NCBI GenBank assembly: GCA_009784375.1
Contig: WRBV01000003.1
Location: forward strand, 1-64,000
DNA from: Bacillota bacterium
Lineage (GTDB): Bacteria > Bacillota > Clostridia > Christensenellales > UBA1242
Direction of reading: 5' to 3'
Length of the DNA: 64,000 nucleotides
In this document: positions 1 through 64,000 of the stretch, one piece after another
Position numbering within the stretch: the first letter of the stretch is position 1
Layout of the letters: the number at the start of each line of letters is the position of its first letter
Notes under the pieces: model-generated
The model's input: the letters and a program-made list of their open reading frames with translations, nothing else
Databases searched by the model: none
Told to the model about the DNA's origin: nothing
Made by a program: the position numbers and the translations under genes

Positions 1-33
1 GTAGGAAGAGAAATAGAAGTACTCGAATTGTAG
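1..33 (+). CDS. C-terminal end of an upstream gene (partial)
   Basis: Frame 1 is open from the window edge and reads VGREIEVLEL before a TAG stop at 31-33. A strong hairpin terminator follows six bases later, which supports this as the real end of a + strand gene. Ten residues are too few to name a family. The reading is inference from the stop-plus-terminator context. Confidence 0.4.
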   Translation, partial: VGREIEVLEL

Positions 34-38
34 AAGGT

Positions 39-64
39 GGAAAGAATAGTTCTTTCCATTTTTT
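39..64 (+). terminator. Intrinsic terminator after the upstream gene
   Basis: GGAAAGAA (39-46) and TTCTTTCC (50-57) form a perfect 8-bp stem with a TAG loop, followed by ATTTTTT. Confidence 0.75.
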
Positions 65-90
65 CTTACCGAACAAACCCATATCACTTA

Positions 91-141
91 CGACACCTCG
101 CCCCGCTGGATTGCTTCGTCGCCATGCTCCTCGCAATGACG
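91..141. repeat. Dispersed GTCATTGCGAG-type intergenic repeat
   Basis: On the - strand this reads as GTCATTGCGAGGAGC, then GAAGCAATCCAG and a GGGGCGAGGTGTCG end. It is the style of short palindromic chromosomal repeat (GTCATTGCGAG...GCAATCC) seen between genes in many bacterial genomes. Three GTCAT-type intergenic relatives occur at 8872-9005, 27706-27731 and 63424-63488. It lies upstream of the promoter of the surface protein gene and encodes nothing convincing. Confidence 0.55.
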
Positions 142-178
142 GTATGCGGAGTTATTCTGGCTACCATGCATAATTTGT

Positions 179-207
179 TTGACTGTTTCGCAAAATATAG
201 ATACAAT
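179..207 (+). promoter_or_regulatory. Sigma-A promoter of the InlB-repeat surface gene
   Basis: TTGACT (179-184) and TACAAT (202-207) are separated by 17 bp. Transcription would start near 214, leaving a leader of about 105 nt that contains a small ORF with a poly-G tract. Confidence 0.7.
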
Positions 208-253
208 TAGACATAGAATTGAATGCAAAAGAAGAACGTCGGAGGGTATCGAT

Positions 254-322
254 ATGTTAAATAATAGATATACGGGGGGGGGGCAATTTTCTTGTAATCC
301 TTTCCAGGGTGGTGTGATATGA
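254..322 (+). CDS. Leader peptide ORF with a ten-G tract, overlapping the next start
   Basis: A GGAGGG ribosome binding site (241-246) sits seven bases before an ATG at 254. The 22-codon ORF starts MLNNRYTGGGQ, and its three Gly codons lie in a run of ten G (274-283). Its TGA stop (320-322) overlaps the ATG of the surface protein gene (319) as ATGA, the arrangement of translational coupling. With 11 G the peptide would end about 22 bases before that ATG; with 9 or 12 G it would end one base before it. The ORF and run are seen directly; a role in coupling and phase variation is inference. Confidence 0.55.
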   Translation: MLNNRYTGGGQFSCNPFQGGVI

Positions 323-2529
323 ACACACCAAGAAGATTCCGCCATTCCCGTATAGCCGCACTTGCGTTTGCAGGTGTTTTTGTAGTATGTGCCGTGGTTA
401 TGGGTGTTGTGTTTTCGATGAATAAGAGTGATACACCGAGTCCAGAGGCTGCTACGCCGAGTACTAATCATATTGCACTTGTAATAACGAATGGGCATTT
501 GGCAACTGGGAGCAATACACCAACATTTATTGAAGGAACGGCAACGAATGCCGCGATTACAGTTGGACAAATGCATATAAGTGCACCAACGACGACAGTA
601 ACAAATTTTTTGCCAGCAAATACGAGTCATAGACAGTTTATGGTACCTATTACTGGTGGATCTGCACGATTTTATGTGACAACTCGTACAATAACGTTCC
701 CTGCGGGCGTATCATCATTTGGTCATTTCATAAGTGAGGGTACTTCTACAATCGCAGGAGTGACTCCAACTACATTAACAGGTGGTACTTTACTTCCAAC
801 GCATGTGGCTGGATATGTTCCACCTGCTCCAATTAATTTTGCGTCAAGAACTGTGTCAATAGCAAATCGAACAACATCTATGACAGTTACGCAAGTTATG
901 TGGTATGGTCAAAGCCGTACTTTAGGTACTGATTATTATGGTAACCCAACAACATGGAGTAATTGGCACTCGGGGTTATGGTCAAATGGTGCTATTCAAG
1001 GAACAGGCATGTTCAGAGTGCACCCATCTTGGGGTACCGAGCATAGACGTGCAATTTACACGTCGCCTGCTGTTGCTGCTACGGGTACGAATATTAATAT
1101 AAATGTGGCACCGCTTAATACAATATTTATTCCTTGGCAAACACATAACAGAGTACCTTTGGCTGGTAATAATATTATTACAAATTTTGCAGCACGGACA
1201 GCTCTGCCATCTATGCAGGCACATATCACTTCACAAACTGCTACACACTTAAATGTACAGGTTAGTCTTTCTGCAGCAGCTCCGTTCGGTATGTATTTAA
1301 TGGGCGGATTTCATCAAAGAACTACTGGAACATGGGCTCAATCGGAGGCGGCACATAATGGTGTTAATGTTGCTGCAGCAACTGTTTCACATAGAGGAAC
1401 GATAAATATTAGTGTGCCACAAGTGAATTGGAATGAACCAATTTCGCATGGTACTCAATTCGAGAATGCATTCAGAAATAGAATTCATGTGGTCGTAGGC
1501 ATGTATTATCACAACGCCAACAACGCAACACCAACCCGACCCATAACATTTAATTTGCAGAGTGGACATATAGGCGGTGACTTTTCGCAGGTAACGGTTG
1601 ACGTTCCAAATAACCAGCCAGTTGTTGCGATAACCGATCCGCAAAGGGCTGGGCATACTTTTATTCATTGGTCGGCAGCACCAGGCGGTTCGTTTTGGAA
1701 CTTTAATACTTTGATAAGTGCGAATAATACGATTAATGCGAACAACAGGCTGTATGCGGTGTGGCGTGTTAATCCGATAGTTCAATTTAACACACATGGT
1801 GGAAGCACAGTATTACAACAAGAGATTTCATATGGTGGACGAATTGTCCAGCCAGGAGACCCTACGCGTAGTGGATATAGTTTCCGTCATTGGTCAAATG
1901 TCCAAGATGGGGTTACCCCGTGGAATTTCAATAATACTGTTACGACTAATATGACTTTGCATGCCGTATTTGACGAGGTCGTTTGGCGTACAATTCATCT
2001 TCGTGTTGGAAATCCGTTGAATGACACAAGTATGACGATGACACTCTTCCGACCAGACGGTTATTTGTTACAGCTGCGTGATAACACACCGAGTCAGATT
2101 GATCTGGATTTCCTTGGATGGGCGTGGAGTGCGGATGCCGCGCGTAACAAAGTAATTGCGTTCCAGCCTAATGGAATTGTAGCTATGATTTCACCTATTC
2201 CTATGACCTTGTATGCGGTGTGGGATATTGAATGGAATAATTTTCCAGGCATTGATGGGCATAATACATTGGTATTTAATTTCAGCGGTGGGTTAAATCC
2301 ACATTCGATAATTGTAGAGGAAAGGCGATTCTTTGCTTGGGATCCATCGTCACGTATGTTGCCCAATGATGAATACATGCACAACTTTGCTATTAATAAT
2401 CATGATTTTAATGGGTTGATATTCACGGGCTGGTTTGATAATCCAGGCTTTGTGGGGCAGAGACATTTTTCAATCCCTGCAGGCTCGGTGGGTGAGGTTA
2501 GGTTTTATGCTAGATGGATGGAAGTTTAA
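319..2529 (+). CDS. Secreted or anchored surface protein with InlB B-type repeats
   Basis: A 736-residue protein with an N-terminal export segment (hydrophobic residues about 13-33 after Arg/His-rich residues) and a Thr/Ala/Asn-rich extracellular region. From about residue 430 there are four Listeria-Bacteroides (InlB B-repeat, Flg_new-like) units, each ending in a pattern like LYAVW or FYARW and containing a G-x-x-F-x-x-W core. Such repeats are typical of cell-surface adhesin-like proteins of gut Firmicutes. No LPXTG or C-terminal membrane segment is seen, so it may be held by its N-terminal anchor. The start at 319 is chosen because it follows an AGGGTGG-like site and overlaps the leader ORF stop. 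Expression may depend on that leader. Ligand unknown. Confidence 0.8.
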   Translation: MNTPRRFRHSRIAALAFAGVFVVCAVVMGVVFSMNKSDTPSPEAATPSTNHIALVITNGHLATGSNTPTFIEGTATNAAITVGQMHISAPTTTVTNFLPANTSHRQFMVPITGGSARFYVTTRTITFPAGVSSFGHFISEGTSTIAGVTPTTLTGGTLLPTHVAGYVPPAPINFASRTVSIANRTTSMTVTQVMWYGQSRTLGTDYYGNPTTWSNWHSGLWSNGAIQGTGMFRVHPSWGTEHRRAIYTSPAVAATGTNININVAPLNTIFIPWQTHNRVPLAGNNIITNFAARTALPSMQAHITSQTATHLNVQVSLSAAAPFGMYLMGGFHQRTTGTWAQSEAAHNGVNVAAATVSHRGTINISVPQVNWNEPISHGTQFENAFRNRIHVVVGMYYHNANNATPTRPITFNLQSGHIGGDFSQVTVDVPNNQPVVAITDPQRAGHTFIHWSAAPGGSFWNFNTLISANNTINANNRLYAVWRVNPIVQFNTHGGSTVLQQEISYGGRIVQPGDPTRSGYSFRHWSNVQDGVTPWNFNNTVTTNMTLHAVFDEVVWRTIHLRVGNPLNDTSMTMTLFRPDGYLLQLRDNTPSQIDLDFLGWAWSADAARNKVIAFQPNGIVAMISPIPMTLYAVWDIEWNNFPGIDGHNTLVFNFSGGLNPHSIIVEERRFFAWDPSSRMLPNDEYMHNFAINNHDFNGLIFTGWFDNPGFVGQRHFSIPAGSVGEVRFYARWMEV

Positions 2530-2533
2530 TTAT

Positions 2534-2567
2534 AAAAGGGTATCATTAAACTGATACCCTTTTTTTC
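2534..2567 (+). terminator. Intrinsic terminator after the surface protein gene
   Basis: GGGTATCA (2538-2545) pairs with TGATACCC (2552-2559), followed by seven T. Confidence 0.9.
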
Positions 2568-2654
2568 TTTGCCTATGCAAGAAATATATGTTAAATTCAT
2601 TTAATGATAAGAAAAGCCATATCGTGACTTTTCTTAGGATCGAAGGAATTATTT

Positions 2655-4199
2655 ATGGCAATAACAAAAGTTAAAAGCTTTGGGATAAGTGGAATTGACG
2701 GATACGTTGTTGATGTCGAGGTTGATATTTCAAGTGGATTGCCCAATTATTTCCTTGTAGGGTTGCCCGATGCAAGTGTAAAAGAAAGCAAGGAACGTGT
2801 GCAAAGTGCCATACGCAATAGTGGCTTTAAATTTCCGTATTCGCGGATTGTTGTTAATTTGGCTCCTGCGTCTACTCGGAAAGAGGGGGCTTTGTACGAT
2901 TTGCCGATTGCAATTGGTGTTCTTGGCAATACTGGTGAAATATTTAATGCGGACAAAATTTCCGAATTTGCATTTGTGGGTGAGCTTGGTCTTGATGGCG
3001 AAATACGTGGAGTAAAGGGTGTGTTGCCGATATTAATTGCGGCGGCAAGTAATGGTATTAAAAAAGTAATTATCCCGACCGAGAATGCTCACGAGGCGGC
3101 GTTTATTCATGGTGTTACGGTATTTACCGCGGGTTCATTGCGACAAGTTGTAGATGCGTTAAACGGCGTTAATGTGGACGCCATTGAACGAGTCGAGAAG
3201 CGAAGCTTCGAGGACATGAAGAGAGAGTCACAGCATGCACTTGATTTAAAATTTGTACGTGGGCAATTTGTTGCAAAGCGGGCGTTGGAAATCGCGGCAA
3301 GTGGTGGACATAATATCTTGTTAATTGGACCACCAGGAAGTGGAAAGACTATGCTTGCAAAATGCTTTCCGACTATATTGCCAGATCTTACATTTCAAGA
3401 AAGTTTGGAAGTCAGCAAGATACACAGCATCGCGGGAACATTGGATTCCAAAGATGGGATAATTACTATGCGACCGTTTCGGACTCCGCATAATACTGCA
3501 TCCGTTGTGGCACTTGCGGGTGGTGGCAAGACCGCAAAGCCTGGTGAGATTTCGCTTGCACACAATGGGGTATTGTTCCTTGACGAATTGCCAGAATATC
3601 CACGGGCAAGTCTAGAGATGTTGCGCCAACCGTTGGAGGACAATACGATTACTATAGCACGTTCGCATGCGACGGTACAGTATCCTGCGGCATTCACAAT
3701 GATTGCAAGTATGAACCCATGCCCATGCGGAAATTATGGCAGCCGCGTTCAAAAATGTACATGCAGACCAGGCATGATGCAGAAGTATCTTGCAAAGCTG
3801 TCGGGTCCGTTAATGGACCGTATTGACCTTCATATAGAAGTCGATAGTGTCACGTATGACGATTTGACGGCAAAAGGTATGGGTGAGCCAAGTTCGGTGG
3901 TACAGGCACGCTGTGGCGACGCCAGGGCGGTACAATTGAAACGGTTTGCGGGTTCACGAGTATTTTGCAACGCAAAGATGAGTGAAGAGGATTCGAAATT
4001 ATATTGTCAATTGGATGAACAAGGCGAGCGAGTTTTGCGTACCGCTTTCGAGAAATTGAACTTGTCGGCTCGTGCCTATGCACGTATAATTCGGGTTGCA
4101 CGAACTATCGCCGATTTGGAAGGAAGCAAAGACATCTTGTCCGAACATATTACCGAGGCGGTGAGTTATAGAAATTTGGACAGGAAGTACAAAGGGTAA
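2655..4199 (+). CDS. yifB: YifB/ComM family Mg-chelatase-like AAA+ ATPase
   Basis: 514 residues, the usual length for YifB/ComM. It has the N-terminal ChlI-like domain (conserved GLPDASVKES and VNLAPAS stretches), then a Mg-chelatase-type AAA+ module with Walker A GPPGSGKT at residues 225-232 and a Cys-rich MNPCPCGNYG...CTC segment near 353-366, and a C-terminal helical domain. ComM is a branch-migration helicase in natural transformation in other bacteria. The next gene is dprA, also a transformation protein, and this pairing is common in Firmicutes. A GAAGG site 9 bases upstream supports the start. Confidence 0.95.
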   Translation: MAITKVKSFGISGIDGYVVDVEVDISSGLPNYFLVGLPDASVKESKERVQSAIRNSGFKFPYSRIVVNLAPASTRKEGALYDLPIAIGVLGNTGEIFNADKISEFAFVGELGLDGEIRGVKGVLPILIAAASNGIKKVIIPTENAHEAAFIHGVTVFTAGSLRQVVDALNGVNVDAIERVEKRSFEDMKRESQHALDLKFVRGQFVAKRALEIAASGGHNILLIGPPGSGKTMLAKCFPTILPDLTFQESLEVSKIHSIAGTLDSKDGIITMRPFRTPHNTASVVALAGGGKTAKPGEISLAHNGVLFLDELPEYPRASLEMLRQPLEDNTITIARSHATVQYPAAFTMIASMNPCPCGNYGSRVQKCTCRPGMMQKYLAKLSGPLMDRIDLHIEVDSVTYDDLTAKGMGEPSSVVQARCGDARAVQLKRFAGSRVFCNAKMSEEDSKLYCQLDEQGERVLRTAFEKLNLSARAYARIIRVARTIADLEGSKDILSEHITEAVSYRNLDRKYKG

Positions 4200-4211
4200 G
4201 GAAAAATAACT

Positions 4212-5258
4212 ATGAAACGATACACAAAGGAAGAGCGGGCATGCATTGCCATTAGTCGAGCCGAAGATGCGGGAATAAGAAGACGGTTGGTCGAGGACTT
4301 GTATGCTGGGCGGTTTGATAAGATTCTAGAAGAAACGGATAGGATGGGGTTGGAGAACCTTGTCAAGAATATGCACGAGCAGGGCATTTTCGTGGTGACT
4401 ATTCACAGTCCAGAATATCCAAAAGCTTTGCTGGATTTGGAATCGGCGCCGATTGCTTTATTTTGTATGGGGAATGTTGAATTGTTGAAAAAGCCCGCGG
4501 TGGCTATGGTTGGAATGCGAAGTTGTACACGGTATGGAAAAGAGGTCGCGACAAGGTTCGGGCGAGAATTCGCAAGTAAAGGCATCGTTGTTGTGAGTGG
4601 TCTTGCCGAGGGGATTGATACGGCATCACATGAGGGTGCGATATCGGCGGTTGGTGAGGATAGGATTTATAATACAATTGCTGTGCTTGGTAATGGGTTA
4701 AATATATATTTTCCAGCAAGGAATAGAGAATTGCAGCAAAAGATTGGAAAGCATGGTTTGGTTATATCCGAGTACCTTCCCAACGCACCAAGTGCAAAGT
4801 TTACTTTCCCTTATCGAAATCGAATTGTGGCGGCGTTATCAAAGGCGGTTGTTATTGTCGAGGCAGATTTGAAAAGTGGGACCATGATTACACGTGAATG
4901 GGCATTAGAGCTTGGGCGTGATGTTTATGCGGTGCCTGGACCTATTACAAGTGTTGCAAGTCGGGGAACCAATGCGATTATAAAGGATGCGAGCTGTGCT
5001 ATCATAACTGATGTTAACGATGTCTTGCAAAGCTTTGGTGTGGTGAAGGAAGATAAGATGGGTGCCGAGAAGACTTTTGTTCAATTATCGTTTGATGAAA
5101 AGGTAATAATGGATATTATTGGAAGTGATGAGGTACACTTTGACGAGATAATTGAAAAATCAAATATGAGTGTAAAGAATGCAACAACATTGTTGACAAA
5201 CATGGAGATGAGTGGTTTAATTGAAAAACTTGCAGGAAACCAGTTTGTTGCAAAGTAA
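4212..5258 (+). CDS. dprA: DNA-processing protein DprA/Smf
   Basis: 348 residues. The Rossmann-like DprA core is evident from VAMVGMRSCTRYG (about residues 96-108), SGLAEGIDTASHEGA (about 128-142), FPYRNRIVAALS and the GTMITREWALELGRDVYAVPG stretch. A C-terminal winged-helix-like segment (about 285-345) follows. DprA binds single-stranded DNA and loads RecA during transformation. It starts 12 bases after yifB behind AAGGAAAA, so the two are probably co-transcribed, and topA follows closely, the usual Firmicute order. Confidence 0.95.
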   Translation: MKRYTKEERACIAISRAEDAGIRRRLVEDLYAGRFDKILEETDRMGLENLVKNMHEQGIFVVTIHSPEYPKALLDLESAPIALFCMGNVELLKKPAVAMVGMRSCTRYGKEVATRFGREFASKGIVVVSGLAEGIDTASHEGAISAVGEDRIYNTIAVLGNGLNIYFPARNRELQQKIGKHGLVISEYLPNAPSAKFTFPYRNRIVAALSKAVVIVEADLKSGTMITREWALELGRDVYAVPGPITSVASRGTNAIIKDASCAIITDVNDVLQSFGVVKEDKMGAEKTFVQLSFDEKVIMDIIGSDEVHFDEIIEKSNMSVKNATTLLTNMEMSGLIEKLAGNQFVAK

Positions 5259-5306
5259 ACATGCGCATTGTTGGGGAATGGTGCAACCAAGGGGAGCAAT
5301 CAATTC

Positions 5307-7397
5307 ATGAAACTTGTTATTATCGAGGGTATTGGAAAGAAGGATACAATTAAAAAGTATCTTGGAAGCGGATATGAAGTCATGGCGACTGGTGGTGTTT
5401 TTCGTGATCTTCAAAAACGTGCATTATCGGTTGATGTTGATGACAATTACACGCCCAAATACAAGGTTGTAAAAGATAAAGAAGAAGTTGTAAAAAAGTT
5501 AAAAGAAAAAGCGGCAAAGGCAGATGAAGTCTTGATTGCAACTGACCCGGACCGTGAAGGAGAAGCCATTGGTTGGCATTTGGCGGTTGTTCTTGGTATA
5601 AAGGCGGACCAGGCAAAGAGAATAGTATTTAACGAGATTACAAAGTCTGCAATACAAAAGGCTATTGCAAGTCCACAGACATTGAATATGGATTTGGTAA
5701 AGGCACAGCAAGCAAGACGTATATTGGACAGATTGGTGGGTTACAAATTGTCACCAGTCGTATCAAAGAAGATTAACAAATCAAAGTTAAGCGCAGGGCG
5801 TGTTCAAAGTGTTACATTGAAATTGGTTGTTCTCCGTGAGCGCGAGATCATAAATTTCAAACCAGAAGAGTTTTGGGATTTCTTTGCACACTTGGAGAAA
5901 GATAAAGTTGAATTCCGTGCGTCACTCCATAATGGATTAGATGGAAAGAGAATCAAGCTTACAAGCAAAGAACAAGTTGACACCGTAGTTGCGGGCGTTA
6001 ATGGTGCAAAGTACACGGTAAAGGACGTTCGCAAGAGCGTGACACGCCAGCATGCACCAGCACCGTATGTTACAAGTTCTATGCAACAGGATGCGCTAAA
6101 TAAAGCGGGTCTCAGCCTTGCACGTTGCGGTCGTGCGGCACAATCGTTATACGAGGGTGTTAACGTTGGTGAACGTGGCAAGATTGCTCTTGTTACTTAT
6201 ATCCGAACCGATAGTTTCCGTGTTGCACCAGAAGCCCAGTACGCGGCAAAAGATTTCATAATTAAAACCTTTGGTCCAGAATATGCGCCAGAAAAGTTTA
6301 ATTTTTATAAATCAAAAAAGTCTGCACAAGATGCGCACGAGGCGATAAGACCAGTAAGCATCGAAGTTACCCCAGACGAGGTTGACAAATATGTAGAGCG
6401 TGACCAGGCGAAATTATATCGTCTTATATATAATCGTTTCTTGGCGTCGCAAATGACCGAAGCAACATTTAATAGTGTCTCGGTTGATATTGATGCGAAT
6501 AACTATATGTTCCGTGCAACAGGAAGAACACCGATATTCGCGGGATGGCAGGCGGCACATGGAGTTGTTGTTGGAGTCGAGAAGCCAAAAGCAAAGAAAG
6601 ACGATGACGAGGAAAACACAGAAAAAGAAGAATTTGTAAAGTTGCCAGAGTTAGAAGTTGGTAATTTATTGAAATTCCTTAAATTGGAATTTGCACAAAA
6701 GTTTACAAAGCCGCCTGCACGATTTACCGAGGCAACATTGGTCAAGGCAATGGAAGAGGCAGGTATTGGTCGACCAGCAACATATAATCCGATTATCCAA
6801 AACATCGCGGCAAGGTTTTATACAGAAAAAGACGGCAAGTACATCAAACCGACCGAGCTTGGGTTTATTATTGTCGACTTGCTTGATAAATACTTTGTCG
6901 AGATTATGAATGTGGAATTTACCGCAGGCTTGGAAGAGAGACTTGACGATATCGCATACGAAGGTCTTGATTGGGTAAAGGTTATTGATGACTTTTACAA
7001 ACCGTTTATGAAAGATATCGAGGTTGCATTAGAAGGTGAAGACGATATTAAATTAACACTTGAAGAAAGTGATATTGAATGTGAAAAATGTGGTAAGTTT
7101 CTTGTGGTGCGTCAAGGTCGATTTGGAAAGTTCCTTGCATGTCCAGGGTTTCCAGATTGTCGTAATATAAAGCCATTTGAAAAGCCAGTATGCAAATGTC
7201 CAAAATGTCAGGGCGATATTCACAAACGTAAGAGCAAAAAGGGAAGAATATTCTTTGGATGTTCAAGTTACCCAAATTGTGATTTTGTGGCTTGGGATGA
7301 ACCGACGGGTGTATTGTGTGAAAAATGTGGCGGTGCGATAGTTGTTGCAGGAAAAGAGAAAAAAGAAAAATGTGGTAACCGCGAGTGCGGGAAATGA
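5307..7397 (+). CDS. topA: DNA topoisomerase I (type IA)
   Basis: 696 residues from the ATG at 5307, which has an AAGGGGAG site upstream; a more upstream in-frame TTG at 5268 lacks this. The Toprim domain opens LVIIEGIGKKDTI (a divergent form of the usual ES-PAK motif) and contains ATDPDREGEAIGWHL. The catalytic tyrosine is Tyr298 in TYIRTDS. The C-terminus has three Cys4 zinc ribbons (from about residue 590), each with paired CxxC and CPG/CSS-type knuckles, the third short and ending at the stop. The enzyme relaxes negative supercoils. Part of the yifB-dprA-topA-hslV run. Confidence 0.96.
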   Translation: MKLVIIEGIGKKDTIKKYLGSGYEVMATGGVFRDLQKRALSVDVDDNYTPKYKVVKDKEEVVKKLKEKAAKADEVLIATDPDREGEAIGWHLAVVLGIKADQAKRIVFNEITKSAIQKAIASPQTLNMDLVKAQQARRILDRLVGYKLSPVVSKKINKSKLSAGRVQSVTLKLVVLREREIINFKPEEFWDFFAHLEKDKVEFRASLHNGLDGKRIKLTSKEQVDTVVAGVNGAKYTVKDVRKSVTRQHAPAPYVTSSMQQDALNKAGLSLARCGRAAQSLYEGVNVGERGKIALVTYIRTDSFRVAPEAQYAAKDFIIKTFGPEYAPEKFNFYKSKKSAQDAHEAIRPVSIEVTPDEVDKYVERDQAKLYRLIYNRFLASQMTEATFNSVSVDIDANNYMFRATGRTPIFAGWQAAHGVVVGVEKPKAKKDDDEENTEKEEFVKLPELEVGNLLKFLKLEFAQKFTKPPARFTEATLVKAMEEAGIGRPATYNPIIQNIAARFYTEKDGKYIKPTELGFIIVDLLDKYFVEIMNVEFTAGLEERLDDIAYEGLDWVKVIDDFYKPFMKDIEVALEGEDDIKLTLEESDIECEKCGKFLVVRQGRFGKFLACPGFPDCRNIKPFEKPVCKCPKCQGDIHKRKSKKGRIFFGCSSYPNCDFVAWDEPTGVLCEKCGGAIVVAGKEKKEKCGNRECGK

Positions 7398-7459
7398 CGT
7401 AAAACGTCAAGGTACGAGCCGAGGTGAAGTGCGAAACGGTAAATAGGAAGGAGGAAATT

Positions 7460-7999
7460 ATGAGTGTACATTTGGATGGAACAACGATTGTTGCGGTGAA
7501 GCGCGACGGGAAGACTGTGATTGCGGGTGATGGTCAGGTTACTATGGGGCAAAGCATTGTGTTAAAAAATAATGCGGTCAAGGTACGCCGTATGTACAAC
7601 GACAAGGTTGTTGTTGGGTTTGCGGGATCGGTCGCCGATGCGTTTACATTAAGTTCACGGTTCGAGGAAATGCTGCAAAAGTTCTCGGGTAATTTGTTGC
7701 GGGCTGCGGTTGAACTTGCACAATCATGGAGAGGTGACCGTTATCTTCGTAACTTGGAAGCCATGATGATTGTTGCAGATCATGAAAAGGTTTTAATTAT
7801 AAGTGGGGATGGTAACGTTATTGAACCCGAGGCAGGAATTTGTGCGATCGGGAGCGGTGGGAATTATGCGCTGGCGGCAGCAAAGTCACTTGCAAAACAT
7901 ACAAAGATGTCGGCACGTGAAATTGCGGTCGAGGCAATGAAAATCGCGGACAGCATTTGTATATTTACCAATGCGAATTTGACTGTTGAAGAGGTTTAA
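7460..7999 (+). CDS. hslV: HslV (ClpQ) threonine protease subunit
   Basis: 179 residues. Start taken at 7460 behind a strong GGAAGGAGG site. The TTI motif at residues 8-10 gives the N-terminal Thr nucleophile after a short propeptide, as in many non-enterobacterial HslV proteins. Family signatures [31 protein letters not shown], and [14 protein letters not shown] are all present. HslV normally works with the HslU ATPase, whose gene usually follows at once; here an unknown gene follows and no hslU is in the window. In many Firmicutes trmFO and xerC lie between topA and hslV; both are absent here. Confidence 0.95.
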
Positions 8000-8004
8000 A
8001 TATT

Positions 8005-8030
8005 AGAAGACAACAAGAAGTTGTCTTTTT
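8005..8030 (+). terminator. Terminator after hslV
   Basis: AAGACAAC and GTTGTCTT form an 8-bp stem around AAGAA, with a T run following. Confidence 0.85.
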
Positions 8031-8039
8031 ATTTGGGTA

Positions 8040-8068
8040 TTGTAAACATAAACAGAGTTTGATATTAT
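8040..8068 (+). promoter_or_regulatory. Promoter giving a leaderless GTG-start mRNA
   Basis: TTGTAA (8040-8045), 17 bp, then extended -10 TGATATTAT (TATTAT 8063-8068). The in-frame GTG at 8074 is 5 bases downstream, at the expected first transcribed base. Confidence 0.65.
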
Positions 8069-8073
8069 ATTGT

Positions 8074-8835
8074 GTGGATAAATTTGAAAAAGCGATGATG
8101 CTTTTGTCTGGAGAGTTGCCCGATGATGTGACGTCATCTAATTTTAGCGAATATTTTTCAAATCCAGTTGTGCATCTACCACAGAGTCGTGGTGGGGCTT
8201 TTATAGAAAGTAATACTATAATGTGTCATGATGGGGCATTAGAAGAATTGTGGGACAGTATACGAAATATATTGTCGGTTGCACTTTGGAAGTTTGATAG
8301 AACAGGTGAAGATAGTGATGTGTCTCATGAACAAATCAGGGCGGTGTTGGATAATCCAGAATTTCGTAACAGCGGTAAAGTATATAATGAGAAATGGAAT
8401 ATATCTTTTGACATAACGGACATACTTGCGTTTGACAAATTTTGTCGTATGAGAGCGGAAATATTAGATAGTAAAGGATATGAATTTAAAAAAGAACATG
8501 ATAAATATTGGTATGAGGGTGCATATGAAAAAGCAAGCAGCACATATAAACACTTTAAGGATGTATCATTGGATGAGCTACCACTTGGCTTAAATTCACC
8601 AAGTGACTTTGTTGTTAATTATTTGAATGTAGCAAAGATTTTTAGTTATACGGGCAAAGATGAAATTGGCATTGTTACTTCGGACATTCAACCAGAAAAG
8701 CGATTTTCAAAATTGCTTGCAAATGATAGCAAGTTAAAAATTGTGCGGACTCCAGCTTTTATATATAACCCACATAATGAAACTTTCCAATCAAGAGAAC
8801 CGTTGGTTAGTATGCATTCGGTGTTTGAGAGGTAG
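8074..8835 (+). CDS. Hypothetical soluble protein
   Basis: 253 residues from the GTG at 8074. I do not recognise a family. There are no membrane segments or signal peptide; the protein is acidic and mixed alpha/beta in appearance, with Asp/Glu/Lys-rich helices in the middle (about residues 125-170) and a more hydrophobic C-terminal third. The start was chosen because a -35/-10 pair places transcription initiation at this GTG; an in-frame TTG at 8059 lies upstream of the -10 box and cannot be used from that promoter. It stands alone between the hslV terminator and a repeat region. Confidence 0.65.
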   Translation: MDKFEKAMMLLSGELPDDVTSSNFSEYFSNPVVHLPQSRGGAFIESNTIMCHDGALEELWDSIRNILSVALWKFDRTGEDSDVSHEQIRAVLDNPEFRNSGKVYNEKWNISFDITDILAFDKFCRMRAEILDSKGYEFKKEHDKYWYEGAYEKASSTYKHFKDVSLDELPLGLNSPSDFVVNYLNVAKIFSYTGKDEIGIVTSDIQPEKRFSKLLANDSKLKIVRTPAFIYNPHNETFQSREPLVSMHSVFER

Positions 8836-8871
8836 GAAATTACATATATATTAAAAATTTACAAGATTTTA

Positions 8872-9005
8872 CGCTCCGCTAGATCCTGGTTGACTTTGTC
8901 AACGCGCATTATGGAATGAGATAAGTGTTCGCTTTGCGAACGGGCGACCGACTTCCTCACAAGCTCGGTCGCAACTCGACTTCATCGAACCCGCCCAGGA
9001 TGACA
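8872..9005. repeat. Dispersed GCTAGATCCT...AGGATGAC repeat with internal hairpins
   Basis: The element opens with CTCCGCTAGATCCT and closes with CAGGATGACAT. It has an internal inverted pair CGACCGA/TCGGTCG and a second pair GTTCGCTTTGCGAAC. The same ends recur at 63454-63488. It fills most of the 211-base gap and contains no credible gene. Confidence 0.6.
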
Positions 9006-9007
9006 TG

Positions 9008-9035
9008 AAAAAACCGCGGGTTGCGCGGTTTTTTT
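9008..9035. terminator. Bidirectional terminator
   Basis: AAAACCGCG and CGCGGTTTT arms flanked by A and T runs. It serves the - strand gene ending at 9047. Confidence 0.8.
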
Positions 9036-9046
9036 GTTATGTGGGG

Positions 9047-10639
9047 TTAACCGATTGATGATGGGGCTTCAGTTGCTGGGTCGATGTTGACTGTGCTTCC
9101 TGCTTTTGGTGTTGCTGGTTTCTTTGTCGCAGGCTTTTTTGCGTCTTTTTTTGCCGATGCCTTTGCAAGTTTTGTTGCAAGCTTGTTTGCATCTTTTACA
9201 ATGAATCCGACAAGGGTGTCGACGTCAAGGTTGTCCTTTATGCTGTTCATGAATGTTACCACGAGTGCTTGGTGAAGTGTTTCAAAACCAAGGTCAGCAT
9301 AGTTAGGGAAGTATTCTTCGAATGCTTTTTGAAGTTCTGGGTTCTTGAGGTATTCGATGATGTCCGCCTCGCCGAAGTTCTCAGATGCTGGGTTGAATGG
9401 GAATGCGTTGAATACTTGGTTAAAGTCATAGCCTTTTACAATGTGTTTATGCGATACAAGCACAAGAAGGTTTTCGAAGTCTTCTTTGTAACGGTAGTCT
9501 TTTACAAAGTCTTTTTTATAGAATTGAAGGTACATGAGGTGAAGTTTTTCAGAGATACGGACAAGGCTTGTTCCTTCTTTTGTTAATTCTACGAACATTG
9601 GGTATAGGCTCTTGTGTTCGAGGAATCTGCTTGCATCTATGAGGATCTCACAGAATTTGTATAACTTGTCACCAGTAGCCATCATAACGTGTTTAACTTC
9701 GTCGTGTTTGTCTTCGTGCTTTGTTACTATAACACGGTTGTATGGACTTAGACCAAAGCGGTCTTTGTATGCGTCACGATCCATAAGGAAGCAGGCAGCG
9801 GTTTCGACAAAATATTTTTCGATATGCTTTTCAACGTTTGGCTTGCTTAGTAGTGCTTTTTTCTCGGCTGCAGCCAATGCACGTTTTTCTTTGTTTTGTT
9901 GTGCTTTGTCGGCTTTTTCTTTTTCTAGTAAAGCGGCAGCAGCAAGTGCGCGTGTGAGTTCGTCAATTTTGTCTTGCAGTTCTTTGTTAAGTGCATCATC
10001 ACCTTCGGCTTGTTGTTTTGCAAGCTCTGCACGCATAGCAGCAAGTTCATCTTCGATTTTCTTTTTGTGGTCATCAAGGTCTTCTTGGATTTCTTTGATA
10101 CCTTCTTTTGATTCTTCGTATTCTTGAATTTGGACAAGTTGCGCCGCTTGTTCGTGAACCACACGTTCAAGTTGTTCGTTTTCCTCGCGAATTGCAACAA
10201 TGGCGTCTTGTTCAAGGTTTGTGAGTTCTTCGGTTACTGGGTCTGGTTCTTGTTGGATTATATAGGTGTTATTGATTGTAGTTGTGCTGTTCGTAGAGTG
10301 GTGTTGTGCGTATGGGTCGACGGCGACTGGTTGTTCGCGGTTTTCGAGAACTTTGTGAAGTGCATAAACAACAAGGTAGATTGCGGCAGGTATAGCACAC
10401 ACAAGACCAATTTGAAGAAGAGTATTTGCAAGAGCATGAGAATCTTCGAAAAAGAAGAAGATTATAATGGACAGCAGCATTATCATCAAGCCGAATGCTT
10501 GGATAACAAGCATGATGGAGACTATGCGTTTGCCTCCGAAGATTCGTCGGAACGAACCTGTGATTATTGTGAATACAATAAACGCGGTAAACACGACTGC
10601 AATTGCAAGGCCTACCCAAAACCATATAGTTAAGTTCAT
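9047..10639 (-). CDS. Membrane-anchored coiled-coil protein, unknown function
   Basis: 530 residues. Three hydrophobic segments near the N-terminus (about 5-28, 41-62, 72-94), then a Thr/Asn linker, then a long Glu/Lys/Ala/Gln-rich coiled coil (about 140-265). The C-terminal half is a helical cytosolic domain (about 270-490) that I do not recognise, ending in a Lys/Ala/Pro-rich tail. An AGGGG site precedes the ATG. The topology resembles cytoskeletal or division scaffold proteins, but that is only an analogy. It has its own terminator and no operon partners. Confidence 0.8.
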   Translation of the reverse strand: MNLTIWFWVGLAIAVVFTAFIVFTIITGSFRRIFGGKRIVSIMLVIQAFGLMIMLLSIIIFFFFEDSHALANTLLQIGLVCAIPAAIYLVVYALHKVLENREQPVAVDPYAQHHSTNSTTTINNTYIIQQEPDPVTEELTNLEQDAIVAIREENEQLERVVHEQAAQLVQIQEYEESKEGIKEIQEDLDDHKKKIEDELAAMRAELAKQQAEGDDALNKELQDKIDELTRALAAAALLEKEKADKAQQNKEKRALAAAEKKALLSKPNVEKHIEKYFVETAACFLMDRDAYKDRFGLSPYNRVIVTKHEDKHDEVKHVMMATGDKLYKFCEILIDASRFLEHKSLYPMFVELTKEGTSLVRISEKLHLMYLQFYKKDFVKDYRYKEDFENLLVLVSHKHIVKGYDFNQVFNAFPFNPASENFGEADIIEYLKNPELQKAFEEYFPNYADLGFETLHQALVVTFMNSIKDNLDVDTLVGFIVKDANKLATKLAKASAKKDAKKPATKKPATPKAGSTVNIDPATEAPSSIG

Positions 10640-10732
10640 TTTTTATCCCCCTGATATTACCTAATCTGCTTCACTCTAGCACATTTATATGTGAAATCAA
10701 AATGTTTTATCGATATTTGGCAAATTATCTTG

Positions 10733-10762
10733 TTGCAATTATTGTCGATTGTTTGGTAGTCT
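10733..10762 (+). promoter_or_regulatory. Promoter of the ThyX-like gene, leaderless type
   Basis: TTGCAA (10733-10738), 18 bp, extended -10 TGGTAGTCT (10754-10762); the ATG at 10770 is 7 bases on. The -10 hexamer is a weak match. Confidence 0.45.
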
Positions 10763-10769
10763 TAGACAT

Positions 10770-11945
10770 ATGAAAATAAATGTAATAGCAACAACCAACC
10801 CAAAACAAATTTCGACAAAGCAAGATTTTGATATCTTTGGCGGACACGCAGCAGGTGTGTGTTATATGCAAAGTAACTTTGAAACACTTCGAAGTGAAGA
10901 TGTCGAGAAAACATTAAAGCGTGTAAAGCTTACAAAAGAGGCGGGACATCATAGTGTATATGACCATTTATATATAAGTATGTATTTGGAAAACATCCCG
11001 CGTGTTATAGAAGTGTTGTTGGATAACGAACGTATGATGACAAGCTCGGTCAAGAGTGGGCGTTATACCGTTCATTCGTCTGACGGAATTGAAAAAGAAC
11101 TTTATGAAAAATGGGTTGTAATATTCAAGGACAAGATTAAAGAACAATACGCCGAAAAGAGTCCGAGTTTTTTCAGACCTGGTCGTATCGAGAAGCTTGC
11201 AATGGAAAACGCACGTTATTTGACCACATGTTTTACATTGACAAGTATGGTGCATACAGTATCGTATAGACAGTTTAATTACTTATATGGATTTATAAAA
11301 GACTTTGCAAATAACATGAATTCAAAAAATTCATTTAACAAGAGATTAAAGCCATATCTTGAACAGTTTCTTGTTTCATTGGAAGAGACTGGTTTTATTG
11401 ACGAGCTTCTTATTAATAATGGTAAAGAGCGAGTCTTGTCATTATTTAACACTAACAAGCCCGTTGAATATTTTGGTGATGTCTATGTTACCAATTACAA
11501 GGCAACCTTTGCATATTTCACACATGCGAACAGGCACAGAACACTTAAACATTATATTGACTTTATTAAAGAACCAAATGATTTGGAATTCTATATCCCA
11601 GAGATTATAAGAGGAACCGAGCTTGAGATGGAATGGCTTGCTGATATGGACAAGGTTCGGGATAACTTTCCACAAGCATTAATGGTTGATATTGTCGAGA
11701 TGGGTAATCTTGATGATTTTATATTAAAGGTGTATGAGAGAAAGTGTGCTGTGGTGTTACTTGAAACCAATCGGGTTACGAATATGTTGCTTTCAAAGTA
11801 TTATGATGGGCTTAAGGAAACAAAGCATCCAAGAGAAAGTGACTTGAAGCCGTTTATGAAAGGGGCGCGTTGTACCTTTCCAAAGTTTGTGTGTTCACAT
11901 CCTTGCCAGTTTGGTGAAGCGGTAAATGAAAAGCGAAAAATCTGA
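10770..11945 (+). CDS. FAD-dependent thymidylate synthase-like protein with two ThyX-type halves
   Basis: 391 residues, well above the usual 210-250 of ThyX. The N-terminal half carries AGHHSVYDHLYISMYLENIPR, a motif like the H-S-x-x-E/D-H and I-P-R segments of ThyX, followed by MMTSSVKSGRYT, a degenerate match to the RHR...S-x-RY region. The C-terminal half carries ANRHRTLKHY near residue 253 (the ThyX RHR motif, with Thr in place of the more usual x-x-S spacing) and ends in a PKFVCSHPCQFGE segment. This looks like a tandem duplication of the Thy1 fold. ThyX makes dTMP from dUMP with methylene-tetrahydrofolate and FAD. Whether both halves are active cannot be read from the sequence. Confidence 0.7.
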   Translation: MKINVIATTNPKQISTKQDFDIFGGHAAGVCYMQSNFETLRSEDVEKTLKRVKLTKEAGHHSVYDHLYISMYLENIPRVIEVLLDNERMMTSSVKSGRYTVHSSDGIEKELYEKWVVIFKDKIKEQYAEKSPSFFRPGRIEKLAMENARYLTTCFTLTSMVHTVSYRQFNYLYGFIKDFANNMNSKNSFNKRLKPYLEQFLVSLEETGFIDELLINNGKERVLSLFNTNKPVEYFGDVYVTNYKATFAYFTHANRHRTLKHYIDFIKEPNDLEFYIPEIIRGTELEMEWLADMDKVRDNFPQALMVDIVEMGNLDDFILKVYERKCAVVLLETNRVTNMLLSKYYDGLKETKHPRESDLKPFMKGARCTFPKFVCSHPCQFGEAVNEKRKI

Positions 11946-12016
11946 TTGACATTTAATGTATAACTTTGATATACTTGCAAAGTATTTAAATTTTTAGGGA
12001 TGGAAAGGAAATTATT

Positions 12017-12472
12017 ATGGGTGTTGCACAAAAATCTTTTATGGCAAACAAGCAAAATGTAGAGCGTGAGTGGCTTTTGGTTGATGCTGCCGATTTACCG
12101 ATTGGTCGTCTTGCAAGTCAAGTTGCGTCTATTTTGCGTGGAAAACACAAGCCAACTTTTACTCCGCATTGTGATGCTGGGGATTTTGTTGTTATTATTA
12201 ACACAGACAAGGTTGTGTTGACTGGGAACAAAATGGAAGACAAGTATTACTTTCACCATTCTGGTTATGTTGGTGGTGCAAAACACATCCAAGCAAAGAA
12301 AATGATGAAAGAACATAGTGACCGTGCTGTTGAACGTGCAATCAAAGGAATGTTGCCAAAAAATTCACTTGGTCGTGACATGTTCCGCAAGGTAAAGGTT
12401 TACAAGGGTGACGCACACCCACACGAGGCACAACAGCCACGTTTAATTAAATTGGATGGTCAAGCCGAGTAA
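12017..12472 (+). CDS. rplM: 50S ribosomal protein L13
   Basis: 151 residues with the L13 signature from KSFMANKQNVEREWLLVDA through KHKPTFTPHCDAGDFVVIIN to HPHEAQQPRLI. The start at 12017 has a GGAAAGGAAA site. A promoter TTGACA-18-TATACT (with an extended TGA) lies at about 11946-11976, so the operon has a conventional leader. rpsI follows, the universal L13-S9 pair. Confidence 0.98.
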   Translation: MGVAQKSFMANKQNVEREWLLVDAADLPIGRLASQVASILRGKHKPTFTPHCDAGDFVVIINTDKVVLTGNKMEDKYYFHHSGYVGGAKHIQAKKMMKEHSDRAVERAIKGMLPKNSLGRDMFRKVKVYKGDAHPHEAQQPRLIKLDGQAE

Positions 12473-12508
12473 TTTCGGGGAACTTGGAATAATTAAGGAG
12501 TTTATATA

Positions 12509-12949
12509 ATGTCAGAAGTAAAAACAGAAAAGCCAGTAGTTGCAAAAAAAGGCGAGAAGATTAAGAGTGTGGGTACTCCTGCGACTGGTCGTCGTAAAAA
12601 GAGTATTGCACGTGTACGTTTGGTTGCGGGTAAAGGTAACGTAATTATCAACGGTCGCCCATTGAACGAATACTTTGCAAATGGATTTTTGCAATTGATT
12701 GTTAACCAACCATTTCAACTTGCAGAAGTTACAAACATTGATGCAATCGTAAATGTTCAGGGCGGTGGACTTACTGGTCAGGCGGGTGCAATTCGTCATG
12801 GTATTTCACGTGCATTGGTAAAGGACATGCCACAAGTCAAGGGCGAAGTTAAAAAAGCGGGATACCTTAAACGTGACCCACGTATGAAAGAACGTAAAAA
12901 ATACGGTTTGAAAAAAGCAAGACGTGCACCACAGTTCAGCAAGCGTTAA
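12509..12949 (+). CDS. rpsI: 30S ribosomal protein S9
   Basis: 146 residues. The S9 core begins at [17 protein letters not shown] (about residue 22) and ends [24 protein letters not shown]. The first 20 or so residues form a Lys/Glu/Val-rich extension not present in typical S9 (about 128-130 residues). AAGGAG lies upstream of the ATG. Operon with rplM. Confidence 0.98.
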
Positions 12950-12965
12950 TTCAGCAATTCAATCC

Positions 12966-12994
12966 AAAAGACAACCCGTGTGGTTGTCTTTTTT
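12966..12994 (+). terminator. Terminator of the rplM-rpsI operon
   Basis: AAAAGACAACC and GGTTGTCTTTT arms around CGTGT, followed by T residues. Confidence 0.9.
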
Positions 12995-13031
12995 GTTGTG
13001 TGAGTAATCACTAGCCAATGAAAAGTAATTT

Positions 13032-13040
13032 TGATACAAT
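13032..13040 (+). promoter_or_regulatory. Extended -10 of the mreB-like gene, leaderless type
   Basis: TGATACAAT ends 5 bases before the ATG at 13046; no good -35 and no Shine-Dalgarno sequence are visible. Confidence 0.45.
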
Positions 13041-13045
13041 CAGGT

Positions 13046-14029
13046 ATGGATTATGCGATTTATATTGGTGATTTGCAGACGGTGGTTTACAAGCGAGATT
13101 TTGGTGTGGTGATGAACGAGGCGACTTGTGTTGCGTATGCAAAGGGTGCCGATGATGCGGTGGCTATGGGGTCACTTGCAAAACGGATGCTTGACCAAGT
13201 TGGGCGTGAGGTTATTGTTTCGTTGCCTGTGCGTGGTGGACGTATTGTTGATTTGCATGGGGCATCGGTATTTTTCAGAGAGATTTTGAAAAAAGTCGAG
13301 AGTGCAAAAAAACCAAGTGTGCTTGTATTAATTCCATGCAGTCTAAGTAAACAAGAATTCAATCATTGGAAAAAGATGGTTTATTCATGCAATGTTGCAG
13401 ATGCAGAGTTTGTTCCTTTGGTTGTTGCAAGTGCGTACGAGCTTGGGTTTAATCTTGATGGATTAGAAGCAGGTTTAAGTGTTCATATAGGCGATACGGG
13501 AACAGATATTGCGGTTGTTTCACTTGGTGGTATTATCCGTGGCGGAACGATAGCCGAAGGTCAAGTTGAATGTATTAACAGATTAAAAAGCTATGTTCTT
13601 TCGAAATTTAATATCCGAATATCCGAACAGATGGCGAAACAGATTTTGCAAGCGGTTGGGACATTGAAATTCGGGGATGAAGTTTCATTTCTTATGAGTG
13701 GATCTGATGCAACTACTGGCGGTATGCGTGAGTCTTTAATTACTGGAATCGATTGCTACGAGGTTTTGGAACCAATTTATTCACGTATTATAAAGGCGAT
13801 ACAACAGGTGCTTATTGATTGTCCGCCGAATGTTATTACAGAAATTTGTTCAGGGAATGTATATTTTGGTGGGGTCGGTTGTGATATTACACATCTTCGC
13901 GAGTTTTTGGCACGTGGGTTAGAACTTGATGTAAAAGTAAACGGGACAAGTATCGAGAGCGCGATTAATGGTGCTGGGAAAATGCTTGCAAGTTCGGATT
14001 TAATAAAAAGAATTGTAGAGGCTAATTAA
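13046..14029 (+). CDS. MreB/Mbl-like actin homologue
   Basis: 327 residues, slightly shorter than MreB (335-345). Phosphate-1 region YIGDLQTVVYKRDFGVVMNEATCVA resembles the MreB DLGTANTLVY...NEPSVVA opening. The phosphate-2 loop reads HIGDTGTDIAVVSLGGIIRGGTI, matching DIGGGTTEVAVISLGGIV. Later segments MAKQILQAVGTL and VYFGGVGCDITHLREFLA match the subdomain that ends with a GGGALL-type loop in MreB. It is divergent, so it may be a paralogue. The neighbouring spoIVFB-like gene recalls the mreBCD-minCD-spoIVF cluster of Bacillus. Start set at 13046 because a -10 box abuts it. Confidence 0.8.
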   Translation: MDYAIYIGDLQTVVYKRDFGVVMNEATCVAYAKGADDAVAMGSLAKRMLDQVGREVIVSLPVRGGRIVDLHGASVFFREILKKVESAKKPSVLVLIPCSLSKQEFNHWKKMVYSCNVADAEFVPLVVASAYELGFNLDGLEAGLSVHIGDTGTDIAVVSLGGIIRGGTIAEGQVECINRLKSYVLSKFNIRISEQMAKQILQAVGTLKFGDEVSFLMSGSDATTGGMRESLITGIDCYEVLEPIYSRIIKAIQQVLIDCPPNVITEICSGNVYFGGVGCDITHLREFLARGLELDVKVNGTSIESAINGAGKMLASSDLIKRIVEAN

Positions 14030-14065
14030 AATACTTTTCCCAAAATGCAAAGCATTAAATAGAGT

Positions 14066-14896
14066 ATGCGATTGTCTGTGCATCCTCTTTTTTTTGTGTT
14101 TGTTATTCTTGCTTTTTTGAGCGGAATGGGCGGCTTTGTTTTTGCGTTGATATTTGCCGTATTAATGCATGAAAGTGGTCATGCAATAATGGCAGCAAGG
14201 TATGGGATAAAGACTCATAGATTAAGAATGTTACCATTTGGCGCACAAATAGAAATCGAAGCGAATTTCTTGGACGATAAAAAGCGAGCCATGATATTAC
14301 TTGCGGGACCTTTCGCAAATATTATTGTGGCACTTTCATTTGGTTTAATGCTTTGGTTGTTTCCAGAATTTTTCTTGGTTTGGGAAGTGTTTATAATTGC
14401 CAATGCCGTGCCAGCCATTATTAATTTGTTGCCAATATATCCGCTTGATGGTGGAAAGTTGTTGTATATTCTTTTCAAGAATAAAAAATGGGTAAAGATT
14501 ATTCAAGTTGTATCGACGGTATTCTTTGGCGGGCTTTTCATTTTTGGAGTGGTTGTGTTTAATCCGACGCTCTTGTTGATGTCGGGGATGATGATTGTTA
14601 TGCTGAATATAGAATTTAAACAGAGTCAGCTCACATCAAAATTTAACAAAAGTTTTAACCGTTGCGGAAAAATAACCGAGATTGCGGTTAATGATAATAT
14701 GACAATTTTCGAAGTATATAAATTGGTTGATGTGAAAAGATATACAAAATTTGTTGTAATAGATTCGGGCAAGTTTTTTTTCGAGTCGGATGTAGAGCGG
14801 TGGTTAATTGAGTATGAAATGGATGCAAAGGTTTGTAATGTTTTAACTGGTTGTTTCGGATCGTCTGAAAATTCCTGCGACAAGAACACAAGTTAA
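14066..14896 (+). CDS. SpoIVFB-type site-2 metalloprotease (M50)
   Basis: 276 residues, polytopic. The zinc site HESGH is at residues 35-39 in an early membrane segment and the third ligand motif PLDGG at 126-130 (Asp128), the spacing of the SpoIVFB/M50B group. Several hydrophobic segments precede a C-terminal cytoplasmic part (about 200-270) that looks like a degenerate CBS-type domain. In Bacillus SpoIVFB cleaves pro-sigma-K in the mother cell of a sporulating cell. Here no spoIVFA or sigK is adjacent; the upstream gene is mreB-like. The last 54 bases overlap the convergent - strand gene. Confidence 0.85.
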   Translation: MRLSVHPLFFVFVILAFLSGMGGFVFALIFAVLMHESGHAIMAARYGIKTHRLRMLPFGAQIEIEANFLDDKKRAMILLAGPFANIIVALSFGLMLWLFPEFFLVWEVFIIANAVPAIINLLPIYPLDGGKLLYILFKNKKWVKIIQVVSTVFFGGLFIFGVVVFNPTLLLMSGMMIVMLNIEFKQSQLTSKFNKSFNRCGKITEIAVNDNMTIFEVYKLVDVKRYTKFVVIDSGKFFFESDVERWLIEYEMDAKVCNVLTGCFGSSENSCDKNTS

Positions 14897-15352
14897 TGAC
14901 AGGATAATTGGAACATAAAACCATATTGACAAAGTATTGATGTTAAAGCTGATATCACGAGAATTAAATGAATGGACAATGTACCAAACATAAGCGGCGA
15001 TTAGTGTCCCCGTAGAGATAAAAAACCATATTGATTTTCGGTAAAGATGCGTGCGGCGGAGGTTACCAAGGTTAAAAATAAAGCCAAACACAAGTCCTAG
15101 AAGAACAAGTGTATTGATTACAAGAAATATTATAATTGCGTATGTAAGTGCGTTGTACGGCGTCCAAGCCCATGTGTGAGAGGTTATGTTATAAAAAAAG
15201 TTCGTTACGCGATTAAAACCATTATACGGCGAGCCGTTTATCCATGTGCTTGTGCCGCCTGGGTTATATGTGAAGAAATCACTTATATAAAAGATTGCAA
15301 TGGCGGAAAAACCTATGCTTGCAATTAAAATTAAAAAGAATACTATTCTCAT
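14843..15352 (-). CDS. Four-helix membrane protein, unknown
   Basis: 169 residues with four hydrophobic segments (about 3-25, 68-92, 105-128, 143-162) and an aromatic- and Asn-rich extracellular loop between the first two. No family recognised. It converges with and overlaps the end of the SpoIVFB-like gene by 54 bases. No clear ribosome binding site is present; an A/T-rich TATTAT lies just upstream, too close to be a standard -10. The C-terminus is short and basic. Confidence 0.65.
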   Translation of the reverse strand: MRIVFFLILIASIGFSAIAIFYISDFFTYNPGGTSTWINGSPYNGFNRVTNFFYNITSHTWAWTPYNALTYAIIIFLVINTLVLLGLVFGFIFNLGNLRRTHLYRKSIWFFISTGTLIAAYVWYIVHSFNSRDISFNINTLSIWFYVPIILSLTCVLVAGIFRRSETTS

Positions 15353-15427
15353 AAAATAATATTTGACAATATTCGTGGTGGTTTATTCAGGCATCTGGAT
15401 TTTCTTGTTTGGGGTGCAAAAAAACTA

Positions 15428-15459
15428 TTGACAAGGTATACTATGCATTGTATAGTATA
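15428..15459 (+). promoter_or_regulatory. Promoter with overlapping palindromic operator for the RND exporter
   Basis: TTGACA (15428-15433), 17 bp, TATAGT (15451-15456). A perfect inverted repeat TATACTAT (15437-15444) / ATAGTATA (15452-15459) with a 7-base centre covers the spacer and the -10 box. A repressor bound there would block RNA polymerase. No regulator gene is adjacent. The repressor family is unknown; PadR- or TetR-type repressors of efflux genes use sites of this size. Confidence 0.75.
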
Positions 15460-15559
15460 AAACTTGCAGAAAATTCTGATGGGGAATAGTTGACTTGATT
15501 ATATTTTCTTGTCATACTTGTTTTTGTATGTGAAATACTATCATTGAGAGGGAATTACT

Positions 15560-18500
15560 ATGGAACTTGAAAATCAAAAGATGCTTGATCAAAATATACG
15601 CGAGAATACATTCACGCGTTTTGGTGTTAAACGACCACACACCGTTTTTGTGATGATTTGCGTTACTCTTATTTTGGGTATTTTTGCGTTTACCACACTT
15701 CGTATCGAGCTGTTTCCGAACATGAATCTTCCGTTTGCAATCGTTATGATTACACCAGAAGACAGTTCACCACGTGCAATGTTTCATCCAGATGGAACTC
15801 CGAATAATGAAGAGTTCTTGGAAGATGGAGTGACCCCAAATCCTAATAGATTTAATCCAGCGCTTCTGGATCCAGAAACTGTGTTCCATTTGACCGAACG
15901 TATAGAGGTCGAGCTTGGGCGTGTTAATGGAATAAGCCAGGTTCAAACGATGACATCGGGAATGATACTTGGTGCCTTTGTTGAATTGCATAGTAATGTA
16001 AGAATTGCCGAAGTTATGCCATTTATGATGGAGGCAATGAACCGTATTAATTTCCAAGCGGATCATTTTAACAATGCACAAATCATTCCACTTGACCCAA
16101 ATATGATGCCAATATTTACATTCAGCTCGACATTTATGTTGCCAGAAGAAGATTTCATGGTTCATAATGGCACAGAATATGTATTGGACCAAGATGCACG
16201 TTTAGAGGCAACACGTCGTTGGTATCGTACGACATTACATGGTGCATTGTTTGCGGCGAATGGTGTTGGTGACGTTTCGATGAGCTTGGGTGGAGATAAT
16301 TCGTTTTCGTATTTTAATGGCGAGATAAGTTTTTCTGTATCCGTGTTTATGCGTTCAGGTGCAGTAATAACCGAGGTAGCACAAGAGATCGAGAACGTTC
16401 TTGCCGATTTCGGTGAAAGCCACGGTTTCCATTATGAACCGCTTACCAACCAGGGTGCGGACATAATGACTCAAATTAATTCAATTATGAACAACCTTAT
16501 AATCGGGGGAATACTTGCGATTATAATTTTGTTCTTGTTCCTTCGTAATATTAAATTGACTATTGCTGTTGCGATTGCGATACCGCTGTCTGTTATCGGT
16601 ACGTTTGTATTGATGTACTTTATGGGAATTACGATAAATATCGTATCACTTGCTGGTCTTGCACTTGCAATAGGTATGTTGATAGACAACTCTATCATTG
16701 TTATTGAAAATATTTACCGATTACGGGCAAAAGGCATGCCAATTAAACAGGCGGCAATAAAGGGTGCGTCACAAATACTTGGTGCGATGATTGCGGCGAC
16801 ATTGACGACCATTGCCGTATTTGTTCCAATGTTCTTTGTCACAGGGCTTATGATGGAAGTATTCATGGACATGGTTTATGTTATCGTGTTTGCATTGTTG
16901 GTATCATTGATTGTTGCGGTTATGTTCTTGCCCGCGATTATTTCGGCATTCCGTATAAGTTGCAAGAATATGAAATCAAAGTACGCAAAAAGTGATGATG
17001 ATAAGGCATCTTTGCAGGATGCACTTGCTCTTGAAGCCGAGGAAAAGAAATTACAAAACCGTGGGTTCTTTGCAAGAATGTTTGACGGTATAGGTAGAGG
17101 CTGGTCAAAGATTACCGCACCAATTGCGAATGCGTGGAACAAGTTCCTTGCAGCAATTCGCTGGGCTGCGTTCACGGCATGGGTTGGACGTGCATTCGAG
17201 GGGACTGTGCGTTGGACAATTCGTTTTAAATTCGTAGTTGTTCCGATTGTTATTGCTATGTTTGTTGGAAGTATTTTCCTTGCGACAACGCATGGTTTTG
17301 AAATGATGCCAGCACAAGACATGGGGTCATTCTCGGTTACTATGTCGACAAACCAAGGTCTTTTGATTACAGACCAACAAAGGTTAGATGCCGCACGTAA
17401 GCTTGCGATGGATGATGACGATGGAATCTATGCACTTATCCGCGAGACGCTTGGAGGTGATGCAGAAAACATTTCTGTTTCATTTGGTGGAGGCGGGGCA
17501 TTCAGTACGCTTCTTGGCGGAAGTAGCAATATTAACATTAACGTAACTCTTCGTGAGAACAGAAACATAACAACCACGGGTGCGTCCCAGATGGTTCAGG
17601 ATGCGATCGAGGAATTCCTTGATTACAATGCTGGTGACGATTTGCTCGTGATTCCTGGTCCAATGCCTAATGTGACCTTTGGTGATTTTGTAACGAATGT
17701 TTCCATCGGTTCAGGTATGGATATGATGGCAGCAAGTGAAATTGTCCAAGTAATTGCAATCGAACCACGTGAAGACGAGACATTGACACAGGCAAGTGCA
17801 AGATTGGGTCTTGCAATTAATGCAACAGTATTGGCTATGCGTGAGGTTCAAGGTGTTCATAGAGTAACAACAGACTTTAACCCAATGATGATTGCGCGAG
17901 TAGACAGAATGATGGGTGCAACGGTCACAGGTACAATCGTGGATGGTCAGAACATCGGTATTGTCCAAGGACGTTGGGATGACAGGTTCGACGAATTACA
18001 AAATGATGCATTAACCGCCGAATATTTCGAAGGTATGCGTCCAATCCCAGACGGATTTGCGGCACAGATGGAAGACACAATGAATCAGATGATTATTGCT
18101 ATACTTGTTGGATTGTTGCTTATGTATCTTGTAATGGTTGCAATATTCCGTTCGTTCAAGTCACCAATTATTATTCTTATTACTGTTCCGCTTGCGTTTA
18201 CTGGTGCATTCTTGTTGCTTGCGATGGCTGGGATGCCTCTGTCGATAGTTGCTCTGATAGGTCTTCTTGTTCTTATGGGTGTTGTTGTTAATAATGGTAT
18301 CGTGTTTATCGATTATATTAACCAGGCTCGTCGTGATGGGTTAAGCCGTAACGAGGCTATCGTAGCGGCGGCAAAGACACGTGCACGTCCGATTATGATG
18401 ATGGCGTTGACAACCATTCTTGCTATGTTGCCGATGGCACTTGGATTTGGTGGTGGAGCCGAAATGATGCAACCGGTTGCAATTGTTACCGTCGGTGGAC

Positions 18501-18640
18501 TTGCATATGCGACCGCATTGACACTTCTTGTTATTCCTGCGTTCTATTCAATCTTTAACTGGTTACCACGTTCCGAGCGTCAAAAGTTAAAAGAAGAACG
18601 CCAAGCGAAAAAACAAGCGAAGTTGGCGCAACCAGAATAA
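15560..18640 (+). CDS. RND-family efflux transporter (AcrB/SwrC type)
   Basis: 1026 residues. Standard HAE-RND layout: a TM1 after FGVKRPHTVFV, a first periplasmic-type loop, TM2-6 with GMLIDNSIIVIENIYR in TM4, a long cytoplasmic stretch, TM7, a second loop, then TM8-12 with GVVVNNGIVFIDYINQ. The C-terminus is Lys/Gln-rich. In Gram-positive bacteria the equivalent SwrC/YerP proteins export toxic lipopeptides and other amphiphiles without an outer-membrane channel. Both large loops contain long inserts relative to compact SwrC proteins. GAGAGGG lies 9 bases before the ATG. It is monocistronic, with a palindromic operator upstream and a terminator downstream. Confidence 0.93.
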   Translation: MELENQKMLDQNIRENTFTRFGVKRPHTVFVMICVTLILGIFAFTTLRIELFPNMNLPFAIVMITPEDSSPRAMFHPDGTPNNEEFLEDGVTPNPNRFNPALLDPETVFHLTERIEVELGRVNGISQVQTMTSGMILGAFVELHSNVRIAEVMPFMMEAMNRINFQADHFNNAQIIPLDPNMMPIFTFSSTFMLPEEDFMVHNGTEYVLDQDARLEATRRWYRTTLHGALFAANGVGDVSMSLGGDNSFSYFNGEISFSVSVFMRSGAVITEVAQEIENVLADFGESHGFHYEPLTNQGADIMTQINSIMNNLIIGGILAIIILFLFLRNIKLTIAVAIAIPLSVIGTFVLMYFMGITINIVSLAGLALAIGMLIDNSIIVIENIYRLRAKGMPIKQAAIKGASQILGAMIAATLTTIAVFVPMFFVTGLMMEVFMDMVYVIVFALLVSLIVAVMFLPAIISAFRISCKNMKSKYAKSDDDKASLQDALALEAEEKKLQNRGFFARMFDGIGRGWSKITAPIANAWNKFLAAIRWAAFTAWVGRAFEGTVRWTIRFKFVVVPIVIAMFVGSIFLATTHGFEMMPAQDMGSFSVTMSTNQGLLITDQQRLDAARKLAMDDDDGIYALIRETLGGDAENISVSFGGGGAFSTLLGGSSNININVTLRENRNITTTGASQMVQDAIEEFLDYNAGDDLLVIPGPMPNVTFGDFVTNVSIGSGMDMMAASEIVQVIAIEPREDETLTQASARLGLAINATVLAMREVQGVHRVTTDFNPMMIARVDRMMGATVTGTIVDGQNIGIVQGRWDDRFDELQNDALTAEYFEGMRPIPDGFAAQMEDTMNQMIIAILVGLLLMYLVMVAIFRSFKSPIIILITVPLAFTGAFLLLAMAGMPLSIVALIGLLVLMGVVVNNGIVFIDYINQARRDGLSRNEAIVAAAKTRARPIMMMALTTILAMLPMALGFGGGAEMMQPVAIVTVGGLAYATALTLLVIPAFYSIFNWLPRSERQKLKEERQAKKQAKLAQPE

Positions 18641-18656
18641 TTGCAAAATTTATATC

Positions 18657-18681
18657 AAGACAGCCGTGATGGCTGTCTTTT
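18657..18681 (+). terminator. Terminator after the RND exporter
   Basis: AAGACAGCC / GGCTGTCTT stem with a GTGAT loop and short T run. Confidence 0.85.
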
Positions 18682-18684
18682 GAA

Positions 18685-18713
18685 TTGTTAATGCGGTTTG
18701 GTTGTGATATGAT
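18685..18713 (+). promoter_or_regulatory. mcsA promoter, leaderless type
   Basis: TTGTTA (18685-18690), 17 bp, TATGAT (18708-18713), then 5 bases to the ATG at 18719. No ribosome binding site fits between. No tandem GGTCAAA CtsR-type operator is visible. Confidence 0.75.
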
Positions 18714-18718
18714 GGATT

Positions 18719-19063
18719 ATGATTTGTAAGATATGCAGGCAGAATAGGGCAAGCTTTCAGAAATTTGTGCCGAGCATGGGCAAAAGTGTGCCTGTGTGTT
18801 CGGGGTGCCTTGGCAAAGGTGCGGGTGGATTTAATGTGACCGAGGTGTCAAGTGGACCTGGGTTTTATTCGGTGAAACAGACTTTTACAGGTGGACCACA
18901 ATTTAAAAATTTTTATGATGGAAAAAAGGTAGCGCAAAGTATTGTTTGTACTAATTGTGGACATGATTTGGTTGCATTTGAGTCAAGTGGTAAAATGGGT
19001 TGCAGCGAATGTTATAATGTATTTAACGAGCAAGTAAAAAGAATTATAAGGAACAGGAAATGA
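18719..19063 (+). CDS. mcsA: McsA-like zinc protein, activator of McsB
   Basis: 114 residues with four CxxC pairs: C3/C6, C27/C30, then CTNC and CSEC in the C-terminal half, as in McsA. The usual C-terminal UVR domain of McsA is missing, making it shorter than the roughly 180-residue Bacillus protein. McsA binds and stimulates the arginine kinase McsB. The mcsB ATG overlaps its stop as ATGA, so the two are translationally coupled. The ctsR repressor gene that normally precedes mcsA is absent. Confidence 0.85.
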   Translation: MICKICRQNRASFQKFVPSMGKSVPVCSGCLGKGAGGFNVTEVSSGPGFYSVKQTFTGGPQFKNFYDGKKVAQSIVCTNCGHDLVAFESSGKMGCSECYNVFNEQVKRIIRNRK

Positions 19064-20079
19064 AAAAAGACATTAATTCTTTAATTGTATCAACCAGGGT
19101 GCGGCTTGCAAGAAATTTAGAGCGAGTCCCTTTTAAAACCGAGGTAGTGGATGCGTTTGATTCGGTTGCGACTACGATTAAAAATGCTAATCCACATTAT
19201 TTGTCTGTACGAATTGACCAGCTTCATGGTAAGGTTGCAAATGCATTGTATGAACAACATCTTATAAGCCGTGAACTTCTTTCTAATTCAAAAAATGGAA
19301 TGATTGTTGTCAAGGATGACAAGGTAGAAGATGTGACAAGAAGTAATGAGCGTGTTTGTGTAATGCTTGGTGAAGAGGATCATATTCGCATTCAAGTAAT
19401 TAAACAAGGTTTTGATTTGCAGTCTTGTTTTAATACCGCGAAAAAGATAAGTGATGACATTTCAAAAGAACACAAAATTGCACATAGAAACGATTTCGGT
19501 TATTTGACAACCTGTCCGACAAATCTTGGAACAGGAATGCGTGCAAGTGTTATGATGTTTCTGCCTGCGCTCAGTTTGACCAATCAAATTAGTGTGGTTG
19601 CAAGACAATTAAAAGGTGAGAAAATTACTATAAGAGGTGTTTACGGAGAAGGTAGCAAGTCGGCTGGTTATATGTATCAAATAAGTAATCAAGCGTGCCT
19701 GGAGCTTGATGAGGGCGAAATACTTGAAAAAGTAAACGAGATTGTACGATTAATTGCTGTTCGTGAAATTGATTTACAGAAATCTTTATTGGATGAGAGT
19801 CCAGACCAAATCATCAACCAAGTCATGCGAAGTTTAGGCATTTTAACACATGCACATATGATTTCAAGTGATGAGGCGGTTGAACATCTTGCATGGTTAA
19901 AACTCGGTGATTGTATTGGAATTGTTAAATTCAAACCAGGAGCATTGGATGATTTATTTTTTGTTATTCAACCAGCTACGCTAACAACACAAAATGAAAA
20001 GGCAAGTGAATATGTTACTCGTGATAAAATGCGTGCAAAGAAAATTAGTGAGGTATTACGAGTTTCAAGAATGAAATGA
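19060..20079 (+). CDS. mcsB: Protein arginine kinase McsB
   Basis: 339 residues, the family's normal size, related to phosphagen kinases. Recognisable motifs are SLIVSTRVRLARNLERVPF at the start, NERVCVMLGEEDHIRIQ, DFGYLTTCPTNLGTGMRASVM with the catalytic-loop Cys, and IRGVYGEGSKSAG. McsB phosphorylates arginines and marks proteins for ClpCP degradation in Firmicutes. It is coupled to mcsA by overlap; the Clp ATPase that would be its partner lies 0.5 kb further on behind its own promoter. Confidence 0.95.
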   Translation: MKKDINSLIVSTRVRLARNLERVPFKTEVVDAFDSVATTIKNANPHYLSVRIDQLHGKVANALYEQHLISRELLSNSKNGMIVVKDDKVEDVTRSNERVCVMLGEEDHIRIQVIKQGFDLQSCFNTAKKISDDISKEHKIAHRNDFGYLTTCPTNLGTGMRASVMMFLPALSLTNQISVVARQLKGEKITIRGVYGEGSKSAGYMYQISNQACLELDEGEILEKVNEIVRLIAVREIDLQKSLLDESPDQIINQVMRSLGILTHAHMISSDEAVEHLAWLKLGDCIGIVKFKPGALDDLFFVIQPATLTTQNEKASEYVTRDKMRAKKISEVLRVSRMK

Positions 20080-20090
20080 AAATTCATATT

Positions 20091-20114
20091 AAAAAAGGCA
20101 CTAAGCCTTTTTTT
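20091..20114. terminator. Bidirectional terminator between mcsB and the convergent gene
   Basis: AAAAAAGGC and GCCTTTTTTT arms around ACTAA; U-rich in both directions. Confidence 0.85.
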
Positions 20115-20529
20115 AGAAATTTATTGTGTTTTCACATTCGGCATATGCCATGCATGAATGTGCCATTGGCTCTATGTAGCCAGTATGTGGTTGTTGGAGA
20201 TATTGTTCGTACATTGCGGACAGACGCTTGGTTTCAAGCCTGTACTCGGAGCTTGTTGGACAAAGGGTTTCGATTAAGTTGATAGACTTTTGAAGCTCAT
20301 TTTGTGATTGACTTAATCTTGCATATGCGGCTTCGAATTCTAACGCGTTCCAGAAATCGGCGTCCGATTGTGTTTGGCAATCTTCGACAGAGAAGTCTAG
20401 TTCTTCTTCTGGTATGCCCGTGAATCGCCCAGCTTCGAGGACTGCGGCTGTTATGTATTCTTGTCTGGATTGAGCTGTACTTGTCAGTACAAATTGGTTG
20501 CCAACATATTTATGTTTTCTTATATCCAT
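20113..20529 (-). CDS. Hypothetical soluble protein, divergent from the Clp ATPase
   Basis: 138 residues from the ATG at 20529. No signal peptide or membrane segment; helical, Glu/Gln/Ser-rich, with no family I recognise. The start is fixed by a consensus promoter whose -10 ends 5 bases upstream; an in-frame TTG at 20535 overlaps the -10 box itself. It lies between mcsAB and clp on the opposite strand and shares its -35 region with the clp promoter, so the two may be regulated together. A link to protein quality control is inference from position only. Confidence 0.7.
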   Translation of the reverse strand: MDIRKHKYVGNQFVLTSTAQSRQEYITAAVLEAGRFTGIPEEELDFSVEDCQTQSDADFWNALEFEAAYARLSQSQNELQKSINLIETLCPTSSEYRLETKRLSAMYEQYLQQPHTGYIEPMAHSCMAYAECENTINF

Positions 20530-20534
20530 GTACA

Positions 20535-20563
20535 ATTATAGTGTAATTGTTTGTGTTTGTCAA
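20535..20563 (-). promoter_or_regulatory. Consensus promoter of the divergent gene, leaderless type
   Basis: On the - strand: TTGACA (20563-20558), 17 bp, TATAAT (20540-20535), 5 bases, ATG at 20529. Both hexamers match sigma-A consensus perfectly. Confidence 0.85.
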
Positions 20564-20584
20564 TATCTGGATAGATGGTATAAT
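20557..20584 (+). promoter_or_regulatory. clp promoter, leaderless type, sharing the -35 with the divergent promoter
   Basis: TTGTCA (20557-20562), 16 bp, TATAAT (20579-20584), 6 bases, ATG at 20591. The -35 overlaps that of the - strand promoter in the near-palindrome TTGTCAA, so the two polymerases should exclude each other. Confidence 0.8.
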
Positions 20585-20590
20585 ACCATT

Positions 20591-22798
20591 ATGAACATAA
20601 CACAGAATGTACACAAAATTATTCAAGCGGCTATTGTTTCCGCACAGTCTTCTGGAGTTCCGCCTATGCCATTGCATCTTTTATATGGATGCAGCGTTGT
20701 TTCAGAATGTCTTGCAAGCCGATTATTGAAAGAGGCGGGTATTACGCGCGGAATGCTAGAAAATGTAAGTAGTGCGCTTGCACCTGATTTAACATTTAAT
20801 CAAATTCTTGAACATGCCGATGCCATTACGCTTCAGATGGGACAGACTGCGTTGGTGAGTGAAAACCTTTTGTTAGTACTTGTGCGTGATTGTGCCCAAA
20901 CGATGGATGTTTTGGAAAAGTTATCAAAGGGAAGTCCAAAGCGGCTTGAACAAATGATATTGCAAAATTCCGATATACCTTTAAAGAGTAATGAGAATGT
21001 AAAGGAGAGTGCAATAAAATCTAGTGTGCCTGAGGATATTTTACGATTAGGTGCCGATCTTACATTAAAAGCAAAGCAAGGCAAAATTGATACAATAATA
21101 GGACGAGACGAAGAGACCCAACGTGTAATTGAAATTTTATCACGGAAGACAAAGAATAATCCTGTTCTTATTGGTGAGGCGGGTGTTGGTAAGAGTGCAA
21201 TTGTCGAGGGTCTTGCATTGCGTATTGTTGGCGGAAATGTGCCAAAGCAACTTGAAAACAAAACGATATTCTCGCTTGATATTGGGTCTTTGATGGCTGG
21301 GACGAAGTATAGGGGCGAGTTAGAGGCACGTCTTGAGAAATTGCTTAAGTTGATTGAAGAGAGAAAAGACATCATTTTGTTCATTGATGAAATACATCAA
21401 ATCACAACGGCAAGCGGAAAAGAAGGCGAGGTTGGTATATCTGAGATATTAAAGCCAAAACTTGCTCGTGGTGAAATGCAGACAATAGGTGCGACGACGA
21501 CCGAAGAATACCGTCGGTTTATTGAAAAGGATGCTGCACTCGAGAGACGATTTGCACCTATTATCGTGAATCCGCCAACACCTGGGCAGGCTATTGAAAT
21601 ATTGCAAGGTCTTAAAACAGGGTTTGAGTCTTTTCATGATGTTGAAATTGGCGGGGATGCAATTGTTGCTGCGGTTACTATGAGTGACCGTTATATTACC
21701 GATAGAAATCTTCCTGACAAGGCAATAGATATGCTTGACGAGGCTTGCGCAAAGAAAAAGATTTGGAATATGAAAAATGGAAGTGGGGCTAAGCCAACTA
21801 TTGATGCTGATGATATTGCCGAGGTTGTATCAAAGGCAACAGGAGTTCCTGTGACAAAGCTTACAAGTGATGAACGTGAGAGATTAAAGAATCTTGAGGA
21901 AGAGCTTAAAAAACAAATCATAGGTCAAGACAAAGCGGTAGCGGCAATTGCAAAGGCGGTTCGTCGAAGTCGTGCGGGTGTTGCGGATGCAAACAGACCT
22001 GTGGGTTCATTTATGTTCCTTGGGCGAACAGGTACAGGAAAAACCGAGACGTGTAAGGTTTTGGCAAGTCAACTGTTTACAAGTGACAAGTCACTTATCA
22101 AGCTTGATATGAGTGAATTTTCCGAAGCACACAGCGTAAGTAAATTAATCGGAAGCCCTCCAGGTTACGTAGGTTATGATGATGCAAGTGCACTTTGCGA
22201 ACGTGTACGTCGTAATCCATATTCGCTTGTTTTATTTGATGAAATTGAAAAGGCACATCCCGAGGTTTATAATATATTATTGCAAATCTTGGATGAGGGA
22301 CGATTAACCGATAACAAAGGCAAGACAACTTCATTCAAAAATTGCCTAATTGTTATGACAAGTAATGTGGGTGTCGAGAATATTGCAAAAACCAAAAAAA
22401 TCGGATTCAGCGGAGAAGACGACACACAAAATGTCGAAGAAGAAGCGGCAATGATGGCAGGATTGAAAAAAAGATTCAAGCCAGAATTCATCAACCGAAT
22501 TGATAATGTTATTGTTTTCAATAGTCTTTCGAAAGAAAATGTCGGTGCGATTGCAAGAATTCATATTGAAAAACTTGTGAAAAAACTTGGTGGAATTGGA
22601 ATAGAATTGTTTGTATCAAACGATGCTGTTGACTATTTAGTTGATAAGGGCTATAACCATGAATTTGGTGCAAGACCTCTGAGACGGCTTTTACAGACCG
22701 AAATCGAGGATAAAATTGCCGAAAGAATTCTTAGTGACAGCGTCAGAGTGGTGAAAGTTGATGTAGCCGATAGTGAACTTGTATTTGAATTTAATTAA
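20591..22798 (+). CDS. ClpA/ClpC-family ATP-dependent protease ATPase subunit
   Basis: 735 residues. A divergent N-terminal domain (about 1-135) is followed by AAA+ D1 with Walker A GEAGVGKS at 195 and FIDEIH, and D2 with Walker A GRTGTGKT near 478 and VLFDEIEKAHP. The KKIGFSGED loop carries the IGF tripeptide that docks on ClpP. After DEACAKK in D1 there are only about 15 residues before D2, so the coiled-coil middle domain of ClpC (docking site for MecA/McsB) is missing, as in ClpA. It sits next to mcsAB, which normally pair with ClpC. Start set by the promoter at 20557-20584. Confidence 0.92.
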   Translation: MNITQNVHKIIQAAIVSAQSSGVPPMPLHLLYGCSVVSECLASRLLKEAGITRGMLENVSSALAPDLTFNQILEHADAITLQMGQTALVSENLLLVLVRDCAQTMDVLEKLSKGSPKRLEQMILQNSDIPLKSNENVKESAIKSSVPEDILRLGADLTLKAKQGKIDTIIGRDEETQRVIEILSRKTKNNPVLIGEAGVGKSAIVEGLALRIVGGNVPKQLENKTIFSLDIGSLMAGTKYRGELEARLEKLLKLIEERKDIILFIDEIHQITTASGKEGEVGISEILKPKLARGEMQTIGATTTEEYRRFIEKDAALERRFAPIIVNPPTPGQAIEILQGLKTGFESFHDVEIGGDAIVAAVTMSDRYITDRNLPDKAIDMLDEACAKKKIWNMKNGSGAKPTIDADDIAEVVSKATGVPVTKLTSDERERLKNLEEELKKQIIGQDKAVAAIAKAVRRSRAGVADANRPVGSFMFLGRTGTGKTETCKVLASQLFTSDKSLIKLDMSEFSEAHSVSKLIGSPPGYVGYDDASALCERVRRNPYSLVLFDEIEKAHPEVYNILLQILDEGRLTDNKGKTTSFKNCLIVMTSNVGVENIAKTKKIGFSGEDDTQNVEEEAAMMAGLKKRFKPEFINRIDNVIVFNSLSKENVGAIARIHIEKLVKKLGGIGIELFVSNDAVDYLVDKGYNHEFGARPLRRLLQTEIEDKIAERILSDSVRVVKVDVADSELVFEFN

Positions 22799-22809
22799 GG
22801 AGAGAGGAT

Positions 22810-23868
22810 ATGAAAGTACTTATTATTGCGACTGGTGGGACTATTTCGCAGATTGCGAATGAAGATGGGATTTTAGAAAGTAACGAAACAAGTCGAAGTG
22901 GATCGGATTTTATGAGAATTTTGGAATCAAAAAAAGAGACACTTGGGATTGAGTCAATTTCGGCGAAGACAATTATGAATAAAGATAGTGCCAATATGGT
23001 GATGGAAGATTGGCAATGTATTGTTCGTGCTGTGGTTGATAATTATGATCACTATGATGCATTTATCGTAACACATGGTACCGAGACTATGGGTTATGCA
23101 AGCTCTGCGGTTTCTTTTGCTCTTGGACGACTTGGCAAGCCCGTTGCTTTTACTGGGGCGCAATCATCTTTTGGGGCGCCAGGTAGTGATAGCATTATGA
23201 ACTTGGAAAATACGTTACGAGTTTTGTCTTTGCGCCGTGATCTTGTTGGTGTGTTCTTGGTGTTTGGGACAAATATTGTTTCGGGGACACGTGTAAAGAA
23301 AAAAACAGAATTTGATTATGATGCGTTCAAATGTTCGCGAAGATTTAGACCTCTTGGTATTGTTGGAAGCGATATAATGTTTAACGAAGAATCAATCAAG
23401 CGTCATAATTCATATCACAAACCGTCTGCAAAAAATGCAAACGAACTTGTTGTGATTAATAAATTCTCGAATAAAATTGTTGCTTTGTCTGAATTTCCTG
23501 GGATGGAATCATCAGTATTCATAAACATGGCAAAAAGTGGCGTAAAAGGTTTTGTATTGCGAAGTCATGGAAGCGGAGTGCCAAATGTTGGCAAAGAAAG
23601 TGCCGAATTTGAAAACCTTCGTCCAGCATTTGAATATCTTCAACAGAATAAAATTCCACTTGTATTGACTTCACAGGCACCTGACGGAGTTGCGTGTATG
23701 AATATTTATGAACCATCATTTATTGCAAGAGAGCTTGGTGCTATACCAACACACGATATGACTATCGAGGCGGCGGTTGCAAAATTGTCATGGCTTCTTG
23801 GTCAAGACAAGTCATATGACCAAATTCATAAAATGTTCCCAAAATCGTTGCGTGGAGAAATTCATTAG
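22810..23868 (+). CDS. ansA: Type I L-asparaginase
   Basis: 352 residues. The first catalytic Thr is in IIATGGTISQI (residues 5-15), and the second in FIVTHGTETMGYAS (near 92). The family's GAQSSFGAPGSDS segment and C-terminal VLTSQAPDGVACMN are present. The enzyme hydrolyses asparagine to aspartate and ammonia; type I forms are usually cytosolic and no signal peptide is seen. A strong AAGGAGAG site lies upstream, 12 bases after clp, so it is probably co-transcribed with clp. Confidence 0.93.
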   Translation: MKVLIIATGGTISQIANEDGILESNETSRSGSDFMRILESKKETLGIESISAKTIMNKDSANMVMEDWQCIVRAVVDNYDHYDAFIVTHGTETMGYASSAVSFALGRLGKPVAFTGAQSSFGAPGSDSIMNLENTLRVLSLRRDLVGVFLVFGTNIVSGTRVKKKTEFDYDAFKCSRRFRPLGIVGSDIMFNEESIKRHNSYHKPSAKNANELVVINKFSNKIVALSEFPGMESSVFINMAKSGVKGFVLRSHGSGVPNVGKESAEFENLRPAFEYLQQNKIPLVLTSQAPDGVACMNIYEPSFIARELGAIPTHDMTIEAAVAKLSWLLGQDKSYDQIHKMFPKSLRGEIH

Positions 23869-23913
23869 ACGGGAAACAATAAACATGAAAAGTGAAAAAA
23901 GTAAGGATAAAGT

Positions 23914-24450
23914 ATGTTAGAGATAAAGTTAGATTTTGAGTATATGGATCAAAGATTCACTTTTGATGCACTTGTAAAAAAGGGTGATCCATATATTTTT
24001 GAAATTGGTGAAGAGCAATTGATCGATAAAATTTTTTATAAGTTATGTGGGCTTGATAATATTGGGGTTGAATTTGCTTGTGTTGTTGCAGACCAATTGG
24101 ATTTTTCAAAATCGTCATCAAACAATATTTTAGCATTAGGTGATAGTGGAATGTTTTTGCCAAATAAAACTGTTGGTGCGAATTTGTACAAAGCATATAG
24201 GGCAAGGATGAAAAAAATTGATGCAATGCGAAAAGTAATCGAGGTTTTGGATATTTATGGATTGAGCGATATAGCAAATGTAAAAATAAAGAAACTAGAT
24301 GAAGGGCGGTTAATTGACGTGGCTCTTGCACGGGCGCATGTTCGTAACCCTTTACTTGTTGTTGTGAAACGTGTTGGCGGGTATATCAGTTGCCAGACCG
24401 AAATAGACTTTACAAAATTCGAACAATCATATATAATCGAGATAAGATAA
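23914..24450 (+). CDS. Degenerate ABC-type ATPase-like protein
   Basis: 178 residues. The C-terminal half follows the order of an ABC ATPase: a Q-loop-like stretch near 65, MFLPNKTVGANLYKAYRAR resembling the LFPHLTVxENI segment, then KKLDEGRLIDVALARAHVRNPLLVVVK, a recognisable copy of the LSGGQ-x-x-x-ALARAL-x-x-P-x-LLLLDE block. The signature Gly-Gly has become Glu-Gly, the Walker B Asp is Lys, and no Walker A exists, so ATP hydrolysis is very unlikely. RBS AAGGATAAAG. It is followed by a PucR-type HTH gene; a regulatory role for the pair is inference. Confidence 0.6.
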   Translation: MLEIKLDFEYMDQRFTFDALVKKGDPYIFEIGEEQLIDKIFYKLCGLDNIGVEFACVVADQLDFSKSSSNNILALGDSGMFLPNKTVGANLYKAYRARMKKIDAMRKVIEVLDIYGLSDIANVKIKKLDEGRLIDVALARAHVRNPLLVVVKRVGGYISCQTEIDFTKFEQSYIIEIR

Positions 24451-24465
24451 TGAAAGATATAAAAA

Positions 24466-24517
24466 AGGCAACTTCGTTGCGTTGCTTCGCACGCATTTAT
24501 ACCTTTTTTGGACATTA
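24466..24517 (+). terminator. Hairpin with conserved flank, probable terminator (repeat family unit)
   Basis: AAAAAAGG (24471-24478) pairs with CCTTTTTT (24502-24509); an inner GGCAAC/GTTGC stem is also possible. The - strand reads TAATGTCC before the stem and ATATC after it, matching units at 37626, 56254 and 57357. Confidence 0.55.
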
Positions 24518-24530
24518 AGGAGATGTATTT

Positions 24531-24890
24531 ATGAAAAATCAAAATGATTTTTCTTCGGTCACTAAACCATGTACATTAGGTAAACCAGACGACAAATATT
24601 GCCGTATGCATGAATTTTTTTCAAAAGTTCCACGAGATGTTTATCGCAGTTTTTTGCGTGATATTGAAAACGATGGTATAAAAAAAGTCATGAATGATGA
24701 AGAACTTCGTCGTACAGTCGAAGTATTCTTTCATTATGATCTTAATATTAACGAGGCAAGTAAAAAATTATTCGTACATCGTAATACACTTATATATAGG
24801 CTTGACAAGATTAAACGTATTACTGGGTTTGATATTAAAAAATTTTGTGATGCGTTTATATTTCATGTTCTCATGTTTTCGAATTATTAG
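24531..24890 (+). CDS. Small PucR-type helix-turn-helix regulator
   Basis: 119 residues. The C-terminal 60 residues read LRRTVEVFFHYDLNINEASKKLFVHRNTLIYRLDKIKRITG, the HTH_30 domain found at the C-terminus of PucR/CdaR regulators. The large N-terminal sensor part of those proteins is missing; only about 55 residues with a CxxxxxPDDKYC pattern precede the HTH. RBS AAGGAGATG. It follows the degenerate ABC protein, suggesting a split or reduced regulator module. Its last bases overlap the stop of the convergent gene. Confidence 0.8.
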   Translation: MKNQNDFSSVTKPCTLGKPDDKYCRMHEFFSKVPRDVYRSFLRDIENDGIKKVMNDEELRRTVEVFFHYDLNINEASKKLFVHRNTLIYRLDKIKRITGFDIKKFCDAFIFHVLMFSNY

Positions 24891-25417
24891 TTTATCCGCT
24901 TGTATTCGTCAAGATTAATTACTTTGTTAGAGGGTTCGGAAGAATCCTTTTTTTGTGAGAACAATCCTGAATTCATAAGTAATGGAAGCATTGACATAAG
25001 GTCGGGTGACGATGACCCATTTTTATTTGCAAACATTTTAAGCATCATATCCATCTGTGAGTTATTTCCACCGCCCAAATTCCCAAGTAGTGGAAGAAGT
25101 GACATGAGGTCAAGACCGTTGTCGGTGGGTTTGGGTGGTGTTGATTTGGATGAATAGGTTTCTTTCTCGCTTTGCTTGTCTGAATGGCGTGGTAAAGGGT
25201 TTTTTTGTTTTTCTTCTGTGGATTGTTGTTCTATTGTTTCGGGTTGTCTTTTTGGTTGAGATTTAGGCTTTGTTTTAATAATTGCTTTGTATGGTTTGAC
25301 TTTTGGCTTTGGCTTAGTTTCTTGTTCAATTTCGACAAAATTTGCATTTGGTAAAGGGCTGGGTTCTATCCAGTCCTTTATATTAATAATTTCATCTATG
25401 TTGATTTCTTTTTTCAT
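24887..25417 (-). CDS. Hypothetical low-complexity protein
   Basis: 176 residues. A Lys/Pro-rich central region (about 35-100) is followed by two short similar motifs, DLMSLLPLLGNLG and DLMSMLPLLMNSG, separated by a Gly/Asn stretch and MLKMFANK. No signal peptide or membrane helix. No known family recognised. It is the second gene of a two-gene - strand unit, 11 bases after its partner, and overlaps the convergent HTH gene by 4 bases. The Met/Leu-rich repeats look like short amphipathic helices. Confidence 0.65.
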   Translation of the reverse strand: MKKEINIDEIINIKDWIEPSPLPNANFVEIEQETKPKPKVKPYKAIIKTKPKSQPKRQPETIEQQSTEEKQKNPLPRHSDKQSEKETYSSKSTPPKPTDNGLDLMSLLPLLGNLGGGNNSQMDMMLKMFANKNGSSSPDLMSMLPLLMNSGLFSQKKDSSEPSNKVINLDEYKRIN

Positions 25418-25428
25418 AAATTTTTGAT

Positions 25429-25731
25429 TTAGATGTCAAGTGTGCCGATAATATGTTGAAGCTTTTTTTGTTGTTCTGCATTAAGTAACGGTTTTATTTT
25501 TTCTATGGTTTCGCGGATACTGTTTGCGTTGCCTTTGTCTTTTTGCATTCCAATTTGTTTTGCAAGCTCCATCATCAATTGATCGTTTGACATGCTTGAA
25601 AATTTACCTATTGCTTGGCGAATGTCTTGCTCGTTCATATTGGTATTATCGGCTTGGTTTTCTTCTTTCAAAATTGCTTCATCTCTGTAAGGTGCGTACG
25701 GGTCGCCATGCGAAAAACTTTTTAAATCCAT
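25429..25731 (-). CDS. Hypothetical small helical protein
   Basis: 100 residues, charged and helical, with a C-terminal segment (about 55-100) rich in Lys/Leu/Gln. No family recognised. Its start faces nth across 44 bases. TATACC lies 5 bases before its ATG, compatible with a leaderless mRNA, but the match is weak. First gene of a pair with the low-complexity protein; the two share the same strand and spacing, so they likely act together. Confidence 0.6.
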   Translation of the reverse strand: MDLKSFSHGDPYAPYRDEAILKEENQADNTNMNEQDIRQAIGKFSSMSNDQLMMELAKQIGMQKDKGNANSIRETIEKIKPLLNAEQQKKLQHIIGTLDI

Positions 25732-25760
25732 GTCTAGGTATATGATAATTTGTATGGGTA

Positions 25761-25769
25761 TGATACAAT
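25761..25769 (+). promoter_or_regulatory. Extended -10 of nth, leaderless type
   Basis: TGATACAAT ends 6 bases before the ATG at 25776; no Shine-Dalgarno sequence fits and the -35 is poor. Confidence 0.5.
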
Positions 25770-25775
25770 CTTTTC

Positions 25776-26417
25776 ATGGAACAAAGCGAAAAAGTAAACG
25801 AAATATTTGAATATTTAACCGAAATGTTTGGTGAGGCTCCTGAATGTGAATTGAATTATGAATCAGACATTCAATTAATGGTTGCAATTATCTTGTCGGC
25901 GCAATGTACTGATAAACGCGTTAATATTGTTACGAAAACTTTGTTTAAAAAATATAAGGATGTTCATGACTTTGCGAATGCAGATATGGATGAATTGGGT
26001 CAAGATATCTATTCGACTGGGTTTTACAAGAACAAGTCACGCAATATAATTGCAATGGCAAAAGAAGTCATAGGTAAACACGGCGGAGTAATTCCAAAAG
26101 ATATGGATGAATTGACAAAGCTGGCGGGTGTGGGTCGTAAAACAGCATCTGTGTTCATGGCGGAATTTTACGATATTCCTGCAATTGCGGTTGATACACA
26201 CGTTATAAGGGTTGGCAATAGGCTAGGTCTTACAGAATCAAAAAATCCAATAGTTATTGAACGAGACTTGAAACAAATCTTTGATGAAAGAAATTGGGCA
26301 GCCTATCATTTTTATCTGGTGTTATTTGGTCGGTATTTTTGTGTGGCTCGAAATCCAAAGTGTGAAGAATGTCGTATTAAAGAATTTTGTAAACACTATA
26401 ATAAAGTGATACACTAG
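25776..26417 (+). CDS. nth: Endonuclease III (DNA glycosylase/AP lyase)
   Basis: 213 residues, normal size. Helix-hairpin-helix LAGVGRKTASVF with the catalytic Lys, the catalytic Asp in AVDTHVIRVGNRLG, and a C-terminal iron-sulfur loop with four Cys (CVARNPKCEECRIKEFC). It removes oxidised pyrimidines in base excision repair. obgE starts 4 bases after its stop, so the two form an operon. Confidence 0.97.
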   Translation: MEQSEKVNEIFEYLTEMFGEAPECELNYESDIQLMVAIILSAQCTDKRVNIVTKTLFKKYKDVHDFANADMDELGQDIYSTGFYKNKSRNIIAMAKEVIGKHGGVIPKDMDELTKLAGVGRKTASVFMAEFYDIPAIAVDTHVIRVGNRLGLTESKNPIVIERDLKQIFDERNWAAYHFYLVLFGRYFCVARNPKCEECRIKEFCKHYNKVIH

Positions 26418-26421
26418 GGAC

Positions 26422-27696
26422 ATGTTTTTAGATAAAGTAACAATTACGATAAAGGCGGGTAATGGTGGTAACGGTCATGTCAGCTTTTTTCGTGACAAGA
26501 TGACCATGCATGGTGGTCCTGATGGCGGTAATGGTGGCAAGGGTGGCGATGTTGTTTTTGTTGGGACAACGCGAGAAGATAACCTTGTAAATTTTCGTTA
26601 TACAAAGAAATTCTTTGCTGGGGACGGTGTTAACGGTGGCAAGCGAAATATGTACGGTGCAGGTGGTGTGCCAATGTTAATTCCAGTTCCACTTGGTACT
26701 CGAGTTTATAAATTACTTGAAGACGGTAAAGAGGGCAAGGAACTGCTTGCAGATATTGTGAAAGAGGGTCAAGAATTTCGGGCTTTGCGTGGTGGGGCGG
26801 GTGGTCTTGGTAATGCTGCGTTTGCTACTGCGAAAAAGAAGACTCCCAATTTTTCACAGACGGGTATTGTTACAAAGCCGTACCAGGTTCGGCTTGAATT
26901 AAATACCATTGCAGACGTAGGTTTGGTTGGGTTTCCAAACGTTGGTAAATCAAGTATATTATCGGTAATAAGTCGGGCAAATCCAAAGATTGGAAACTAT
27001 CATTTTACAACATTGCACCCGAACGTTGGGATTACAAATATCTTGGACAAGAACATGATTGTTGCCGATATTCCAGGGCTTATTGAAAATGCAAGCGATG
27101 GTGTTGGGCTTGGACATGATTTTTTGCGACATGTTATGAGAACGCGTTTGCTTGTTCATGTTGTGGATATTGCACAAGTTGATGGAAGATGTGCCGTGGA
27201 AGATTTCGAGGTTATTAATCGTGAACTTGGTAACTTTTCGGATGAGCTTGGGAAAAAACCGCAAATTGTGGCATTGAATAAATGTGATGTTGCGGACGCA
27301 AAGAATATAAGTGCTTTCAAAAAGAAATATGGTAAGAAATACAAAATTTTCGAGATAAGTGCGGCAACAAATGATGGCGTAAAGGAATTGTTCAAAGAGA
27401 CTGCAATAATGTTGCAGGATATTCCAAGACCCGATGTTGCAGTTCCGTTTGCGACATTGGAAGAGCGTGTTGATAAAAACGAATTCCATGTTCGAGTTGA
27501 AAACGGTGAATTCATTGTCGAAGGACCAATGATTGATAATTTGATACGTGGAGTTGTATTAAGTGATACCGAAAGTAATTACTATTTCCAAAGAAGAATA
27601 GTTGACAGCGGTATTGTTGATGAATTAAAAAAACAAGGGATGAAGCAAGGTGACACGGTGCATATCAAGGATATAGAGTTCGAGTGGGTGGAGTAA
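26422..27696 (+). CDS. obgE: GTPase Obg/CgtA
   Basis: 424 residues. The glycine-rich Obg fold (about 1-158), a G domain with P-loop GFPNVGKSS near 171, DIPG and NKCD motifs, and the C-terminal OCT domain (about 350-424) are all present. Obg binds the 50S subunit and links growth with stress and, in Bacillus, sporulation entry. Only AGGGAC precedes the ATG, so initiation may depend on coupling with nth. Confidence 0.97.
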   Translation: MFLDKVTITIKAGNGGNGHVSFFRDKMTMHGGPDGGNGGKGGDVVFVGTTREDNLVNFRYTKKFFAGDGVNGGKRNMYGAGGVPMLIPVPLGTRVYKLLEDGKEGKELLADIVKEGQEFRALRGGAGGLGNAAFATAKKKTPNFSQTGIVTKPYQVRLELNTIADVGLVGFPNVGKSSILSVISRANPKIGNYHFTTLHPNVGITNILDKNMIVADIPGLIENASDGVGLGHDFLRHVMRTRLLVHVVDIAQVDGRCAVEDFEVINRELGNFSDELGKKPQIVALNKCDVADAKNISAFKKKYGKKYKIFEISAATNDGVKELFKETAIMLQDIPRPDVAVPFATLEERVDKNEFHVRVENGEFIVEGPMIDNLIRGVVLSDTESNYYFQRRIVDSGIVDELKKQGMKQGDTVHIKDIEFEWVE

Positions 27697-27705
27697 TATA
27701 AGTAT

Positions 27706-27731
27706 GTCATCCCGAATGGAGTCGGGATGAC
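27706..27731. repeat. Perfect stem-loop of the GTCATCCCGA type
   Basis: GTCATCCCGA and TCGGGATGAC are 10-bp perfect arms around ATGGAG. It resembles the dispersed GTCATCC repeats elsewhere in the window and may end the nth-obgE transcript, though the T run is missing. Confidence 0.6.
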
Positions 27732-27781
27732 AAAGGCTGATGTATTGCTATAAATGATTTCTCGTTTTCTCATTTGTGTTA

Positions 27782-27787
27782 TATAAT
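27782..27787 (+). promoter_or_regulatory. -10 box of sepF, leaderless type
   Basis: A perfect TATAAT ends 5 bases before the ATG at 27793; the -35 (TTTCTC region) is weak. No purine-rich site precedes the start. Confidence 0.55.
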
Positions 27788-27792
27788 ATCGC

Positions 27793-28197
27793 ATGGGACT
27801 AATGAAGTTAATTACAAAAGGCTTTCGCGTTGAAGGTAAAAATAAAAAATATGTGGAAGAATTCGAGCAGGTTGAGATTCCACAACCAATGATGGAATCG
27901 CTTGATCATTCAAGTGCATTCCAAGGGCAATTTGACCACATGTTGGGTGGGCAAAGTATTGGTAATCGTAATATACTTGTGATTACTCCAGCGACTAATC
28001 AAGACATCGCACGTATAGTCGAGAACCTGCAGAATAACGAAGCTTGTGTTATTGATTTGGAAAAGGTCGCCGTGGTTGATGCTCAAAGACGGTTAGATTT
28101 TTTAAGTGGTGTTATCTGTGCATTGAACGGACACATCAAGCCACTTGATGCGCATAAATATATTTTGACCCCACAGGGACTTGGCGTCGTTCGGTAG
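27793..28197 (+). CDS. sepF: Cell division protein SepF
   Basis: 134 residues. An N-terminal amphipathic stretch (MGLMKLITKGF) fits the membrane-binding helix, followed by a linker and the SepF core: ILVITPATNQDIARIVENL, then RRLDFLSGVICALNGHIKPLD, close to the family's IDFLSG-x-x-YALDG pattern. SepF anchors FtsZ and helps build the division septum in Gram-positive bacteria. The stop codon lies inside the 5' arm of a 19-bp inverted repeat. Confidence 0.9.
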   Translation: MGLMKLITKGFRVEGKNKKYVEEFEQVEIPQPMMESLDHSSAFQGQFDHMLGGQSIGNRNILVITPATNQDIARIVENLQNNEACVIDLEKVAVVDAQRRLDFLSGVICALNGHIKPLDAHKYILTPQGLGVVR

Positions 28198-28340
28198 CAA
28201 AAGCACGATGCTGGTCGACACTTTTTCCGTTTCACTTCTTCAGAGCCCTTGTCAATACGAATGTATTGCCCGCGGACTCTTCATCGCTAAGCAAAAAAAC
28301 TTGACTGACCATCAGCGTACGTTTGCTACCGAACGGCGCC
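28183..28340. ncRNA. Large hairpin element overlapping the sepF stop, possible structured RNA
   Basis: Arms 28183-28201 and 28322-28340 form a 19-bp stem that is perfect except for one position, a G-U pair in the + strand RNA and a C-A mismatch in the - strand RNA, which favours + strand function. A GGUC/GACC continuation follows inside. Two facing 25-base unpaired sides then lead to an inner AGAG..CC/GG..CUCU stem capped by CAAUAC-GAAU-GUAUUG. No T run, no ORF. The layout (closing stem, large bubble, apical stem) recalls 6S RNA but I cannot confirm that. It may instead be the leader of the 28367 gene or a mobile palindrome. Confidence 0.45.
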
Positions 28341-28366
28341 TGGGCGTGGTTAGATAAAAGGAATTT

Positions 28367-28669
28367 ATGAACGCAATTTATTATGTTTCGTACAAGTTGA
28401 AAAAAGACGTCGATGTTGCCGAATTTTTGGATGTATCAAAGAAATTGAATGATGGATATATTTCAAAGCAAAAGGGTTACATATCATGGAAGCAATTGAA
28501 CCATGGGGAAACTTGGGCGGATATGTTGATTTTTGAGAGTATGGAAGATCTGCAGAACTTTCAAAATAATTCGAATAACCCAGACGAGTTGGCGTTAAAG
28601 TTTTATTCGTTTATAAACTTGCCAAGTTGCAAATTTCATCCGTACACAGTTGAAGTAGACCACAAATAA
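28367..28669 (+). CDS. Small protein resembling ABM-type dimeric alpha/beta-barrel domains
   Basis: 100 residues. The pattern of a beta strand (IYYVSYKLK), helix, a GYISWKQL strand, then WADMLIFESMEDLQNF resembles antibiotic-biosynthesis-monooxygenase-like ferredoxin folds, including the typical Trp before the last strand-helix. This is a fold-level guess; substrate unknown. AAAGGAATTT gives a ribosome binding site, so its mRNA has a leader, which would include the hairpin at 28183-28340. A terminator follows. Confidence 0.6.
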   Translation: MNAIYYVSYKLKKDVDVAEFLDVSKKLNDGYISKQKGYISWKQLNHGETWADMLIFESMEDLQNFQNNSNNPDELALKFYSFINLPSCKFHPYTVEVDHK

Positions 28670-28688
28670 TCTAACCGCCAATACATTG

Positions 28689-28717
28689 CAAAAATCGTCA
28701 AGAATGGCGATTTTTTT
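28689..28717 (+). terminator. Terminator after the ABM-like gene
   Basis: AAAAATCG and CGATTTTTTT arms around TCAAGAATGG. Confidence 0.85.
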
Positions 28718-28773
28718 GTGTTTATGTTCTAGTACTCTTGCGTCATGCATAAATTTACATAAAGGGGAGATCT

Positions 28774-29616
28774 GTGACCATTTATATTGAAAATGCGATT
28801 ATTGACAACATGGTTATTAATTCCTTGTTGTTGTATTTTGTTTTCAAGACTATTAAACAAACGCCGCCGCGATGGAGGATTTTGGCAAGTGCTTTGATAG
28901 GAACGGGATTTGCATTGATTATGCCGCTTCTTACCTTTGACGGGGTGTTGGCGGTGGCTGTGCGGTTGTTTATTGGGGCATTGATGGTGTTTATTGTGCA
29001 ACACCGTTCGGTCAAGCGTTATGTGTTGTTTTATTTGATATTCCTTGCATATACATTTGCGTTTGGCGGGGCGGTATACGGAATTTTGTTCATGATGATG
29101 GATACGCATTCGGGGCTTCAATACTTTACATATAATTCGAGTGTTTCGATTGGCTTGGTCATTGGGGTAGTGGTTGCCTTTGCATTGTTGATGAGGTTGT
29201 TTATCAAGTTCCTTAACGTACGGCATAGCATAAGCAATCATTTGCGTGACGTGGTAATTCATCACAGGGGCGAACAGTTTAAGATTCTAAGTTACATGGA
29301 TACGGGAAATCGATTAACAGATCCAGAGAGTGGAGCACCAGTAGTTGTTATAAGTCTTAGTTTGTTTCTTAAAATGTTTCCCGATATAAGTCCAGACAGA
29401 ATATTGCTGAACAAACTTGAGAAAGAGGGAATAGAGGAGGGCAAGTATATAAATTTTTCGACCGTTGCAGGCAAGAGCAAAATGTTTACATTTAAGCCAT
29501 CCAAGCTAGAAATTATCAAAGGAAAAACATGTGACAAGGTACGGCTTGGGGTGAGTATGAAGGGATTTAAGGATGTAGTCAAATATGATGCATTGCTAAA
29601 CGCAAGTCTTGTTTGA
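28774..29616 (+). CDS. spoIIGA: SpoIIGA, pro-sigma-E processing aspartic protease
   Basis: 280 residues starting at GTG behind AAAGGGGAG. The N-terminal half has five hydrophobic segments (about 10-28, 35-52, 58-76, 82-108, 125-148); the C-terminal half carries YMDTGNRLTDPESGAPVVV, the retroviral-like aspartic protease motif DTGN-x-L-x-DP. In Bacillus SpoIIGA sits in the septal membrane, is activated by SpoIIR, and removes the pro-sequence of sigma-E in the mother cell. sigE follows, as in all spoIIG operons. Confidence 0.93.
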   Translation: MTIYIENAIIDNMVINSLLLYFVFKTIKQTPPRWRILASALIGTGFALIMPLLTFDGVLAVAVRLFIGALMVFIVQHRSVKRYVLFYLIFLAYTFAFGGAVYGILFMMMDTHSGLQYFTYNSSVSIGLVIGVVVAFALLMRLFIKFLNVRHSISNHLRDVVIHHRGEQFKILSYMDTGNRLTDPESGAPVVVISLSLFLKMFPDISPDRILLNKLEKEGIEEGKYINFSTVAGKSKMFTFKPSKLEIIKGKTCDKVRLGVSMKGFKDVVKYDALLNASLV

Positions 29617-29736
29617 CGGTATCTTTTTGCCAACTTCATCGTCAGTCCGCTTGCCAATATTACCTATATTGGCTTTGCGAACTTTCTTGAATTGGACAAA
29701 AACTACTCGTCAAACGATTTATGTAAAGGAGACAAA

Positions 29737-30456
29737 ATGAACTTATTTAAAAAGGCAATTAAACTATTTGATGAAATTACTACACTTGACCTTTGGGAAG
29801 ATGATTTTGTGTTCTTTATTAATGGAACCGAAGCTTTGGCACGACCGTTGCCAAAGGATGAGGAAGAAATATTATTACAAGAGCTTCATCTTGGTAAACC
29901 CGAGACCAAGCAAGAATTAATCGAGCACAATTTGCGATTGGTTGTTTATATTGCGAAAAAATTCGAGAATACGGGCTTGGATATCGAGGACCTTATAAGT
30001 GTGGGATCGATTGGTTTGATAAAGGCGGTGAACTCGTTCCAATATGACCGTAATATTAAATTGGCTACTTATTCAAGTCGTTGTATTGAAAACGAGATAT
30101 TAATGCATCTTCGAAAGGTTATGAAGAATCGAGGTGATGTTTCTATAGACGAGCCAATAAATACAGACAGCGACGGTACCGAGATAAACCTTGGTGATGT
30201 TGTCGCGGTTCAATTAGATGCGGTCCCAGATGAAATAGACACAAGTGTCGAAAAGAATCTTTTGTGGCTTGCAATTAATAAATTAGGAATACGTGAACAA
30301 GAGATTATGCAGCTTCGATTTGGGTTAACGGGTGGAGATGAGAGAACGCAAAAGGAGGTTGCAGAGATGCTTTCAATATCGCAAAGTTATATAAGTCGAT
30401 TAGAAAAGAAGATAATTGCACGGTTGAAGAGAGAAATGAAAAAGATAGATAATTGA
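29737..30456 (+). CDS. sigE: Sporulation sigma factor sigma-E
   Basis: 239 residues from the ATG behind AAAGGAGAC. The first roughly 25 residues form the pro-sequence. Family hallmarks: ALARPLPKDEEEILLQEL, NLRLVVYIAKKFENTGLDIEDLISVGSIGLIKAVNSF (region 2), VSIDEP, and the region-4 stretch EIMQLRFGLTGGDERTQKEVAEMLSISQSYISRLEKKI. It directs early mother-cell transcription. The sigG gene that usually follows is absent; instead a short gap leads to an unrelated lipoprotein gene. Confidence 0.95.
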   Translation: MNLFKKAIKLFDEITTLDLWEDDFVFFINGTEALARPLPKDEEEILLQELHLGKPETKQELIEHNLRLVVYIAKKFENTGLDIEDLISVGSIGLIKAVNSFQYDRNIKLATYSSRCIENEILMHLRKVMKNRGDVSIDEPINTDSDGTEINLGDVVAVQLDAVPDEIDTSVEKNLLWLAINKLGIREQEIMQLRFGLTGGDERTQKEVAEMLSISQSYISRLEKKIIARLKREMKKIDN

Positions 30457-30497
30457 GGAAGTCGGATAGCGAAGCGTAAAAAATGTAACTTATGTAT

Positions 30498-30526
30498 TTG
30501 TAGAATTTCTTGATTATGCGTATATT
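30498..30526 (+). promoter_or_regulatory. Lipoprotein promoter, leaderless type
   Basis: TTGTAG (30498-30503), 17 bp, TATATT (30521-30526), 6 bases, ATG at 30533. Confidence 0.65.
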
Positions 30527-30532
30527 ACTGTA

Positions 30533-30946
30533 ATGAAAAAACTGTTTATAATTCCGTTGGTTGTTATGGTTTTGATTCCAAGTTTTTTGTTGAGTGGTTG
30601 TTTCGGTGGTAGCAACAATATATCCCATGGCGATATTGTTGGTACATGGCGGCATGTGCGAACCAATAACACAGAATTAACTGGTGTTTATATTACGCTT
30701 GCTGACAGCGGTGTTTTCACAAGGATTCCAGCCGATGGCTCGACCCCAGGAACATGGAGTATTTCGGGGAATGTACTCACAATCCCAGTAATGCATAGTA
30801 CCCAATCGCAACCAACCCCAGTACGAATTGATGGTGATTGGACAGCAAGGTTAAGTAATAGTAATAATACATTGACGCTTAATCGAAGAGTTGGCGGAAG
30901 TATTGCAAATCAAACCAATATTCGGTGGGTTCTTGAGCGAGTGTAA
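30533..30946 (+). CDS. Lipoprotein, lipocalin-like C-terminal domain possible
   Basis: 137 residues. A signal peptide with a lipobox LLSGC at about residues 19-23 marks it as a lipid-anchored extracellular protein. The mature part begins with IVGTWRHV and alternates short strands (GVFTRIPADGS, TWSISGNVLTI, NNTLTLNR), a pattern seen in small lipocalin-like or DUF-type lipoproteins of gut Firmicutes. Function unknown. The start is fixed by the promoter immediately upstream. Confidence 0.75.
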   Translation: MKKLFIIPLVVMVLIPSFLLSGCFGGSNNISHGDIVGTWRHVRTNNTELTGVYITLADSGVFTRIPADGSTPGTWSISGNVLTIPVMHSTQSQPTPVRIDGDWTARLSNSNNTLTLNRRVGGSIANQTNIRWVLERV

Positions 30947-30994
30947 TATTATCATAGAATTAATTAATAAACAATATTAAATAAAGTGCAGAAC

Positions 30995-31023
30995 TTGACT
31001 TTTCGTGTATGTTAAATTATAAT
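30995..31023 (+). promoter_or_regulatory. Promoter of the 172-residue membrane protein, leaderless type
   Basis: TTGACT (30995-31000), 17 bp, TATAAT (31018-31023), 7 bases, ATG at 31031. Confidence 0.75.
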
Positions 31024-31030
31024 CCAAGCA

Positions 31031-31549
31031 ATGGAAGAAAAACAAAATGGGTATACCAATGACCTTTTGAAAAGGATTGTACGAGGTTTTTATATTGGTC
31101 TAGCAGTTGGTGTGATTGGCGGATATGGAATGCAAGCAATGTCTGATGAGCAGGATTTTGAGATGCCAACAAGACCTATGTTGGCTGGATCACTTTTGGG
31201 AACTTTTGCTGGGTGCGCTTCGATTAAGTTAAGTTTGCGCAGGCGTAGGAGCAAGCTTGAAGATTCTTTAGTCGAAGATCTCTCGTTAAGGTATTGTGAA
31301 TTTTCTGATAAGATTATGTTGGAATTTCCATATGGAAATCCAGACCCAGAAATAAGTGAAGCAAATTATGAAAAGGTTGAAACAGCTTCAAAGCAATTTA
31401 AGTTAAAGAGTCAACATGCTTTTGATAGTGCAATAGGAGTTTTCGACCAAAATATCAATGATGGGGACGATAACGGGTATAAAAATGCCGAGTCACTTGC
31501 AATGCGAAATTTTGAATTCAAGATGAATACTATAATTCTCGAGAAATAA
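31031..31549 (+). CDS. Hypothetical protein with two glycine-rich membrane helices
   Basis: 172 residues. Two hydrophobic segments (about 15-35 and 52-70) with GxxxG-type spacing, separated by an acidic loop, form a helical hairpin, followed by Arg/Lys-rich LRRRRSK and a roughly 100-residue helical soluble tail. The positive charges after helix 2 suggest that both ends are cytoplasmic. No family recognised. Single gene between its own promoter and rplS. Confidence 0.65.
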   Translation: MEEKQNGYTNDLLKRIVRGFYIGLAVGVIGGYGMQAMSDEQDFEMPTRPMLAGSLLGTFAGCASIKLSLRRRRSKLEDSLVEDLSLRYCEFSDKIMLEFPYGNPDPEISEANYEKVETASKQFKLKSQHAFDSAIGVFDQNINDGDDNGYKNAESLAMRNFEFKMNTIILEK

Positions 31550-31572
31550 GTTTGTCGAATTGAAAAAACCAC

Positions 31573-31601
31573 TTGCCAAGATGTTTTATTGGGTGTATAA
31601 T
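31573..31601 (+). promoter_or_regulatory. rplS promoter
   Basis: TTGCCA (31573-31578), 17 bp, TATAAT (31596-31601). A leader of about 25 nt with TTAGGAGAA precedes the ATG at 31633, so this gene is not leaderless. Confidence 0.8.
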
Positions 31602-31632
31602 CCTATGTTATAGAGTACATTTAGGAGAAGAC

Positions 31633-32076
31633 ATGAATTTAGTTGAACTTATTGAAAAGGAACAAATTGTAAAAGAGGCACCGCAATTCAACGTAGGTGA
31701 CACCGTAAAGGTTCACTTTAAAATTGTGGAAGGAAACAAAGAACGTGTCCAGGTTTTTGAGGGACTTGTTATTGCACGTAAAAATGGCGGAATTCGCGAG
31801 ACTTTTACCGTACGTAAAATAAGCTTTGGTGTAGGTGTCGAAAGAACATTCCCAGTTCACAGCCCACGTATCGACAAAGTCGAAGTTATCCGTGAAGGTG
31901 CGGTTCGTCGTGCTAAGCTTTATTATATTCGTGACCTTACTGGTAAAGCTGCGACTCGTGTAAAAGAAAAGAAACAGGTTAAAGGTGCCGAAAAAGCACC
32001 AGTAAAAAAAGCACCAACCAAGAAAGTAGCCGAGAAAAAAGTTGAAGAAAAGATTGAAACACCAGCAGCCGAGTAA
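31633..32076 (+). CDS. rplS: 50S ribosomal protein L19
   Basis: 147 residues. L19 core through [22 protein letters not shown] (about residue 107), then a roughly 40-residue Lys/Ala/Glu/Val-rich tail not found in standard L19 (about 115 residues). The ATG at 31633 has TTAGGAG; upstream in-frame codons overlap the promoter and are not used. L19 lies at the 30S-50S interface. Followed by a terminator. Confidence 0.97.
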
Positions 32077-32090
32077 TAATTAATTCAACA

Positions 32091-32114
32091 AAAAAAGGCT
32101 ACCAAGCCTTTTTT
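32091..32114 (+). terminator. Terminator after rplS
   Basis: AAAAAAGGC / GCCTTTTTT arms around TACCAA. Confidence 0.9.
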
Positions 32115-32138
32115 CAAGTATTTAAAAGGGGAAAACAT

Positions 32139-32681
32139 ATGAATCCATGGCATGACATAAGTGATGAAAGAATAAAGCCCGAGGAATTTCTTTCGGTAAT
32201 CGAAATTCCAAAAGGATCAAAACACAAATATGAAATTGACAAAGAATCGGGAATGTTATTTTATGACCGCCTTTTTGTTTGCAGTATGATTTATCCTGCG
32301 AACTATGGTTTCATTCCAAGAACATTGTCCGAGGATGGCGATGCTCTTGATGTGTTGGTATTGGGGAACGAGGTCATGCCGCCTTTGACACTTATTAAAT
32401 GCGCGCCTATTGGTGTTATCGAGATGATTGACAATGGCGAGATGGATGAAAAAATTATTGCGGTGCCATTGTACAAAAATTCAAGACCAGCCGAAAAGTA
32501 TAAAGACATAACCGACTTGCAAAAATATATGATGGAAGATATCAAGCACTTTGTTATACATTACAAAGATTTGGAAAAAGATAACCAAGTCAAAATCAAT
32601 GCAATTAAAGGCAAAGAAGATGCTATGAAAATTATAGTTGATGCAAAAAAGCGTTATAAATCAAAGTTTTTACTTGCATAG
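32139..32681 (+). CDS. ppa: Family I soluble inorganic pyrophosphatase
   Basis: 180 residues. Family I signatures: IPKGSKHKYEIDKESG, the YPANYGFIPRT loop and DGDALDVLVLG with the metal-binding Asp residues. It hydrolyses cytosolic PPi to phosphate. RBS AAAGGGGAA. A membrane pyrophosphatase gene starts 63 bases downstream, an unusual pairing of two enzymes for the same substrate. Confidence 0.96.
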   Translation: MNPWHDISDERIKPEEFLSVIEIPKGSKHKYEIDKESGMLFYDRLFVCSMIYPANYGFIPRTLSEDGDALDVLVLGNEVMPPLTLIKCAPIGVIEMIDNGEMDEKIIAVPLYKNSRPAEKYKDITDLQKYMMEDIKHFVIHYKDLEKDNQVKINAIKGKEDAMKIIVDAKKRYKSKFLLA

Positions 32682-32744
32682 ATTAAATCTGTGTGTTATT
32701 TTGTTATTCATAGACGAGTCCGAATTAATCCAAGGGAGGAAGTC

Positions 32745-34823
32745 ATGGATTTTTGGCCATTGTTCATTGTTATAGGTGCTGTTTTACTTACTGTTGGTTT
32801 TATTGTCTTTTTGATATTTAGAATCAGAAAACAAAAAGTCGAAGAACCCAAAATTAAAGAGGTTCAAGGTTATATAAAAGAGGGGGCAATGGCCTTCTTG
32901 AAACGGGAATACAAAATTCTCGCTATTATTGTGGTTGGTCTTGCAATCTTGATTGGTGTGTTCCTGAATGTGCAAGATTATCGTTTGAGTGGTCTTGCAA
33001 CGGCAGTTAGTTTCGTTGTTGGTGCGATTTTATCGGCACTTGCTGGATTCATTGGTATGCGTACGGCAACAGATGCTAATGGTCGTACGGCACAGGCTGC
33101 AAAGAACAGCGGAATGAAGGGTGCACTTGGTATTTCGTTTGCGGGCGGAACTATTATGGGTCTTGTTGTTGCCGCTCTTGGATTGCTTGGGTTGTCATCT
33201 TTAATTCTTATCTTTTATGCGATTTACGGAAATATCTCGGTCGTAATCACAGTTGTTACTGGATTTGGTCTTGGTGCTGGTATTATTGGTTTGTTTGCTC
33301 GTGTTGGTGGCGGAATATATACAAAGGCTGCTGACGTTGGGGCAGACCTTGTTGGTAAGGTTGAAAAAGGCATTCCAGAAGACGACCCACGTAACCCAGC
33401 AACAATTGCAGATAACGTTGGTGATAACGTTGGTGATGTGGCGGGAATGGGTGCCGACTTGTTTGAGAGTCTTGTTGTAAGTATTATCGCAACAATGTCT
33501 TTGGCAACTATTGGCGGCATGGTAGGATTTTCGGCAAGCGTTGTTAACTTGGTATTATTTCCATTGCTTATTGGTGCAGGTGGTCTTGTTGCGTCAATTA
33601 TCGGAAGTCTCTTTGTTCGTGGTAATAAAAACCCATCACTACGACTTCGGATTGGACAATATGTTTCGGCAGGTGTAAGTGCGCTTATAACACTTGGTAT
33701 AAGTTTAATCTTGTTTAATAATGCATTGCCGTTCGTTGCTGTTGTACTTGGTAATGTTGTTGGTCTTGCGATTGGTCAAATTACAGAATACTATACATCT
33801 TCTTCATACAGACACATAAAATACATGAAAAGAATGAGCGGCACAGGACATGCCACAAATGTATTATCGGGCTTGTCAACAGGGATGCTGTCAACTGCAC
33901 TTCCTATGCTTGTTATTGGGGCTGCAATTATTGGTTCGTATTACCTTGCTGGTATGTATGGTATTGCACTTGCAGCTGTTGGAATGCTTTCTACTGTTGG
34001 ACTTACAATAGGTGTTGATGCATTTGGTGCGATATCTGATAATGCGGGTGGACTTGCCGAGATGGGTGGTCTTGACAAAAGTGTTCGTAAAATAACAGAC
34101 GAACTTGACGCCGTTGGTAATACTACTGCTGCTATTGGTAAAGGGTTTGCAATCGGCTCGGCTGCGTTAACATCACTTGCATTGTTTATTACGTTTATTG
34201 CATCGTTTTACACAATTACTGGTGTTGATATTACAGAAGCATTAAACCTTGCGAATCCAATTCTTATTGCAGGTTTACTGATCGGAGGTATGCTACCGTT
34301 CTTGTTCTCGTCTATGACAATTAAATCGGTAAGTAAAGCGGCAAATGATATGATAAAAGAAGTCCGACGCCAGTTCAAAGAAAAGCCAGGCATTATGGAA
34401 GGAACCGAGAAGCCTGATTACGCAAAGTGTGTTGATATATCAACAAAGGCTGCGTTACGTGAGATGATTGTTCCTGGATTGCTTGCGATATTTGCACCGA
34501 TTGCGGCTGGGATATTTATGGGTTATGTTGGCTTGGCTGGATTACTTGCGGGTGCGTTGGTGACTGGTATATTGATGGGGCTTTTCCAATCAAATGCTGG
34601 TGGTGCTTGGGATAATACAAAGAAATCGATTGAGGCTGATGGTGAAAAGGGAACAGACATTCATACTGCTGCGGTAACGGGTGACACGGTTGGTGACCCA
34701 TTTAAAGACACTTCTGGTCCTTCTTTGAACACTTTGATTAAATTGATGACTATTGTTGCTGTGGTGTTTATTCCAATTTTCGCGCTCATTGCAAATGGTC
34801 GTGGGATACTTGGTTTGTTTTAA
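32745..34823 (+). CDS. hppA: Membrane-bound ion-pumping pyrophosphatase, K+-dependent type
   Basis: 692 residues, about 16 membrane helices. The substrate-binding stretch [39 protein letters not shown] and the C-terminal [16 protein letters not shown] segment are intact. The K+-site region reads [18 protein letters not shown], with Ala and Gly where K+-independent enzymes have Lys and Thr, so it should be K+-dependent; many of these pump Na+ rather than, or together with, H+. The ATG at 32745 has CAAGGGAGGAAG. It couples PPi hydrolysis to a membrane ion gradient. Confidence 0.96.
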
Positions 34824-34843
34824 TCTGAATCTTAATCAACTAT

Positions 34844-34865
34844 AAAAAGGCATAAAGCCTTTTTT
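34844..34865. terminator. Bidirectional terminator between hppA and the ATP-grasp gene
   Basis: AAAAAGGC / GCCTTTTT arms around ATAAA. Confidence 0.85.
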
Positions 34866-34887
34866 GTTTTGCAATATAATTTGTGCC

Positions 34888-35934
34888 TTAAAAAAGTTTT
34901 AAATCGAAATCTGTGAATTTATTGATTGCTTCGGTTCTTGCGATAATATCGACCGTAATGCCATCAATATAGGCTTTGTCTGGGTTACCTTGCCCAGAAA
35001 TTTCATAGCCACGAGTGGCTGCATAAGTTCCTATGCCTGGGTTATTATTTGCTTCAATAAAGTAACATTTTTTGTTTTCATCAAAAATAAAATCTAGCCC
35101 ACATGTTATACCAAGTTCTCTGTTGCAGCCTGGTCCGATTGATTGTGTTGTCTTTGTAACAATATCTGGTAATTCGGTATCCCTTGGGTCAATGCCGAGT
35201 CTTTTGAGAATATTACTTTCTGTATGGTTATAGTTTCCTTGTCCAAGTACTATCATACCTCTGTTAATTGTTGAAGTTATATTTTCATCGGAGATAAAGT
35301 AAGGTGATGATGAATTCATAAGATGTTTGTCGAATGAGCCAGAACGACAAACTTTGTGATTGATTTTTTTGTTCTCTGCATGATAAACAACTTTTGCCAT
35401 TTGATCTCCGGTGGCGTCGGCAAAAACGCGGATACTTGTATTAAGTTTTTTGATTGGACCAGTAATCAATTCTTGAATAATAACTCCATCCATCATTGAA
35501 ATCAAATTCTTGTCTTTGGTAACAACTTCATCATAAAATCGTTTCAAGACTTCAAGTTGCTTTTTATCTCTGATTGCTATTTTATCATTTCCGCGGTTTT
35601 CATATTCATTCTTGAAAACAGCAGGGAAAAATGGATTGTCAAGAAATTCTTGGAAAGTAACACTATGGGGGAAGGATATACCAAGAGGCAATAGATTTTT
35701 AATTTTGGTTTGTCTTTCTTGATATGTGGATTCTTTAAGCATTGTTATGTACAAGGTATTGTCTGGGTCTGAAATTTCATCAATTGTTGTAGCAAAGTTT
35801 GCATCGATGTTTTCCTGTAAAAAGGAGAGGAAACCTTTTCTGTATCCCTTGACAATCGGATTTTCAAGTTGAATGCCAAAATAGTTACCATTAATCCAAT
35901 CGTCACTTAAATATAAGGTAGAAAGCTTGTTCAT
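34888..35934 (-). CDS. ATP-grasp-fold protein
   Basis: 348 residues. The C-terminal catalytic region ends with GLDFIFDENKKCYFIEANNNPGIGTYAATRGYE, the ATP-grasp metal-binding FxEAN-x-x-PG motif, preceded by VIIQELITGPIKKLNTSIRVFADATG, a typical lid/strand region. ATP-grasp enzymes ligate a carboxylate to an amine or thiol through an acyl-phosphate; the substrate here cannot be told. The start at 35934 is chosen because a consensus promoter ends 6 bases upstream. Single gene, convergent to hppA and divergent from rpsF. Confidence 0.7.
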   Translation of the reverse strand: MNKLSTLYLSDDWINGNYFGIQLENPIVKGYRKGFLSFLQENIDANFATTIDEISDPDNTLYITMLKESTYQERQTKIKNLLPLGISFPHSVTFQEFLDNPFFPAVFKNEYENRGNDKIAIRDKKQLEVLKRFYDEVVTKDKNLISMMDGVIIQELITGPIKKLNTSIRVFADATGDQMAKVVYHAENKKINHKVCRSGSFDKHLMNSSSPYFISDENITSTINRGMIVLGQGNYNHTESNILKRLGIDPRDTELPDIVTKTTQSIGPGCNRELGITCGLDFIFDENKKCYFIEANNNPGIGTYAATRGYEISGQGNPDKAYIDGITVDIIARTEAINKFTDFDLKLF

Positions 35935-35940
35935 TCTATA

Positions 35941-35969
35941 ATTGTAATACAAATCGTCTATTTTGTCAA
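35941..35969 (-). promoter_or_regulatory. Promoter of the ATP-grasp gene, leaderless type
   Basis: On the - strand TTGACA (35969-35964), 17 bp, TACAAT (35946-35941), 6 bases, ATG at 35934. Confidence 0.8.
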
Positions 35970-35987
35970 TATGGGTTGAGATTTAAC

Positions 35988-36016
35988 TTGCATTGATTAT
36001 TCGGATATGATATTAT
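35988..36016 (+). promoter_or_regulatory. rpsF operon promoter
   Basis: TTGCAT, 17 bp, TATTAT (36011-36016). The start site near 36023 leaves a leader of about 49 nt. Confidence 0.7.
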
Positions 36017-36022
36017 ACGTGA

Positions 36023-36063
36023 GCCTTTCGCGGGGAGAAATCCACGCCGAATGAGTCCAAGGG
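36023..36063 (+). promoter_or_regulatory. Possible S6:S18 autoregulatory leader
   Basis: The leader folds as UUCG-CG-G-GGA, GAAA loop, UCC-a-CG-c-CGAA; the extra C on the 3' side makes a bulged CCG next to the closing pairs. Known rpsF leaders of bacteria carry a conserved CCG bulge bound by S6:S18. The fold is my reading by eye; the assignment is inference. Confidence 0.45.
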
Positions 36064-36071
36064 AGGAAAAA

Positions 36072-36440
36072 ATGGAAAAAAGAAATTACGAGTGCATGAT
36101 GATTGTATCATCTGCGGTTACCGAGGAAAAACGTGGGGAGCTTGTTAAAAAGTTTTCCAAGATGGCGTCACCATCAACAACGGTAGAAAAGTTGGGTCTA
36201 AGAAAATTTTCTGTGCCAATTAATTACCGTGAACAGGGATTTTATGTCCTTTTACACTTTGAAGCAAGTCCAGAAGTCGTTGCAGAAATGACAAAGGTTA
36301 TGAACATAACCGATGGTGTCGAGCGTTTCATTTTCATCGCAAAGGATGAGAAAATGCTTGCAGCAGATGTAGAGCGTAAAGCAAAACGTCTTGAAGCCAA
36401 AGCAAAGCGTGATGCCAAAGAAAGTGAGGTAAAAGAATGA
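36072..36440 (+). CDS. rpsF: 30S ribosomal protein S6
   Basis: 122 residues. RNYECMMIVSSAVTEEKRGELVKKF through KFSVPINYREQGFYVLLHFEA is the S6 core; the last 25 residues are a Lys/Ala/Glu-rich tail. ATG at 36072 behind AAGGGAGGAA. First gene of rpsF-ssb-rpsR; the stop overlaps the ssb ATG by 4 bases. Confidence 0.97.
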   Translation: MEKRNYECMMIVSSAVTEEKRGELVKKFSKMASPSTTVEKLGLRKFSVPINYREQGFYVLLHFEASPEVVAEMTKVMNITDGVERFIFIAKDEKMLAADVERKAKRLEAKAKRDAKESEVKE

Positions 36441-36829
36441 ACAAAGCCTTTTTAATTGGGAATTTGACAAAAGATCCAGAGCTTAAAACAACAAATAGCG
36501 GAGTAAGTGTTTGTAGCTTTAGCATAGCGGTTAACCGCAAATTCGCGGGTCCAGATGGTACACGTGGAGTTGATTACTTTAACATCGTTGCATGGCGTCA
36601 GCTTGGTGAGAATTGTGCAAAATTTTTGACCAAAGGAAAAAAGGCATGCGTAGTTGGCGAAATCCAGACAAGAACATATGATGCACAGGACGGATCAAAG
36701 CGTTATGTAACAGAAATCGTTGCAGACGAGGTCCAATTCCTCAGCCCACGTAGCGAAGGCGGAATGGGTGGAAGTTCGCCATCAGAAGATGGAATGATGC
36801 CAGTCCAGGATGACAACTTGCCATTCTAA
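36437..36829 (+). CDS. ssb: Single-stranded DNA-binding protein
   Basis: 130 residues. OB fold from MNKAFLIGNLTKDPELKTTNSG through VVGEIQTRTYDAQDGSKRYVTEIVADEV, then a short Gly/Ser linker and the acidic QDDNLPF tip that recruits partner proteins. The linker is shorter than in most SSBs. Coupled by overlap to rpsF. Confidence 0.97.
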   Translation: MNKAFLIGNLTKDPELKTTNSGVSVCSFSIAVNRKFAGPDGTRGVDYFNIVAWRQLGENCAKFLTKGKKACVVGEIQTRTYDAQDGSKRYVTEIVADEVQFLSPRSEGGMGGSSPSEDGMMPVQDDNLPF

Positions 36830-36869
36830 TTTATTTAATATAACTAATATATAAGGAGTTTTTAACACT

Positions 36870-37115
36870 ATGAGTGAACAAACATTTGAACAACAAGCCG
36901 AGCGACCAAAAAAGCCAGGCAACAAGCCAAAGCGCCGTCCATGTGCGTACTGTTTCGAGAAGAACATTTACATTGATTACAAAGACCCAAGATTGAAAAA
37001 ATACATTACCGAGAAAGGTAAAATTGTATCACGCAGACAAACAGGTCTTTGTGCAAGACACCAACGTGAACTTACAACCGCGGTAAAGCGTGCAAGAAAC
37101 ATGGCTATCATTTAA
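36870..37115 (+). CDS. rpsR: 30S ribosomal protein S18
   Basis: 81 residues with [59 protein letters not shown] as the S18 core, spanning a Cys pattern (C..C) that may bind zinc. RBS AAGGAG. Last gene of the rpsF operon, followed by a terminator. Confidence 0.97.
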
Positions 37116-37130
37116 TATAAAAATTTAGAT

Positions 37131-37153
37131 AAAGAGGCGGGCTAGCCTCTTTT
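37131..37153 (+). terminator. Terminator of the rpsF-ssb-rpsR operon
   Basis: AAAGAGGC / GCCTCTTT arms with a GGGCTA loop and T end. Confidence 0.85.
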
Positions 37154-37245
37154 AAATGTAAATATCATTATATTTGACCTTGACTGTTGTCGAAATTTGT
37201 ATTATACTTACAAGTATCTTAATAAAACAAAAGGAGATACAAGAC

Positions 37246-37578
37246 ATGAGTTACGAGAACGACTACTACGCAGACTTAGAATCAAAGATGCTTGAAGAGG
37301 CAAGAGCAAAGGAAGAAGGACAAGCAAAAAATACTGCTTTCACGACAGCAAAGTTTGGAAGACCCTTATCAAGCGAGGATTTCGCAGTAAGACCAGAAAA
37401 GGTTGCAAGACTTACCGAGAGAAGAGAAACACAACAAGCCGAGAATGCTGCAGATGATGCAACGATTGCGTTTGAATATGACGAATTCCAAGCGATTGAA
37501 GACGCACACGCAACAGTTCTTGAAGCAGAATATGTTCAAAAATATGCAGAAGAAATCGAGAGAGGGTCTGTTAGATAA
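37246..37578 (+). CDS. Hypothetical acidic helical protein
   Basis: 110 residues, rich in Glu/Ala and without hydrophobic segments; most of it should be helical and partly disordered. I do not recognise a family. AAAAGGAGAT gives a good ribosome binding site for the ATG at 37246, and a promoter-like TTGACT-17-TATACT precedes it (about 37181-37208). A strong terminator follows, so it is a well-expressed single gene by appearance. Confidence 0.75.
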   Translation: MSYENDYYADLESKMLEEARAKEEGQAKNTAFTTAKFGRPLSSEDFAVRPEKVARLTERRETQQAENAADDATIAFEYDEFQAIEDAHATVLEAEYVQKYAEEIERGSVR

Positions 37579-37598
37579 TCTTGAAGAAAACACATTTT

Positions 37599-37623
37599 AA
37601 AAGGGGGCATGTCGCCCCTTTTT
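37599..37623 (+). terminator. Terminator after the acidic protein gene
   Basis: AAAAGGGG and CCCCTTTTTT arms around GCATGTCG. Confidence 0.85.
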
Positions 37624-37625
37624 GC

Positions 37626-37690
37626 ATGGTCCAAAAAATGCATTAGAGAATTGCGACAGCAATTCACAAAAATTGCGTATTTTTTATAAC
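37626..37690. repeat. Small hairpin repeat unit upstream of murC
   Basis: ATGGTCC flank, AAAAAAT (37633-37639) pairing with ATTTTTT (37679-37685), inner perfect hairpin GAATTGC-GACA-GCAATTC (37648-37665), then ATAAC. Same plan as units at 24466, 56254 and 57357. Its right end supplies the TATAAC (37685-37690) that could be the murC -10, 7 bases before the ATG. Confidence 0.55.
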
Positions 37691-37697
37691 TTGATAT

Positions 37698-39020
37698 ATG
37701 GTCAAACATTATCATTTTGTTGGCATTGGCGGTATTTCAATGTCTGCACTTGCATTAATCTTACATAAACAAGGAATCGTAGTTTCGGGAAGTGACATTA
37801 ACGAAAACGAACAAACTGTCGAATTGCGAAAGTACGATGTTATGGTCTTTATTGGTCATAATGTAGTGAATATTTCATCAAGTGTGACTAATCTAGTCAT
37901 TAATGGTGCAATTAGTAATGATAACCCAGAGTTGGTGATTGCAAAAGAAAGAGGGCTCGAGATTGTGGACAGGTCAGTATTGTTGGCGGAAATATCAAAA
38001 AGTTATAAAAATGTGATTGCGGTTGCAGGTACAAGTGGAAAGAGTACAACCACGGCAATGATTGGTGCGATATTTGTCGAAGCAGAACTTTTGCCGACTG
38101 TGCATAATGGTGCGGTGCTGATGAGTGGGTCTGGTGGGCTTGGGCTTGTTCAAGGGAGTGATGAATACTTTATAACCGAGGCATGCGAATTTAAAAGAAG
38201 CTTTTTGACGCTTCGACCTAGAATCTCTGTAATTACTAATGTAAATCCTGATCATATGGATTGCTATGATGATTTTGATGATTTAAAGAAAACTTTTTTT
38301 GATTTTGGGTTTGGGTCTGGAAAAGTTATCGTTAATAACGATTGCAAAAATTCTAAATTAATTTCGACAAATTTTGCAAATGCGGTAACGATTGGCATTA
38401 AAAACAAAGCGGATATTATGGCGACAGATATTATTGAATACAAGCGCGGAAAATATAAATTTACGGTTGCGGTAAATTCGACAAAATTCGATATACAGTT
38501 AAATGTATTTGGATATCATAATATATATAATGCCTTGGCTGCGATTGCGGTTGGTGTCGAATTTGGAGTCCAGCCTGATGTAATTGCCAAGGCTCTTTAT
38601 TACTATAAAGGAATTGCTCGTCGTTTTGAAGAAATAACCCAGATTGGAAAAACAAAGATAATATCGGACTATGCACATCACCCTATCGAGGTTGCTACTA
38701 CGATCAAGACGTGCAGTAAACTTTTCGACAAATTTCTTGTTGTGTTTCAACCTCATACATATTCACGTACAAAGGCATTATTCAACGAATTCAAGGAAGT
38801 TCTTGGTAATTGTAATGTTGTGCTCTATAAAACGTACAGCGCGCGCGAGAAGCCAATTAAGGGCGGTTCTGCCCATGATCTGGCGAAGAGTCTTGGAATG
38901 AAATACTTTTCGACAAAAACTGCACTTGAAAAATTTGTGGATAAGAATATTGAAAAATATGATGCCGTTATTTTTGTTGGGGCTGGTGATATTGATTTGA
39001 TAGCAAGAAGTTTTAATTGA
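37698..39020 (+). CDS. murC: UDP-N-acetylmuramate--L-alanine ligase
   Basis: 440 residues. N-terminal [16 protein letters not shown] and SGSDINENE bind the UDP-sugar, [14 protein letters not shown] (about residues 113-126) binds [13 protein letters not shown] is the central signature, and DYAHHPIEV the third-domain motif. The enzyme adds the first amino acid of the peptidoglycan stem peptide. No ribosome binding site is seen; see the TATAAC just upstream. Confidence 0.96.
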
Positions 39021-39045
39021 CAAAGATTGTAATATGTCATATAAT
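39017..39045 (+). promoter_or_regulatory. rpmE promoter, perfect consensus, leaderless type
   Basis: TTGACA (39017-39022), exactly 17 bp, TATAAT (39040-39045), 7 bases, ATG at 39053. The -35 overlaps the murC stop codon (TGA 39018-39020). Confidence 0.9.
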
Positions 39046-39052
39046 CATCATT

Positions 39053-39265
39053 ATGAAAAAAGATATTCACCCAAAAGTACGCGAAGTCGAGTTTGTATGT
39101 GCATGTGGCGCAAAGTTTAAAAATGAAACCACCAAGCATGGTTCGGACGACATGAAAGTTGAAATCTGTAGCGTATGCCACCCATTCTTTACTGGGAAAC
39201 AGAAAATCGTTGACGCTGCTGGTCGTGTTGACAAGTTTAACAAGCGTTATGCTGCAAAGAAATAG
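39053..39265 (+). CDS. rpmE: 50S ribosomal protein L31
   Basis: 70 residues from the ATG at 39053: [21 protein letters not shown], then [15 protein letters not shown], with the C-x-C and C-x-x-C zinc ligands of the zinc-binding L31 form. The upstream in-frame TTG at 39017 is the -35 box, so it cannot be the start. A ribosomal protein gene driven by a consensus promoter with no leader is striking. prmC and prfA follow, the usual Firmicute order. Confidence 0.96.
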
Positions 39266-39285
39266 TTAATAAGGATACAAAATAT

Positions 39286-39909
39286 ATGCCACTAGCTTAT
39301 ATTTTAGGAAAACAAAACTTCTTGAACAAGGAGTTTTTTGTTGATAAGAGTGTTCTCATTCCGCGTCGCGATACCGAAATTTTGGTCGAACAAGTTATGA
39401 AACATGGCGAAAAGGGTTCAAGTGTTCTTGACCTTTGTACTGGGTCTGGGTGTATTGCGATTTCGCTTGGATTTGATTTTAATGTTACTGCGGTTGATAT
39501 TTGTGCAATGGCTTTGACTGTTGCTCGAAAAAATGCCGAGCATCATGATGTCAAAGTCAATTTTATTCAAAGCAATATGTTCGAGCATGTTGATACTAGA
39601 TTCGACATAATTGTTTCAAATCCTCCGTACATTAAAACGCAAGAGATTGGAGTGTATGACCGGTCTATACTGCACGAGCCTCGTATTGCACTTGATGGTG
39701 GGCGTGATGGTTTGAATTTTTATCGAATAATTGCAAGCCAAGCAAAGAATTATTTAAATGATCGAGGCTTGCTTGCGCTCGAAATTGGGTTTGACCAGGC
39801 GGAAGACGTGACGAGATTGCTTGAACAAAATGATTGGGATAATATTCGAGTAATAAAAGATACGAATGATAATAACAGAGTTATATTAGCAGAGGTAAAA
39901 AATGATTGA
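39286..39909 (+). CDS. prmC: Release factor glutamine methyltransferase PrmC, lacking the N-terminal domain
   Basis: 207 residues against the usual 270-290. It begins directly at PLAYILGKQNFLNKEFFVDKSVLIPRRDTEILV, which in other PrmC proteins follows a helical domain of about 70 residues that binds the release factor. The methyltransferase fold is intact: DLCTGSGCIAISLG binds SAM and SNPPYIKTQE is the catalytic NPPY. RBS AATAAGGAT. It should methylate the GGQ glutamine of RF1, encoded next with an 8-base overlap. Confidence 0.9.
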   Translation: MPLAYILGKQNFLNKEFFVDKSVLIPRRDTEILVEQVMKHGEKGSSVLDLCTGSGCIAISLGFDFNVTAVDICAMALTVARKNAEHHDVKVNFIQSNMFEHVDTRFDIIVSNPPYIKTQEIGVYDRSILHEPRIALDGGRDGLNFYRIIASQAKNYLNDRGLLALEIGFDQAEDVTRLLEQNDWDNIRVIKDTNDNNRVILAEVKND

Positions 39910-40957
39910 TAAATTAAATGAAATGCAAAAGCGATATGATGAATTGCTTGAAAAAATGCAGGACGAGGAAATAATCTCGGATTATGAACAATACAAAAAA
40001 CTGGCAAAAGAACAGAGCAAGTTACAACCAATAATGAATTGTTATGCAACGTATAAAAAAACTATTTCAGACATCGAGTCTGCGAAAAGTATTCTTGAAG
40101 ATGAGAGTGATGAATCAATGATAGAACTTGCAAAAGCCGAAATAGAGGGAGCAGAAAAGACCCTAGAGGCATTCCAGGCACAGCTTGTTGAATTCCTTGA
40201 ACCAAAAGACGAACGCGATGATGGTAACGTTATAATGGAAATAAGACCAGCAGCAGGCGGTGACGAGGCAGCATTGTTTGCAGGAGTCTTGCTTCGCATG
40301 TATACAATGTATGCTCAAGCCGAGGGCTTTAGCGTCGAGATTTATGACCTTGACGAAACCGAGATTGGTGGGGTTAAATCGGTGTCTTTTACTGTTGAAG
40401 GTGACGGTGCGTTTGCAAAATTGAAATACGAAAGTGGAGTTCATCGAGTACAAAGGGTTCCCGAAACCGAGACGCAAGGTCGAATACACACAAGTACATG
40501 TACGGTTGCGGTCTTGCCCGAGGCGGTTACCGTGGACTTTAAAATAGAGGAAAAAGATTTGCGTGTTGACGTATATCGTGCAAGTGGTGCGGGTGGTCAA
40601 CACGTTAATAAAACCGAGAGTGCGGTGCGAATTACACATATTCCAACAGGAGTAGTTGTTGCATGTCAAGATGGTCGTTCACAGATAAAAAACCGAGAGA
40701 AGGCTATGTCTATTTTACAAGCCAAACTTGCTGACCATTTTCAAGAACAAGAGGATTTAAAATACGCATCAACAAGAAAGAACCAAGTTGGAACAGGGGA
40801 TCGATCCGAGCGTATAAGGACTTATAACTATCCACAAGGGCGTATTACCGACCACAGAATAGGTAAAAGTGTACATAATATGACTGGATTTATGAATGGT
40901 GATATTGGTGAAATGGTCGACGCATTAAGGCTTGGATTGAAACAGCAAGGAGAATGA
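39902..40957 (+). CDS. prfA: Peptide chain release factor 1
   Basis: 351 residues. Codon recognition region RVQRVPETETQGRIHTS carries P-E-T at the PxT position of RF1, and the catalytic loop is SGAGGQHVNKTESAVRI. It terminates translation at UAA and UAG. Overlaps prmC by 8 bases; the Nudix ATG overlaps or abuts its stop. Confidence 0.97.
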   Translation: MIDKLNEMQKRYDELLEKMQDEEIISDYEQYKKLAKEQSKLQPIMNCYATYKKTISDIESAKSILEDESDESMIELAKAEIEGAEKTLEAFQAQLVEFLEPKDERDDGNVIMEIRPAAGGDEAALFAGVLLRMYTMYAQAEGFSVEIYDLDETEIGGVKSVSFTVEGDGAFAKLKYESGVHRVQRVPETETQGRIHTSTCTVAVLPEAVTVDFKIEEKDLRVDVYRASGAGGQHVNKTESAVRITHIPTGVVVACQDGRSQIKNREKAMSILQAKLADHFQEQEDLKYASTRKNQVGTGDRSERIRTYNYPQGRITDHRIGKSVHNMTGFMNGDIGEMVDALRLGLKQQGE

Positions 40958-41425
40958 TGGATATAAAATTCAGACAAAATGGGCAAGAGTTAATGGCTCG
41001 TGCGGCGGGATTGATTATTTCGGATGGCAAAATTCTAGTTACAAGGTGGTGGTCATTACTGTCTTCCTGGTGGACATATTGAAGTTGGTGAAGACAGCCT
41101 TGTGGCTCTTAGGCGTGAAATTAAAGAAGAGATTAGAATAAATACAAAGAATGAACGCTTGTTTGCTGTGGTCGAGAATTTTTTTGAAAGAAAAGGATAT
41201 AGTGTTCATGAGATAGGATTTTATTATGTCGTAATACCTGTGAATGAATTACCAAAAGAAGATTTCTCGATTGATGAAGTTGACAAAGGCATTGCAAAGA
41301 AACTTGATTTCAAATGGGTGAGTTTTGATGAAGTCAAGGATATTAATTTACGACCATACATAGTAAGAGATCTTGTCGCAAAAAGCGGTGGTAATGGATT
41401 TACTCATTTAATTTATAGAGACTAA
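40957..41425 (+). pseudogene. Nudix hydrolase gene with a frameshift near 41047
   Basis: From the ATG at 40957 the frame reads MDIKFRQNGQELMARAAGLIISDGKILVTR and then closes 22 codons later. The next frame continues exactly where a Nudix protein should: GGHYCLPGGHIEVGEDSLVALRREIKEEI, matching the Nudix box GGx5Ex5-7REUxEEx. The slip lies in the run AAGGTGGTGGT (about 41045-41056); one extra base explains it. The remainder to 41425 is intact, ending LIYRD. It is a recent pseudogene, a sequencing error, or, less likely, programmed frameshifting. AAGGAG precedes the start. Confidence 0.8.
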
Positions 41426-41447
41426 CAAATTTATCAGATTATATTTG

Positions 41448-41476
41448 TTGCAAAGCACAAGATGTTGTGGTATCAT
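41448..41476 (+). promoter_or_regulatory. nrdR promoter, leaderless type
   Basis: TTGCAA (41448-41453), 17 bp, TATCAT (41471-41476) with an extended TGG; 6 bases to the ATG at 41483. Confidence 0.75.
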
Positions 41477-41482
41477 GAACGT

Positions 41483-41962
41483 ATGAAGTGTGTATTTTGT
41501 AGTTCAGGCGACAATAAAGTAGTCGACAGTCGTATCAATGAACAAGGTAATTCAATAAGAAGACGTCGTGAATGTCTTAAGTGTGGAAAGCGTTTTACAA
41601 GTTACGAGACTGTGGAATTGGTTCCTGTATTAATTGTAAAGCGTGACGGAAGTCGTGAATCTTTTAACCCGCAAAAGATTAAACGTGGTGTTATAAAGGC
41701 TTGTGAAAAGCGTCCAGTCACAATGGAACAAATTGACAAGATTATCGAAGCGGTTGAAAAGAAGCTCTCAAGCGTGTTGGACCAAGAGGTTACAAGCGCA
41801 CAAATCGGTGATATGATTATGGCGGAACTGAAAAAAATTGACGAGATATCATATGTTCGCTTTGCCGCGGTCTATCGTCAATTCAAGGATATTTCGACGT
41901 TCCTTGCGTTCATGAAAACATTGGAAGATAATCTTTCAAGCAAAGACGAAAAGATTGGGTAG
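41483..41962 (+). CDS. nrdR: Transcriptional repressor NrdR
   Basis: 159 residues from the ATG at 41483. N-terminal zinc ribbon MKCVFCSSGDNKVVDSR ... RRRRECLKCGKRFTSYE, then the ATP-cone domain VLIVKRDGSRESFNPQKIKRGV. NrdR represses ribonucleotide reductase genes in response to dATP/ATP. The upstream in-frame ATG at 41462 lies before the -10 box. A 68-codon gene follows 8 bases later. Confidence 0.96.
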   Translation: MKCVFCSSGDNKVVDSRINEQGNSIRRRRECLKCGKRFTSYETVELVPVLIVKRDGSRESFNPQKIKRGVIKACEKRPVTMEQIDKIIEAVEKKLSSVLDQEVTSAQIGDMIMAELKKIDEISYVRFAAVYRQFKDISTFLAFMKTLEDNLSSKDEKIG

Positions 41963-41970
41963 GTGAATTT

Positions 41971-42177
41971 ATGTATTTGAAAGGCAAAAAATTAGAAGAT
42001 ATTACCGAAGCTGACATTGCAAAATATAGAGAGAATAAAGTAGTTCGTCCATCACCAAACTATCCGATTGAAGGCGTGGGACTTTGGGACATTTTGGATA
42101 ATGGTGCGGATAAATTCGAAGAAATACAAGGATATTCTTCCGCCATGAAAGAAACTGAATCTTCAAATGAAATGTAA
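41971..42177 (+). CDS. Small hypothetical protein downstream of nrdR
   Basis: 68 residues, hydrophilic, Glu/Asp/Lys-rich, no membrane segment and no family I recognise. GGGTAGGTGAA precedes the ATG and it starts 8 bases after the nrdR stop, so the two are probably co-transcribed up to the terminator at 42180-42205. Confidence 0.65.
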   Translation: MYLKGKKLEDITEADIAKYRENKVVRPSPNYPIEGVGLWDILDNGADKFEEIQGYSSAMKETESSNEM

Positions 42178-42179
42178 TT

Positions 42180-42205
42180 TAAAAAGAGCGTAAAGCTCTT
42201 TTTTG
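42180..42205. terminator. Bidirectional terminator
   Basis: AAAAAGAGC / GCTCTTTTTT arms around GTAAA, shared by the nrdR unit and the convergent surface protein gene. Confidence 0.85.
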
Positions 42206-42206
42206 T

Positions 42207-45005
42207 TTACGTTTGTGTGCGCTTGCGTCGGAAGTGGAACACAAGGAATATAATAACGCCTACCGCACCGAGAATTGCAAGGATGATACCCATTAATTGA
42301 AGTGCAGACAAACCGTCCATAACGATATAACGGGTCCAGACATAGCCATACATATTAATTTGTGTGTATGAACAAAAGTAACGAATGCGGGTAAGTGGAG
42401 CGTTTCTGTCGAATTGACCGATTACAGCTATGCGTTGACGGTTTTGAAGATATTCGCCCACGATGTGGTTGACTCCGCCATTATCCGAGAATACTGGAAT
42501 TCCATTTGGATATTGATTTGTTGAAAAAACAACGCGTGCATTTGGGTTAAGTATCTCACCACTTGGCGGAAGATTAAAGTTAATAACATGTTGGACAAAT
42601 ACATAACCGACATGAGTGCCATTTGGGTTAGGTGTACCATCCGTGTTTATTCGGATTTCAAAGAATTCCCATCCGCGGATGTCTTGTACGGTAATCCTGC
42701 GGTTAATTGTCAATCCTTGTTCGCCTCGACGAGTTTTGTTTAATGTACCGACCGTAAGGTCAAGAACGGTACTTGTCGGGTATTTAAAAATAGGTACACC
42801 GTTCAAAATGACTCGACCTATGTTTTGCGGGTTTGGGCTGCCATCATTGCCCCATAATTCGGAATCAATATAATAATCAGACTTGGGTGTAATAAACCGA
42901 TTGTTAACGTAACCAGTATAGTGGTTACGAGTTATTTGGTTTTGGAAAAGGATATAGCTGTAATCGAATGGTATACCATTGAAGTAGGTGGTACTTTGAA
43001 GGATTTGGAACACAAAGCCTGGTTCAAGACGTGTTTGTGCACCGATAGAATTTGGGAATTCAAACATAGATGGACGACCAAGAGTGTTAATAGTTCCAAA
43101 GAGCGGAGCAGTCGGAATGAGAATAGGACTTGCGACTTGCCAATTATAATGTGGTCGCATTGCACCAGTAGTGAAATTTGTTGTAAATGACCAAAGTTCG
43201 GTCAAATCTTGTAAACATACCGATTCGATAACGTGTTGGTGACCCAACCAGAAAAGTTGATTATTCATCCGATCAAATGTAAGAGAAGAATTTCCAAGTG
43301 ATGTTGTAGACCCTTCGAGTATCATTGGGGTACCAGCATCAAACGAAAACGAGCTGCCAACTAATTCAAGTTCGATGTGTCGGAATACAGCATTACGACT
43401 TGCATTTTCATACAAGGCAATCAAGTTCCCGAGTGTATCTGTTGTAAGGTCAAGAAGAAAGTGTCCAGCCAAGTTTAATTGGGTTGTGATGATTGTCTGT
43501 TCGTTGGTCTCAAGACAAATTGCGACATGGACGTTGCCCGTGGCACCAGTATTCGTAAGGAAAAGAGTATCATGCTCGCCAACCCATGGGTTGATTACTG
43601 CACGTGTGTCGCGTGAAATCTGCCGCCCTAGACCAAGTGGCTCAAGTCCATTATTTGTGATTGCAAAAACGTCATTACGTGCAAAATCAATTGCAAACAT
43701 TTCACCTGTTGCAATGTTGGGAACAAGTTCGATGATTTCACTTGTTGTTGGAGCGGTAATAACAGAGCCACTTCGGCTTCCATCTGTATTGAAGCGGTGA
43801 ATACGTCTGTCACGGTCATGAGCGTATATGGTATCCATGTTATTAAATGCCATCGAACGTATCACAGACAGCGATTGGTTGTAATGTAAAAGTGGAGTAG
43901 GAAGATTGGTTGTATTTGTATCAAGCAAACGCACAGAAGACGAAAAATCGGCTATCCAGAAGACACCTTCGTCAATCATTGTAAAAGCGGTAGGGTGGTT
44001 AAAAAATCCATAATCGTCACCAATCGATCCCGCAACAGTTTGATGGAATTCAAGTATAGTATTCGGAAGGATTCGATATTGGTCGATACTTCGTTTTACC
44101 GCATCAATTACAAAGACTTCGTTTCGACTTCGGGCACGCAAGTATATTGGTGCATAACTTTCTCTCATTAAAAAGTCATCTTCGTTTCTTGGTGTAATTT
44201 CGTAATAGCTGTTTTGTTCAAGGTCGACAAGGCTTGCAAGATTGAAAAGGACAATTCTGTTTCTTGCAATAAATACAAAGTTCATTCCACCGTCTTCGAT
44301 AAGGTTAAATGAAGACGGGCTGTAGAAACCTTGGCTTAGAACATCGCCGCTTGTAGTTTGGATGGAGAATAACAATGCATTTTCAGGGTCAGATGCAAGA
44401 AGATAAATTTCTCCACCGATTGTTGCAGTAATACCGCGAATTTGTTGGCGAAGTGTTATCAACGAGCCAAATTGTTGATTCATAGAACCAAGCACGGTTT
44501 GATAGCCATAGCGATTGTCATGAGCGTAAAGGACACGGACGGCATTTGCAGGTGTTGCAAGTGGGACTACCGAAAAAATACTCATCTCATCACCGCTTGT
44601 TGTGTATTGAAGACGGCTTGCAAAAGAAAAGGTAAAACCAGGTGTACGAATGTTTGCGGTAGCATAAATATAAAATCCAGTATCAAAGAAAATATGCAAA
44701 TTGTTTCTTGCATAGATAATGTCGCGTGGACGACTTGGCAATGCTATACGGGATATTGTTTGGCTTGTGGATTTATTAATTATATTAAGCCGATAGTTTG
44801 AAAGTTCTTGTTCGACTGCGTAAATAAAATTGGTAGAACAGATTGCAAGCATCTGTGGTCGTGACAAAAAGTTAAAATTAACACCAGGTTGGGTTACATG
44901 CTGCGATTCGCGTGTTGATGCATTTGACCCCAGCACAGAAACACCACCAAAAAACACAAGCACACACAATGCACATGATAATGCAAAGACAATATATTTT
45001 TTCAT
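42207..45005 (-). CDS. Large surface protein: beta-propeller-like domain plus SH3-like repeats, C-terminal anchor
   Basis: 932 residues from the ATG at 45005. A signal peptide (about 2-22) is followed by a long region of repeated four-strand units (NNLHIFFDTGFYIYA, GEIYLLASDPEN, GVFWIADFSSSVRLLD, DTIYAHDRDRRIHRF), the pattern of NHL/Kelch-like beta-propellers. Near the C-terminus two SH3b-like segments (about 760-830 and 850-895) start with VPIFKYPTS and IPVFSDNGG. A final hydrophobic helix (about 901-924) and FRRKRTQT anchor it, so the bulk is outside the cell. Binding partner unknown. A TATAAT overlaps its ATG and is not a usable -10 for it. Confidence 0.78.
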   Translation of the reverse strand: MKKYIVFALSCALCVLVFFGGVSVLGSNASTRESQHVTQPGVNFNFLSRPQMLAICSTNFIYAVEQELSNYRLNIINKSTSQTISRIALPSRPRDIIYARNNLHIFFDTGFYIYATANIRTPGFTFSFASRLQYTTSGDEMSIFSVVPLATPANAVRVLYAHDNRYGYQTVLGSMNQQFGSLITLRQQIRGITATIGGEIYLLASDPENALLFSIQTTSGDVLSQGFYSPSSFNLIEDGGMNFVFIARNRIVLFNLASLVDLEQNSYYEITPRNEDDFLMRESYAPIYLRARSRNEVFVIDAVKRSIDQYRILPNTILEFHQTVAGSIGDDYGFFNHPTAFTMIDEGVFWIADFSSSVRLLDTNTTNLPTPLLHYNQSLSVIRSMAFNNMDTIYAHDRDRRIHRFNTDGSRSGSVITAPTTSEIIELVPNIATGEMFAIDFARNDVFAITNNGLEPLGLGRQISRDTRAVINPWVGEHDTLFLTNTGATGNVHVAICLETNEQTIITTQLNLAGHFLLDLTTDTLGNLIALYENASRNAVFRHIELELVGSSFSFDAGTPMILEGSTTSLGNSSLTFDRMNNQLFWLGHQHVIESVCLQDLTELWSFTTNFTTGAMRPHYNWQVASPILIPTAPLFGTINTLGRPSMFEFPNSIGAQTRLEPGFVFQILQSTTYFNGIPFDYSYILFQNQITRNHYTGYVNNRFITPKSDYYIDSELWGNDGSPNPQNIGRVILNGVPIFKYPTSTVLDLTVGTLNKTRRGEQGLTINRRITVQDIRGWEFFEIRINTDGTPNPNGTHVGYVFVQHVINFNLPPSGEILNPNARVVFSTNQYPNGIPVFSDNGGVNHIVGEYLQNRQRIAVIGQFDRNAPLTRIRYFCSYTQINMYGYVWTRYIVMDGLSALQLMGIILAILGAVGVIIFLVFHFRRKRTQT

Positions 45006-45113
45006 TATAAACAAGGGTAGCATGTTTGTTCCATTTTTCAAAATCAATTAAAAGAATAATACATACACGATGTCGTGGTATCAGTTCAATTTAAAAAAAT
45101 TATGTTTGAATGA

Positions 45114-45338
45114 TTATAACTCGGGGTCGTCATAATACGGACCGTCATCATCGTCAAAGCTGTTGCGATATGGTTTGAAGTTTGGTTTTGACTTTCGTCG
45201 TGGACTCTTGCGGCGAATTGGGCTTGCGTCTTCGGCGTCTTTGAAAAACCATCCGATGCGGACTGGAATAAATGCGAGCAAGATAATCGCTGCGACTGCG
45301 ACAATGCTCACAATGATTATGGGTAGAAGTTCCATCAT
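45114..45338 (-). CDS. Small single-pass membrane protein
   Basis: 74 residues: one N-terminal helix (about 3-25) followed by a basic stretch (RRKSPRRKSKP) and an acidic end (DDDDGPYYDDPEL), so it is probably inserted with its tail in the cytoplasm. No family recognised. It lies upstream of the large surface protein on the same strand, 108 bases before its start. An extended -10 TGCTAGCAT ends 6 bases before the ATG (leaderless type). Confidence 0.65.
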   Translation of the reverse strand: MMELLPIIIVSIVAVAAIILLAFIPVRIGWFFKDAEDASPIRRKSPRRKSKPNFKPYRNSFDDDDGPYYDDPEL

Positions 45339-45391
45339 GAATTAATGCTAGCAAAATATCTGTGTCGAAATATAGGATAAAGGCTTTAAAT

Positions 45392-46783
45392 ATGCAAGAA
45401 TACGTTGAAGATTTAAATTTGATTGAATACGAAATTGAACGGCGCAAGTCAGGTTTTTATACATATAACACAGGTAAAACAAAACATTCAAAACAGATCG
45501 GCTTTCACCAAGATATACATAAATCACGTTGGGTTTTTGGTGGTAATAGAACGGGCAAAACCGAGTGTGGTGCGATAGAAGCGATATATTGGGCGACAGG
45601 ATTGCATCCTTATCGTGATATCAAAAAAAGTACAGATGGTTGGGTTGTGTCACTCTCGTTGCAGGTACAACGCGATGTTGCCCAGGCAAAGATACTTAAG
45701 TATCTGTCGCCCGAGTTTATTGTTGATGTTGTAATGCGAAGTGGCAAGAGCGAGAACCCAAAGAACGGAGTAATAGATTTTATTTCTGTGCGTAACAAGT
45801 TTGGTGGAATAAGCAAGATTGGATTCAAATCTTGTGACCAAGGACGAGAAAAATTCCAAGGGACAAGCCTTGATTGGGTTTGGTTTGATGAAGAACCACC
45901 TGAGGACATATATGAAGAATGTTTACTTCGAACACTCGACCGTGGTGGTATTGTTTGGGGGACGATGACCCCGTTAAAAGGGCGGAATTGGCTTTATAAC
46001 ACGATTTATCTTGATTCGGATAGGCACAGCATTCATCAAATGAGCTGGGACGATAATCCATTCCTTTTACCAGATGAAATTTATGAAATGGAAAAGAGGC
46101 TTTCACAAGATGCATTAGAATCTAGAAAGTATGGACGATTTACATGTGGCGAAGGTCTTGTATTTCCAGAGTTCGGCGATGAAAACATCATCGACCCAAT
46201 ACCAATGCAAGAGTTTATCGGATATAACTTTTTAATTGCAATAGACCCAGCATATGTGGCACCGACTGGGGTTATATGGGTTGCGACAAATGGCGAGGAT
46301 TACGTTGTTATCCATGATTACTCGGTTTCACATAAGACTGTTGCCGAACATGCCCAGGCAATTCTTGACAAGACCAAACAACTTGGTATTACCGAATATA
46401 CCGTTTTAATTGATAATTCATCGTTGCAAAGAACTTTGGTTGGACGCGATACGGTCGAACAACAATTCAAGGACAATGGGCTTGATGTGAATGCAAGTAT
46501 CAACAAGAATGTAATGGAAAGCATTATGAAAATGAAGACATTGTTAAAAGATGTTAACGGTGTACGTAGGTTATTTATTACAAGAAATTGTATAAACCTT
46601 GTACGTGAAATACGTGGTTATTATTGGGGAGATAATGATAGACCAGTTAAAAAGAATGACCATTGTATTGATGCGCTTCGTTATGTGGTTATGCATGATT
46701 TAAATTCTGGGAAAAAGGCAAAACAAAATATCCTTGGTGAAAAGAAGAGTGAGTTGTTGAAGATGGCAAAGAGAAACTTATAA
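45392..46783 (+). CDS. terL: Phage terminase large subunit
   Basis: 463 residues from the ATG at 45392 (an in-frame GTG at 45362 gives ten more). The ATPase half has Walker A GGNRTGKT and Walker B DWVWFDEEPP with coupling motif MTPLKG. The nuclease half has the acidic residues of an RNase H fold in LIAIDPAY, VLIDNSS and NDHCIDALRYVV. Both halves look complete, so the motor and nuclease could be active. TerL cuts and packages DNA into a procapsid. First gene of a phage-type cassette; no terS precedes it. RBS is weak (ATAAAGGC). Confidence 0.92.
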   Translation: MQEYVEDLNLIEYEIERRKSGFYTYNTGKTKHSKQIGFHQDIHKSRWVFGGNRTGKTECGAIEAIYWATGLHPYRDIKKSTDGWVVSLSLQVQRDVAQAKILKYLSPEFIVDVVMRSGKSENPKNGVIDFISVRNKFGGISKIGFKSCDQGREKFQGTSLDWVWFDEEPPEDIYEECLLRTLDRGGIVWGTMTPLKGRNWLYNTIYLDSDRHSIHQMSWDDNPFLLPDEIYEMEKRLSQDALESRKYGRFTCGEGLVFPEFGDENIIDPIPMQEFIGYNFLIAIDPAYVAPTGVIWVATNGEDYVVIHDYSVSHKTVAEHAQAILDKTKQLGITEYTVLIDNSSLQRTLVGRDTVEQQFKDNGLDVNASINKNVMESIMKMKTLLKDVNGVRRLFITRNCINLVREIRGYYWGDNDRPVKKNDHCIDALRYVVMHDLNSGKKAKQNILGEKKSELLKMAKRNL

Positions 46784-46861
46784 CTCACCTTTCATTAGCT
46801 GTCACGATGACCGTTTAATTTCACAAGTCCATGATTTAATGCGGGTGTAAGGGAGTATTAG

Positions 46862-47098
46862 ATGGACAAGGAACTTATAGAAAGCTTGCGTAAATTGGCA
46901 ATAGGTTATTTTGAAGAGGAGATCGAGATAACCGATGACAAGCAAAAGCGAAAAATCAAATACCATGCACCAAAGATTGAGGCGATACGTGAACTTGGCA
47001 ATATAAAGCCAAAAGAAAATAGATTCGAGTTCATGAGTCATGACCAATTAATTGCAGAGGTCGAGAGAATTCTTGAAGAACTTAGAAGGATAGAATAA
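46862..47098 (+). CDS. Small phage-cassette protein
   Basis: 78 residues, charged and helical (IESLRKLAIGYFEEEIEI ... LIAEVERILEELRRIE). AAGGGAG precedes the ATG and its stop overlaps the portal ATG. It might be a small terminase subunit out of its usual place, or a portal-associated protein; neither can be shown. Confidence 0.65.
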   Translation: MDKELIESLRKLAIGYFEEEIEITDDKQKRKIKYHAPKIEAIRELGNIKPKENRFEFMSHDQLIAEVERILEELRRIE

Positions 47099-48567
47099 TG
47101 AAAGAAATAATTTACAGAAAACCAAAGAAAATTGAAAAGACAAGCCGAGCTGAAAAATTAAGGAGTGAACTTGTATCAAATGTAATTGCCGATTACGAGG
47201 AACGTAAATTAAAACGTCGTGAGTTTGAATTGCAATGGCGTTTAAACCTTGATTTTTATGCAGGCAAGCAAAACAGCATTATTACAAGTTTCGATACTCT
47301 TGTAAATGTGGGTAAACAATTTCATTGGCAAAGAACGGATAGCTTTAATCATATTGCACCAATTGTAGAAAGTCGACTTTCAAAGATTACAAGCCACAAG
47401 GTAGATATTGAACCAACGCCAGACACAGACGAGCAACATGATATGGATGGTATACCACTTTGCAAGAAGATACTTGAATCGGCGTTTGCAAAGACCGATT
47501 TCGATGCCATGGTAGAACAGGCAACAATGTGGAGTGAAGTAACAGGCAGCGTGTTCTATAAAGTATATTGGGATAATAATGCGGGTTCAGTTCTGGGGAT
47601 GATAAAGCAAGGAGACACGGAAAACGAGATTCGTGATGGTGATGTTTGTATATCCATTTGTTCACCATTTGAAATTTTCCCAGACAAAATTTGTGCATCA
47701 TGTATGGGCGAGATTTCAAGTTTGATCCATGCCAAGTATCTCTCGCATCAGGTAATTAAAGAAAGCTGGGGTGTGGATTTGAGTGGATACGCCGAGGACA
47801 ATATTCTTGTGATTGAAAGGTACCAGGTTCCAACAAAGGCTTATCCGAATGGGCGGTTTGTTATTATTGCGATGGATAAATTGATTTATGATGGCGAACT
47901 TCCTTATATTAACGGTGAAGATGGTAAACGAACAATTCCATTTGTACGTCAAGTGTCCGAGGGAATGGTTGGATCGTTCTATGGTCGAAGCGTCATTGAA
48001 CGAGCTATTCCAGTCCAGCGTGCATATAACGCAATTAAAAACCGCAAAGTTGAATTTTTGAACCGATTGGCATGTGGAGTATTGACCGTTGAAGAAGGAA
48101 GTGTTGACATAGAATCGCTGGAGAATGATGGTCTTGCTCCTGGTAAAGTTATTGTATATCGTCATGGGACCACGGCTCCCAAATTCTTAAATACGGGAAG
48201 CTTGCCTGCCGAACTTGAACGTGAGGAAGAACGATTATTAAAAGAGTTCGAGCTTGTAAGTGGTGGTGGGGACATAATGCGAGGTCTTGAGAATGGAAAT
48301 GTAAGCGGGGTTGCACTTGCAATATTGACCGAGGAAAATGACCGCAGAATGAACAGAACAATACAAGCCATGGTGCGTGCAAAGATGGTAATTGCATGCC
48401 ACATTCTTCGATTATATAAACAATTCGTGACAAGCAGGCGACTTGAACGAATTGTGGGTGAGTCAGGGGTCGAAATGTTTGACTTTGACCAAGCGGCGAT
48501 TACATGTCGGAATGTGATTGTAAGAAATGCTGGGATGATGAAAGGAGAAATGAATGAAGGAAATTGA
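47098..48567 (+). CDS. Phage portal protein
   Basis: 489 residues. A basic N-terminus with RRREFELQWRLNLDFYAGKQN and a long C-terminal region (PVQRAYNAIKNRKVEFLNRLACGV ... SGVALAILTEENDRRMNRTIQAMVRAK) match portals of the P22-like group, in which a long stem helix follows the PVQRAYNAxRN motif. The portal forms the dodecameric DNA gate at one capsid vertex. It overlaps genes on both sides, showing tight translational packing of the cassette. Confidence 0.87.
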   Translation: MKEIIYRKPKKIEKTSRAEKLRSELVSNVIADYEERKLKRREFELQWRLNLDFYAGKQNSIITSFDTLVNVGKQFHWQRTDSFNHIAPIVESRLSKITSHKVDIEPTPDTDEQHDMDGIPLCKKILESAFAKTDFDAMVEQATMWSEVTGSVFYKVYWDNNAGSVLGMIKQGDTENEIRDGDVCISICSPFEIFPDKICASCMGEISSLIHAKYLSHQVIKESWGVDLSGYAEDNILVIERYQVPTKAYPNGRFVIIAMDKLIYDGELPYINGEDGKRTIPFVRQVSEGMVGSFYGRSVIERAIPVQRAYNAIKNRKVEFLNRLACGVLTVEEGSVDIESLENDGLAPGKVIVYRHGTTAPKFLNTGSLPAELEREEERLLKEFELVSGGGDIMRGLENGNVSGVALAILTEENDRRMNRTIQAMVRAKMVIACHILRLYKQFVTSRRLERIVGESGVEMFDFDQAAITCRNVIVRNAGMMKGEMNEGN

Positions 48568-49018
48568 AGTTGTGGAACAATCTGATGTTGAATTTAAAAT
48601 GGATAACGGGGATGGTCTAGAAAATCCTTGCCCATCGGTTCAAGACGAAGACTCCACCAATATATATGGGAATTTTGCAAATGCCGATGAATTGTTCAAG
48701 GCATATAGAAATCTTCATGCCGAATTCACGCGTAAGAGCCAGGAACTGCGAAAACTTGAAACGGTAAATGATAAAAGTGAAACGATAATGGATACAACAA
48801 AGACGTGTGATGTCAATGATGAAAAGGTTGAGAATCCATTAATTGTCACTAGATCAGTTGATGATGTAATACGTGATTATTTATTCGGAATAAAGCAAGG
48901 CAAAGTTCCACCCATCGTTATAGGAACCGCGACAAACGCGACAACTTCTGTTGATGGTATCCGTACTATGACCGAGTCAGATAAACTTGCAAAAACTTTT
49001 TTTGCAACAACTAAATAG
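48554..49018 (+). CDS. Phage scaffold-like protein
   Basis: 154 residues between portal and major capsid, the usual place of a scaffolding protein. The N-terminal half is acidic, followed by a helix FANADELFKAYRNLHAEFTRKSQELRKLE (a pattern common in P22-type scaffolds near ADEL-x-x-Y-x-x-L). RBS AAAGGAGAA. No protease motif visible. Assignment rests on position and composition. Confidence 0.6.
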   Translation: MKEIEVVEQSDVEFKMDNGDGLENPCPSVQDEDSTNIYGNFANADELFKAYRNLHAEFTRKSQELRKLETVNDKSETIMDTTKTCDVNDEKVENPLIVTRSVDDVIRDYLFGIKQGKVPPIVIGTATNATTSVDGIRTMTESDKLAKTFFATTK

Positions 49019-49028
49019 GAGGACAGAT

Positions 49029-50240
49029 ATGATTACAATTAATACAGCCGAGAGTGCTTTGAGAAATATTTATTTGGAAAGCGTTATCCATGATATTAAT
49101 GAAAAGACAAACCCATTTCTTACAATGATAAGAAAAAATACAAAAACAATAGCAGAGCGTGATGCAAAAGCAGCAGTCCGTTTTGGATCAGAAGGAAGCG
49201 TTGCGGCGGGTGAGGAGGATTCAATACTTCCAACGGCGCACGATGCTCGCCAGGCAGAGATTGTTACACCGCTTAAAAACCTGTACGGAACCTTTCAGAT
49301 TACGGACAAGGCAATTCGCGCAGCACAAAACAGTCCAGGTGCGTTCACAGCACTTGTTGGTGGCGAGATGAAGAATCTTGTTGCCACAGCACAGACTAAT
49401 CTTAACCGTATGGTTTATGGAAGCGGCAATCCGTTTCTTGCTTATACGCTTACACATAATGCTCCCACACGTACTTTTCAAGTACCAGCAAGATTTCGCG
49501 ACAATTTGCGTGTTGGACAACAAATTGTTGTCATGAACTCAAACAATCAAGTTTTGAATACAAATGTGATTAAAATTACAAATGTAGTTGCATTCATTCC
49601 AGACTCATCAAGATTAAACGTAGTATATACAGGCGATGTTCCAGCAACAAAGTTTGACCGTCTATATCTTTTCCCAGCCGAACAATCGAATCTTGAGATG
49701 AATGGTGTAGACAGTCTTTTCATGCAGGACAGACTTTACAATTTGAAAAGAGAAGACTATAAAGAAATTCTTCCATTTACAAGCTTTGATAGTGGAGAGG
49801 ACCTTAATATCATTAACGAGGATGTTCTTATTGAATTCTTTGATGGGCTTGAAGAACATGCGCAAGGTCAAGTATCGGACATTATCTTGACACATCCAAA
49901 TGTACGCAAGGCGTTGTTTGAAAATCTTCGTGATACAAGAAATAATATTGATGTGACCGAGTTTGCTGGTGGTTTCCGTGGATTTACATTTAATGGAATT
50001 CCAATGTATGCAGACATTCGCTGCATGGCAGGTACAGCATACGCACTTCACAGCGAATCCTTTGCTATGCAACAACTTTGTGATTGGACTTGGCTTGAAG
50101 GCGATGACGGTTCAATTCTTCGTCCGATAAGTGGCAAATCTGTTTATAGTGCAACTCTTGTGAAGTATGCTGATCTTGTTTGTGAAAAGCCATTCTTGCA
50201 AGGCAAGTTGACTGGTTATAGTGCTTTGCAATGGAAGTAG
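49029..50240 (+). CDS. Phage major capsid protein
   Basis: 403 residues from the ATG at 49029 behind AGGAGGACAG, the strongest ribosome binding site of the cassette, as expected for the most abundant structural protein. NPFLTMIRKNTKTIAERDAKAAVRFGSEGS ... LKNLYGTFQITDKAIRAA looks like the SU10/DUF5309-type HK97-fold capsid group, in which an N-arm and E-loop precede a TQIxxxAxxxS-like strand. No frameshift or stop interrupts it. Confidence 0.8.
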   Translation: MITINTAESALRNIYLESVIHDINEKTNPFLTMIRKNTKTIAERDAKAAVRFGSEGSVAAGEEDSILPTAHDARQAEIVTPLKNLYGTFQITDKAIRAAQNSPGAFTALVGGEMKNLVATAQTNLNRMVYGSGNPFLAYTLTHNAPTRTFQVPARFRDNLRVGQQIVVMNSNNQVLNTNVIKITNVVAFIPDSSRLNVVYTGDVPATKFDRLYLFPAEQSNLEMNGVDSLFMQDRLYNLKREDYKEILPFTSFDSGEDLNIINEDVLIEFFDGLEEHAQGQVSDIILTHPNVRKALFENLRDTRNNIDVTEFAGGFRGFTFNGIPMYADIRCMAGTAYALHSESFAMQQLCDWTWLEGDDGSILRPISGKSVYSATLVKYADLVCEKPFLQGKLTGYSALQWK

Positions 50241-50262
50241 CCTGATTATAATAGGAAAAATA

Positions 50263-50646
50263 ATGCAACAGATAACAAACGACCTGTTTGATATAGCGAA
50301 CAGATTAAAACAAATTGACGAGCAATATAATGTGTTTTTTGATTCGGTAAAGGAAAGATACGAGGTTCATTCATTAAATCTTGGATATTCGTCTCCGAAT
50401 CCAAACACGCTTGAGTTTATTGTTCCATATCCAATTTTGGATGAAAGAACATTAACTCGTGCAATGCGTACGCGAAAAGAAAACGAATATGAAATACTTG
50501 CCGAGATTGAAGAACATAACAAACTTATTGAACAGAGTGCGTACGACGCAATGAGCCAAGAGTTAAAACGGTTTGAAGACATGTTCTCATATGCATATCA
50601 AACGGGTCGTGATGTTACCTTTGCAAAAAGGAGAGAATGGATATGA
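50263..50646 (+). CDS. Hypothetical phage-cassette protein (connector region)
   Basis: 127 residues, two helical stretches around a short beta region (LEFIVPYPILDERTL). It occupies the slot just after the capsid gene, where head-completion or adaptor genes lie. AGGAAAA precedes the ATG. Its stop overlaps the next gene. Confidence 0.6.
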   Translation: MQQITNDLFDIANRLKQIDEQYNVFFDSVKERYEVHSLNLGYSSPNPNTLEFIVPYPILDERTLTRAMRTRKENEYEILAEIEEHNKLIEQSAYDAMSQELKRFEDMFSYAYQTGRDVTFAKRREWI

Positions 50647-51200
50647 AAATAAAACAGATATTGAGTAATGTGGCAGAAATACTAGGGCTTGCAGATGTTG
50701 TGGAATTGGTTAAATCAAACGTGGCAATTAATGAACTTCATCAAAATACAAATTATAGATTATTGCTTCGTTGTGCCTCTTTGGTTGTTGCAAATCTTGC
50801 GACTCATTATTCGGAAATAACGCATACACAAAGAGTTAATACACAAATCAATGGGCGAATTAATTTTTCTGTATTTGAACATCCGCCGACAAACATAAAA
50901 ATGGTACGTCAAATTACGGGCGAGAGAATGCGGTTTCGAACATTTATTGATCACATAATCGTAAATCAACCAGGAAAATTTGATGTGACATTTACTTATG
51001 TTCCAAAGATAATATCAGGAAATGAGACCAATCCATTTCCGTTGCCGCCTGCTGCACTTGAGTATGGGATTATGGCGGAATATGCGTTTCTGAGTGGTAT
51101 GTTCAACGAAGCCCAGGTATGGAATGAAAAATTCGGCGAGATGATATTTGCATCGGTAAAAAAGAACGGCAGGTCTGTGACAATGCCACGGTCATTCTAG
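50643..51200 (+). CDS. Phage head-tail connector-like protein
   Basis: 185 residues from the ATG at 50643, nine bases after AAAGGAG. N-terminal helices (IKQILSNVAEILGLADVVELV) and a middle LLRCASLVVANLATHYSEI, followed by beta-rich segments and a helical end, resemble the gp4/gp6-type adaptors that sit beneath the portal. An alternative ATG at 50637 is too close to the ribosome site. Function by position. Confidence 0.6.
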   Translation: MKIKQILSNVAEILGLADVVELVKSNVAINELHQNTNYRLLLRCASLVVANLATHYSEITHTQRVNTQINGRINFSVFEHPPTNIKMVRQITGERMRFRTFIDHIIVNQPGKFDVTFTYVPKIISGNETNPFPLPPAALEYGIMAEYAFLSGMFNEAQVWNEKFGEMIFASVKKNGRSVTMPRSF

Positions 51201-51210
51201 GGTGGTGGTT

Positions 51211-52203
51211 ATGTTACGAAATTTAAAGTTGCGACCCACGCGGAGTATTTCATTTTCAGTCGAAAACTATACAGTACAAACATCAAGAAAGCGTCCAATA
51301 CGAAATCGAATATATGCAAGTAATAACACAGGATTTAATGCCACACCGACAAAGTTAACACGCAGTAGTGAACATCAAGCAAGAGGTAATGGAATAGCAA
51401 GACAAGAATCTAACCAGCACATGGATCTTGGACTTCGCCGTTTTGTTATACATAACCAAGACACAGTAAAGTTTTCTTCACCTTTTGACAAGGATGACTT
51501 TATAACCGAGGGTTCAAGTGGTCAATTCAAAGTTGACGAACGATTTGGCAGGTTGCTTGGGCTTGAATTATTTGGCAACAAATTGCTTGTTATACAGGAA
51601 TTTGGTTTTTCAACATTGGACATTGCGTTTGATGCAAGTGAGTTTAATTTGCAGATTTTGGTAAAGACATATGAACACATTATTCCAAATACCGCAAGGG
51701 TGCTTGGTGATACTGTATTCTTTTTGACTGCGGGTGGGATGTGTCGAATTCGACGAGGCATTGTGGAATTGCTTGATATTGATGTTGTGTTTAATGTTGC
51801 TCACAAATACGTGTCTGTAATACATCAAAACCGTTATCACCTGGTATTGGAATCGAAAATCTTGGTTATCGAAAAGTTCTTTGATTCGTTTTTTTACATA
51901 GATAAAAATTCAGACAATGCAAAATGGGCAACAGATTTTTTTGCACTTGGCTATGCGGCAGACAGACAATTTCTCAAACAAATACGACTTTGTACAAGTA
52001 GTGATTTAACAATAGTTATAGTCACAGAGTCTCGCGAACAACGCATCAATGTCCGCGGTCGAAACAATGTACAACGTATTAATTTGAATATCAAGGGCGA
52101 TGCGTTCAAGATAGAATTTGAAACAAATGCCGAGAATATTGAAATTAGTAATCTTGTTGCTGTGGTCGGATTTTTGCCAAGTGGATATCGTGCACTTGTA
52201 TAA
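51211..52203 (+). CDS. Phage-cassette beta-rich protein, possible tail-hub or stabilisation protein
   Basis: 330 residues. After a basic N-terminus the protein is almost all short beta strands in a repeating order (RLLGLELFGNKLLVIQEFG, ARVLGDTVFFLTAGGMCRI, YVSVIHQNRYHLVLESKIL), which suggests a beta-propeller or similar sheet, as in the P22 gp10-type hub below the connector. AGGGTGG precedes the ATG. If so the particle would be short-tailed. Confidence 0.5.
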   Translation: MLRNLKLRPTRSISFSVENYTVQTSRKRPIRNRIYASNNTGFNATPTKLTRSSEHQARGNGIARQESNQHMDLGLRRFVIHNQDTVKFSSPFDKDDFITEGSSGQFKVDERFGRLLGLELFGNKLLVIQEFGFSTLDIAFDASEFNLQILVKTYEHIIPNTARVLGDTVFFLTAGGMCRIRRGIVELLDIDVVFNVAHKYVSVIHQNRYHLVLESKILVIEKFFDSFFYIDKNSDNAKWATDFFALGYAADRQFLKQIRLCTSSDLTIVIVTESREQRINVRGRNNVQRINLNIKGDAFKIEFETNAENIEISNLVAVVGFLPSGYRALV

Positions 52204-52213
52204 GGGAGAAAAT

Positions 52214-53089
52214 ATGGAATTAATTAATTTGGATCAAATCAAGTTTAATCAAATTGCAAGACAAAAACTTGCAGCATTCGAGCAAGTATCAAAGATGGAA
52301 TCTTTTAATCAAAACTTTGATTACCTTACCGATAAAGAAAGGGTAGAGATTAATCTTATTATGGCGCGGACATATCGAAAGTATAATGTGGGTGGAACCG
52401 ATGTTCCAGATCTTGTCGAGATACCGCGACCATTAACATGGGAACAAGCGAAACAACAAGCAATCGAAGAAGCCGAACGCTTGAATGTAATTCGTATAGA
52501 TCGAATTAATGACGAACAGAGCAAGAGACGAGAACGTCAATTACTTCGCAAACAAAGGATAAACGAACAGTACAAAGCGCGTATTGCCCGTATAAACACG
52601 GATGCGGGACGCAGAGGAATTTTGAACAGCACAATTGTGTTGAATCAACTTGAGCGGGCTCATATCGCCAAACAAGAAGCCGAGACAGCAATCAATGACG
52701 AGATAGAGTTTATCGAGGTTACAAGAAATTCGAGAATAGACCAACAAAACACTACGTTTGAACAAAGGGCAGAAGCTCTTGCAAGACGAATTCATATAGA
52801 TAGTGTTCGTATTAATGTGCAAGCAATACGCGAAAAAGCAGTTCAACGCAGCCGAGCGTTCAGGGACCTTATACATCTGTCTCAGGTTCGTTTGACAACA
52901 CCGATAAATACTCAGACAATGATAGACCAAGAAATCTATGACGAGTACGTAACATTTCTTGTCAAACAACTGCCTAGGCGTGCGGTTAGTCTTGTCAGCA
53001 ATGATCCTGTGTTCTTTTTTAATTTACCGCATACAATGTGGTTGCGGTTATATAATGAATTCAATAGACGAGTCTCAGACATTACATAA
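52214..53089 (+). CDS. Coiled-coil phage-cassette protein
   Basis: 291 residues. The centre (about 75-235) is a long Arg/Gln/Ala/Glu-rich coiled coil including RRERQLLRKQRINEQYKARI; the ends are less regular. Phage proteins of this type can be internal virion, ejection or fibre-shaft proteins. It is too short for a tape measure of a long tail. RBS AAGGGAGAA. Confidence 0.6.
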   Translation: MELINLDQIKFNQIARQKLAAFEQVSKMESFNQNFDYLTDKERVEINLIMARTYRKYNVGGTDVPDLVEIPRPLTWEQAKQQAIEEAERLNVIRIDRINDEQSKRRERQLLRKQRINEQYKARIARINTDAGRRGILNSTIVLNQLERAHIAKQEAETAINDEIEFIEVTRNSRIDQQNTTFEQRAEALARRIHIDSVRINVQAIREKAVQRSRAFRDLIHLSQVRLTTPINTQTMIDQEIYDEYVTFLVKQLPRRAVSLVSNDPVFFFNLPHTMWLRLYNEFNRRVSDIT

Positions 53090-53103
53090 AGGAGAAATAA
53101 ACC

Positions 53104-53322
53104 ATGTGGGAAGAAATTATATCAATAGCAATTAATCATGGGCTGATGACGGCATTGTTTGTGGGGCTTATGGTATATGTATTAAAAGATGGCCGCAAGC
53201 GAGAAAAGAAATATCAAGACACAATTGAAAAGCTTGCCGAGTCTTTGAAGATTGTTCACGAAATTCAAGAAACGACCAAAGAATTAAAGAAAGATGTGAA
53301 CGAAATTAAAATCAAAATTTGA
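53104..53322 (+). CDS. BhlA/UviB-type holin-like protein
   Basis: 72 residues: one N-terminal helix (about 12-30, GLMTALFVGLMVYVLKDGRKREKKY split across it) followed by a charged coiled coil with a Lys-rich end. The VLK-x-GRKREKKYQ transition is typical of BhlA/UviB holin-like proteins of Firmicute phages. It would permeabilise the membrane during lysis. No endolysin follows. RBS AAAGGAGAAA. Last gene of the cassette. Confidence 0.8.
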   Translation: MWEEIISIAINHGLMTALFVGLMVYVLKDGRKREKKYQDTIEKLAESLKIVHEIQETTKELKKDVNEIKIKI

Positions 53323-53406
53323 GATTGTCCGACTTTTTCCTCTTGACTGGGGTTACTTAACATGGTAATCTTACTGGTAATCTTTCATAGGCTTGTGGAC
53401 AATCTC
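53321..53406 (+). promoter_or_regulatory. Long-range inverted repeat between the phage cassette and rpsO
   Basis: GAGATTGTCC (53321-53330) and GGACAATCTC (53397-53406) are perfect 10-bp arms 66 bases apart. Between them TGGTAATCTT occurs twice. The left arm overlaps the holin stop codon. It could be an rpsO regulatory leader, a processing site, or a mark of the cassette junction. Confidence 0.45.
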
Positions 53407-53473
53407 CTCAAAATTGTTCTGGCTTGTGATTGTATAGTAAGGCAACCAAATGTTGACCTAAAAGGAGAAAATC

Positions 53474-53875
53474 ATGGAAAACGAACAAATTGTTCAAGAG
53501 GAAAAAGTGGACCTTCCACTTGGTGCAGACACCGAAAAAAAGGAAAAAACTGTCAAGGCTGCATCTGTGAAGCCTGTTGCAAAAAAACAAGTAAAGGTCG
53601 AGGCAAAGGATGCTTTGTCACAACTTTCAAAAGCAGAAATAATTAGAGAATACGGAAAGAATGAAAAAGATACTGGTAATGCTGCCGTTCAAATCGCTAT
53701 TTTAACAGCACGAATCAATCACTTGACCGAACACCTAAAGATCCACAAACAAGACAAGCACAGCCGTCGTGGTCTTATGCAAATGGTTGGTCAAAGGAAA
53801 GGTCTTCTTTCATATCTTGAAAAGAAAGATGTTGATGCATATCGTGAATTAAAAGCAAAGCTTGCTATACGTTAA
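53474..53875 (+). CDS. rpsO: 30S ribosomal protein S15 with an N-terminal extension
   Basis: 133 residues. The S15 core starts near residue 47 ([35 protein letters not shown]) and ends with the [25 protein letters not shown] signature. The first 45 or so residues are a Lys/Glu/Val-rich extension absent from normal S15 (about 89). AAAAGGAGAA precedes the ATG. rpsO-pnp is a universal pair. Confidence 0.97.
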
Positions 53876-53878
53876 TGA

Positions 53879-53904
53879 GAAAAGGGACAAATCGTTCCTT
53901 TTTC
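53879..53904 (+). terminator. Terminator after rpsO
   Basis: AAAGGGAC / GTTCCTTT arms around AAATC with T run; some readthrough into pnp is likely, as in other bacteria. Confidence 0.75.
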
Positions 53905-53918
53905 GTGATTTGCATTCA

Positions 53919-53995
53919 TTTTTTGGCTTAATTCCGCGTCATCCTTGGTCAAATATTAACCTATATTATCCCTCGGATGCCATCGAAATTAATCT
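53919..53995. repeat. Intergenic CGTCA-hairpin repeat, weak copy
   Basis: CGCGTCATCC, then an AATATTAACCTATATT near-palindrome and a downstream AAAAG. It follows the pattern of copies at 28240, 29632 and 56140. The region upstream of pnp holds no convincing gene. Confidence 0.35.
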
Positions 53996-54036
53996 CAAAA
54001 GTCTAAACGCAACTCATATTTTGAATAGGAGAAAAA

Positions 54037-56121
54037 ATGACTGATAATTATAAAAAATTTGAAACAGCAATTGGTGGACGTGCAGTTATCGTCGAGACTG
54101 GTGCACTTTGTGGGCTTGCAAATGGAAGCTGTACGGTAACATGTGGCGAAACGGTAGTAATGGCAAACGTTACAATGGCGGATAAACCACGTGTGGGTCA
54201 AGATTGGTTCCCACTTGGAGTGGACTTTGAAGAAAAGTTGTATAGTGTTGGAAAGATTCCAGGCGGATATCGCAAGCGCGAGGGCAGACCTGCGGATTCT
54301 GCTGTACTTACGTCTCGTTTAATCGACAGACCACTTCGTCCATTGTTCCCAGACGGTTTCTTTAACGATGTTTCGGTTGTTGTAACCGCATTATCGGTTG
54401 ATCCAGAAATTTCACCAGAACCGCTTGGGATGCTTGCATCATCTATTGCACTTGTAATAAGTGACATTCCATGGAATGGTCCAACAGGTTCGGTCTTGGT
54501 TGGCAGAATCGGTAAAGAATTTGTAATCAACCCAACAACTACCCAGCAAGAAGAGTCGGATCTTCACCTTGTCATAAGTGGTACTGAAAAAGCGGTATTG
54601 ATGGTCGAGGCGGGTGCAAACGAGATTACCGAAGCGGACATGCTTGCGGCAATTATATTCGGACACGAAGAAATCAAACGCCAGGTCGAGTTCCAAAAGA
54701 CAATCGCAAAAAAGATTGGAAAAGACAAATTTGAATTTGTTGCGACCGAGATTGATGAAACACTTGTGGATCGTGTAACAAGCTATGCGACAAGCTTTCT
54801 TGAAAAGGCATTGAATGAGACTGACCTTGAAAAGCGTCGTGCTGCCGAGTCCAAGGTTGACGAAATGGTGCAAGACCAATTCAACGACATTTGGGAAGAG
54901 TCAAAGAAAGATATTGAATCACTTATGTACGACATAAAAAAGAATGTTGTGCGTAACAAAATTCTTGAAAAAGGTCTTCGTCCAGACGGTCGTGGCACAA
55001 AAGATATTCGTCCGATTTGGACAGCAACAGGAATGTTGCCGCGTGTACATGGTTCAAGTGTATTCACACGTGGAAGTACCCAGGTTCTTAATATTTGTAC
55101 ACTTGGAATGGTGAGTGATGCGCAACGTCTTGACGGTCTTGATGACGAAGAATCAAAACGTTACATGCATCATTACAACATGCCACCGTATGCAACGGGC
55201 GAGGCAAAAAATATGCGTGGTACAAGCCGACGCGAGATCGGTCACGGAGCTTTGGCTGAACGTGCGCTTGAACCTCTTCTTCCGTCTGAATGCGAGTTCC
55301 CATATGCAATAAGAACGGTATCCGAGGTACTATCAAGTAACGGTTCAAGTTCTATGGCATCGGTGTGTGCGTCTTCTATGTCGCTTATGAATGCGGGTGT
55401 TCCAATAAAGGCGGCATGTGCGGGAATTGCGATGGGTCTTATCAAGGACGAAGAATCAGGAAAAGTTGCAGTATTATCAGATATTTTGGGTGTCGAGGAT
55501 TTCCTTGGCGATATGGACTTTAAGGTTGCGGGTACCGAAAAAGGTATTACCGCAATTCAAATGGATATGAAAATCGCAGGTATTGACGAGCCAACATTGA
55601 AAACGGCGCTTGCCCAAGCAAAAGAAGGAAGAATGCACATATTGAAAAATATGAATTCGGAAATTTCAAAGCCAGCTGAGAAGCTTTCAAAATATGCTCC
55701 AAAAATAATCATCATCCAAATCAAGCCAGAAAAAATTAAAGATGTCATAGGTTCAGGCGGAAAGGTAATTAACAAAATTATCGAGGATACTGGTGTTAAA
55801 ATCGATATCGAAGACGACGGAAAAGTATTCATTGGTGGTATGGATGATGCGATGAACCAAAAAGCACGTTCAATAATCGAAAGTATTGTATTCGAACCCG
55901 AGGTCGGCATGGAATTCGAGGGCAAGGTTATGCGTACAATCGAAATCGGTGCATTTGTTGAATTTGCATATGGTAAAGAGGGTATGGTACATATTTCAAA
56001 ACTTGGGACTGGTGCTCGTGTTGAAAAAGTAACCGACGTTATAAAGGTCGGTGACACGGTCAAGGTCAAGGTTATTAAAATCGACGACAAGGGCAGAGTA
56101 GACCTTCAAAGAATTGTTTAA
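54037..56121 (+). CDS. pnp: Polynucleotide phosphorylase
   Basis: 694 residues. Two RNase PH domains (the first with YSVGKIPGGYRKREGRP, the second with FTRGSTQVL and AGVPIKAACAGIAMGL), the KH domain with DVIGSGGKVINKIIEDTG, and an S1 domain ending DDKGRVDLQRIV. It degrades RNA 3' to 5' with phosphate. RBS AGGAGAAAA. It follows rpsO after a terminator. Confidence 0.98.
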   Translation: MTDNYKKFETAIGGRAVIVETGALCGLANGSCTVTCGETVVMANVTMADKPRVGQDWFPLGVDFEEKLYSVGKIPGGYRKREGRPADSAVLTSRLIDRPLRPLFPDGFFNDVSVVVTALSVDPEISPEPLGMLASSIALVISDIPWNGPTGSVLVGRIGKEFVINPTTTQQEESDLHLVISGTEKAVLMVEAGANEITEADMLAAIIFGHEEIKRQVEFQKTIAKKIGKDKFEFVATEIDETLVDRVTSYATSFLEKALNETDLEKRRAAESKVDEMVQDQFNDIWEESKKDIESLMYDIKKNVVRNKILEKGLRPDGRGTKDIRPIWTATGMLPRVHGSSVFTRGSTQVLNICTLGMVSDAQRLDGLDDEESKRYMHHYNMPPYATGEAKNMRGTSRREIGHGALAERALEPLLPSECEFPYAIRTVSEVLSSNGSSSMASVCASSMSLMNAGVPIKAACAGIAMGLIKDEESGKVAVLSDILGVEDFLGDMDFKVAGTEKGITAIQMDMKIAGIDEPTLKTALAQAKEGRMHILKNMNSEISKPAEKLSKYAPKIIIIQIKPEKIKDVIGSGGKVINKIIEDTGVKIDIEDDGKVFIGGMDDAMNQKARSIIESIVFEPEVGMEFEGKVMRTIEIGAFVEFAYGKEGMVHISKLGTGARVEKVTDVIKVGDTVKVKVIKIDDKGRVDLQRIV

Positions 56122-56139
56122 ATCAATTTTATTTCTTTT

Positions 56140-56215
56140 TTTCCCATTTCTGCGTCAGATTAGACAATACTATTGTATTGCCTTCGAAATCTTCCTTGAA
56201 CTGAGAAAAAATAAA
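56140..56215. repeat. Intergenic CGTCA-hairpin repeat
   Basis: TGCGTCAG, then CAATAC-TATT-GTATTG hairpin, TTCGAA, CTTGAACTG and AAAAAA. It matches the copies at 29632-29700 and 28233-28310 in order and spacing. Not coding. Confidence 0.45.
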
Positions 56216-56230
56216 AAATTCTAATGAAAT

Positions 56231-56253
56231 AAAAGTCCGCAAGGGCTTTTTTT
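56231..56253 (+). terminator. Terminator of pnp
   Basis: AAAAGTCC-GCAA-GGGCTTTT with a run of seven T (one mismatch in the stem). Confidence 0.75.
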
Positions 56254-56363
56254 ATGACCTAAGAAAAATCGTTTGCGATTTTTCATAAATATATTGCATT
56301 AATGTCCAAAAAATGCATTAAACGACGCGAAGCGACGCACCGTCAGGTGCATTTTTTATGACC
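56254..56363. repeat. Composite hairpin repeat with alternating ATGACC / ATGTCC blocks
   Basis: ATGACC (56254), hairpin AAAAATCG-TTTG-CGATTTTT (56264-56283), TAATGTCC (to 56307), AAAAAATGCA (56308-56317) pairing with TGCATTTTTT (56348-56357), then ATGACC again (56358-56363). It has the same blocks as 24466, 37626 and 57357 and fills most of the gap upstream of the sigma region-4 gene. Confidence 0.6.
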
Positions 56364-56392
56364 TAGCGACAAAGCCACCTTTTTTATGTGTC

Positions 56393-56421
56393 TTGACAGA
56401 ATGCAACAAGTTTGATATATT
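56393..56421 (+). promoter_or_regulatory. Consensus promoter of the sigma region-4 gene, leaderless type
   Basis: TTGACA (56393-56398), 17 bp, TATATT (56416-56421) with an extended TGA; 5 bases to the ATG at 56427. Confidence 0.85.
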
Positions 56422-56426
56422 TATGA

Positions 56427-57005
56427 ATGAAAAGAGATAGAGAATCAAAAGAGTTGAATAACAGATTTGCGGCACTTGGAATCGAGTCCGAATGGGATGA
56501 AATATTTTTTAGTGGTGTTTTAACGGACAAACAAGACGAAGTTTTGCGTGCATGGTTAGCAGGTGAAGATGAATTTAGTAAAGTCAAAGAGAAGTATGAC
56601 ACAAGCCTTTATCCACTTGTTGAAACAGTTGCCGAATTGATCAGGTCAGTCGGTAGAGAACACGAGAAATATGAAATAGGATATGGATTAAACCCATTAA
56701 GTTTTATTACGCATAACGGAATCGAGCGTAGCACTTGGATTACAGCCAACATAGATAATAATGACGGATTTTCTGAATATGAATTTGAGAATTTAAGTAA
56801 AGAGCTTGATAATTCTATGAGTAAGTTGGCAAATCGTGAGGAAGTTGTAACAAGATTGAGGTTCTTTGAGGGGATGACACTTGAAGCTATTGGAAAAGAA
56901 TTTTGTGTAAAAAAAGAAAGAATAAGGACAATTGAAGCAAAAGCATTACGAAGATTACGTCATTCAGCTAAAAATTTAGTGCCATATTTCGATATATTAA
57001 AGTAA
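56427..57005 (+). CDS. Protein with a sigma-70 region 4 domain
   Basis: 192 residues. The last 65 residues (REEVVTRLRFFEGMTLEAIGKEF, KKERIRTIEAKALRRLRHSAK) are a clear sigma region 4.2, the part that contacts the -35 box. There is no region 2, which would bind core and the -10, and the first 120 residues are an acidic helical domain I do not recognise. It may be an anti- or co-sigma regulator or a phage-like sigma remnant. Single gene with its own consensus promoter and terminator. Confidence 0.8.
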   Translation: MKRDRESKELNNRFAALGIESEWDEIFFSGVLTDKQDEVLRAWLAGEDEFSKVKEKYDTSLYPLVETVAELIRSVGREHEKYEIGYGLNPLSFITHNGIERSTWITANIDNNDGFSEYEFENLSKELDNSMSKLANREEVVTRLRFFEGMTLEAIGKEFCVKKERIRTIEAKALRRLRHSAKNLVPYFDILK

Positions 57006-57008
57006 ACC

Positions 57009-57040
57009 GAAAAAAGGGGCTATCATAAACCCCTTTTTCG
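57009..57040. terminator. Terminator after the sigma region-4 gene
   Basis: GAAAAAAGGGG / CCCCTTTTTC arms around CTATCATAAA... with A/T runs both sides. Confidence 0.85.
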
Positions 57041-57136
57041 TTGGATATTGGGAGTACAAAGACTTTATTCCCCAATTCCTGTGGATAGCTTCGATTTCAA
57101 ACTTTGTTGAAGATTAATTCAATATAAATTGATTAA

Positions 57137-57247
57137 TTACTTCTTGCTTGAACCACGTGCTTTTGTCGTGTTCATCTTTGCAGATGATGTCGACTTCGAG
57201 CGAACAGCAGATGTCTGTTGTTTGCTTGTTGCACAACTTCTCGGCAT
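57137..57247 (-). CDS. Very small basic peptide (36 residues)
   Basis: A strong AAAGGAGG site (57262-57255 on the - strand) lies 7 bases before the ATG at 57247. The product begins MPRSCATSKQQTSAVR and is built almost only of Ser, Thr, Ala, Lys and Arg, ending RGSSKK, with no acidic residue. Such a composition suggests binding to nucleic acid or polyanions, like a protamine-like or spore-type DNA-binding peptide, but that is inference. It falls in a 440-base stretch that otherwise looks empty apart from a repeat. Confidence 0.6.
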   Translation of the reverse strand: MPRSCATSKQQTSAVRSKSTSSAKMNTTKARGSSKK

Positions 57248-57356
57248 ACGTCCACCTCCTTTGCCCGACGTATGATTTTCATAAATCCGTATGGATTGTA
57301 GAAATTTGTCGAACAGTCTAGTATGGTCACATGTCGTAGTAATATCATAGTTATTG

Positions 57357-57421
57357 AAAAGTTGTTATGACCTGTCCGCGAAGCGGACAATGAATAATAT
57401 CAATAATGTCCAACAACTTTT
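57357..57421. repeat. Small hairpin repeat unit downstream of the PRPP-synthetase-like gene
   Basis: AAAAGTTGTT (57357-57366) pairs perfectly with AACAACTTTT (57412-57421). Inside are ATGACC (57367), hairpin GTCCGC-GAA-GCGGAC (57374-57388) and TAATGTCC (to 57411). Same blocks as the units at 24466, 37626 and 56254. Confidence 0.6.
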
Positions 57422-57446
57422 GTTATATATAGATATGCAGGAAAAG

Positions 57447-58589
57447 TTATTGAAAAGTTGTTAATCTATATATGTAAACGGTCTCTGATTTCATTTGCTT
57501 GTTTTTCTTGGAATGACTGGATAACTCACGGTCACCCGTGGTTGCGGCAATGATGCCATTTGCAATCGTTTGGCTCATGTCAACTTGGTGAAGCTTTGGT
57601 TGTCCAAGGATTTTTGGGTCCACATAAGTTGCATTTGTGTAATATATCCCATTGACTCGGTCATGATTGCTTAGTTGGGTTAATTTTTCTGGACCACCAT
57701 TATCAAGCACGGTATGTGTTCCGAACATAGTAACACTCAAAGGATCGTATGGCAGGATAGACTCCATTAATGTCGTACCAATAGTATTGCACGTACCGAA
57801 TATGTCATCAAAAACAAGAACATGGTTGCCATTGATTGCACGCTTTGCTTCTTCAGATACATATTGTTCTTTTATTTTGTTGGTGCCTATTTCTCGAGTC
57901 TTAAGAAGTCCTTCACAACCAATGTTCAGGAGGTTGCTTAGAATAGTGTTGCGACCCAATGCACCGTTATCTGGGGCGATTGTTATCGTATTTCTTGCAT
58001 TAATTCTGTATTCACAATTTTTTAAGTATTCAAGCAACATAGCATGAATTGACGAGAGGTCGTACATGTCAAGGTTACTCAGAACTCCATCTTTATGTTT
58101 TAAAACATCGGCGAATGCATGGTGGTCGATGTTAAGAAATTTACTTGCTCCGTTATTTTTATATCCTTGAAGGGATAGGATGGCATCATAGCTGTTTGCT
58201 TTGTTTTCTGGGTCTTCTTTGTGGTATCTGTGTTCACGTGAACCGAAAGCAAGTGGGGTCGCAACACCAAGGTCGGTTATGCCGTGAAATTGTGCTATTA
58301 GCAAAGTGTTCAAGATTGCCTGTTGGCGTTCGTTAGGACTTGTTGGACGAGTGGTTTCGTTTGCAAGTTCGTTATTCGGGTCATCAAATAACCATAAAAA
58401 TTTATTTCGGGCTGCCGCCACATCGAATTCTTGTGTTATTGTGTGCAAATCCGCGAATGTTTTATATTTAGGCTTTATAAATGTTGGTTGGACTCCTTGG
58501 TCAAAAAAAGCGCCCTCGAGATTATCGATGCGCTTGTCACCCGCAAGTTGGTACCCGCCGCCTACTGATATTGCTATTTGTTTTTTCAT
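57447..58589 (-). CDS. Ribose-phosphate pyrophosphokinase-like protein
   Basis: 380 residues from the ATG at 58589. The C-terminal half has the PRPP-synthetase order: ITIAPDNGALGRNTILSNLL, then KEQYVSEEA..INGNHVLVFDDIFGTCNTIGTTLMESI, where VFDDIFGTCNTIGTT is the PRPP-binding loop (DDxxxTGGT in the family, here with Cys-Asn). The N-terminal half is highly diverged and longer than usual (310-320 for classical Prs). It may be an extra, non-classical copy, or bind PRPP as a regulator. Start set by a consensus promoter. Confidence 0.72.
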   Translation of the reverse strand: MKKQIAISVGGGYQLAGDKRIDNLEGAFFDQGVQPTFIKPKYKTFADLHTITQEFDVAAARNKFLWLFDDPNNELANETTRPTSPNERQQAILNTLLIAQFHGITDLGVATPLAFGSREHRYHKEDPENKANSYDAILSLQGYKNNGASKFLNIDHHAFADVLKHKDGVLSNLDMYDLSSIHAMLLEYLKNCEYRINARNTITIAPDNGALGRNTILSNLLNIGCEGLLKTREIGTNKIKEQYVSEEAKRAINGNHVLVFDDIFGTCNTIGTTLMESILPYDPLSVTMFGTHTVLDNGGPEKLTQLSNHDRVNGIYYTNATYVDPKILGQPKLHQVDMSQTIANGIIAATTGDRELSSHSKKNKQMKSETVYIYRLTTFQ

Positions 58590-58594
58590 ATTAA

Positions 58595-58623
58595 ATGATA
58601 ACGCTTTCGACAAATTATGTCAA
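58595..58623 (-). promoter_or_regulatory. Promoter of the PRPP-synthetase-like gene, leaderless type
   Basis: On the - strand TTGACA (58623-58618), 17 bp, TATCAT (58600-58595), 5 bases, ATG at 58589. Confidence 0.8.
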
Positions 58624-58649
58624 GGGGGTATGATGTTAAAAAGTGCTTG

Positions 58650-58677
58650 CAAAATTCATGGGGTATGTTATAATTTA
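58650..58677 (+). promoter_or_regulatory. Promoter upstream of tRNA-Gly
   Basis: TTGCAA, 16 bp, TATAAT upstream of the tRNA by about 145 bases. The transcribed spacer contains hairpins such as GCGGA..GTAC-TTT-GTAC..TCCGC and CTTGAACTTGGTTCAAG but no gene I can identify. Confidence 0.55.
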
Positions 58678-58823
58678 GTTATGTCACGATTGTGACTTTC
58701 ACTTCTTGCGGATTGTACTTTGTACTCCGCATCGTCGTTCGGTCATGTACTCGTCTGTGAATGTCAATTATTGAACTTGGTTCAAGTTGCCACTCTCATC
58801 CGAGTCCACGACACTCACTCCTC

Positions 58824-58898
58824 GCGGAAGTAGCACAGTGGTAGTGCGTCTCCTTGCCAAGGAGAAGGTCGAGGGTTCGACCCCCTTCTTCCGCTCCA
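58824..58898 (+). tRNA. tRNA-Gly (anticodon GCC)
   Basis: 75 nt with encoded CCA. Acceptor arms GCGGAAG and CTTCCGC, D arm GCAC..GTGC, anticodon arm TCTCC-TTGCCAA-GGAGA giving GCC, T arm GAGGG-TTCGACC-CCCTT region. All four stems pair. Confidence 0.95.
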
Positions 58899-58907
58899 GA
58901 CCAATAT

Positions 58908-58928
58908 AAAAGCCCAGCGGGCTTTTTT
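58908..58928 (+). terminator. Terminator after tRNA-Gly
   Basis: AAAAGCCC-AGC-GGGCTTTTTT. Confidence 0.85.
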
Positions 58929-58939
58929 GTTTGTATAAG

Positions 58940-58975
58940 GTGCGTCTCCTGCCAAGGAGAAGGTTGAGGGTTCGA
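58940..58975 (+). pseudogene. tRNA-Gly remnant
   Basis: A second copy of the middle and T-arm start of the preceding tRNA: GTGCGTCTCC, TGCCAAGGAGA and AGGTTGAGGGTTCGA, with one T deleted in the anticodon loop and one C-to-T change. The acceptor, most of the D arm and the 3' end are missing, and a terminator lies between it and the intact tRNA. Confidence 0.85.
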
Positions 58976-59122
58976 TATCCAATCTGCAAAGAGACATTTC
59001 AGATAAATTTTCCTTAATGCTGGATGCCGTGGGCGGGGTGGTATCATCGACTTTTCCGCTACATACATGACATATCTTTTGATTATTTATTTTTTGAGCT
59101 ATAATGGTTCGGGAGATTGGAT

Positions 59123-59938
59123 ATGTATAAATTTGTTTTGGTTACGGGCGGTGCGAATGGAATTGGGTTGGCGGTAACGCAAAAGTTAATGGAGAGCGGA
59201 TTCAAGGTTTTTTGTGCAGATTTGGAAATGTACAAGGGTGAACAAAATCAAAATATTATTCCGCTTGTTATGGATGTAACATGTAATTTATCGATTGCAA
59301 ATGCGGTAGAGCAAATCAAAGGACACACAGACACATTGCTTGCAATTGTTAATAGTGCGGGTATTTTTACAATGGGTTCGGTTGCCGAAATTGACGAGAA
59401 AAAGCTTAACAAAATTATTGATGTAAATGTCATGGGTATGTACAGGGTGAACAAAGCTTGTTTACCGCTTTTAAAAGGTAATTACAGCAGAATTATAAAT
59501 ATATCAAGCGAAGTCGCCCAGTATTCATCAGCCCCATTTAATGGTCCGTATGTTATAAGCAAATTTGCCGTTGAGGCATACTCGGATGCACTAAGACGTG
59601 AATTGATGCTTTTAGATATTCCTGTTATAAAAATCAGGGCAGGCGCCTTGAGAACAAATATGCTTGCGGGCGTGTCTGGGAATTTTGATGAGTTGCTTGG
59701 TTCTACCAAATATTTTAAAAAAGAGCTTAGCAAAATGAATGACATGATGTCGCGTGAATTGAATAAAACCACCGACCCGAGGCTTGTTGGCGAGCTTGTC
59801 AATAAAATTATTAATGCAAAAAAACCAAAAATTTTGTATCGTATTGTTAACAGTAAACAATTAAAGTTTATGGGGGCAATGCCCGAGAAAATACAAGACA
59901 AATTATATAAAAAAGTAATCAAAGGTAGAAACAAGTAA
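59123..59938 (+). CDS. Short-chain dehydrogenase/reductase
   Basis: 271 residues. Classical SDR: TGGANGIG cofactor loop at about 9-16, NSAG, catalytic Ser in NISSEVAQ and the Y-x-x-x-K in GPYVISKFAVEAYSDALRREL. NAD(P)-dependent oxidoreductase; substrate unknown. A GGGAG site lies 7 bases before the ATG and TATAAT near 59100, so this gene has a short real leader. Confidence 0.85.
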   Translation: MYKFVLVTGGANGIGLAVTQKLMESGFKVFCADLEMYKGEQNQNIIPLVMDVTCNLSIANAVEQIKGHTDTLLAIVNSAGIFTMGSVAEIDEKKLNKIIDVNVMGMYRVNKACLPLLKGNYSRIINISSEVAQYSSAPFNGPYVISKFAVEAYSDALRRELMLLDIPVIKIRAGALRTNMLAGVSGNFDELLGSTKYFKKELSKMNDMMSRELNKTTDPRLVGELVNKIINAKKPKILYRIVNSKQLKFMGAMPEKIQDKLYKKVIKGRNK

Positions 59939-59967
59939 ATTAATATGTTAGAGCATTTTACAAAATG

Positions 59968-59976
59968 TGCTATATT
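59968..59976 (+). promoter_or_regulatory. Extended -10 of the 236-residue membrane protein, leaderless type
   Basis: TGCTATATT ends 6 bases before the ATG at 59983; -35 weak. Confidence 0.5.
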
Positions 59977-59982
59977 GGTTGA

Positions 59983-60693
59983 ATGGATAATGATTTCAAA
60001 AAAATAGTTAAGAATCGATTGACCAAGCGCGAGGCATTTATGGTGACCTTGCTTGGTATTGTTTGTATTGCAGTTGGAGTATATTTGTTGTTTCTTGGTA
60101 CTGTTGGAATTATTTTCGGAATTATTTTGATGGTAGTTGGAGTTCTGTTTATTATTGGTTCTTTGGTTAATGATACAATTGAAACAAAAGAAGAATTTGA
60201 AACAGCATTTGTTAAAAATGTTGTTAAACAAGTTCTTGAACAAAAACAAGAACTTGAAAAAATTGGTGTGACGCATGAAACATATAAAGTCATACGCGAT
60301 TATGTGAGTATTGTTGATTATAAAGACAGGGCAGAGTTTCTTTTAGAATACATAGATTTCACATTTGAAAAATGTAAGGATGAAAAAAACGAAAGCGAAT
60401 TCATGTCATTGGTACCAGACAACCCAACATTCTTTCAAGACAAGCTAGCCGAATTTAGCTGTATGACCAAACAAAACCAAATAAAATATCAAGCCGAGTT
60501 AATTGAACAGACGGGTGAAATTAAAATGAATTTGATAAAATTGGCTGATGAAATACGTACAAAAATTGGTCATGGAAATGACAAATTTGGTGAAGCTTTT
60601 GGTGAAAGCTTTGGTGTTAAAACAAATTTTCCACATATAGAGGGCTGGTCGGCGGAGAAACTTATTGATGCGTTGACTTTGCACGTTATGTAG
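59983..60693 (+). CDS. Hypothetical protein with two membrane helices
   Basis: 236 residues. After a short basic N-terminus, two adjacent helices (about 19-38 and 42-60) form a hairpin; the remaining 175 residues are a charged helical cytoplasmic domain. No family recognised. No ribosome binding site; a -10 box abuts the ATG. It converges on the acetyltransferase gene, their stops 2 bases apart. Confidence 0.65.
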   Translation: MDNDFKKIVKNRLTKREAFMVTLLGIVCIAVGVYLLFLGTVGIIFGIILMVVGVLFIIGSLVNDTIETKEEFETAFVKNVVKQVLEQKQELEKIGVTHETYKVIRDYVSIVDYKDRAEFLLEYIDFTFEKCKDEKNESEFMSLVPDNPTFFQDKLAEFSCMTKQNQIKYQAELIEQTGEIKMNLIKLADEIRTKIGHGNDKFGEAFGESFGVKTNFPHIEGWSAEKLIDALTLHVM

Positions 60694-60695
60694 AT

Positions 60696-61364
60696 TCAAG
60701 TGACTTCTCGTTCTATTGTTTTGTGTTTTGTTGGTATTGTTCTTATTTGAAAGTCAGGAATTTCTTTGTAAGAATGAATGGCTTTTTCTTGGTCGATTTG
60801 TTTTATACAGTTTCTTTCTCGTCCGTCTTCTTGTGTAAATCCTAGGTGCTTGTGAAAGTCCATAGAGTTTTGGTTATCCATATGAGCGGATATAGTTTCA
60901 AGACCTTTTGAATGTTCTTCGACATAGTCATATATAATTTTGCCGATTCCGTTTCCTTGGTATTCTGGGTCGATTGTTATTATAAATGCATGAAGGTCTG
61001 TTTCAGGGCGACGACCAAGTCCTTTGTGTAATGCTGCGTATCCGATTATATCTTTTGATGATGGGTCTTGTGCCGCGACTATGAAGTCCGAATCCCAAAT
61101 GCCTGCACTTAAACCAGACTTCATGGCTTGTCTTTGACATTGTGCAAGTACTCCTTCGCGATTCCGTGTATTTTCAACCTTTTTTAAAAGAGCTTCGATT
61201 TTTTGTTTAATGTGCCTTGGATCAATTGGGGTTATCTCTTTACGGGTTGCAGTATATTCTTTTTCTTGTTTTCTTACATCATTCACCTTTTCTTTTGACC
61301 GTGGCTCGGTGAGATGAAATATTTCAATTTCTTGGATGATTTTGTTGTTTTGTTCTTTTTCCAT
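60696..61364 (-). CDS. GNAT-family N-acetyltransferase
   Basis: 222 residues. The GNAT core is in the C-terminal two thirds: VAAQDPSSKDIIGYAAL, then AFIITIDPEYQGNGIGKIIYDYV, whose Q-G-N-G-I-G loop binds acetyl-CoA, and NQNSMDFHKHLGF. The first 75 residues are a charged extension. Substrate unknown. An extended -10 TGTTATAAT ends 6 bases before the ATG (leaderless type). Confidence 0.85.
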   Translation of the reverse strand: MEKEQNNKIIQEIEIFHLTEPRSKEKVNDVRKQEKEYTATRKEITPIDPRHIKQKIEALLKKVENTRNREGVLAQCQRQAMKSGLSAGIWDSDFIVAAQDPSSKDIIGYAALHKGLGRRPETDLHAFIITIDPEYQGNGIGKIIYDYVEEHSKGLETISAHMDNQNSMDFHKHLGFTQEDGRERNCIKQIDQEKAIHSYKEIPDFQIRTIPTKHKTIEREVT

Positions 61365-61370
61365 TATTTG

Positions 61371-61379
61371 ATTATAACA
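61371..61379 (-). promoter_or_regulatory. Extended -10 of the acetyltransferase gene, leaderless type
   Basis: - strand TGTTATAAT (61379-61371), 6 bases to the ATG at 61364; no clear -35. Confidence 0.5.
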
Positions 61380-61523
61380 TTATAACCAAGAACTTTATAG
61401 CAAAATTTGCTTGCCATAATGATTTGATGTTGTATAATGGTACTAGACAAGTAACCGAGTTGAAATACAAAATTGAAACACCGACCGAAATTCTTATGAA
61501 TCTTTGAAGGAGGTGTTTTTTAT

Positions 61524-61922
61524 ATGAAAAGACAAAGGGGAGAGCTTCGGTCAAATGCATTAAAAGCAAAAAAGAGGCTGGGGCAAGGTTTTTGGGACCA
61601 AGAATCAAAAAAAAGAGACGAGGTAGTTCGATTGTCGACCGATGCAGGTGTTGCTATGAACTTGTTTACAAACAAGTTAAAAGAGCAAGTACAAAAGCGT
61701 GATGAAGAATTCGAGGCGTTTTATCTTGTAGTAAAACCTTTGCTTGTTCGTGGGGTTGCTAATCTTCATGCCGAAATAATTGACCACGAGCATATGGCTT
61801 ATTTAACTCAAATCGAGCGCGAGCGTTATGTTATCGAGCTAAGCAGAAAAGTGCAAAGATGTGTCGAAAGATATAATCGAGAAACTGAGATTGAAAGACC
61901 TCTGCAAGTTTCTAATTTATAA
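61524..61922 (+). CDS. Hypothetical basic helical protein
   Basis: 132 residues, Arg/Lys/Glu-rich, helical, no hydrophobic segment. The ATG at 61524 follows GAAGGAGGTG, a very strong ribosome binding site, and a promoter TTGCCA-16-TATAAT lies at about 61411-61438, so its leader is about 80 nt. No family recognised. A terminator follows. Confidence 0.75.
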   Translation: MKRQRGELRSNALKAKKRLGQGFWDQESKKRDEVVRLSTDAGVAMNLFTNKLKEQVQKRDEEFEAFYLVVKPLLVRGVANLHAEIIDHEHMAYLTQIERERYVIELSRKVQRCVERYNRETEIERPLQVSNL

Positions 61923-61934
61923 ACCCAATAAATA

Positions 61935-61964
61935 GAAAAAAGCACGTTGCGAACGTGCTTTTTA
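61935..61964. terminator. Bidirectional terminator
   Basis: AAAAAAGCACGTT / AACGTGCTTTTT arms with a GCG loop, shared by the hypothetical gene and the convergent binding-protein gene. Confidence 0.9.
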
Positions 61965-61978
61965 AATTTGGAATTTGT

Positions 61979-63355
61979 CTAGCCAAGTAGGAAGTTATAC
62001 ATAAGATATGTTTCAAGCATTTGGTCACGATTTTCACCAAAGTGACGCATTACCGCTGCACGTTCCATTATGTCGTTGAACTGCATTGGGAAGAACGCGC
62101 GAAGGAACATTTCTTTCCATTCTTCTCTGCGGTTTTCTGGGATGTTGTTAAACAATGTACTTTCATTGTCGAAGTAATAGAACAATTCATCAGCTGCCTC
62201 GATAATTGGGGTAGAAGAACCTGACCATGCCATGTTACGGCTTGCGTTTTCTGGACGCATCATCCACTCGATGAAACCGTATGCTGCATCTACGTTACGT
62301 GTGTGACCGTGTGGGTTGGTTGGAATTGCAAAGTTGTTAATCCAAAGGTTTGTGCCTTCCTCGGGAATGATGTATTCAAAGTTTGCTCTGTGGTTTGAGT
62401 ATTGCATCACATATACCGCACTTACCGACCATTCGAATGCCATGTGGTGTTGGTTTGTGCTGGAATAGAATTCTTCCAATGTTTGGTCACCAGATTCAAA
62501 TATTCTTTGTGGGTGCATACGTTGAAGGAATCTAAGTACTTCGGTCAACTCTTCTTGGAATGTTTCGCGACCATCTTGTGGTGCTGCGCCGAATAATTCA
62601 TCCAAGCGATCTGCAAGTGCCTGTCCATTTAATGTAAGAAGTTCATCACGGTGCATTGCAAGACGAGCAAGGGTATAATTCTCACGACCGATAGCCTTGG
62701 TTGATGGTTGAATGTTACGTGCTACACCAAACTCTGATACCCATGTCGGGGTGAGTTCTGCGTCATGTGCCCAGAGTGAAGCCCAACCATAGTGTTCGAC
62801 TGCTTCACGTAATCCATTGATACGGTTGTCGATAAAGACACCCATAGTACCATAGAGATAAGGTATGCCGAACACAGGAGCAGTCGTATCACGGTGAATG
62901 TGACCAGTAATACGTGAGTCGATTACGTCTGGATTAAATTGCCAGTTAGCGGTTTCGCCTTCTGGTGCTATGTTTCTAACTATAGAGTCAGTTCCAGTAG
63001 GTGTAAGGTTATAAATACGGCTGAGGTTAAGAGGTCTTACACGGTTTTCGGCAACAAGTCTTTCAAGCATGTAGTCAGACGGAACGATAATATCCCAATC
63101 TGCACGCTCGTTCACAAGTGCGCGTCGCAGGTCATCATTCGAGCTGTAGGTTCCGATTACTACACGGAAACGGCGACCTGTATGGTCACGCCAGTATCTT
63201 TGGAATTGGTTTTCAATTCCCTCTGCCATGAAATGATCCCAGATGAAAATACGCAAAGTCTGGGAACGTGGAACGCGGATAAGCAACCATGTTGTAAGTC
63301 CACCACCAATAAGAAGTACGGCAATACAAATAATTGCAATAGTTTTTTTTGTCAT
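61979..63355 (-). CDS. Spermidine/putrescine-type ABC transporter substrate-binding protein
   Basis: 458 residues. An N-terminal hydrophobic segment (about 5-25) without a lipobox is followed by LRIFIWDHFMAEGIENQF, DIIVPSDYMLERLV and NNFAIPTNPHGHTRNVDAAYGFIEWMMRPE, the PotD order. It captures a polyamine outside the cell for the permease. GGAGGT precedes the ATG, with a promoter TTGACT-16-TAGACT on the - strand (63410-63383). It follows the PotC-like permease. Confidence 0.88.
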   Translation of the reverse strand: MTKKTIAIICIAVLLIGGGLTTWLLIRVPRSQTLRIFIWDHFMAEGIENQFQRYWRDHTGRRFRVVIGTYSSNDDLRRALVNERADWDIIVPSDYMLERLVAENRVRPLNLSRIYNLTPTGTDSIVRNIAPEGETANWQFNPDVIDSRITGHIHRDTTAPVFGIPYLYGTMGVFIDNRINGLREAVEHYGWASLWAHDAELTPTWVSEFGVARNIQPSTKAIGRENYTLARLAMHRDELLTLNGQALADRLDELFGAAPQDGRETFQEELTEVLRFLQRMHPQRIFESGDQTLEEFYSSTNQHHMAFEWSVSAVYVMQYSNHRANFEYIIPEEGTNLWINNFAIPTNPHGHTRNVDAAYGFIEWMMRPENASRNMAWSGSSTPIIEAADELFYYFDNESTLFNNIPENRREEWKEMFLRAFFPMQFNDIMERAAVMRHFGENRDQMLETYLMYNFLLG

Positions 63356-63423
63356 TTCGACCTCCTTTTTACATTAGTGCTAAGTCTAATATGTAGCACA
63401 TAAAAGTCAAGTGTTATTTTTCT

Positions 63424-63488
63424 ATTCGCCGCATCACCCTCTCTGTGGGTGCTGCTAGATCCTTCATCACTTTGCTCTTCAGGATGAC
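63424..63488. repeat. Dispersed GCTAGATCCT...AGGATGAC repeat
   Basis: CACCC-TCTCTGT-GGGTG hairpin, then GCTAGATCCT and an end AGGATGAC, matching the element at 8872-9005. It fills the 136-base gap between the permease and binding-protein genes. Confidence 0.6.
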
Positions 63489-63491
63489 GAA

Positions 63492-64000
63492 TTACTTCGT
63501 CAATCTCTTCTTTGCATTTCGCGAAAGTTTGAAATTAACGATAATAAGTGCAAGTATAACAACCATGAATACAATAGCGGACAATGCACGGAAACTTGGT
63601 TGCCATCTGAAACTTCGTGGTGCGTACACAATTGTTGGTATTGTTACGATGTCTGCGTTGTTGTAATTGGTAATGATAAATTCATCAACGGAGAGCGTAA
63701 ACCCAACAAGGAACGCACCCAGCATGGCGGGAAACAGTAATGGAATCATTACTTTAAAGAATGCTTGTGATGGGGTAGCACCAAGGTCTTGGGCTGCCTC
63801 GAACATGTTTTTATCAAGTCCACGTAACTTTGGCAAAACGATGAGCATAACGATTGGAAGTGCTACGAGAGTATGTGCAAGAATCAAACGAATATAGCCC
63901 ATGTTAACCATACCAAGCGTAGCATAAAGCAATACAAGTGAGAACGCGGTAACGATTGTCGCATTTATCATAGGTGTAAGGTTTAGTGCCATCATAACGC
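63492..64000 (-). CDS. Polyamine ABC transporter permease, PotC-like (5' end outside window)
   Basis: At least 167 residues; the gene enters from the right edge. Membrane segments are separated by the permease EAA loop: FEAAQDLGATPSQAFFKVMIPLL. VGFTLSVDEFIITNYNNADIVTIP is typical of PotC. It passes polyamines through the membrane with PotB and the PotA ATPase, which would lie beyond the window. Confidence 0.88.
   Translation of the reverse strand, partial: VMMALNLTPMINATIVTAFSLVLLYATLGMVNMGYIRLILAHTLVALPIVMLIVLPKLRGLDKNMFEAAQDLGATPSQAFFKVMIPLLFPAMLGAFLVGFTLSVDEFIITNYNNADIVTIPTIVYAPRSFRWQPSFRALSAIVFMVVILALIIVNFKLSRNAKKRLTK

What the first reader, a model, noticed from the sequence alone, without database searches (positions are those of the whole stretch)
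254..322. Poly-G tract inside a leader ORF that overlaps a surface-protein start: candidate phase switch
Seen: a strong GGAGGG site, a 22-codon ORF with ten consecutive G in its Gly codons, and a stop that overlaps the ATG of the InlB-repeat protein as ATGA. Established: homopolymer tracts of this length slip during replication, and ATGA overlaps couple translation. Inference: slippage changes where the leader ribosome stops (at the ATG with 10 G, about 22 bases upstream with 11, one base upstream with 9 or 12), so it could tune the surface protein without touching its own frame. Most known poly-G switches lie in the gene or in the promoter.
Basis: partly seen in the sequence, partly recalled or inferred. 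Interest (0 to 1): 0.7.

Follow-up and report, generated by a model that had tools for sequence, protein, structure and literature searches.

The report
Poly-G leader switch on surface genes
A run of ten Gs sits in a tiny gene just ahead of a surface-protein gene, and because the same small cassette, with 10 or 11 Gs, occurs six times in this bacterium's genome, it probably works as a heritable on/off switch that decides whether ribosomes reach the surface protein's start.

Summary
It is also one of six copies. In this 1.08 Mb genome every run of at least nine Gs (11 distinct loci) lies in one of two settings: the -35/-10 spacer of five promoters, or this leader cassette ahead of six dispersed, diverged Listeria-Bacteroides-repeat surface proteins. 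Each cassette has promoter, GGAGG, leader ATG, G10 or G11, an ATGA overlap and a hairpin with the surface-protein ATG in its loop. The sequenced copies are in different phases: two leaders end on the surface-protein ATG, four end 19-22 nt upstream. The window copy and its nearest sister have leaders that differ only by G10 versus G11 and one substitution. No tract length can fuse leader and surface protein in any of the six, whereas start-proximal poly-G genes elsewhere in the family nearly always can fuse. The best explanation is a phase-variable translational-coupling switch: tract length sets where the leader ribosome stops, and only ribosomes reaching the start hairpin open it. This is untested by reads or expression. 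Each ingredient is known: poly-G slippage, leader-ORF attenuators, a G-repeat in an mRNA leader (tlpB/RepG). I found no report of this combination.

The parts
179..207 (+). Promoter: TTGACT (179-184), 17-nt spacer, TACAAT (202-207); all six cassettes keep a 17-nt spacer, so the G tract is transcribed, not in the promoter
241..246 (+). Shine-Dalgarno of the leader ORF (GGAGGG; GGAGGT in the five sisters). Duplex energy with anti-SD -10.0, against gene median -5.9 kcal/mol
254..322 (+). Leader ORF, 22 codons in the G10 state, stop TGA 320-322 overlaps the surface-protein ATG
274..283 (+). G10 tract, proposed slippage element; G10 or G11 in the five sister cassettes
295..297 (+). TAA in the frame of the main ORF; stop of the leader when the tract is G11 (or G8). 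Closes the main frame so that leader and surface protein cannot fuse
315..317 (+). TGA used by the leader with G9 or G12, one base before the main ATG
297..310 (+). Small hairpin over part of the main Shine-Dalgarno: ATCCT (297-301) with AGGGT (306-310)
310..330 (+). Start hairpin: TGGTGTG (310-316), loop ATATGAA with the start codon, CACACCA (324-330); -8.6 kcal/mol; kept in all six cassettes, with two pairs changed on both sides in C2:5730
319..2529 (+). Surface-protein ORF, 736 aa: N-terminal membrane/signal segment shared by the six paralogs, two PF09479 Listeria-Bacteroides repeats

Best explanation
The segment is a phase-variable translational-coupling switch, one of six copies in the genome, each controlling a different surface protein of one family. 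SHOWN by sequence: promoter, strong leader ribosome site, leader ORF with a G10/G11 tract, and a surface-protein ATG inside a predicted hairpin loop with its ribosome site in the stems. Adding or removing one G moves the leader stop between the surface-protein ATG, one base before it (five of six copies), and about 20 nt upstream, and never fuses the two ORFs. INFERRED: the tract slips during replication. When the leader ribosome terminates on or beside the ATG it has opened the start hairpin, and reinitiation or fresh initiation makes the surface protein (ON). When it terminates about 20 nt upstream, its leading edge (near -12) stops short of the -9 to +11 hairpin and the surface protein is poorly made (OFF). 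In the sequenced genome two copies (window, C2:5730) are in the coupled phase and four in the early-stop phase, as expected for a repertoire expressed a few at a time.
For: Six dispersed copies with intact tract, leader SD and ATG. SD-to-ATG block 93% mean identity, against 71% for the promoter-to-SD block, about 32% differences at fourfold sites of the adjoining signal segment, and 34-54% identity between the surface proteins. The leader of C4:97382 differs from the window leader only by G11 and one substitution, and is in the early-stop phase. All six keep A as the first base of codon 2 (AAC, ACC, ACC, AAC, AAT, AGC), preserving ATGA while residue 2 varies. TTA to CTG (Leu to Leu) in the C6 leader fits a translated leader. 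The start hairpin pairs in 100% of cells with two double-sided changes; start-region folds rank in the most stable 2-9% of 64 gene starts. Poly-G in promoter spacers in this genome and in 11 of 147 family genomes, control 0; start-proximal poly-G contingency genes in other genera. Precedent: a frame change in the ermC leader ORF lets ribosomes run into the spacer, unfold the mRNA and allow initiation (PMC5009743).
Against: No reads, strains or expression data; tract counts in a draft assembly can be off by one. The main ORF has a fair ribosome site of its own (-8.0 kcal/mol, stronger than 77% of gene starts), so the OFF state may be leaky. Hairpin covariation comes from only six related sequences (35 of 500 shuffles reach it), and 4.5% of all ATGs in the window have a stem of 7 or more around them. 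The cassette was found in this one species only, so conservation across species is untested.
Confidence: 0.55

Rival explanations
1. RepG-like control: the G tract in the mRNA leader is a target of a C/U-rich small RNA or of in-cis pairing (TATACGGG with CCCGTATA inside the main ORF), and length acts through pairing strength, not reading frame.
For: Direct precedent: RepG targets a variable G-repeat in the H. pylori tlpB leader, strongest at 9-12 G (PMC8295292). Folding of the whole leader pairs the tract with CCCGTATA in most copies.
Against: The tract lies in a well-formed ORF with a near-perfect SD and a stop overlapping the next ATG in the matching phase, which pairing alone does not need. 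The outer part of the in-cis helix is broken in C2:5730 without compensation. No such sRNA was identified; Rfam shows no known RNA in 1-3000.
Confidence: 0.15
2. Relic of an ordinary in-frame poly-G contingency gene: the leader was once the protein's N-terminus, the main frame gained a stop, and the surface protein is now made constitutively from its own site.
For: In the congeneric genome G004 a similar stretch (AATAAATATC-G9-CAACTTTTC) lies in an ORF that, with one more G, runs on into the membrane segment of a surface protein. Most start-proximal poly-G genes in the family are of this fusing kind.
Against: All six copies keep uninterrupted G10/G11 tracts, leader SD and ATG while flanking DNA has diverged. 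A dead tract would be expected to pick up substitutions.
Confidence: 0.15
3. Tract-length heterogeneity arises at transcription (RNA-polymerase slippage on G10/G11), so each cell makes a mixture of leader phases and a graded output rather than heritable ON/OFF states.
For: Slippage on homopolymers is known for RNA polymerase; the cassette would read such heterogeneity in the same way.
Against: The DNA itself differs between near-identical sister cassettes (G10 against G11), showing that DNA-level length change occurs in evolution.
Confidence: 0.1
4. Assembly or sequencing error in tract length makes the phase differences between copies meaningless.
For: Illumina reads over G tracts are error-prone (PMC9187656). 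Two contigs of this assembly (C6 and C4) end inside or beside one cassette with a 123-bp overlap.
Against: Uncertainty of one base changes which copy is in which phase, not the architecture, and every phase is structurally defined in each copy.
Confidence: 0.05

Closest known systems
ermC-type leader-ORF translational attenuators (incl. ketolide-induced frameshifting in the leader)
   Same: Short leader ORF, downstream start held in an RNA hairpin, and the position or frame of the leader ribosome decides whether the hairpin opens (PMC5009743)
   Different: There the input is a drug acting on the ribosome, and reversible within the cell; here it would be a heritable change of tract length in DNA
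H. pylori tlpB G-repeat / RepG small RNA
   Same: Variable poly-G in the transcribed leader of a gene, length tunes expression (PMC8295292)
   Different: In the passages read no leader ORF is described and the length acts through sRNA pairing; here the tract is in codons of a leader ORF with an ATGA overlap
Bifidobacterium breve pilus G-tract switch (bbr_0113a/b, bbr_1889a/b)
   Same: Very short upstream ORF with its own start signals and a G tract before a surface-protein ORF (PMC9187656)
   Different: There the right length fuses the two ORFs and the downstream ORF has no start of its own; here no length fuses them in any of six copies
Promoter-spacer poly-G/C phase variation (for example Neisseria porA, from memory)
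   Same: Occurs in the same genome as class A: TTGACA-8 nt-G10/11-TATAAT at five loci
   Different: Changes promoter spacing; the cassette here keeps a constant 17-nt promoter spacer and has the tract about 60 nt into the transcript

Membership tests
Simple-sequence contingency locus (phase variation by slippage) | Homopolymer well above chance length at a position that could change expression | tested here: met
   11 distinct loci with 9 or more G, about 1.1 expected, all in promoter spacers or leader cassettes
Simple-sequence contingency locus (phase variation by slippage) | Length differs between copies or strains | tested here: inconclusive
   Paralogous cassettes have G10 or G11; no second strain or reads of this locus available
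Simple-sequence contingency locus (phase variation by slippage) | Expression changes with length | not testable with these tools
   Needs reporters or proteomics
Classical intragenic poly-G switch | One tract phase gives a single ORF through the tract into the protein | tested here: not met
   No phase fuses in any of six cassettes; 11 of 12 start-proximal loci in other genera of the family do fuse in one phase
Promoter-spacer poly-G switch | Tract between -35 and -10 | tested here: not met
   Tract is 63-66 nt downstream of the -10 in all six copies; met by the five class A loci
Leader-ORF translational attenuator | Translatable leader ORF directly upstream | tested here: met
   SD GGAGG, ATG, synonymous Leu change between copies; translation itself not shown
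Leader-ORF translational attenuator | Downstream SD/start sequestered in RNA structure | tested here: met
   By prediction only: start hairpin in all six copies, pairing probability 0.98-0.99 with the upstream part covered
Leader-ORF translational attenuator | Ribosome position on the leader controls downstream initiation | not testable with these tools
   Needs reporters, toeprints or ribosome profiling
RepG/tlpB type | Trans-acting C/U-rich sRNA that pairs with the tract | not tested
   No candidate was sought genome-wide; Rfam scan of 1-3000 found none

The most novel reading that the evidence does not exclude
A paralogous surface-protein repertoire in which each gene carries its own heritable translational-coupling switch: replication slippage in a poly-G leader ORF sets the leader stop modulo 3, and a start-codon hairpin reads that position, so the antigen's coding frame is never disturbed. 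This would be phase variation by leader-stop position.
Probability: 0.5. Interest if true: 0.7.

Novelty: new variant of a known kind. Interest (0 to 1): 0.55.

Why it matters
If true, slippage can control a protein without passing through its coding sequence or its promoter, by moving the place where a leader ribosome stops. It predicts an output that repeats modulo 3 with two coupled phases and one uncoupled phase (the reverse in C2:5730), which is easy to test. It would make homopolymers in short upstream ORFs, which annotation ignores, a class of contingency loci to look for in other genomes. It also suggests that this lineage of roughly 1-Mb genomes uses poly-G in promoters, at gene starts, in leaders and probably inside surface genes.

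Tried and rejected
Leader fused to the surface protein in some phase: rejected, the main frame has a stop between tract and ATG in all six copies. Tract as promoter spacer: rejected for this cassette. Cassette in other genomes: a covariance model over 297 family genomes hit only this genome plus a weak match in G280, which on reading is the start of a long protein-coding gene without a poly-G run. Pattern scans of genome contigs and viral contigs gave one chance hit in Paracoccus and none. Congeneric G001 homologs of the signal segment have no leader or poly-G run before the start. The long-range helix between the tract and CCCGTATA was not adopted because it breaks in C2:5730 without compensation. 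Rfam: nothing significant. In one search three of six folds (L046, L048, L049) used wrong coordinates and are ignored; one search gives the right ones. The G8 run at G000:C3:196453 looks like part of a tRNA gene by its sequence.

Full report
OBSERVATION. The window has GGAGGG at 241-246, an ATG at 254, ten Gs at 274-283 and a TGA at 320-322 that overlaps the ATG at 319 of a 736-aa ORF. The tract is the only run of 8 or more Gs in the window. The ORF carries two Listeria-Bacteroides (InlB-type) repeats, PF09479, E = 4.6e-25. A promoter TTGACT-17 nt-TACAAT lies at 179-207, so the tract is about 60 nt into the transcript.

SIX COPIES. The window is contig C3 of a 1.08 Mb draft genome with 12 contigs. 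A search for nine Gs found 12 tracts. Two of these, C4:1 and C6:60246, are one locus cut by the assembly, because the contig ends overlap by 123 identical bases. The 11 distinct loci fall into two classes with nothing left over. Class A is five promoters with the tract in the spacer, TTGACA-AATTC[GA]AT-G10/11-TATAAT (TACAAT in one), at C5:4927, 11758, 23550, 25235 and C4:91478. Class B is the cassette of this finding, at C3:274 (window), C4:97382, C4:21402, C6:60246, C2:5730 and C2:205306. About one run of nine or more is expected by chance in the genome.

ANATOMY OF CLASS B. All six copies have the promoter with a 17-nt spacer, ACGTCGGAGG, a leader ATG 19-20 nt before the tract, G10 or G11, 30-35 nt, and ATGA. 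Each is followed by an intact ORF of 623-744 aa with the same membrane or signal segment (SRIAALAFAGVFVVCAVV), while the whole proteins are only 34-54% identical. The block from SD to leader ATG is 93% identical on average, against 71% for the promoter-to-SD block and about 68% at fourfold sites of the signal segment. The leader of C6 has CTG for TTA, a synonymous change. Codon 2 of the surface protein is AAC, ACC, ACC, AAC, AAT or AGC, so the residue varies but the A that makes ATGA does not.

PHASES. With the tract lengths in the assembly, the leaders of the window (G10) and C2:5730 (G11) stop on the ATG. Those of C4:97382 (G11), C4:21402 (G11), C6:60246 (G10) and C2:205306 (G10) stop at a TAA 19-22 nt upstream. 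The leader ORFs of the window and C4:97382 differ only by one G and one substitution, yet are in different phases. In five copies the third phase stops one base before the ATG; in C2:5730 both other phases stop early. The early TAA of the five is in the main frame (C2:5730 has its own main-frame stop further upstream), so no tract length can join leader and surface protein in any copy. In contrast, of 12 start-proximal poly-G loci found in other genera of the family with the pattern SD-ATG-G9, 11 open a single long ORF in one phase. The congener G004 has a similar stretch (AATAAATATC-G9-CAACTTTTC) whose ORF, with one more G, does run on into the membrane segment of a surface protein. The cassette may therefore descend from an ordinary in-frame switch; that is an inference from one weakly similar locus.

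HAIRPIN. The surface-protein ATG sits in the 7-nt loop of TGGTGTG-ATATGAA-CACACCA, with a smaller hairpin over the rest of its ribosome site. The start stem is -8.2 to -9.7 kcal/mol in all copies. In C2:5730 it is GGTGCA/TGCACC, two pairs changed on both sides, and C6 has a G-U pair. Support is real but modest: six related sequences, and 35 of 500 shuffles reach the observed covariation. The 50-nt start regions rank in the most stable 2-9% of 64 start regions from the window, although 4.5% of all ATGs in the window have a stem of 7 or more around them.

MECHANISM. A ribosome that terminates at the early TAA covers mRNA to about -12 (taking a leading edge of about 15 nt from the P site, from general knowledge), so it stops short of the start stem (-9 to +11). 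A ribosome that terminates on the ATG or one base before it has opened that stem. The prediction is one low phase and two higher phases in five copies, and one high phase in C2:5730. The closest mechanistic precedent is the ermC leader, where ketolide-induced frameshifting lets ribosomes continue into the spacer, unfold the mRNA and permit initiation (PMC5009743). Here the frame change would be written in DNA by slippage. What is shown is the anatomy, the copy number, the different phases of sister copies and the predicted hairpin. Slippage in cells, leader translation and the effect on expression are inferred.

RIVALS. Pairing of the tract with a small RNA, as for tlpB/RepG, where the effect is strongest at 9-12 G (PMC8295292), is the strongest rival and is separated by asking whether output follows length modulo 3. 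A relic of an in-frame switch, slippage by RNA polymerase, and assembly error are treated in their sections.

CONTEXT. Poly-G in a promoter spacer was found in 11 of 147 genomes of the family, with no match for the reversed control pattern. Two other members of the genus carry long G runs: G14 and G12 in reading frames with RCC1-like repeats in G002 (by eye), and G9 at a surface-protein start in G004. The cassette itself, by covariance model, is confined to this species among 297 family genomes.

LITERATURE. Searches combining phase variation with translational coupling, leader peptide, upstream ORF, short ORF or reinitiation returned no case of this design. [quoted passage not shown] The B. 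breve pilus switch is close in layout, but its G tract fuses two ORFs and the second has no start of its own (PMC9187656). The library holds open-licence papers only, so absence there is weak evidence.

VERDICT. Observation confirmed; interpretation supported comparatively but untested. It is a new variant of a known kind.

Noticed in passing
G000:C5:4927-4936 (L044, minus strand): A poly-G promoter (TTGACA-8-G10-TATAAT) precedes a 155-aa protein with an RNA polymerase alpha C-terminal domain (PF03118, E = 4.2e-17) and no other Pfam match: a possibly phase-variable alpha-CTD-like protein.
   Followed up: partly
G000:C5:4927, 11758, 23550, 25235 and C4:91478: Five promoters share nearly identical AAATATTGGGTATTGACAAATTCGAT-G10/11-TATAAT modules ahead of unrelated small genes (two with lipoprotein-like N-termini), as if the switchable promoter itself had been copied around.
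   Followed up: partly
11 of 147 genomes of the same family: Poly-G tracts between TTGACA and TATAAT, up to five loci per genome, none with the reversed control pattern: poly-G promoter switching appears widespread in this lineage of roughly 1-Mb genomes.
   Followed up: partly
G002:C1:253218-254419 (L093): G14 and G12 runs inside reading frames with RCC1-like (GxLWxWG) repeats, looking like ordinary intragenic poly-G switches; this congener thus has the tract inside the gene.
   Followed up: partly
G003, for example C1:13172-13210, C1:39585-39624 (L105, L107): Dozens of paired runs of 8-10 Gs about 31 bp apart with similar spacers scattered through the genome: an unidentified dispersed repeat element.
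   Followed up: no
window 102-143: GCCCCGCTGGATTGCTTCGTCGCCATGCTCCTCGCAATGACGG, an imperfect palindrome-like repeat also found upstream of the C2:205306 cassette and, in variant form, of class A promoters on C5; probably a dispersed intergenic repeat.
   Followed up: no
G000:C6:60246-60368 and C4:1-123: Two contigs end at the same leader cassette with an identical 123-bp overlap: they probably join there and were split by the repeat.
   Followed up: yes

Follow-up and report, generated by a model that had tools for sequence, protein, structure and literature searches.

We report that a cassette of ten phage morphogenesis genes is likely (probability roughly 0.78) to be an ancient, domesticated, podovirus-like gene transfer agent (GTA) that the order Christensenellales has retained, its expression, particle formation, host-DNA packaging, release and delivery being inferred. 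Its gene content and intactness, distribution, gene order, purifying selection, the fold of its tail nozzle, the absence of a helix-turn-helix (HTH) from its small terminase (TerS) and an unlinked homologue of an activator are shown. Most studied GTAs belong to Alphaproteobacteria, and the first report of a short-tailed GTA, from a single genus, dates from as late as 2026. A selectively maintained short-tailed cassette found across an order could explain the GTA-like packaged DNA of this group that human stool has already yielded and, if it is a GTA, it would represent a built-in route of DNA exchange for gut bacteria with very small genomes. No description of the cassette was found in the literature searched, which excludes preprints and most subscription papers.

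In the window (here defined as the whole 64,000-nucleotide stretch of DNA that was analysed), the cassette spans positions 45362-53322 (Table 1). As the preliminary description, made from sequence alone, had claimed, its ten + strand genes are all open and each overlaps or abuts its neighbour; for the large terminase (TerL), an ATG at 45392 is an alternative to the start at 45362. The claim that there is no integrase, replication gene, lysin or att repeat also held: Pfam and PHROG searches recognised none of the three kinds of gene in the cassettes of the window or of sampled relatives, a search of the window found no att-type direct repeat flanking the cassette, and a repressor is absent from the window cassette. 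Similarly, the codon usage was confirmed to be host-like (RSCU correlation 0.947; GC3 0.33 vs 0.34). The S15 and PNPase genes do lie directly to the right (rpsO at 53474, then pnp at 54037), although as cassette neighbours they are limited to the closest genera. Two assignments were corrected, the ‘small protein’ after TerL being TerS and the ‘beta-rich’ gene encoding a podovirus tail nozzle. On the left, the divergent gene c3 precedes TerL across the order. The large protein c10 adjoins the cassette in 21 of 73 loci; the window protein has no Pfam match, and a relative contains an NHL repeat.

Table 1. Cassette genes and left-hand neighbours in the window, with the basis for each assignment.
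Feature	Position	Strand	Basis
c10, large secreted/membrane protein, neighbour of cassette, no assigned role	42207..45047	-	c10 profile 1e-220
Short membrane protein, possible remnant of divergent gene c3	45114..45338	-	weak match to c3 C-terminus (0.003); same place and strand as c3
TerL, large terminase (ATPase + nuclease), packaging motor	45362..46783	+	Pfam Terminase_6N 6e-13, Terminase_6C 2e-6
TerS-like small terminase without DNA-binding HTH	46862..47098	+	order-wide c9 profile 9e-10
P22-type portal	47098..48567	+	Pfam P22_portal 6e-16; order-wide portal profile 4e-207, positions 4-502 of 632
Scaffold-like protein, middle part absent	48554..49018	+	family-wide profile 2e-34; between portal and capsid in compared loci
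Major capsid protein	49029..50240	+	PHROG major head protein 2e-25; family-wide profile 1e-148, full length
p6, small conserved protein after capsid gene, no assigned role	50263..50646	+	family-wide profile 5e-40
p7, head-tail adaptor candidate	50637..51200	+	family-wide profile 6e-58; weak PHROG adaptor match 0.15; precedes nozzle gene
p8, podovirus tail nozzle/hub (beta-propeller), shortened; predicted	51202..52203	+	predicted models match podophage nozzle proteins
p9, coiled-coil protein, divergent form of order-wide c16 (DUF7934-like)	52214..53089	+	profile-profile hhalign E 1.3e-6; common RG(I/L)xxSxIVxNQ stretch
BhlA-family holin	53104..53322	+	Pfam Holin_BhlA 7e-13; family-wide profile 2.5e-36

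In TerL, the Walker A motif GGNRTGKT, the FDEE motif and the acidic residues of the nuclease domain were invariant among 28 aligned genomes. The protein after TerL was identified as TerS because a longer member of the same c9 family matches a PHROG TerS (phrog_309) at 1e-5. In a phage-like contig bearing the same module (L249), TerS consists of an N-terminal HTH followed by the domain found in cassette TerS; the window TerS begins at this conserved domain itself and, when aligned with the phage TerS, the HTH is missing. At 54 of 64 cassette loci no more than 23 residues of open frame precede the domain, which is too few for an HTH, and at eight further loci the 30-64 preceding residues contain no HTH recognisable by eye. 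An HTH-like stretch was seen only in families f13 and f33. Phage and these two families with a DNA-binding domain in TerS, and the rest without, thus provide a natural series in which a transition from phage to GTA could be studied. According to a 2024 review, the TerS of known GTAs all lack a DNA-binding domain, which may account for non-specific packaging (PMC11841831). In the f13 and f33 loci (L171 and L184, respectively) TerS lies upstream of TerL and retains its HTH-like N-terminus; this arrangement may be the ancestral or a still phage-like form.

The best solved relative of the portal is GP4, whereas p7 had no match among solved structures. The model of a full-length relative of the nozzle (pLDDT 88) matched the podophage proteins 9nwi_Y of Pa223 (TM 0.75), VP1 (0.73) and P22 (0.58-0.63). 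The model of p8 from the window was weaker (pLDDT 67) yet returned the same top matches; its assignment as a podovirus tail nozzle is thus a model-based prediction that rests on structure. One could argue that such a particle does not transfer genes but, like PBSX of Bacillus subtilis, binds and harms competitors (or acts as a decoy), with any packaged DNA being incidental. PBSX, a domesticated prophage that packs host DNA but does not inject it and acts as a tailocin, offers a precedent in Bacillota (PMC12946183), and the holin and nozzle are conserved in our cassette. However, the core set contains no receptor-binding or tail-fibre gene, head and portal have been kept along with a packaging motor whose catalytic residues are invariant, and the loss of the HTH from TerS points to DNA packaging; we therefore consider a killing or decoy particle unlikely. 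PBSX is long-tailed and has a larger gene set.

The distribution of the cassette also supports the GTA reading. TerL is present in 5/5 genomes of the window’s genus and in 137/147 genomes of its family (41/42 genera), and the capsid gene likewise in 137/147 (42/42 genera); from the two lists, 133 family genomes have both and 6 have neither. Each gene is found in 100 of the 106 high-quality family genomes, mostly as one copy per genome, and the family retains the cassette although its genomes are only ~1 Mb. In the order, the capsid gene occurs in 139 of 248 genomes from at least 17 families. In a class-wide sample of 391 genomes, it was present in 14 of the 19 from the window’s order and in only 12 of the 372 others, five of the 12 belonging to one genus. 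Named records with the cassette (Candidatus Borkfalkia, Christensenella sp. UBA5489 and many Clostridia MAGs) also point to Christensenellales. The traits of a temperate prophage are lacking: the window cassette has no integrase, repressor or att site, and the distribution is near-universal rather than sporadic.

The gene order is equally constant. We compared 73 loci collected around TerL or capsid, in which the common order is c4 (+), c3 (-), TerL, TerS, c11, portal, scaffold, capsid, p6, p7, nozzle, a few variable genes, c16, the BhlA holin and a second holin. In all 56 loci holding the six core genes (TerL, portal, scaffold, capsid, p7 and nozzle), which come from 15 families, their order and strand are identical; within the window’s family, several genera have TerL at a distance from the rest of the cassette. 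In families f1, f8, f15 and f20 the cassette is adjoined by the chromosomal genes c12 and c15, and their recurrence in four families argues for one ancestral site. The joint retention of all morphogenesis genes also bears on the alternative that capsid and terminase genes are kept as phage-derived immunity, interfering with infecting phages of the same type. In its favour, some metagenomic copies have defence genes (type I restriction, McrBC) immediately downstream of the capsid gene; however, what is kept is the full morphogenesis set and not just an inhibitor or two, and TerS lacks only its DNA-recognition part, making this explanation very unlikely.

The cassette is being kept under purifying selection. 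Within-genus pairs gave dN/dS values of ~0.06 for TerL, 0.06-0.11 for portal and 0.06-0.17 for capsid, considering only comparisons where synonymous sites can be estimated; values for the other cassette genes were higher but mostly <0.35, with one p7 comparison at 0.62. In the window’s own genus synonymous sites are saturated (pS ~0.7-0.95; pN 0.15-0.49). Very few internal stops were detected in the frames of relatives. FastTree trees of TerL+portal+capsid and of PNPase, the one marker used for the host, have 7 of 26 splits in common (shuffled labels: mean 0.24, maximum 2), and the Mantel rho of 0.60 between cassette and PNPase was reached by 0 of 999 permutations. The two trees agree for genera and families but conflict at deep nodes, partly via the long branches of the window lineage, and in the non-f1 families alone the cassette-PNPase correlation is weak, so that transfer between families or long-branch error is still possible. 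We therefore infer vertical inheritance at shallow depth only; co-speciation at depth, judged by one marker, is just partly congruent.

The searches returned no complete phage whose genes are nearly identical: GenBank phages reached at best 21-26% identity, and the capsids of phage-like relatives are ~21-46% identical to those of cassettes. Most close ‘viral’ matches in IMG/VR turned out to be copies of the cassette itself; for example, the capsid of L207 is identical to that of genome G001. A recent complete phage with identical genes was rejected on this low GenBank identity, the high-identity IMG/VR matches being cassette copies, and a lone defective prophage on distribution, selection and gene order. 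Dozens of cassettes (L207-L248, mostly pieces of 5-16 kb) are filed as viral contigs in IMG/VR, which means that a viral sequence collection counts them as viruses. It could still be argued that related temperate podophages, or satellites encoding capsids, inserted repeatedly and independently and left many defective prophages. Phage-like contigs with the same module (L249, L006/L007 and L259), an amidase-encoding, prophage-like locus from a different clostridial family (L192) and the deep tree conflicts are consistent with this. The near-universal and mostly single-copy presence, the lack of integrase or att, the identical gene order, the low dN/dS and the chromosomal neighbours common to four families all speak against it, and we regard it as very unlikely.

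The preliminary description had proposed a domesticated or GTA-like locus, to be refuted by its presence in this genome only, by decaying frames in relatives or by a recent complete phage with identical genes. The first does not apply given the family and order counts above, nor does the second given the scarcity of internal stops and dN/dS of ~0.06-0.17 for TerL, portal and capsid, and no phage of the third kind was found. Its reading is thus supported, with particle formation and DNA transfer inferred. Its claim that such a locus would be new held in part, since a podovirus-like GTA in Clostridia has a precedent in FpGTA of Faecalibacterium (PMC12946183, Nat Commun 2026), the nearest known system, which forms 40 nm particles containing 8.4-8.9 kb of DNA. 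The likeness is inferred from architecture alone: both reside in gut Clostridia, and the operon of FpGTA (~10 kb) likewise encodes a TerS devoid of a DNA-binding domain together with TerL, portal, scaffold, capsid and short-tail proteins, and contains no replication or phage metabolism genes. In contrast, FpGTA is carried by all 12 Faecalibacterium genomes examined and was found in that one genus, whereas the cassette ranges over an order; its TerS lies upstream of TerL, whereas that of the cassette follows TerL in most families; and it has a second operon for baseplate, fibre, receptor-binding protein, holin and endolysin, whereas the cassette has its holin in the main operon and no second operon is known. 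The same study lists three GTA-like packaging events in ‘Christensenellaceae’ (HGM11616/QANA01) without giving an operon, and they have no established link to the cassette described here.

RcGTA and related alphaproteobacterial GTAs resemble the cassette in their TerS without a DNA-binding domain, their unlinked regulator and a head and packaging cluster that is inherited vertically, which for the cassette is supported at shallow depth. For RcGTA, which is long-tailed (siphovirus-like), gene transfer is proven, whereas here it is inferred. Podophages of the P22/GP4/Pa223 type have in common with the cassette the P22-type portal (GP4), the nozzle fold (Pa223, VP1, P22) and a similar order of head genes but, unlike it, are complete viruses that carry genes for replication, lysis and receptor binding.

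As we envisage it, a phage-type late activator, c4, would switch the operon on, and capsid, scaffold and portal would assemble a procapsid. TerL and a TerS without a DNA-binding domain would begin non-specific packaging on host DNA, headful cutting would fill the head, and adaptor and nozzle would seal it with a short tail. Release is inferred to depend on the BhlA holin, joined in many relatives by a second one, and on a lysin that is either unlinked or provided by the host, and the particle would carry chromosomal fragments to neighbouring cells. Against the GTA reading, neither particles nor packaged DNA nor transfer have been observed in this lineage, and there is no linked lysin or receptor-binding gene. 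The c4 homologue matches phage late-gene regulators. In the window’s genus it has moved away from the cassette, an unlinked homologue being present in 5/5 genomes; in the window’s genome it stands alone on contig 2, near 90485-90973. No second GTA operon was recognised around the unlinked c4 in the four genomes whose surroundings were read.

In the window’s lineage the cassette is trimmed: portal, nozzle and scaffold are all shortened, the portal lacking the last ~130 residues present elsewhere in the order, and the second holin, present in many relatives, was not found at the locus in this lineage. This could indicate a reduced or failing version and weighs against the GTA reading. By a modest margin, we favour a bolder reading, namely that a P22-type podophage was domesticated once, early in Christensenellales, and gave rise to an order-wide short-tailed GTA, including in genomes of ~1 Mb, that this GTA lineage ranks among the most widespread ones outside Alphaproteobacteria and serves uncultured gut Clostridia as a main route for exchanging DNA, and that the trimmed, ~8 kb version in the window is still functional.

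Several loci depart from the common form. Several genera of the family have two major capsid genes in tandem, separated by a few tens of bases (G005:C2:8035-9204 and 9219-10370 at locus L040; likewise genera g2, g15, g28 and g41), and a second capsid subunit could possibly alter particle geometry. In families f19 and f29, extra genes of ~330, 620 and 80 residues lie between nozzle and c16 (L176:4356-7491 and L180:4381-7455); they are without a clear database match and might encode fibre or receptor-binding proteins. Finally, in metagenomic copies, type I restriction genes, or McrBC with a cytosine methylase, directly follow the capsid gene (L225:8658-14182 and L243:13203-19467), and the cassette may thus be a hot spot for defence genes.
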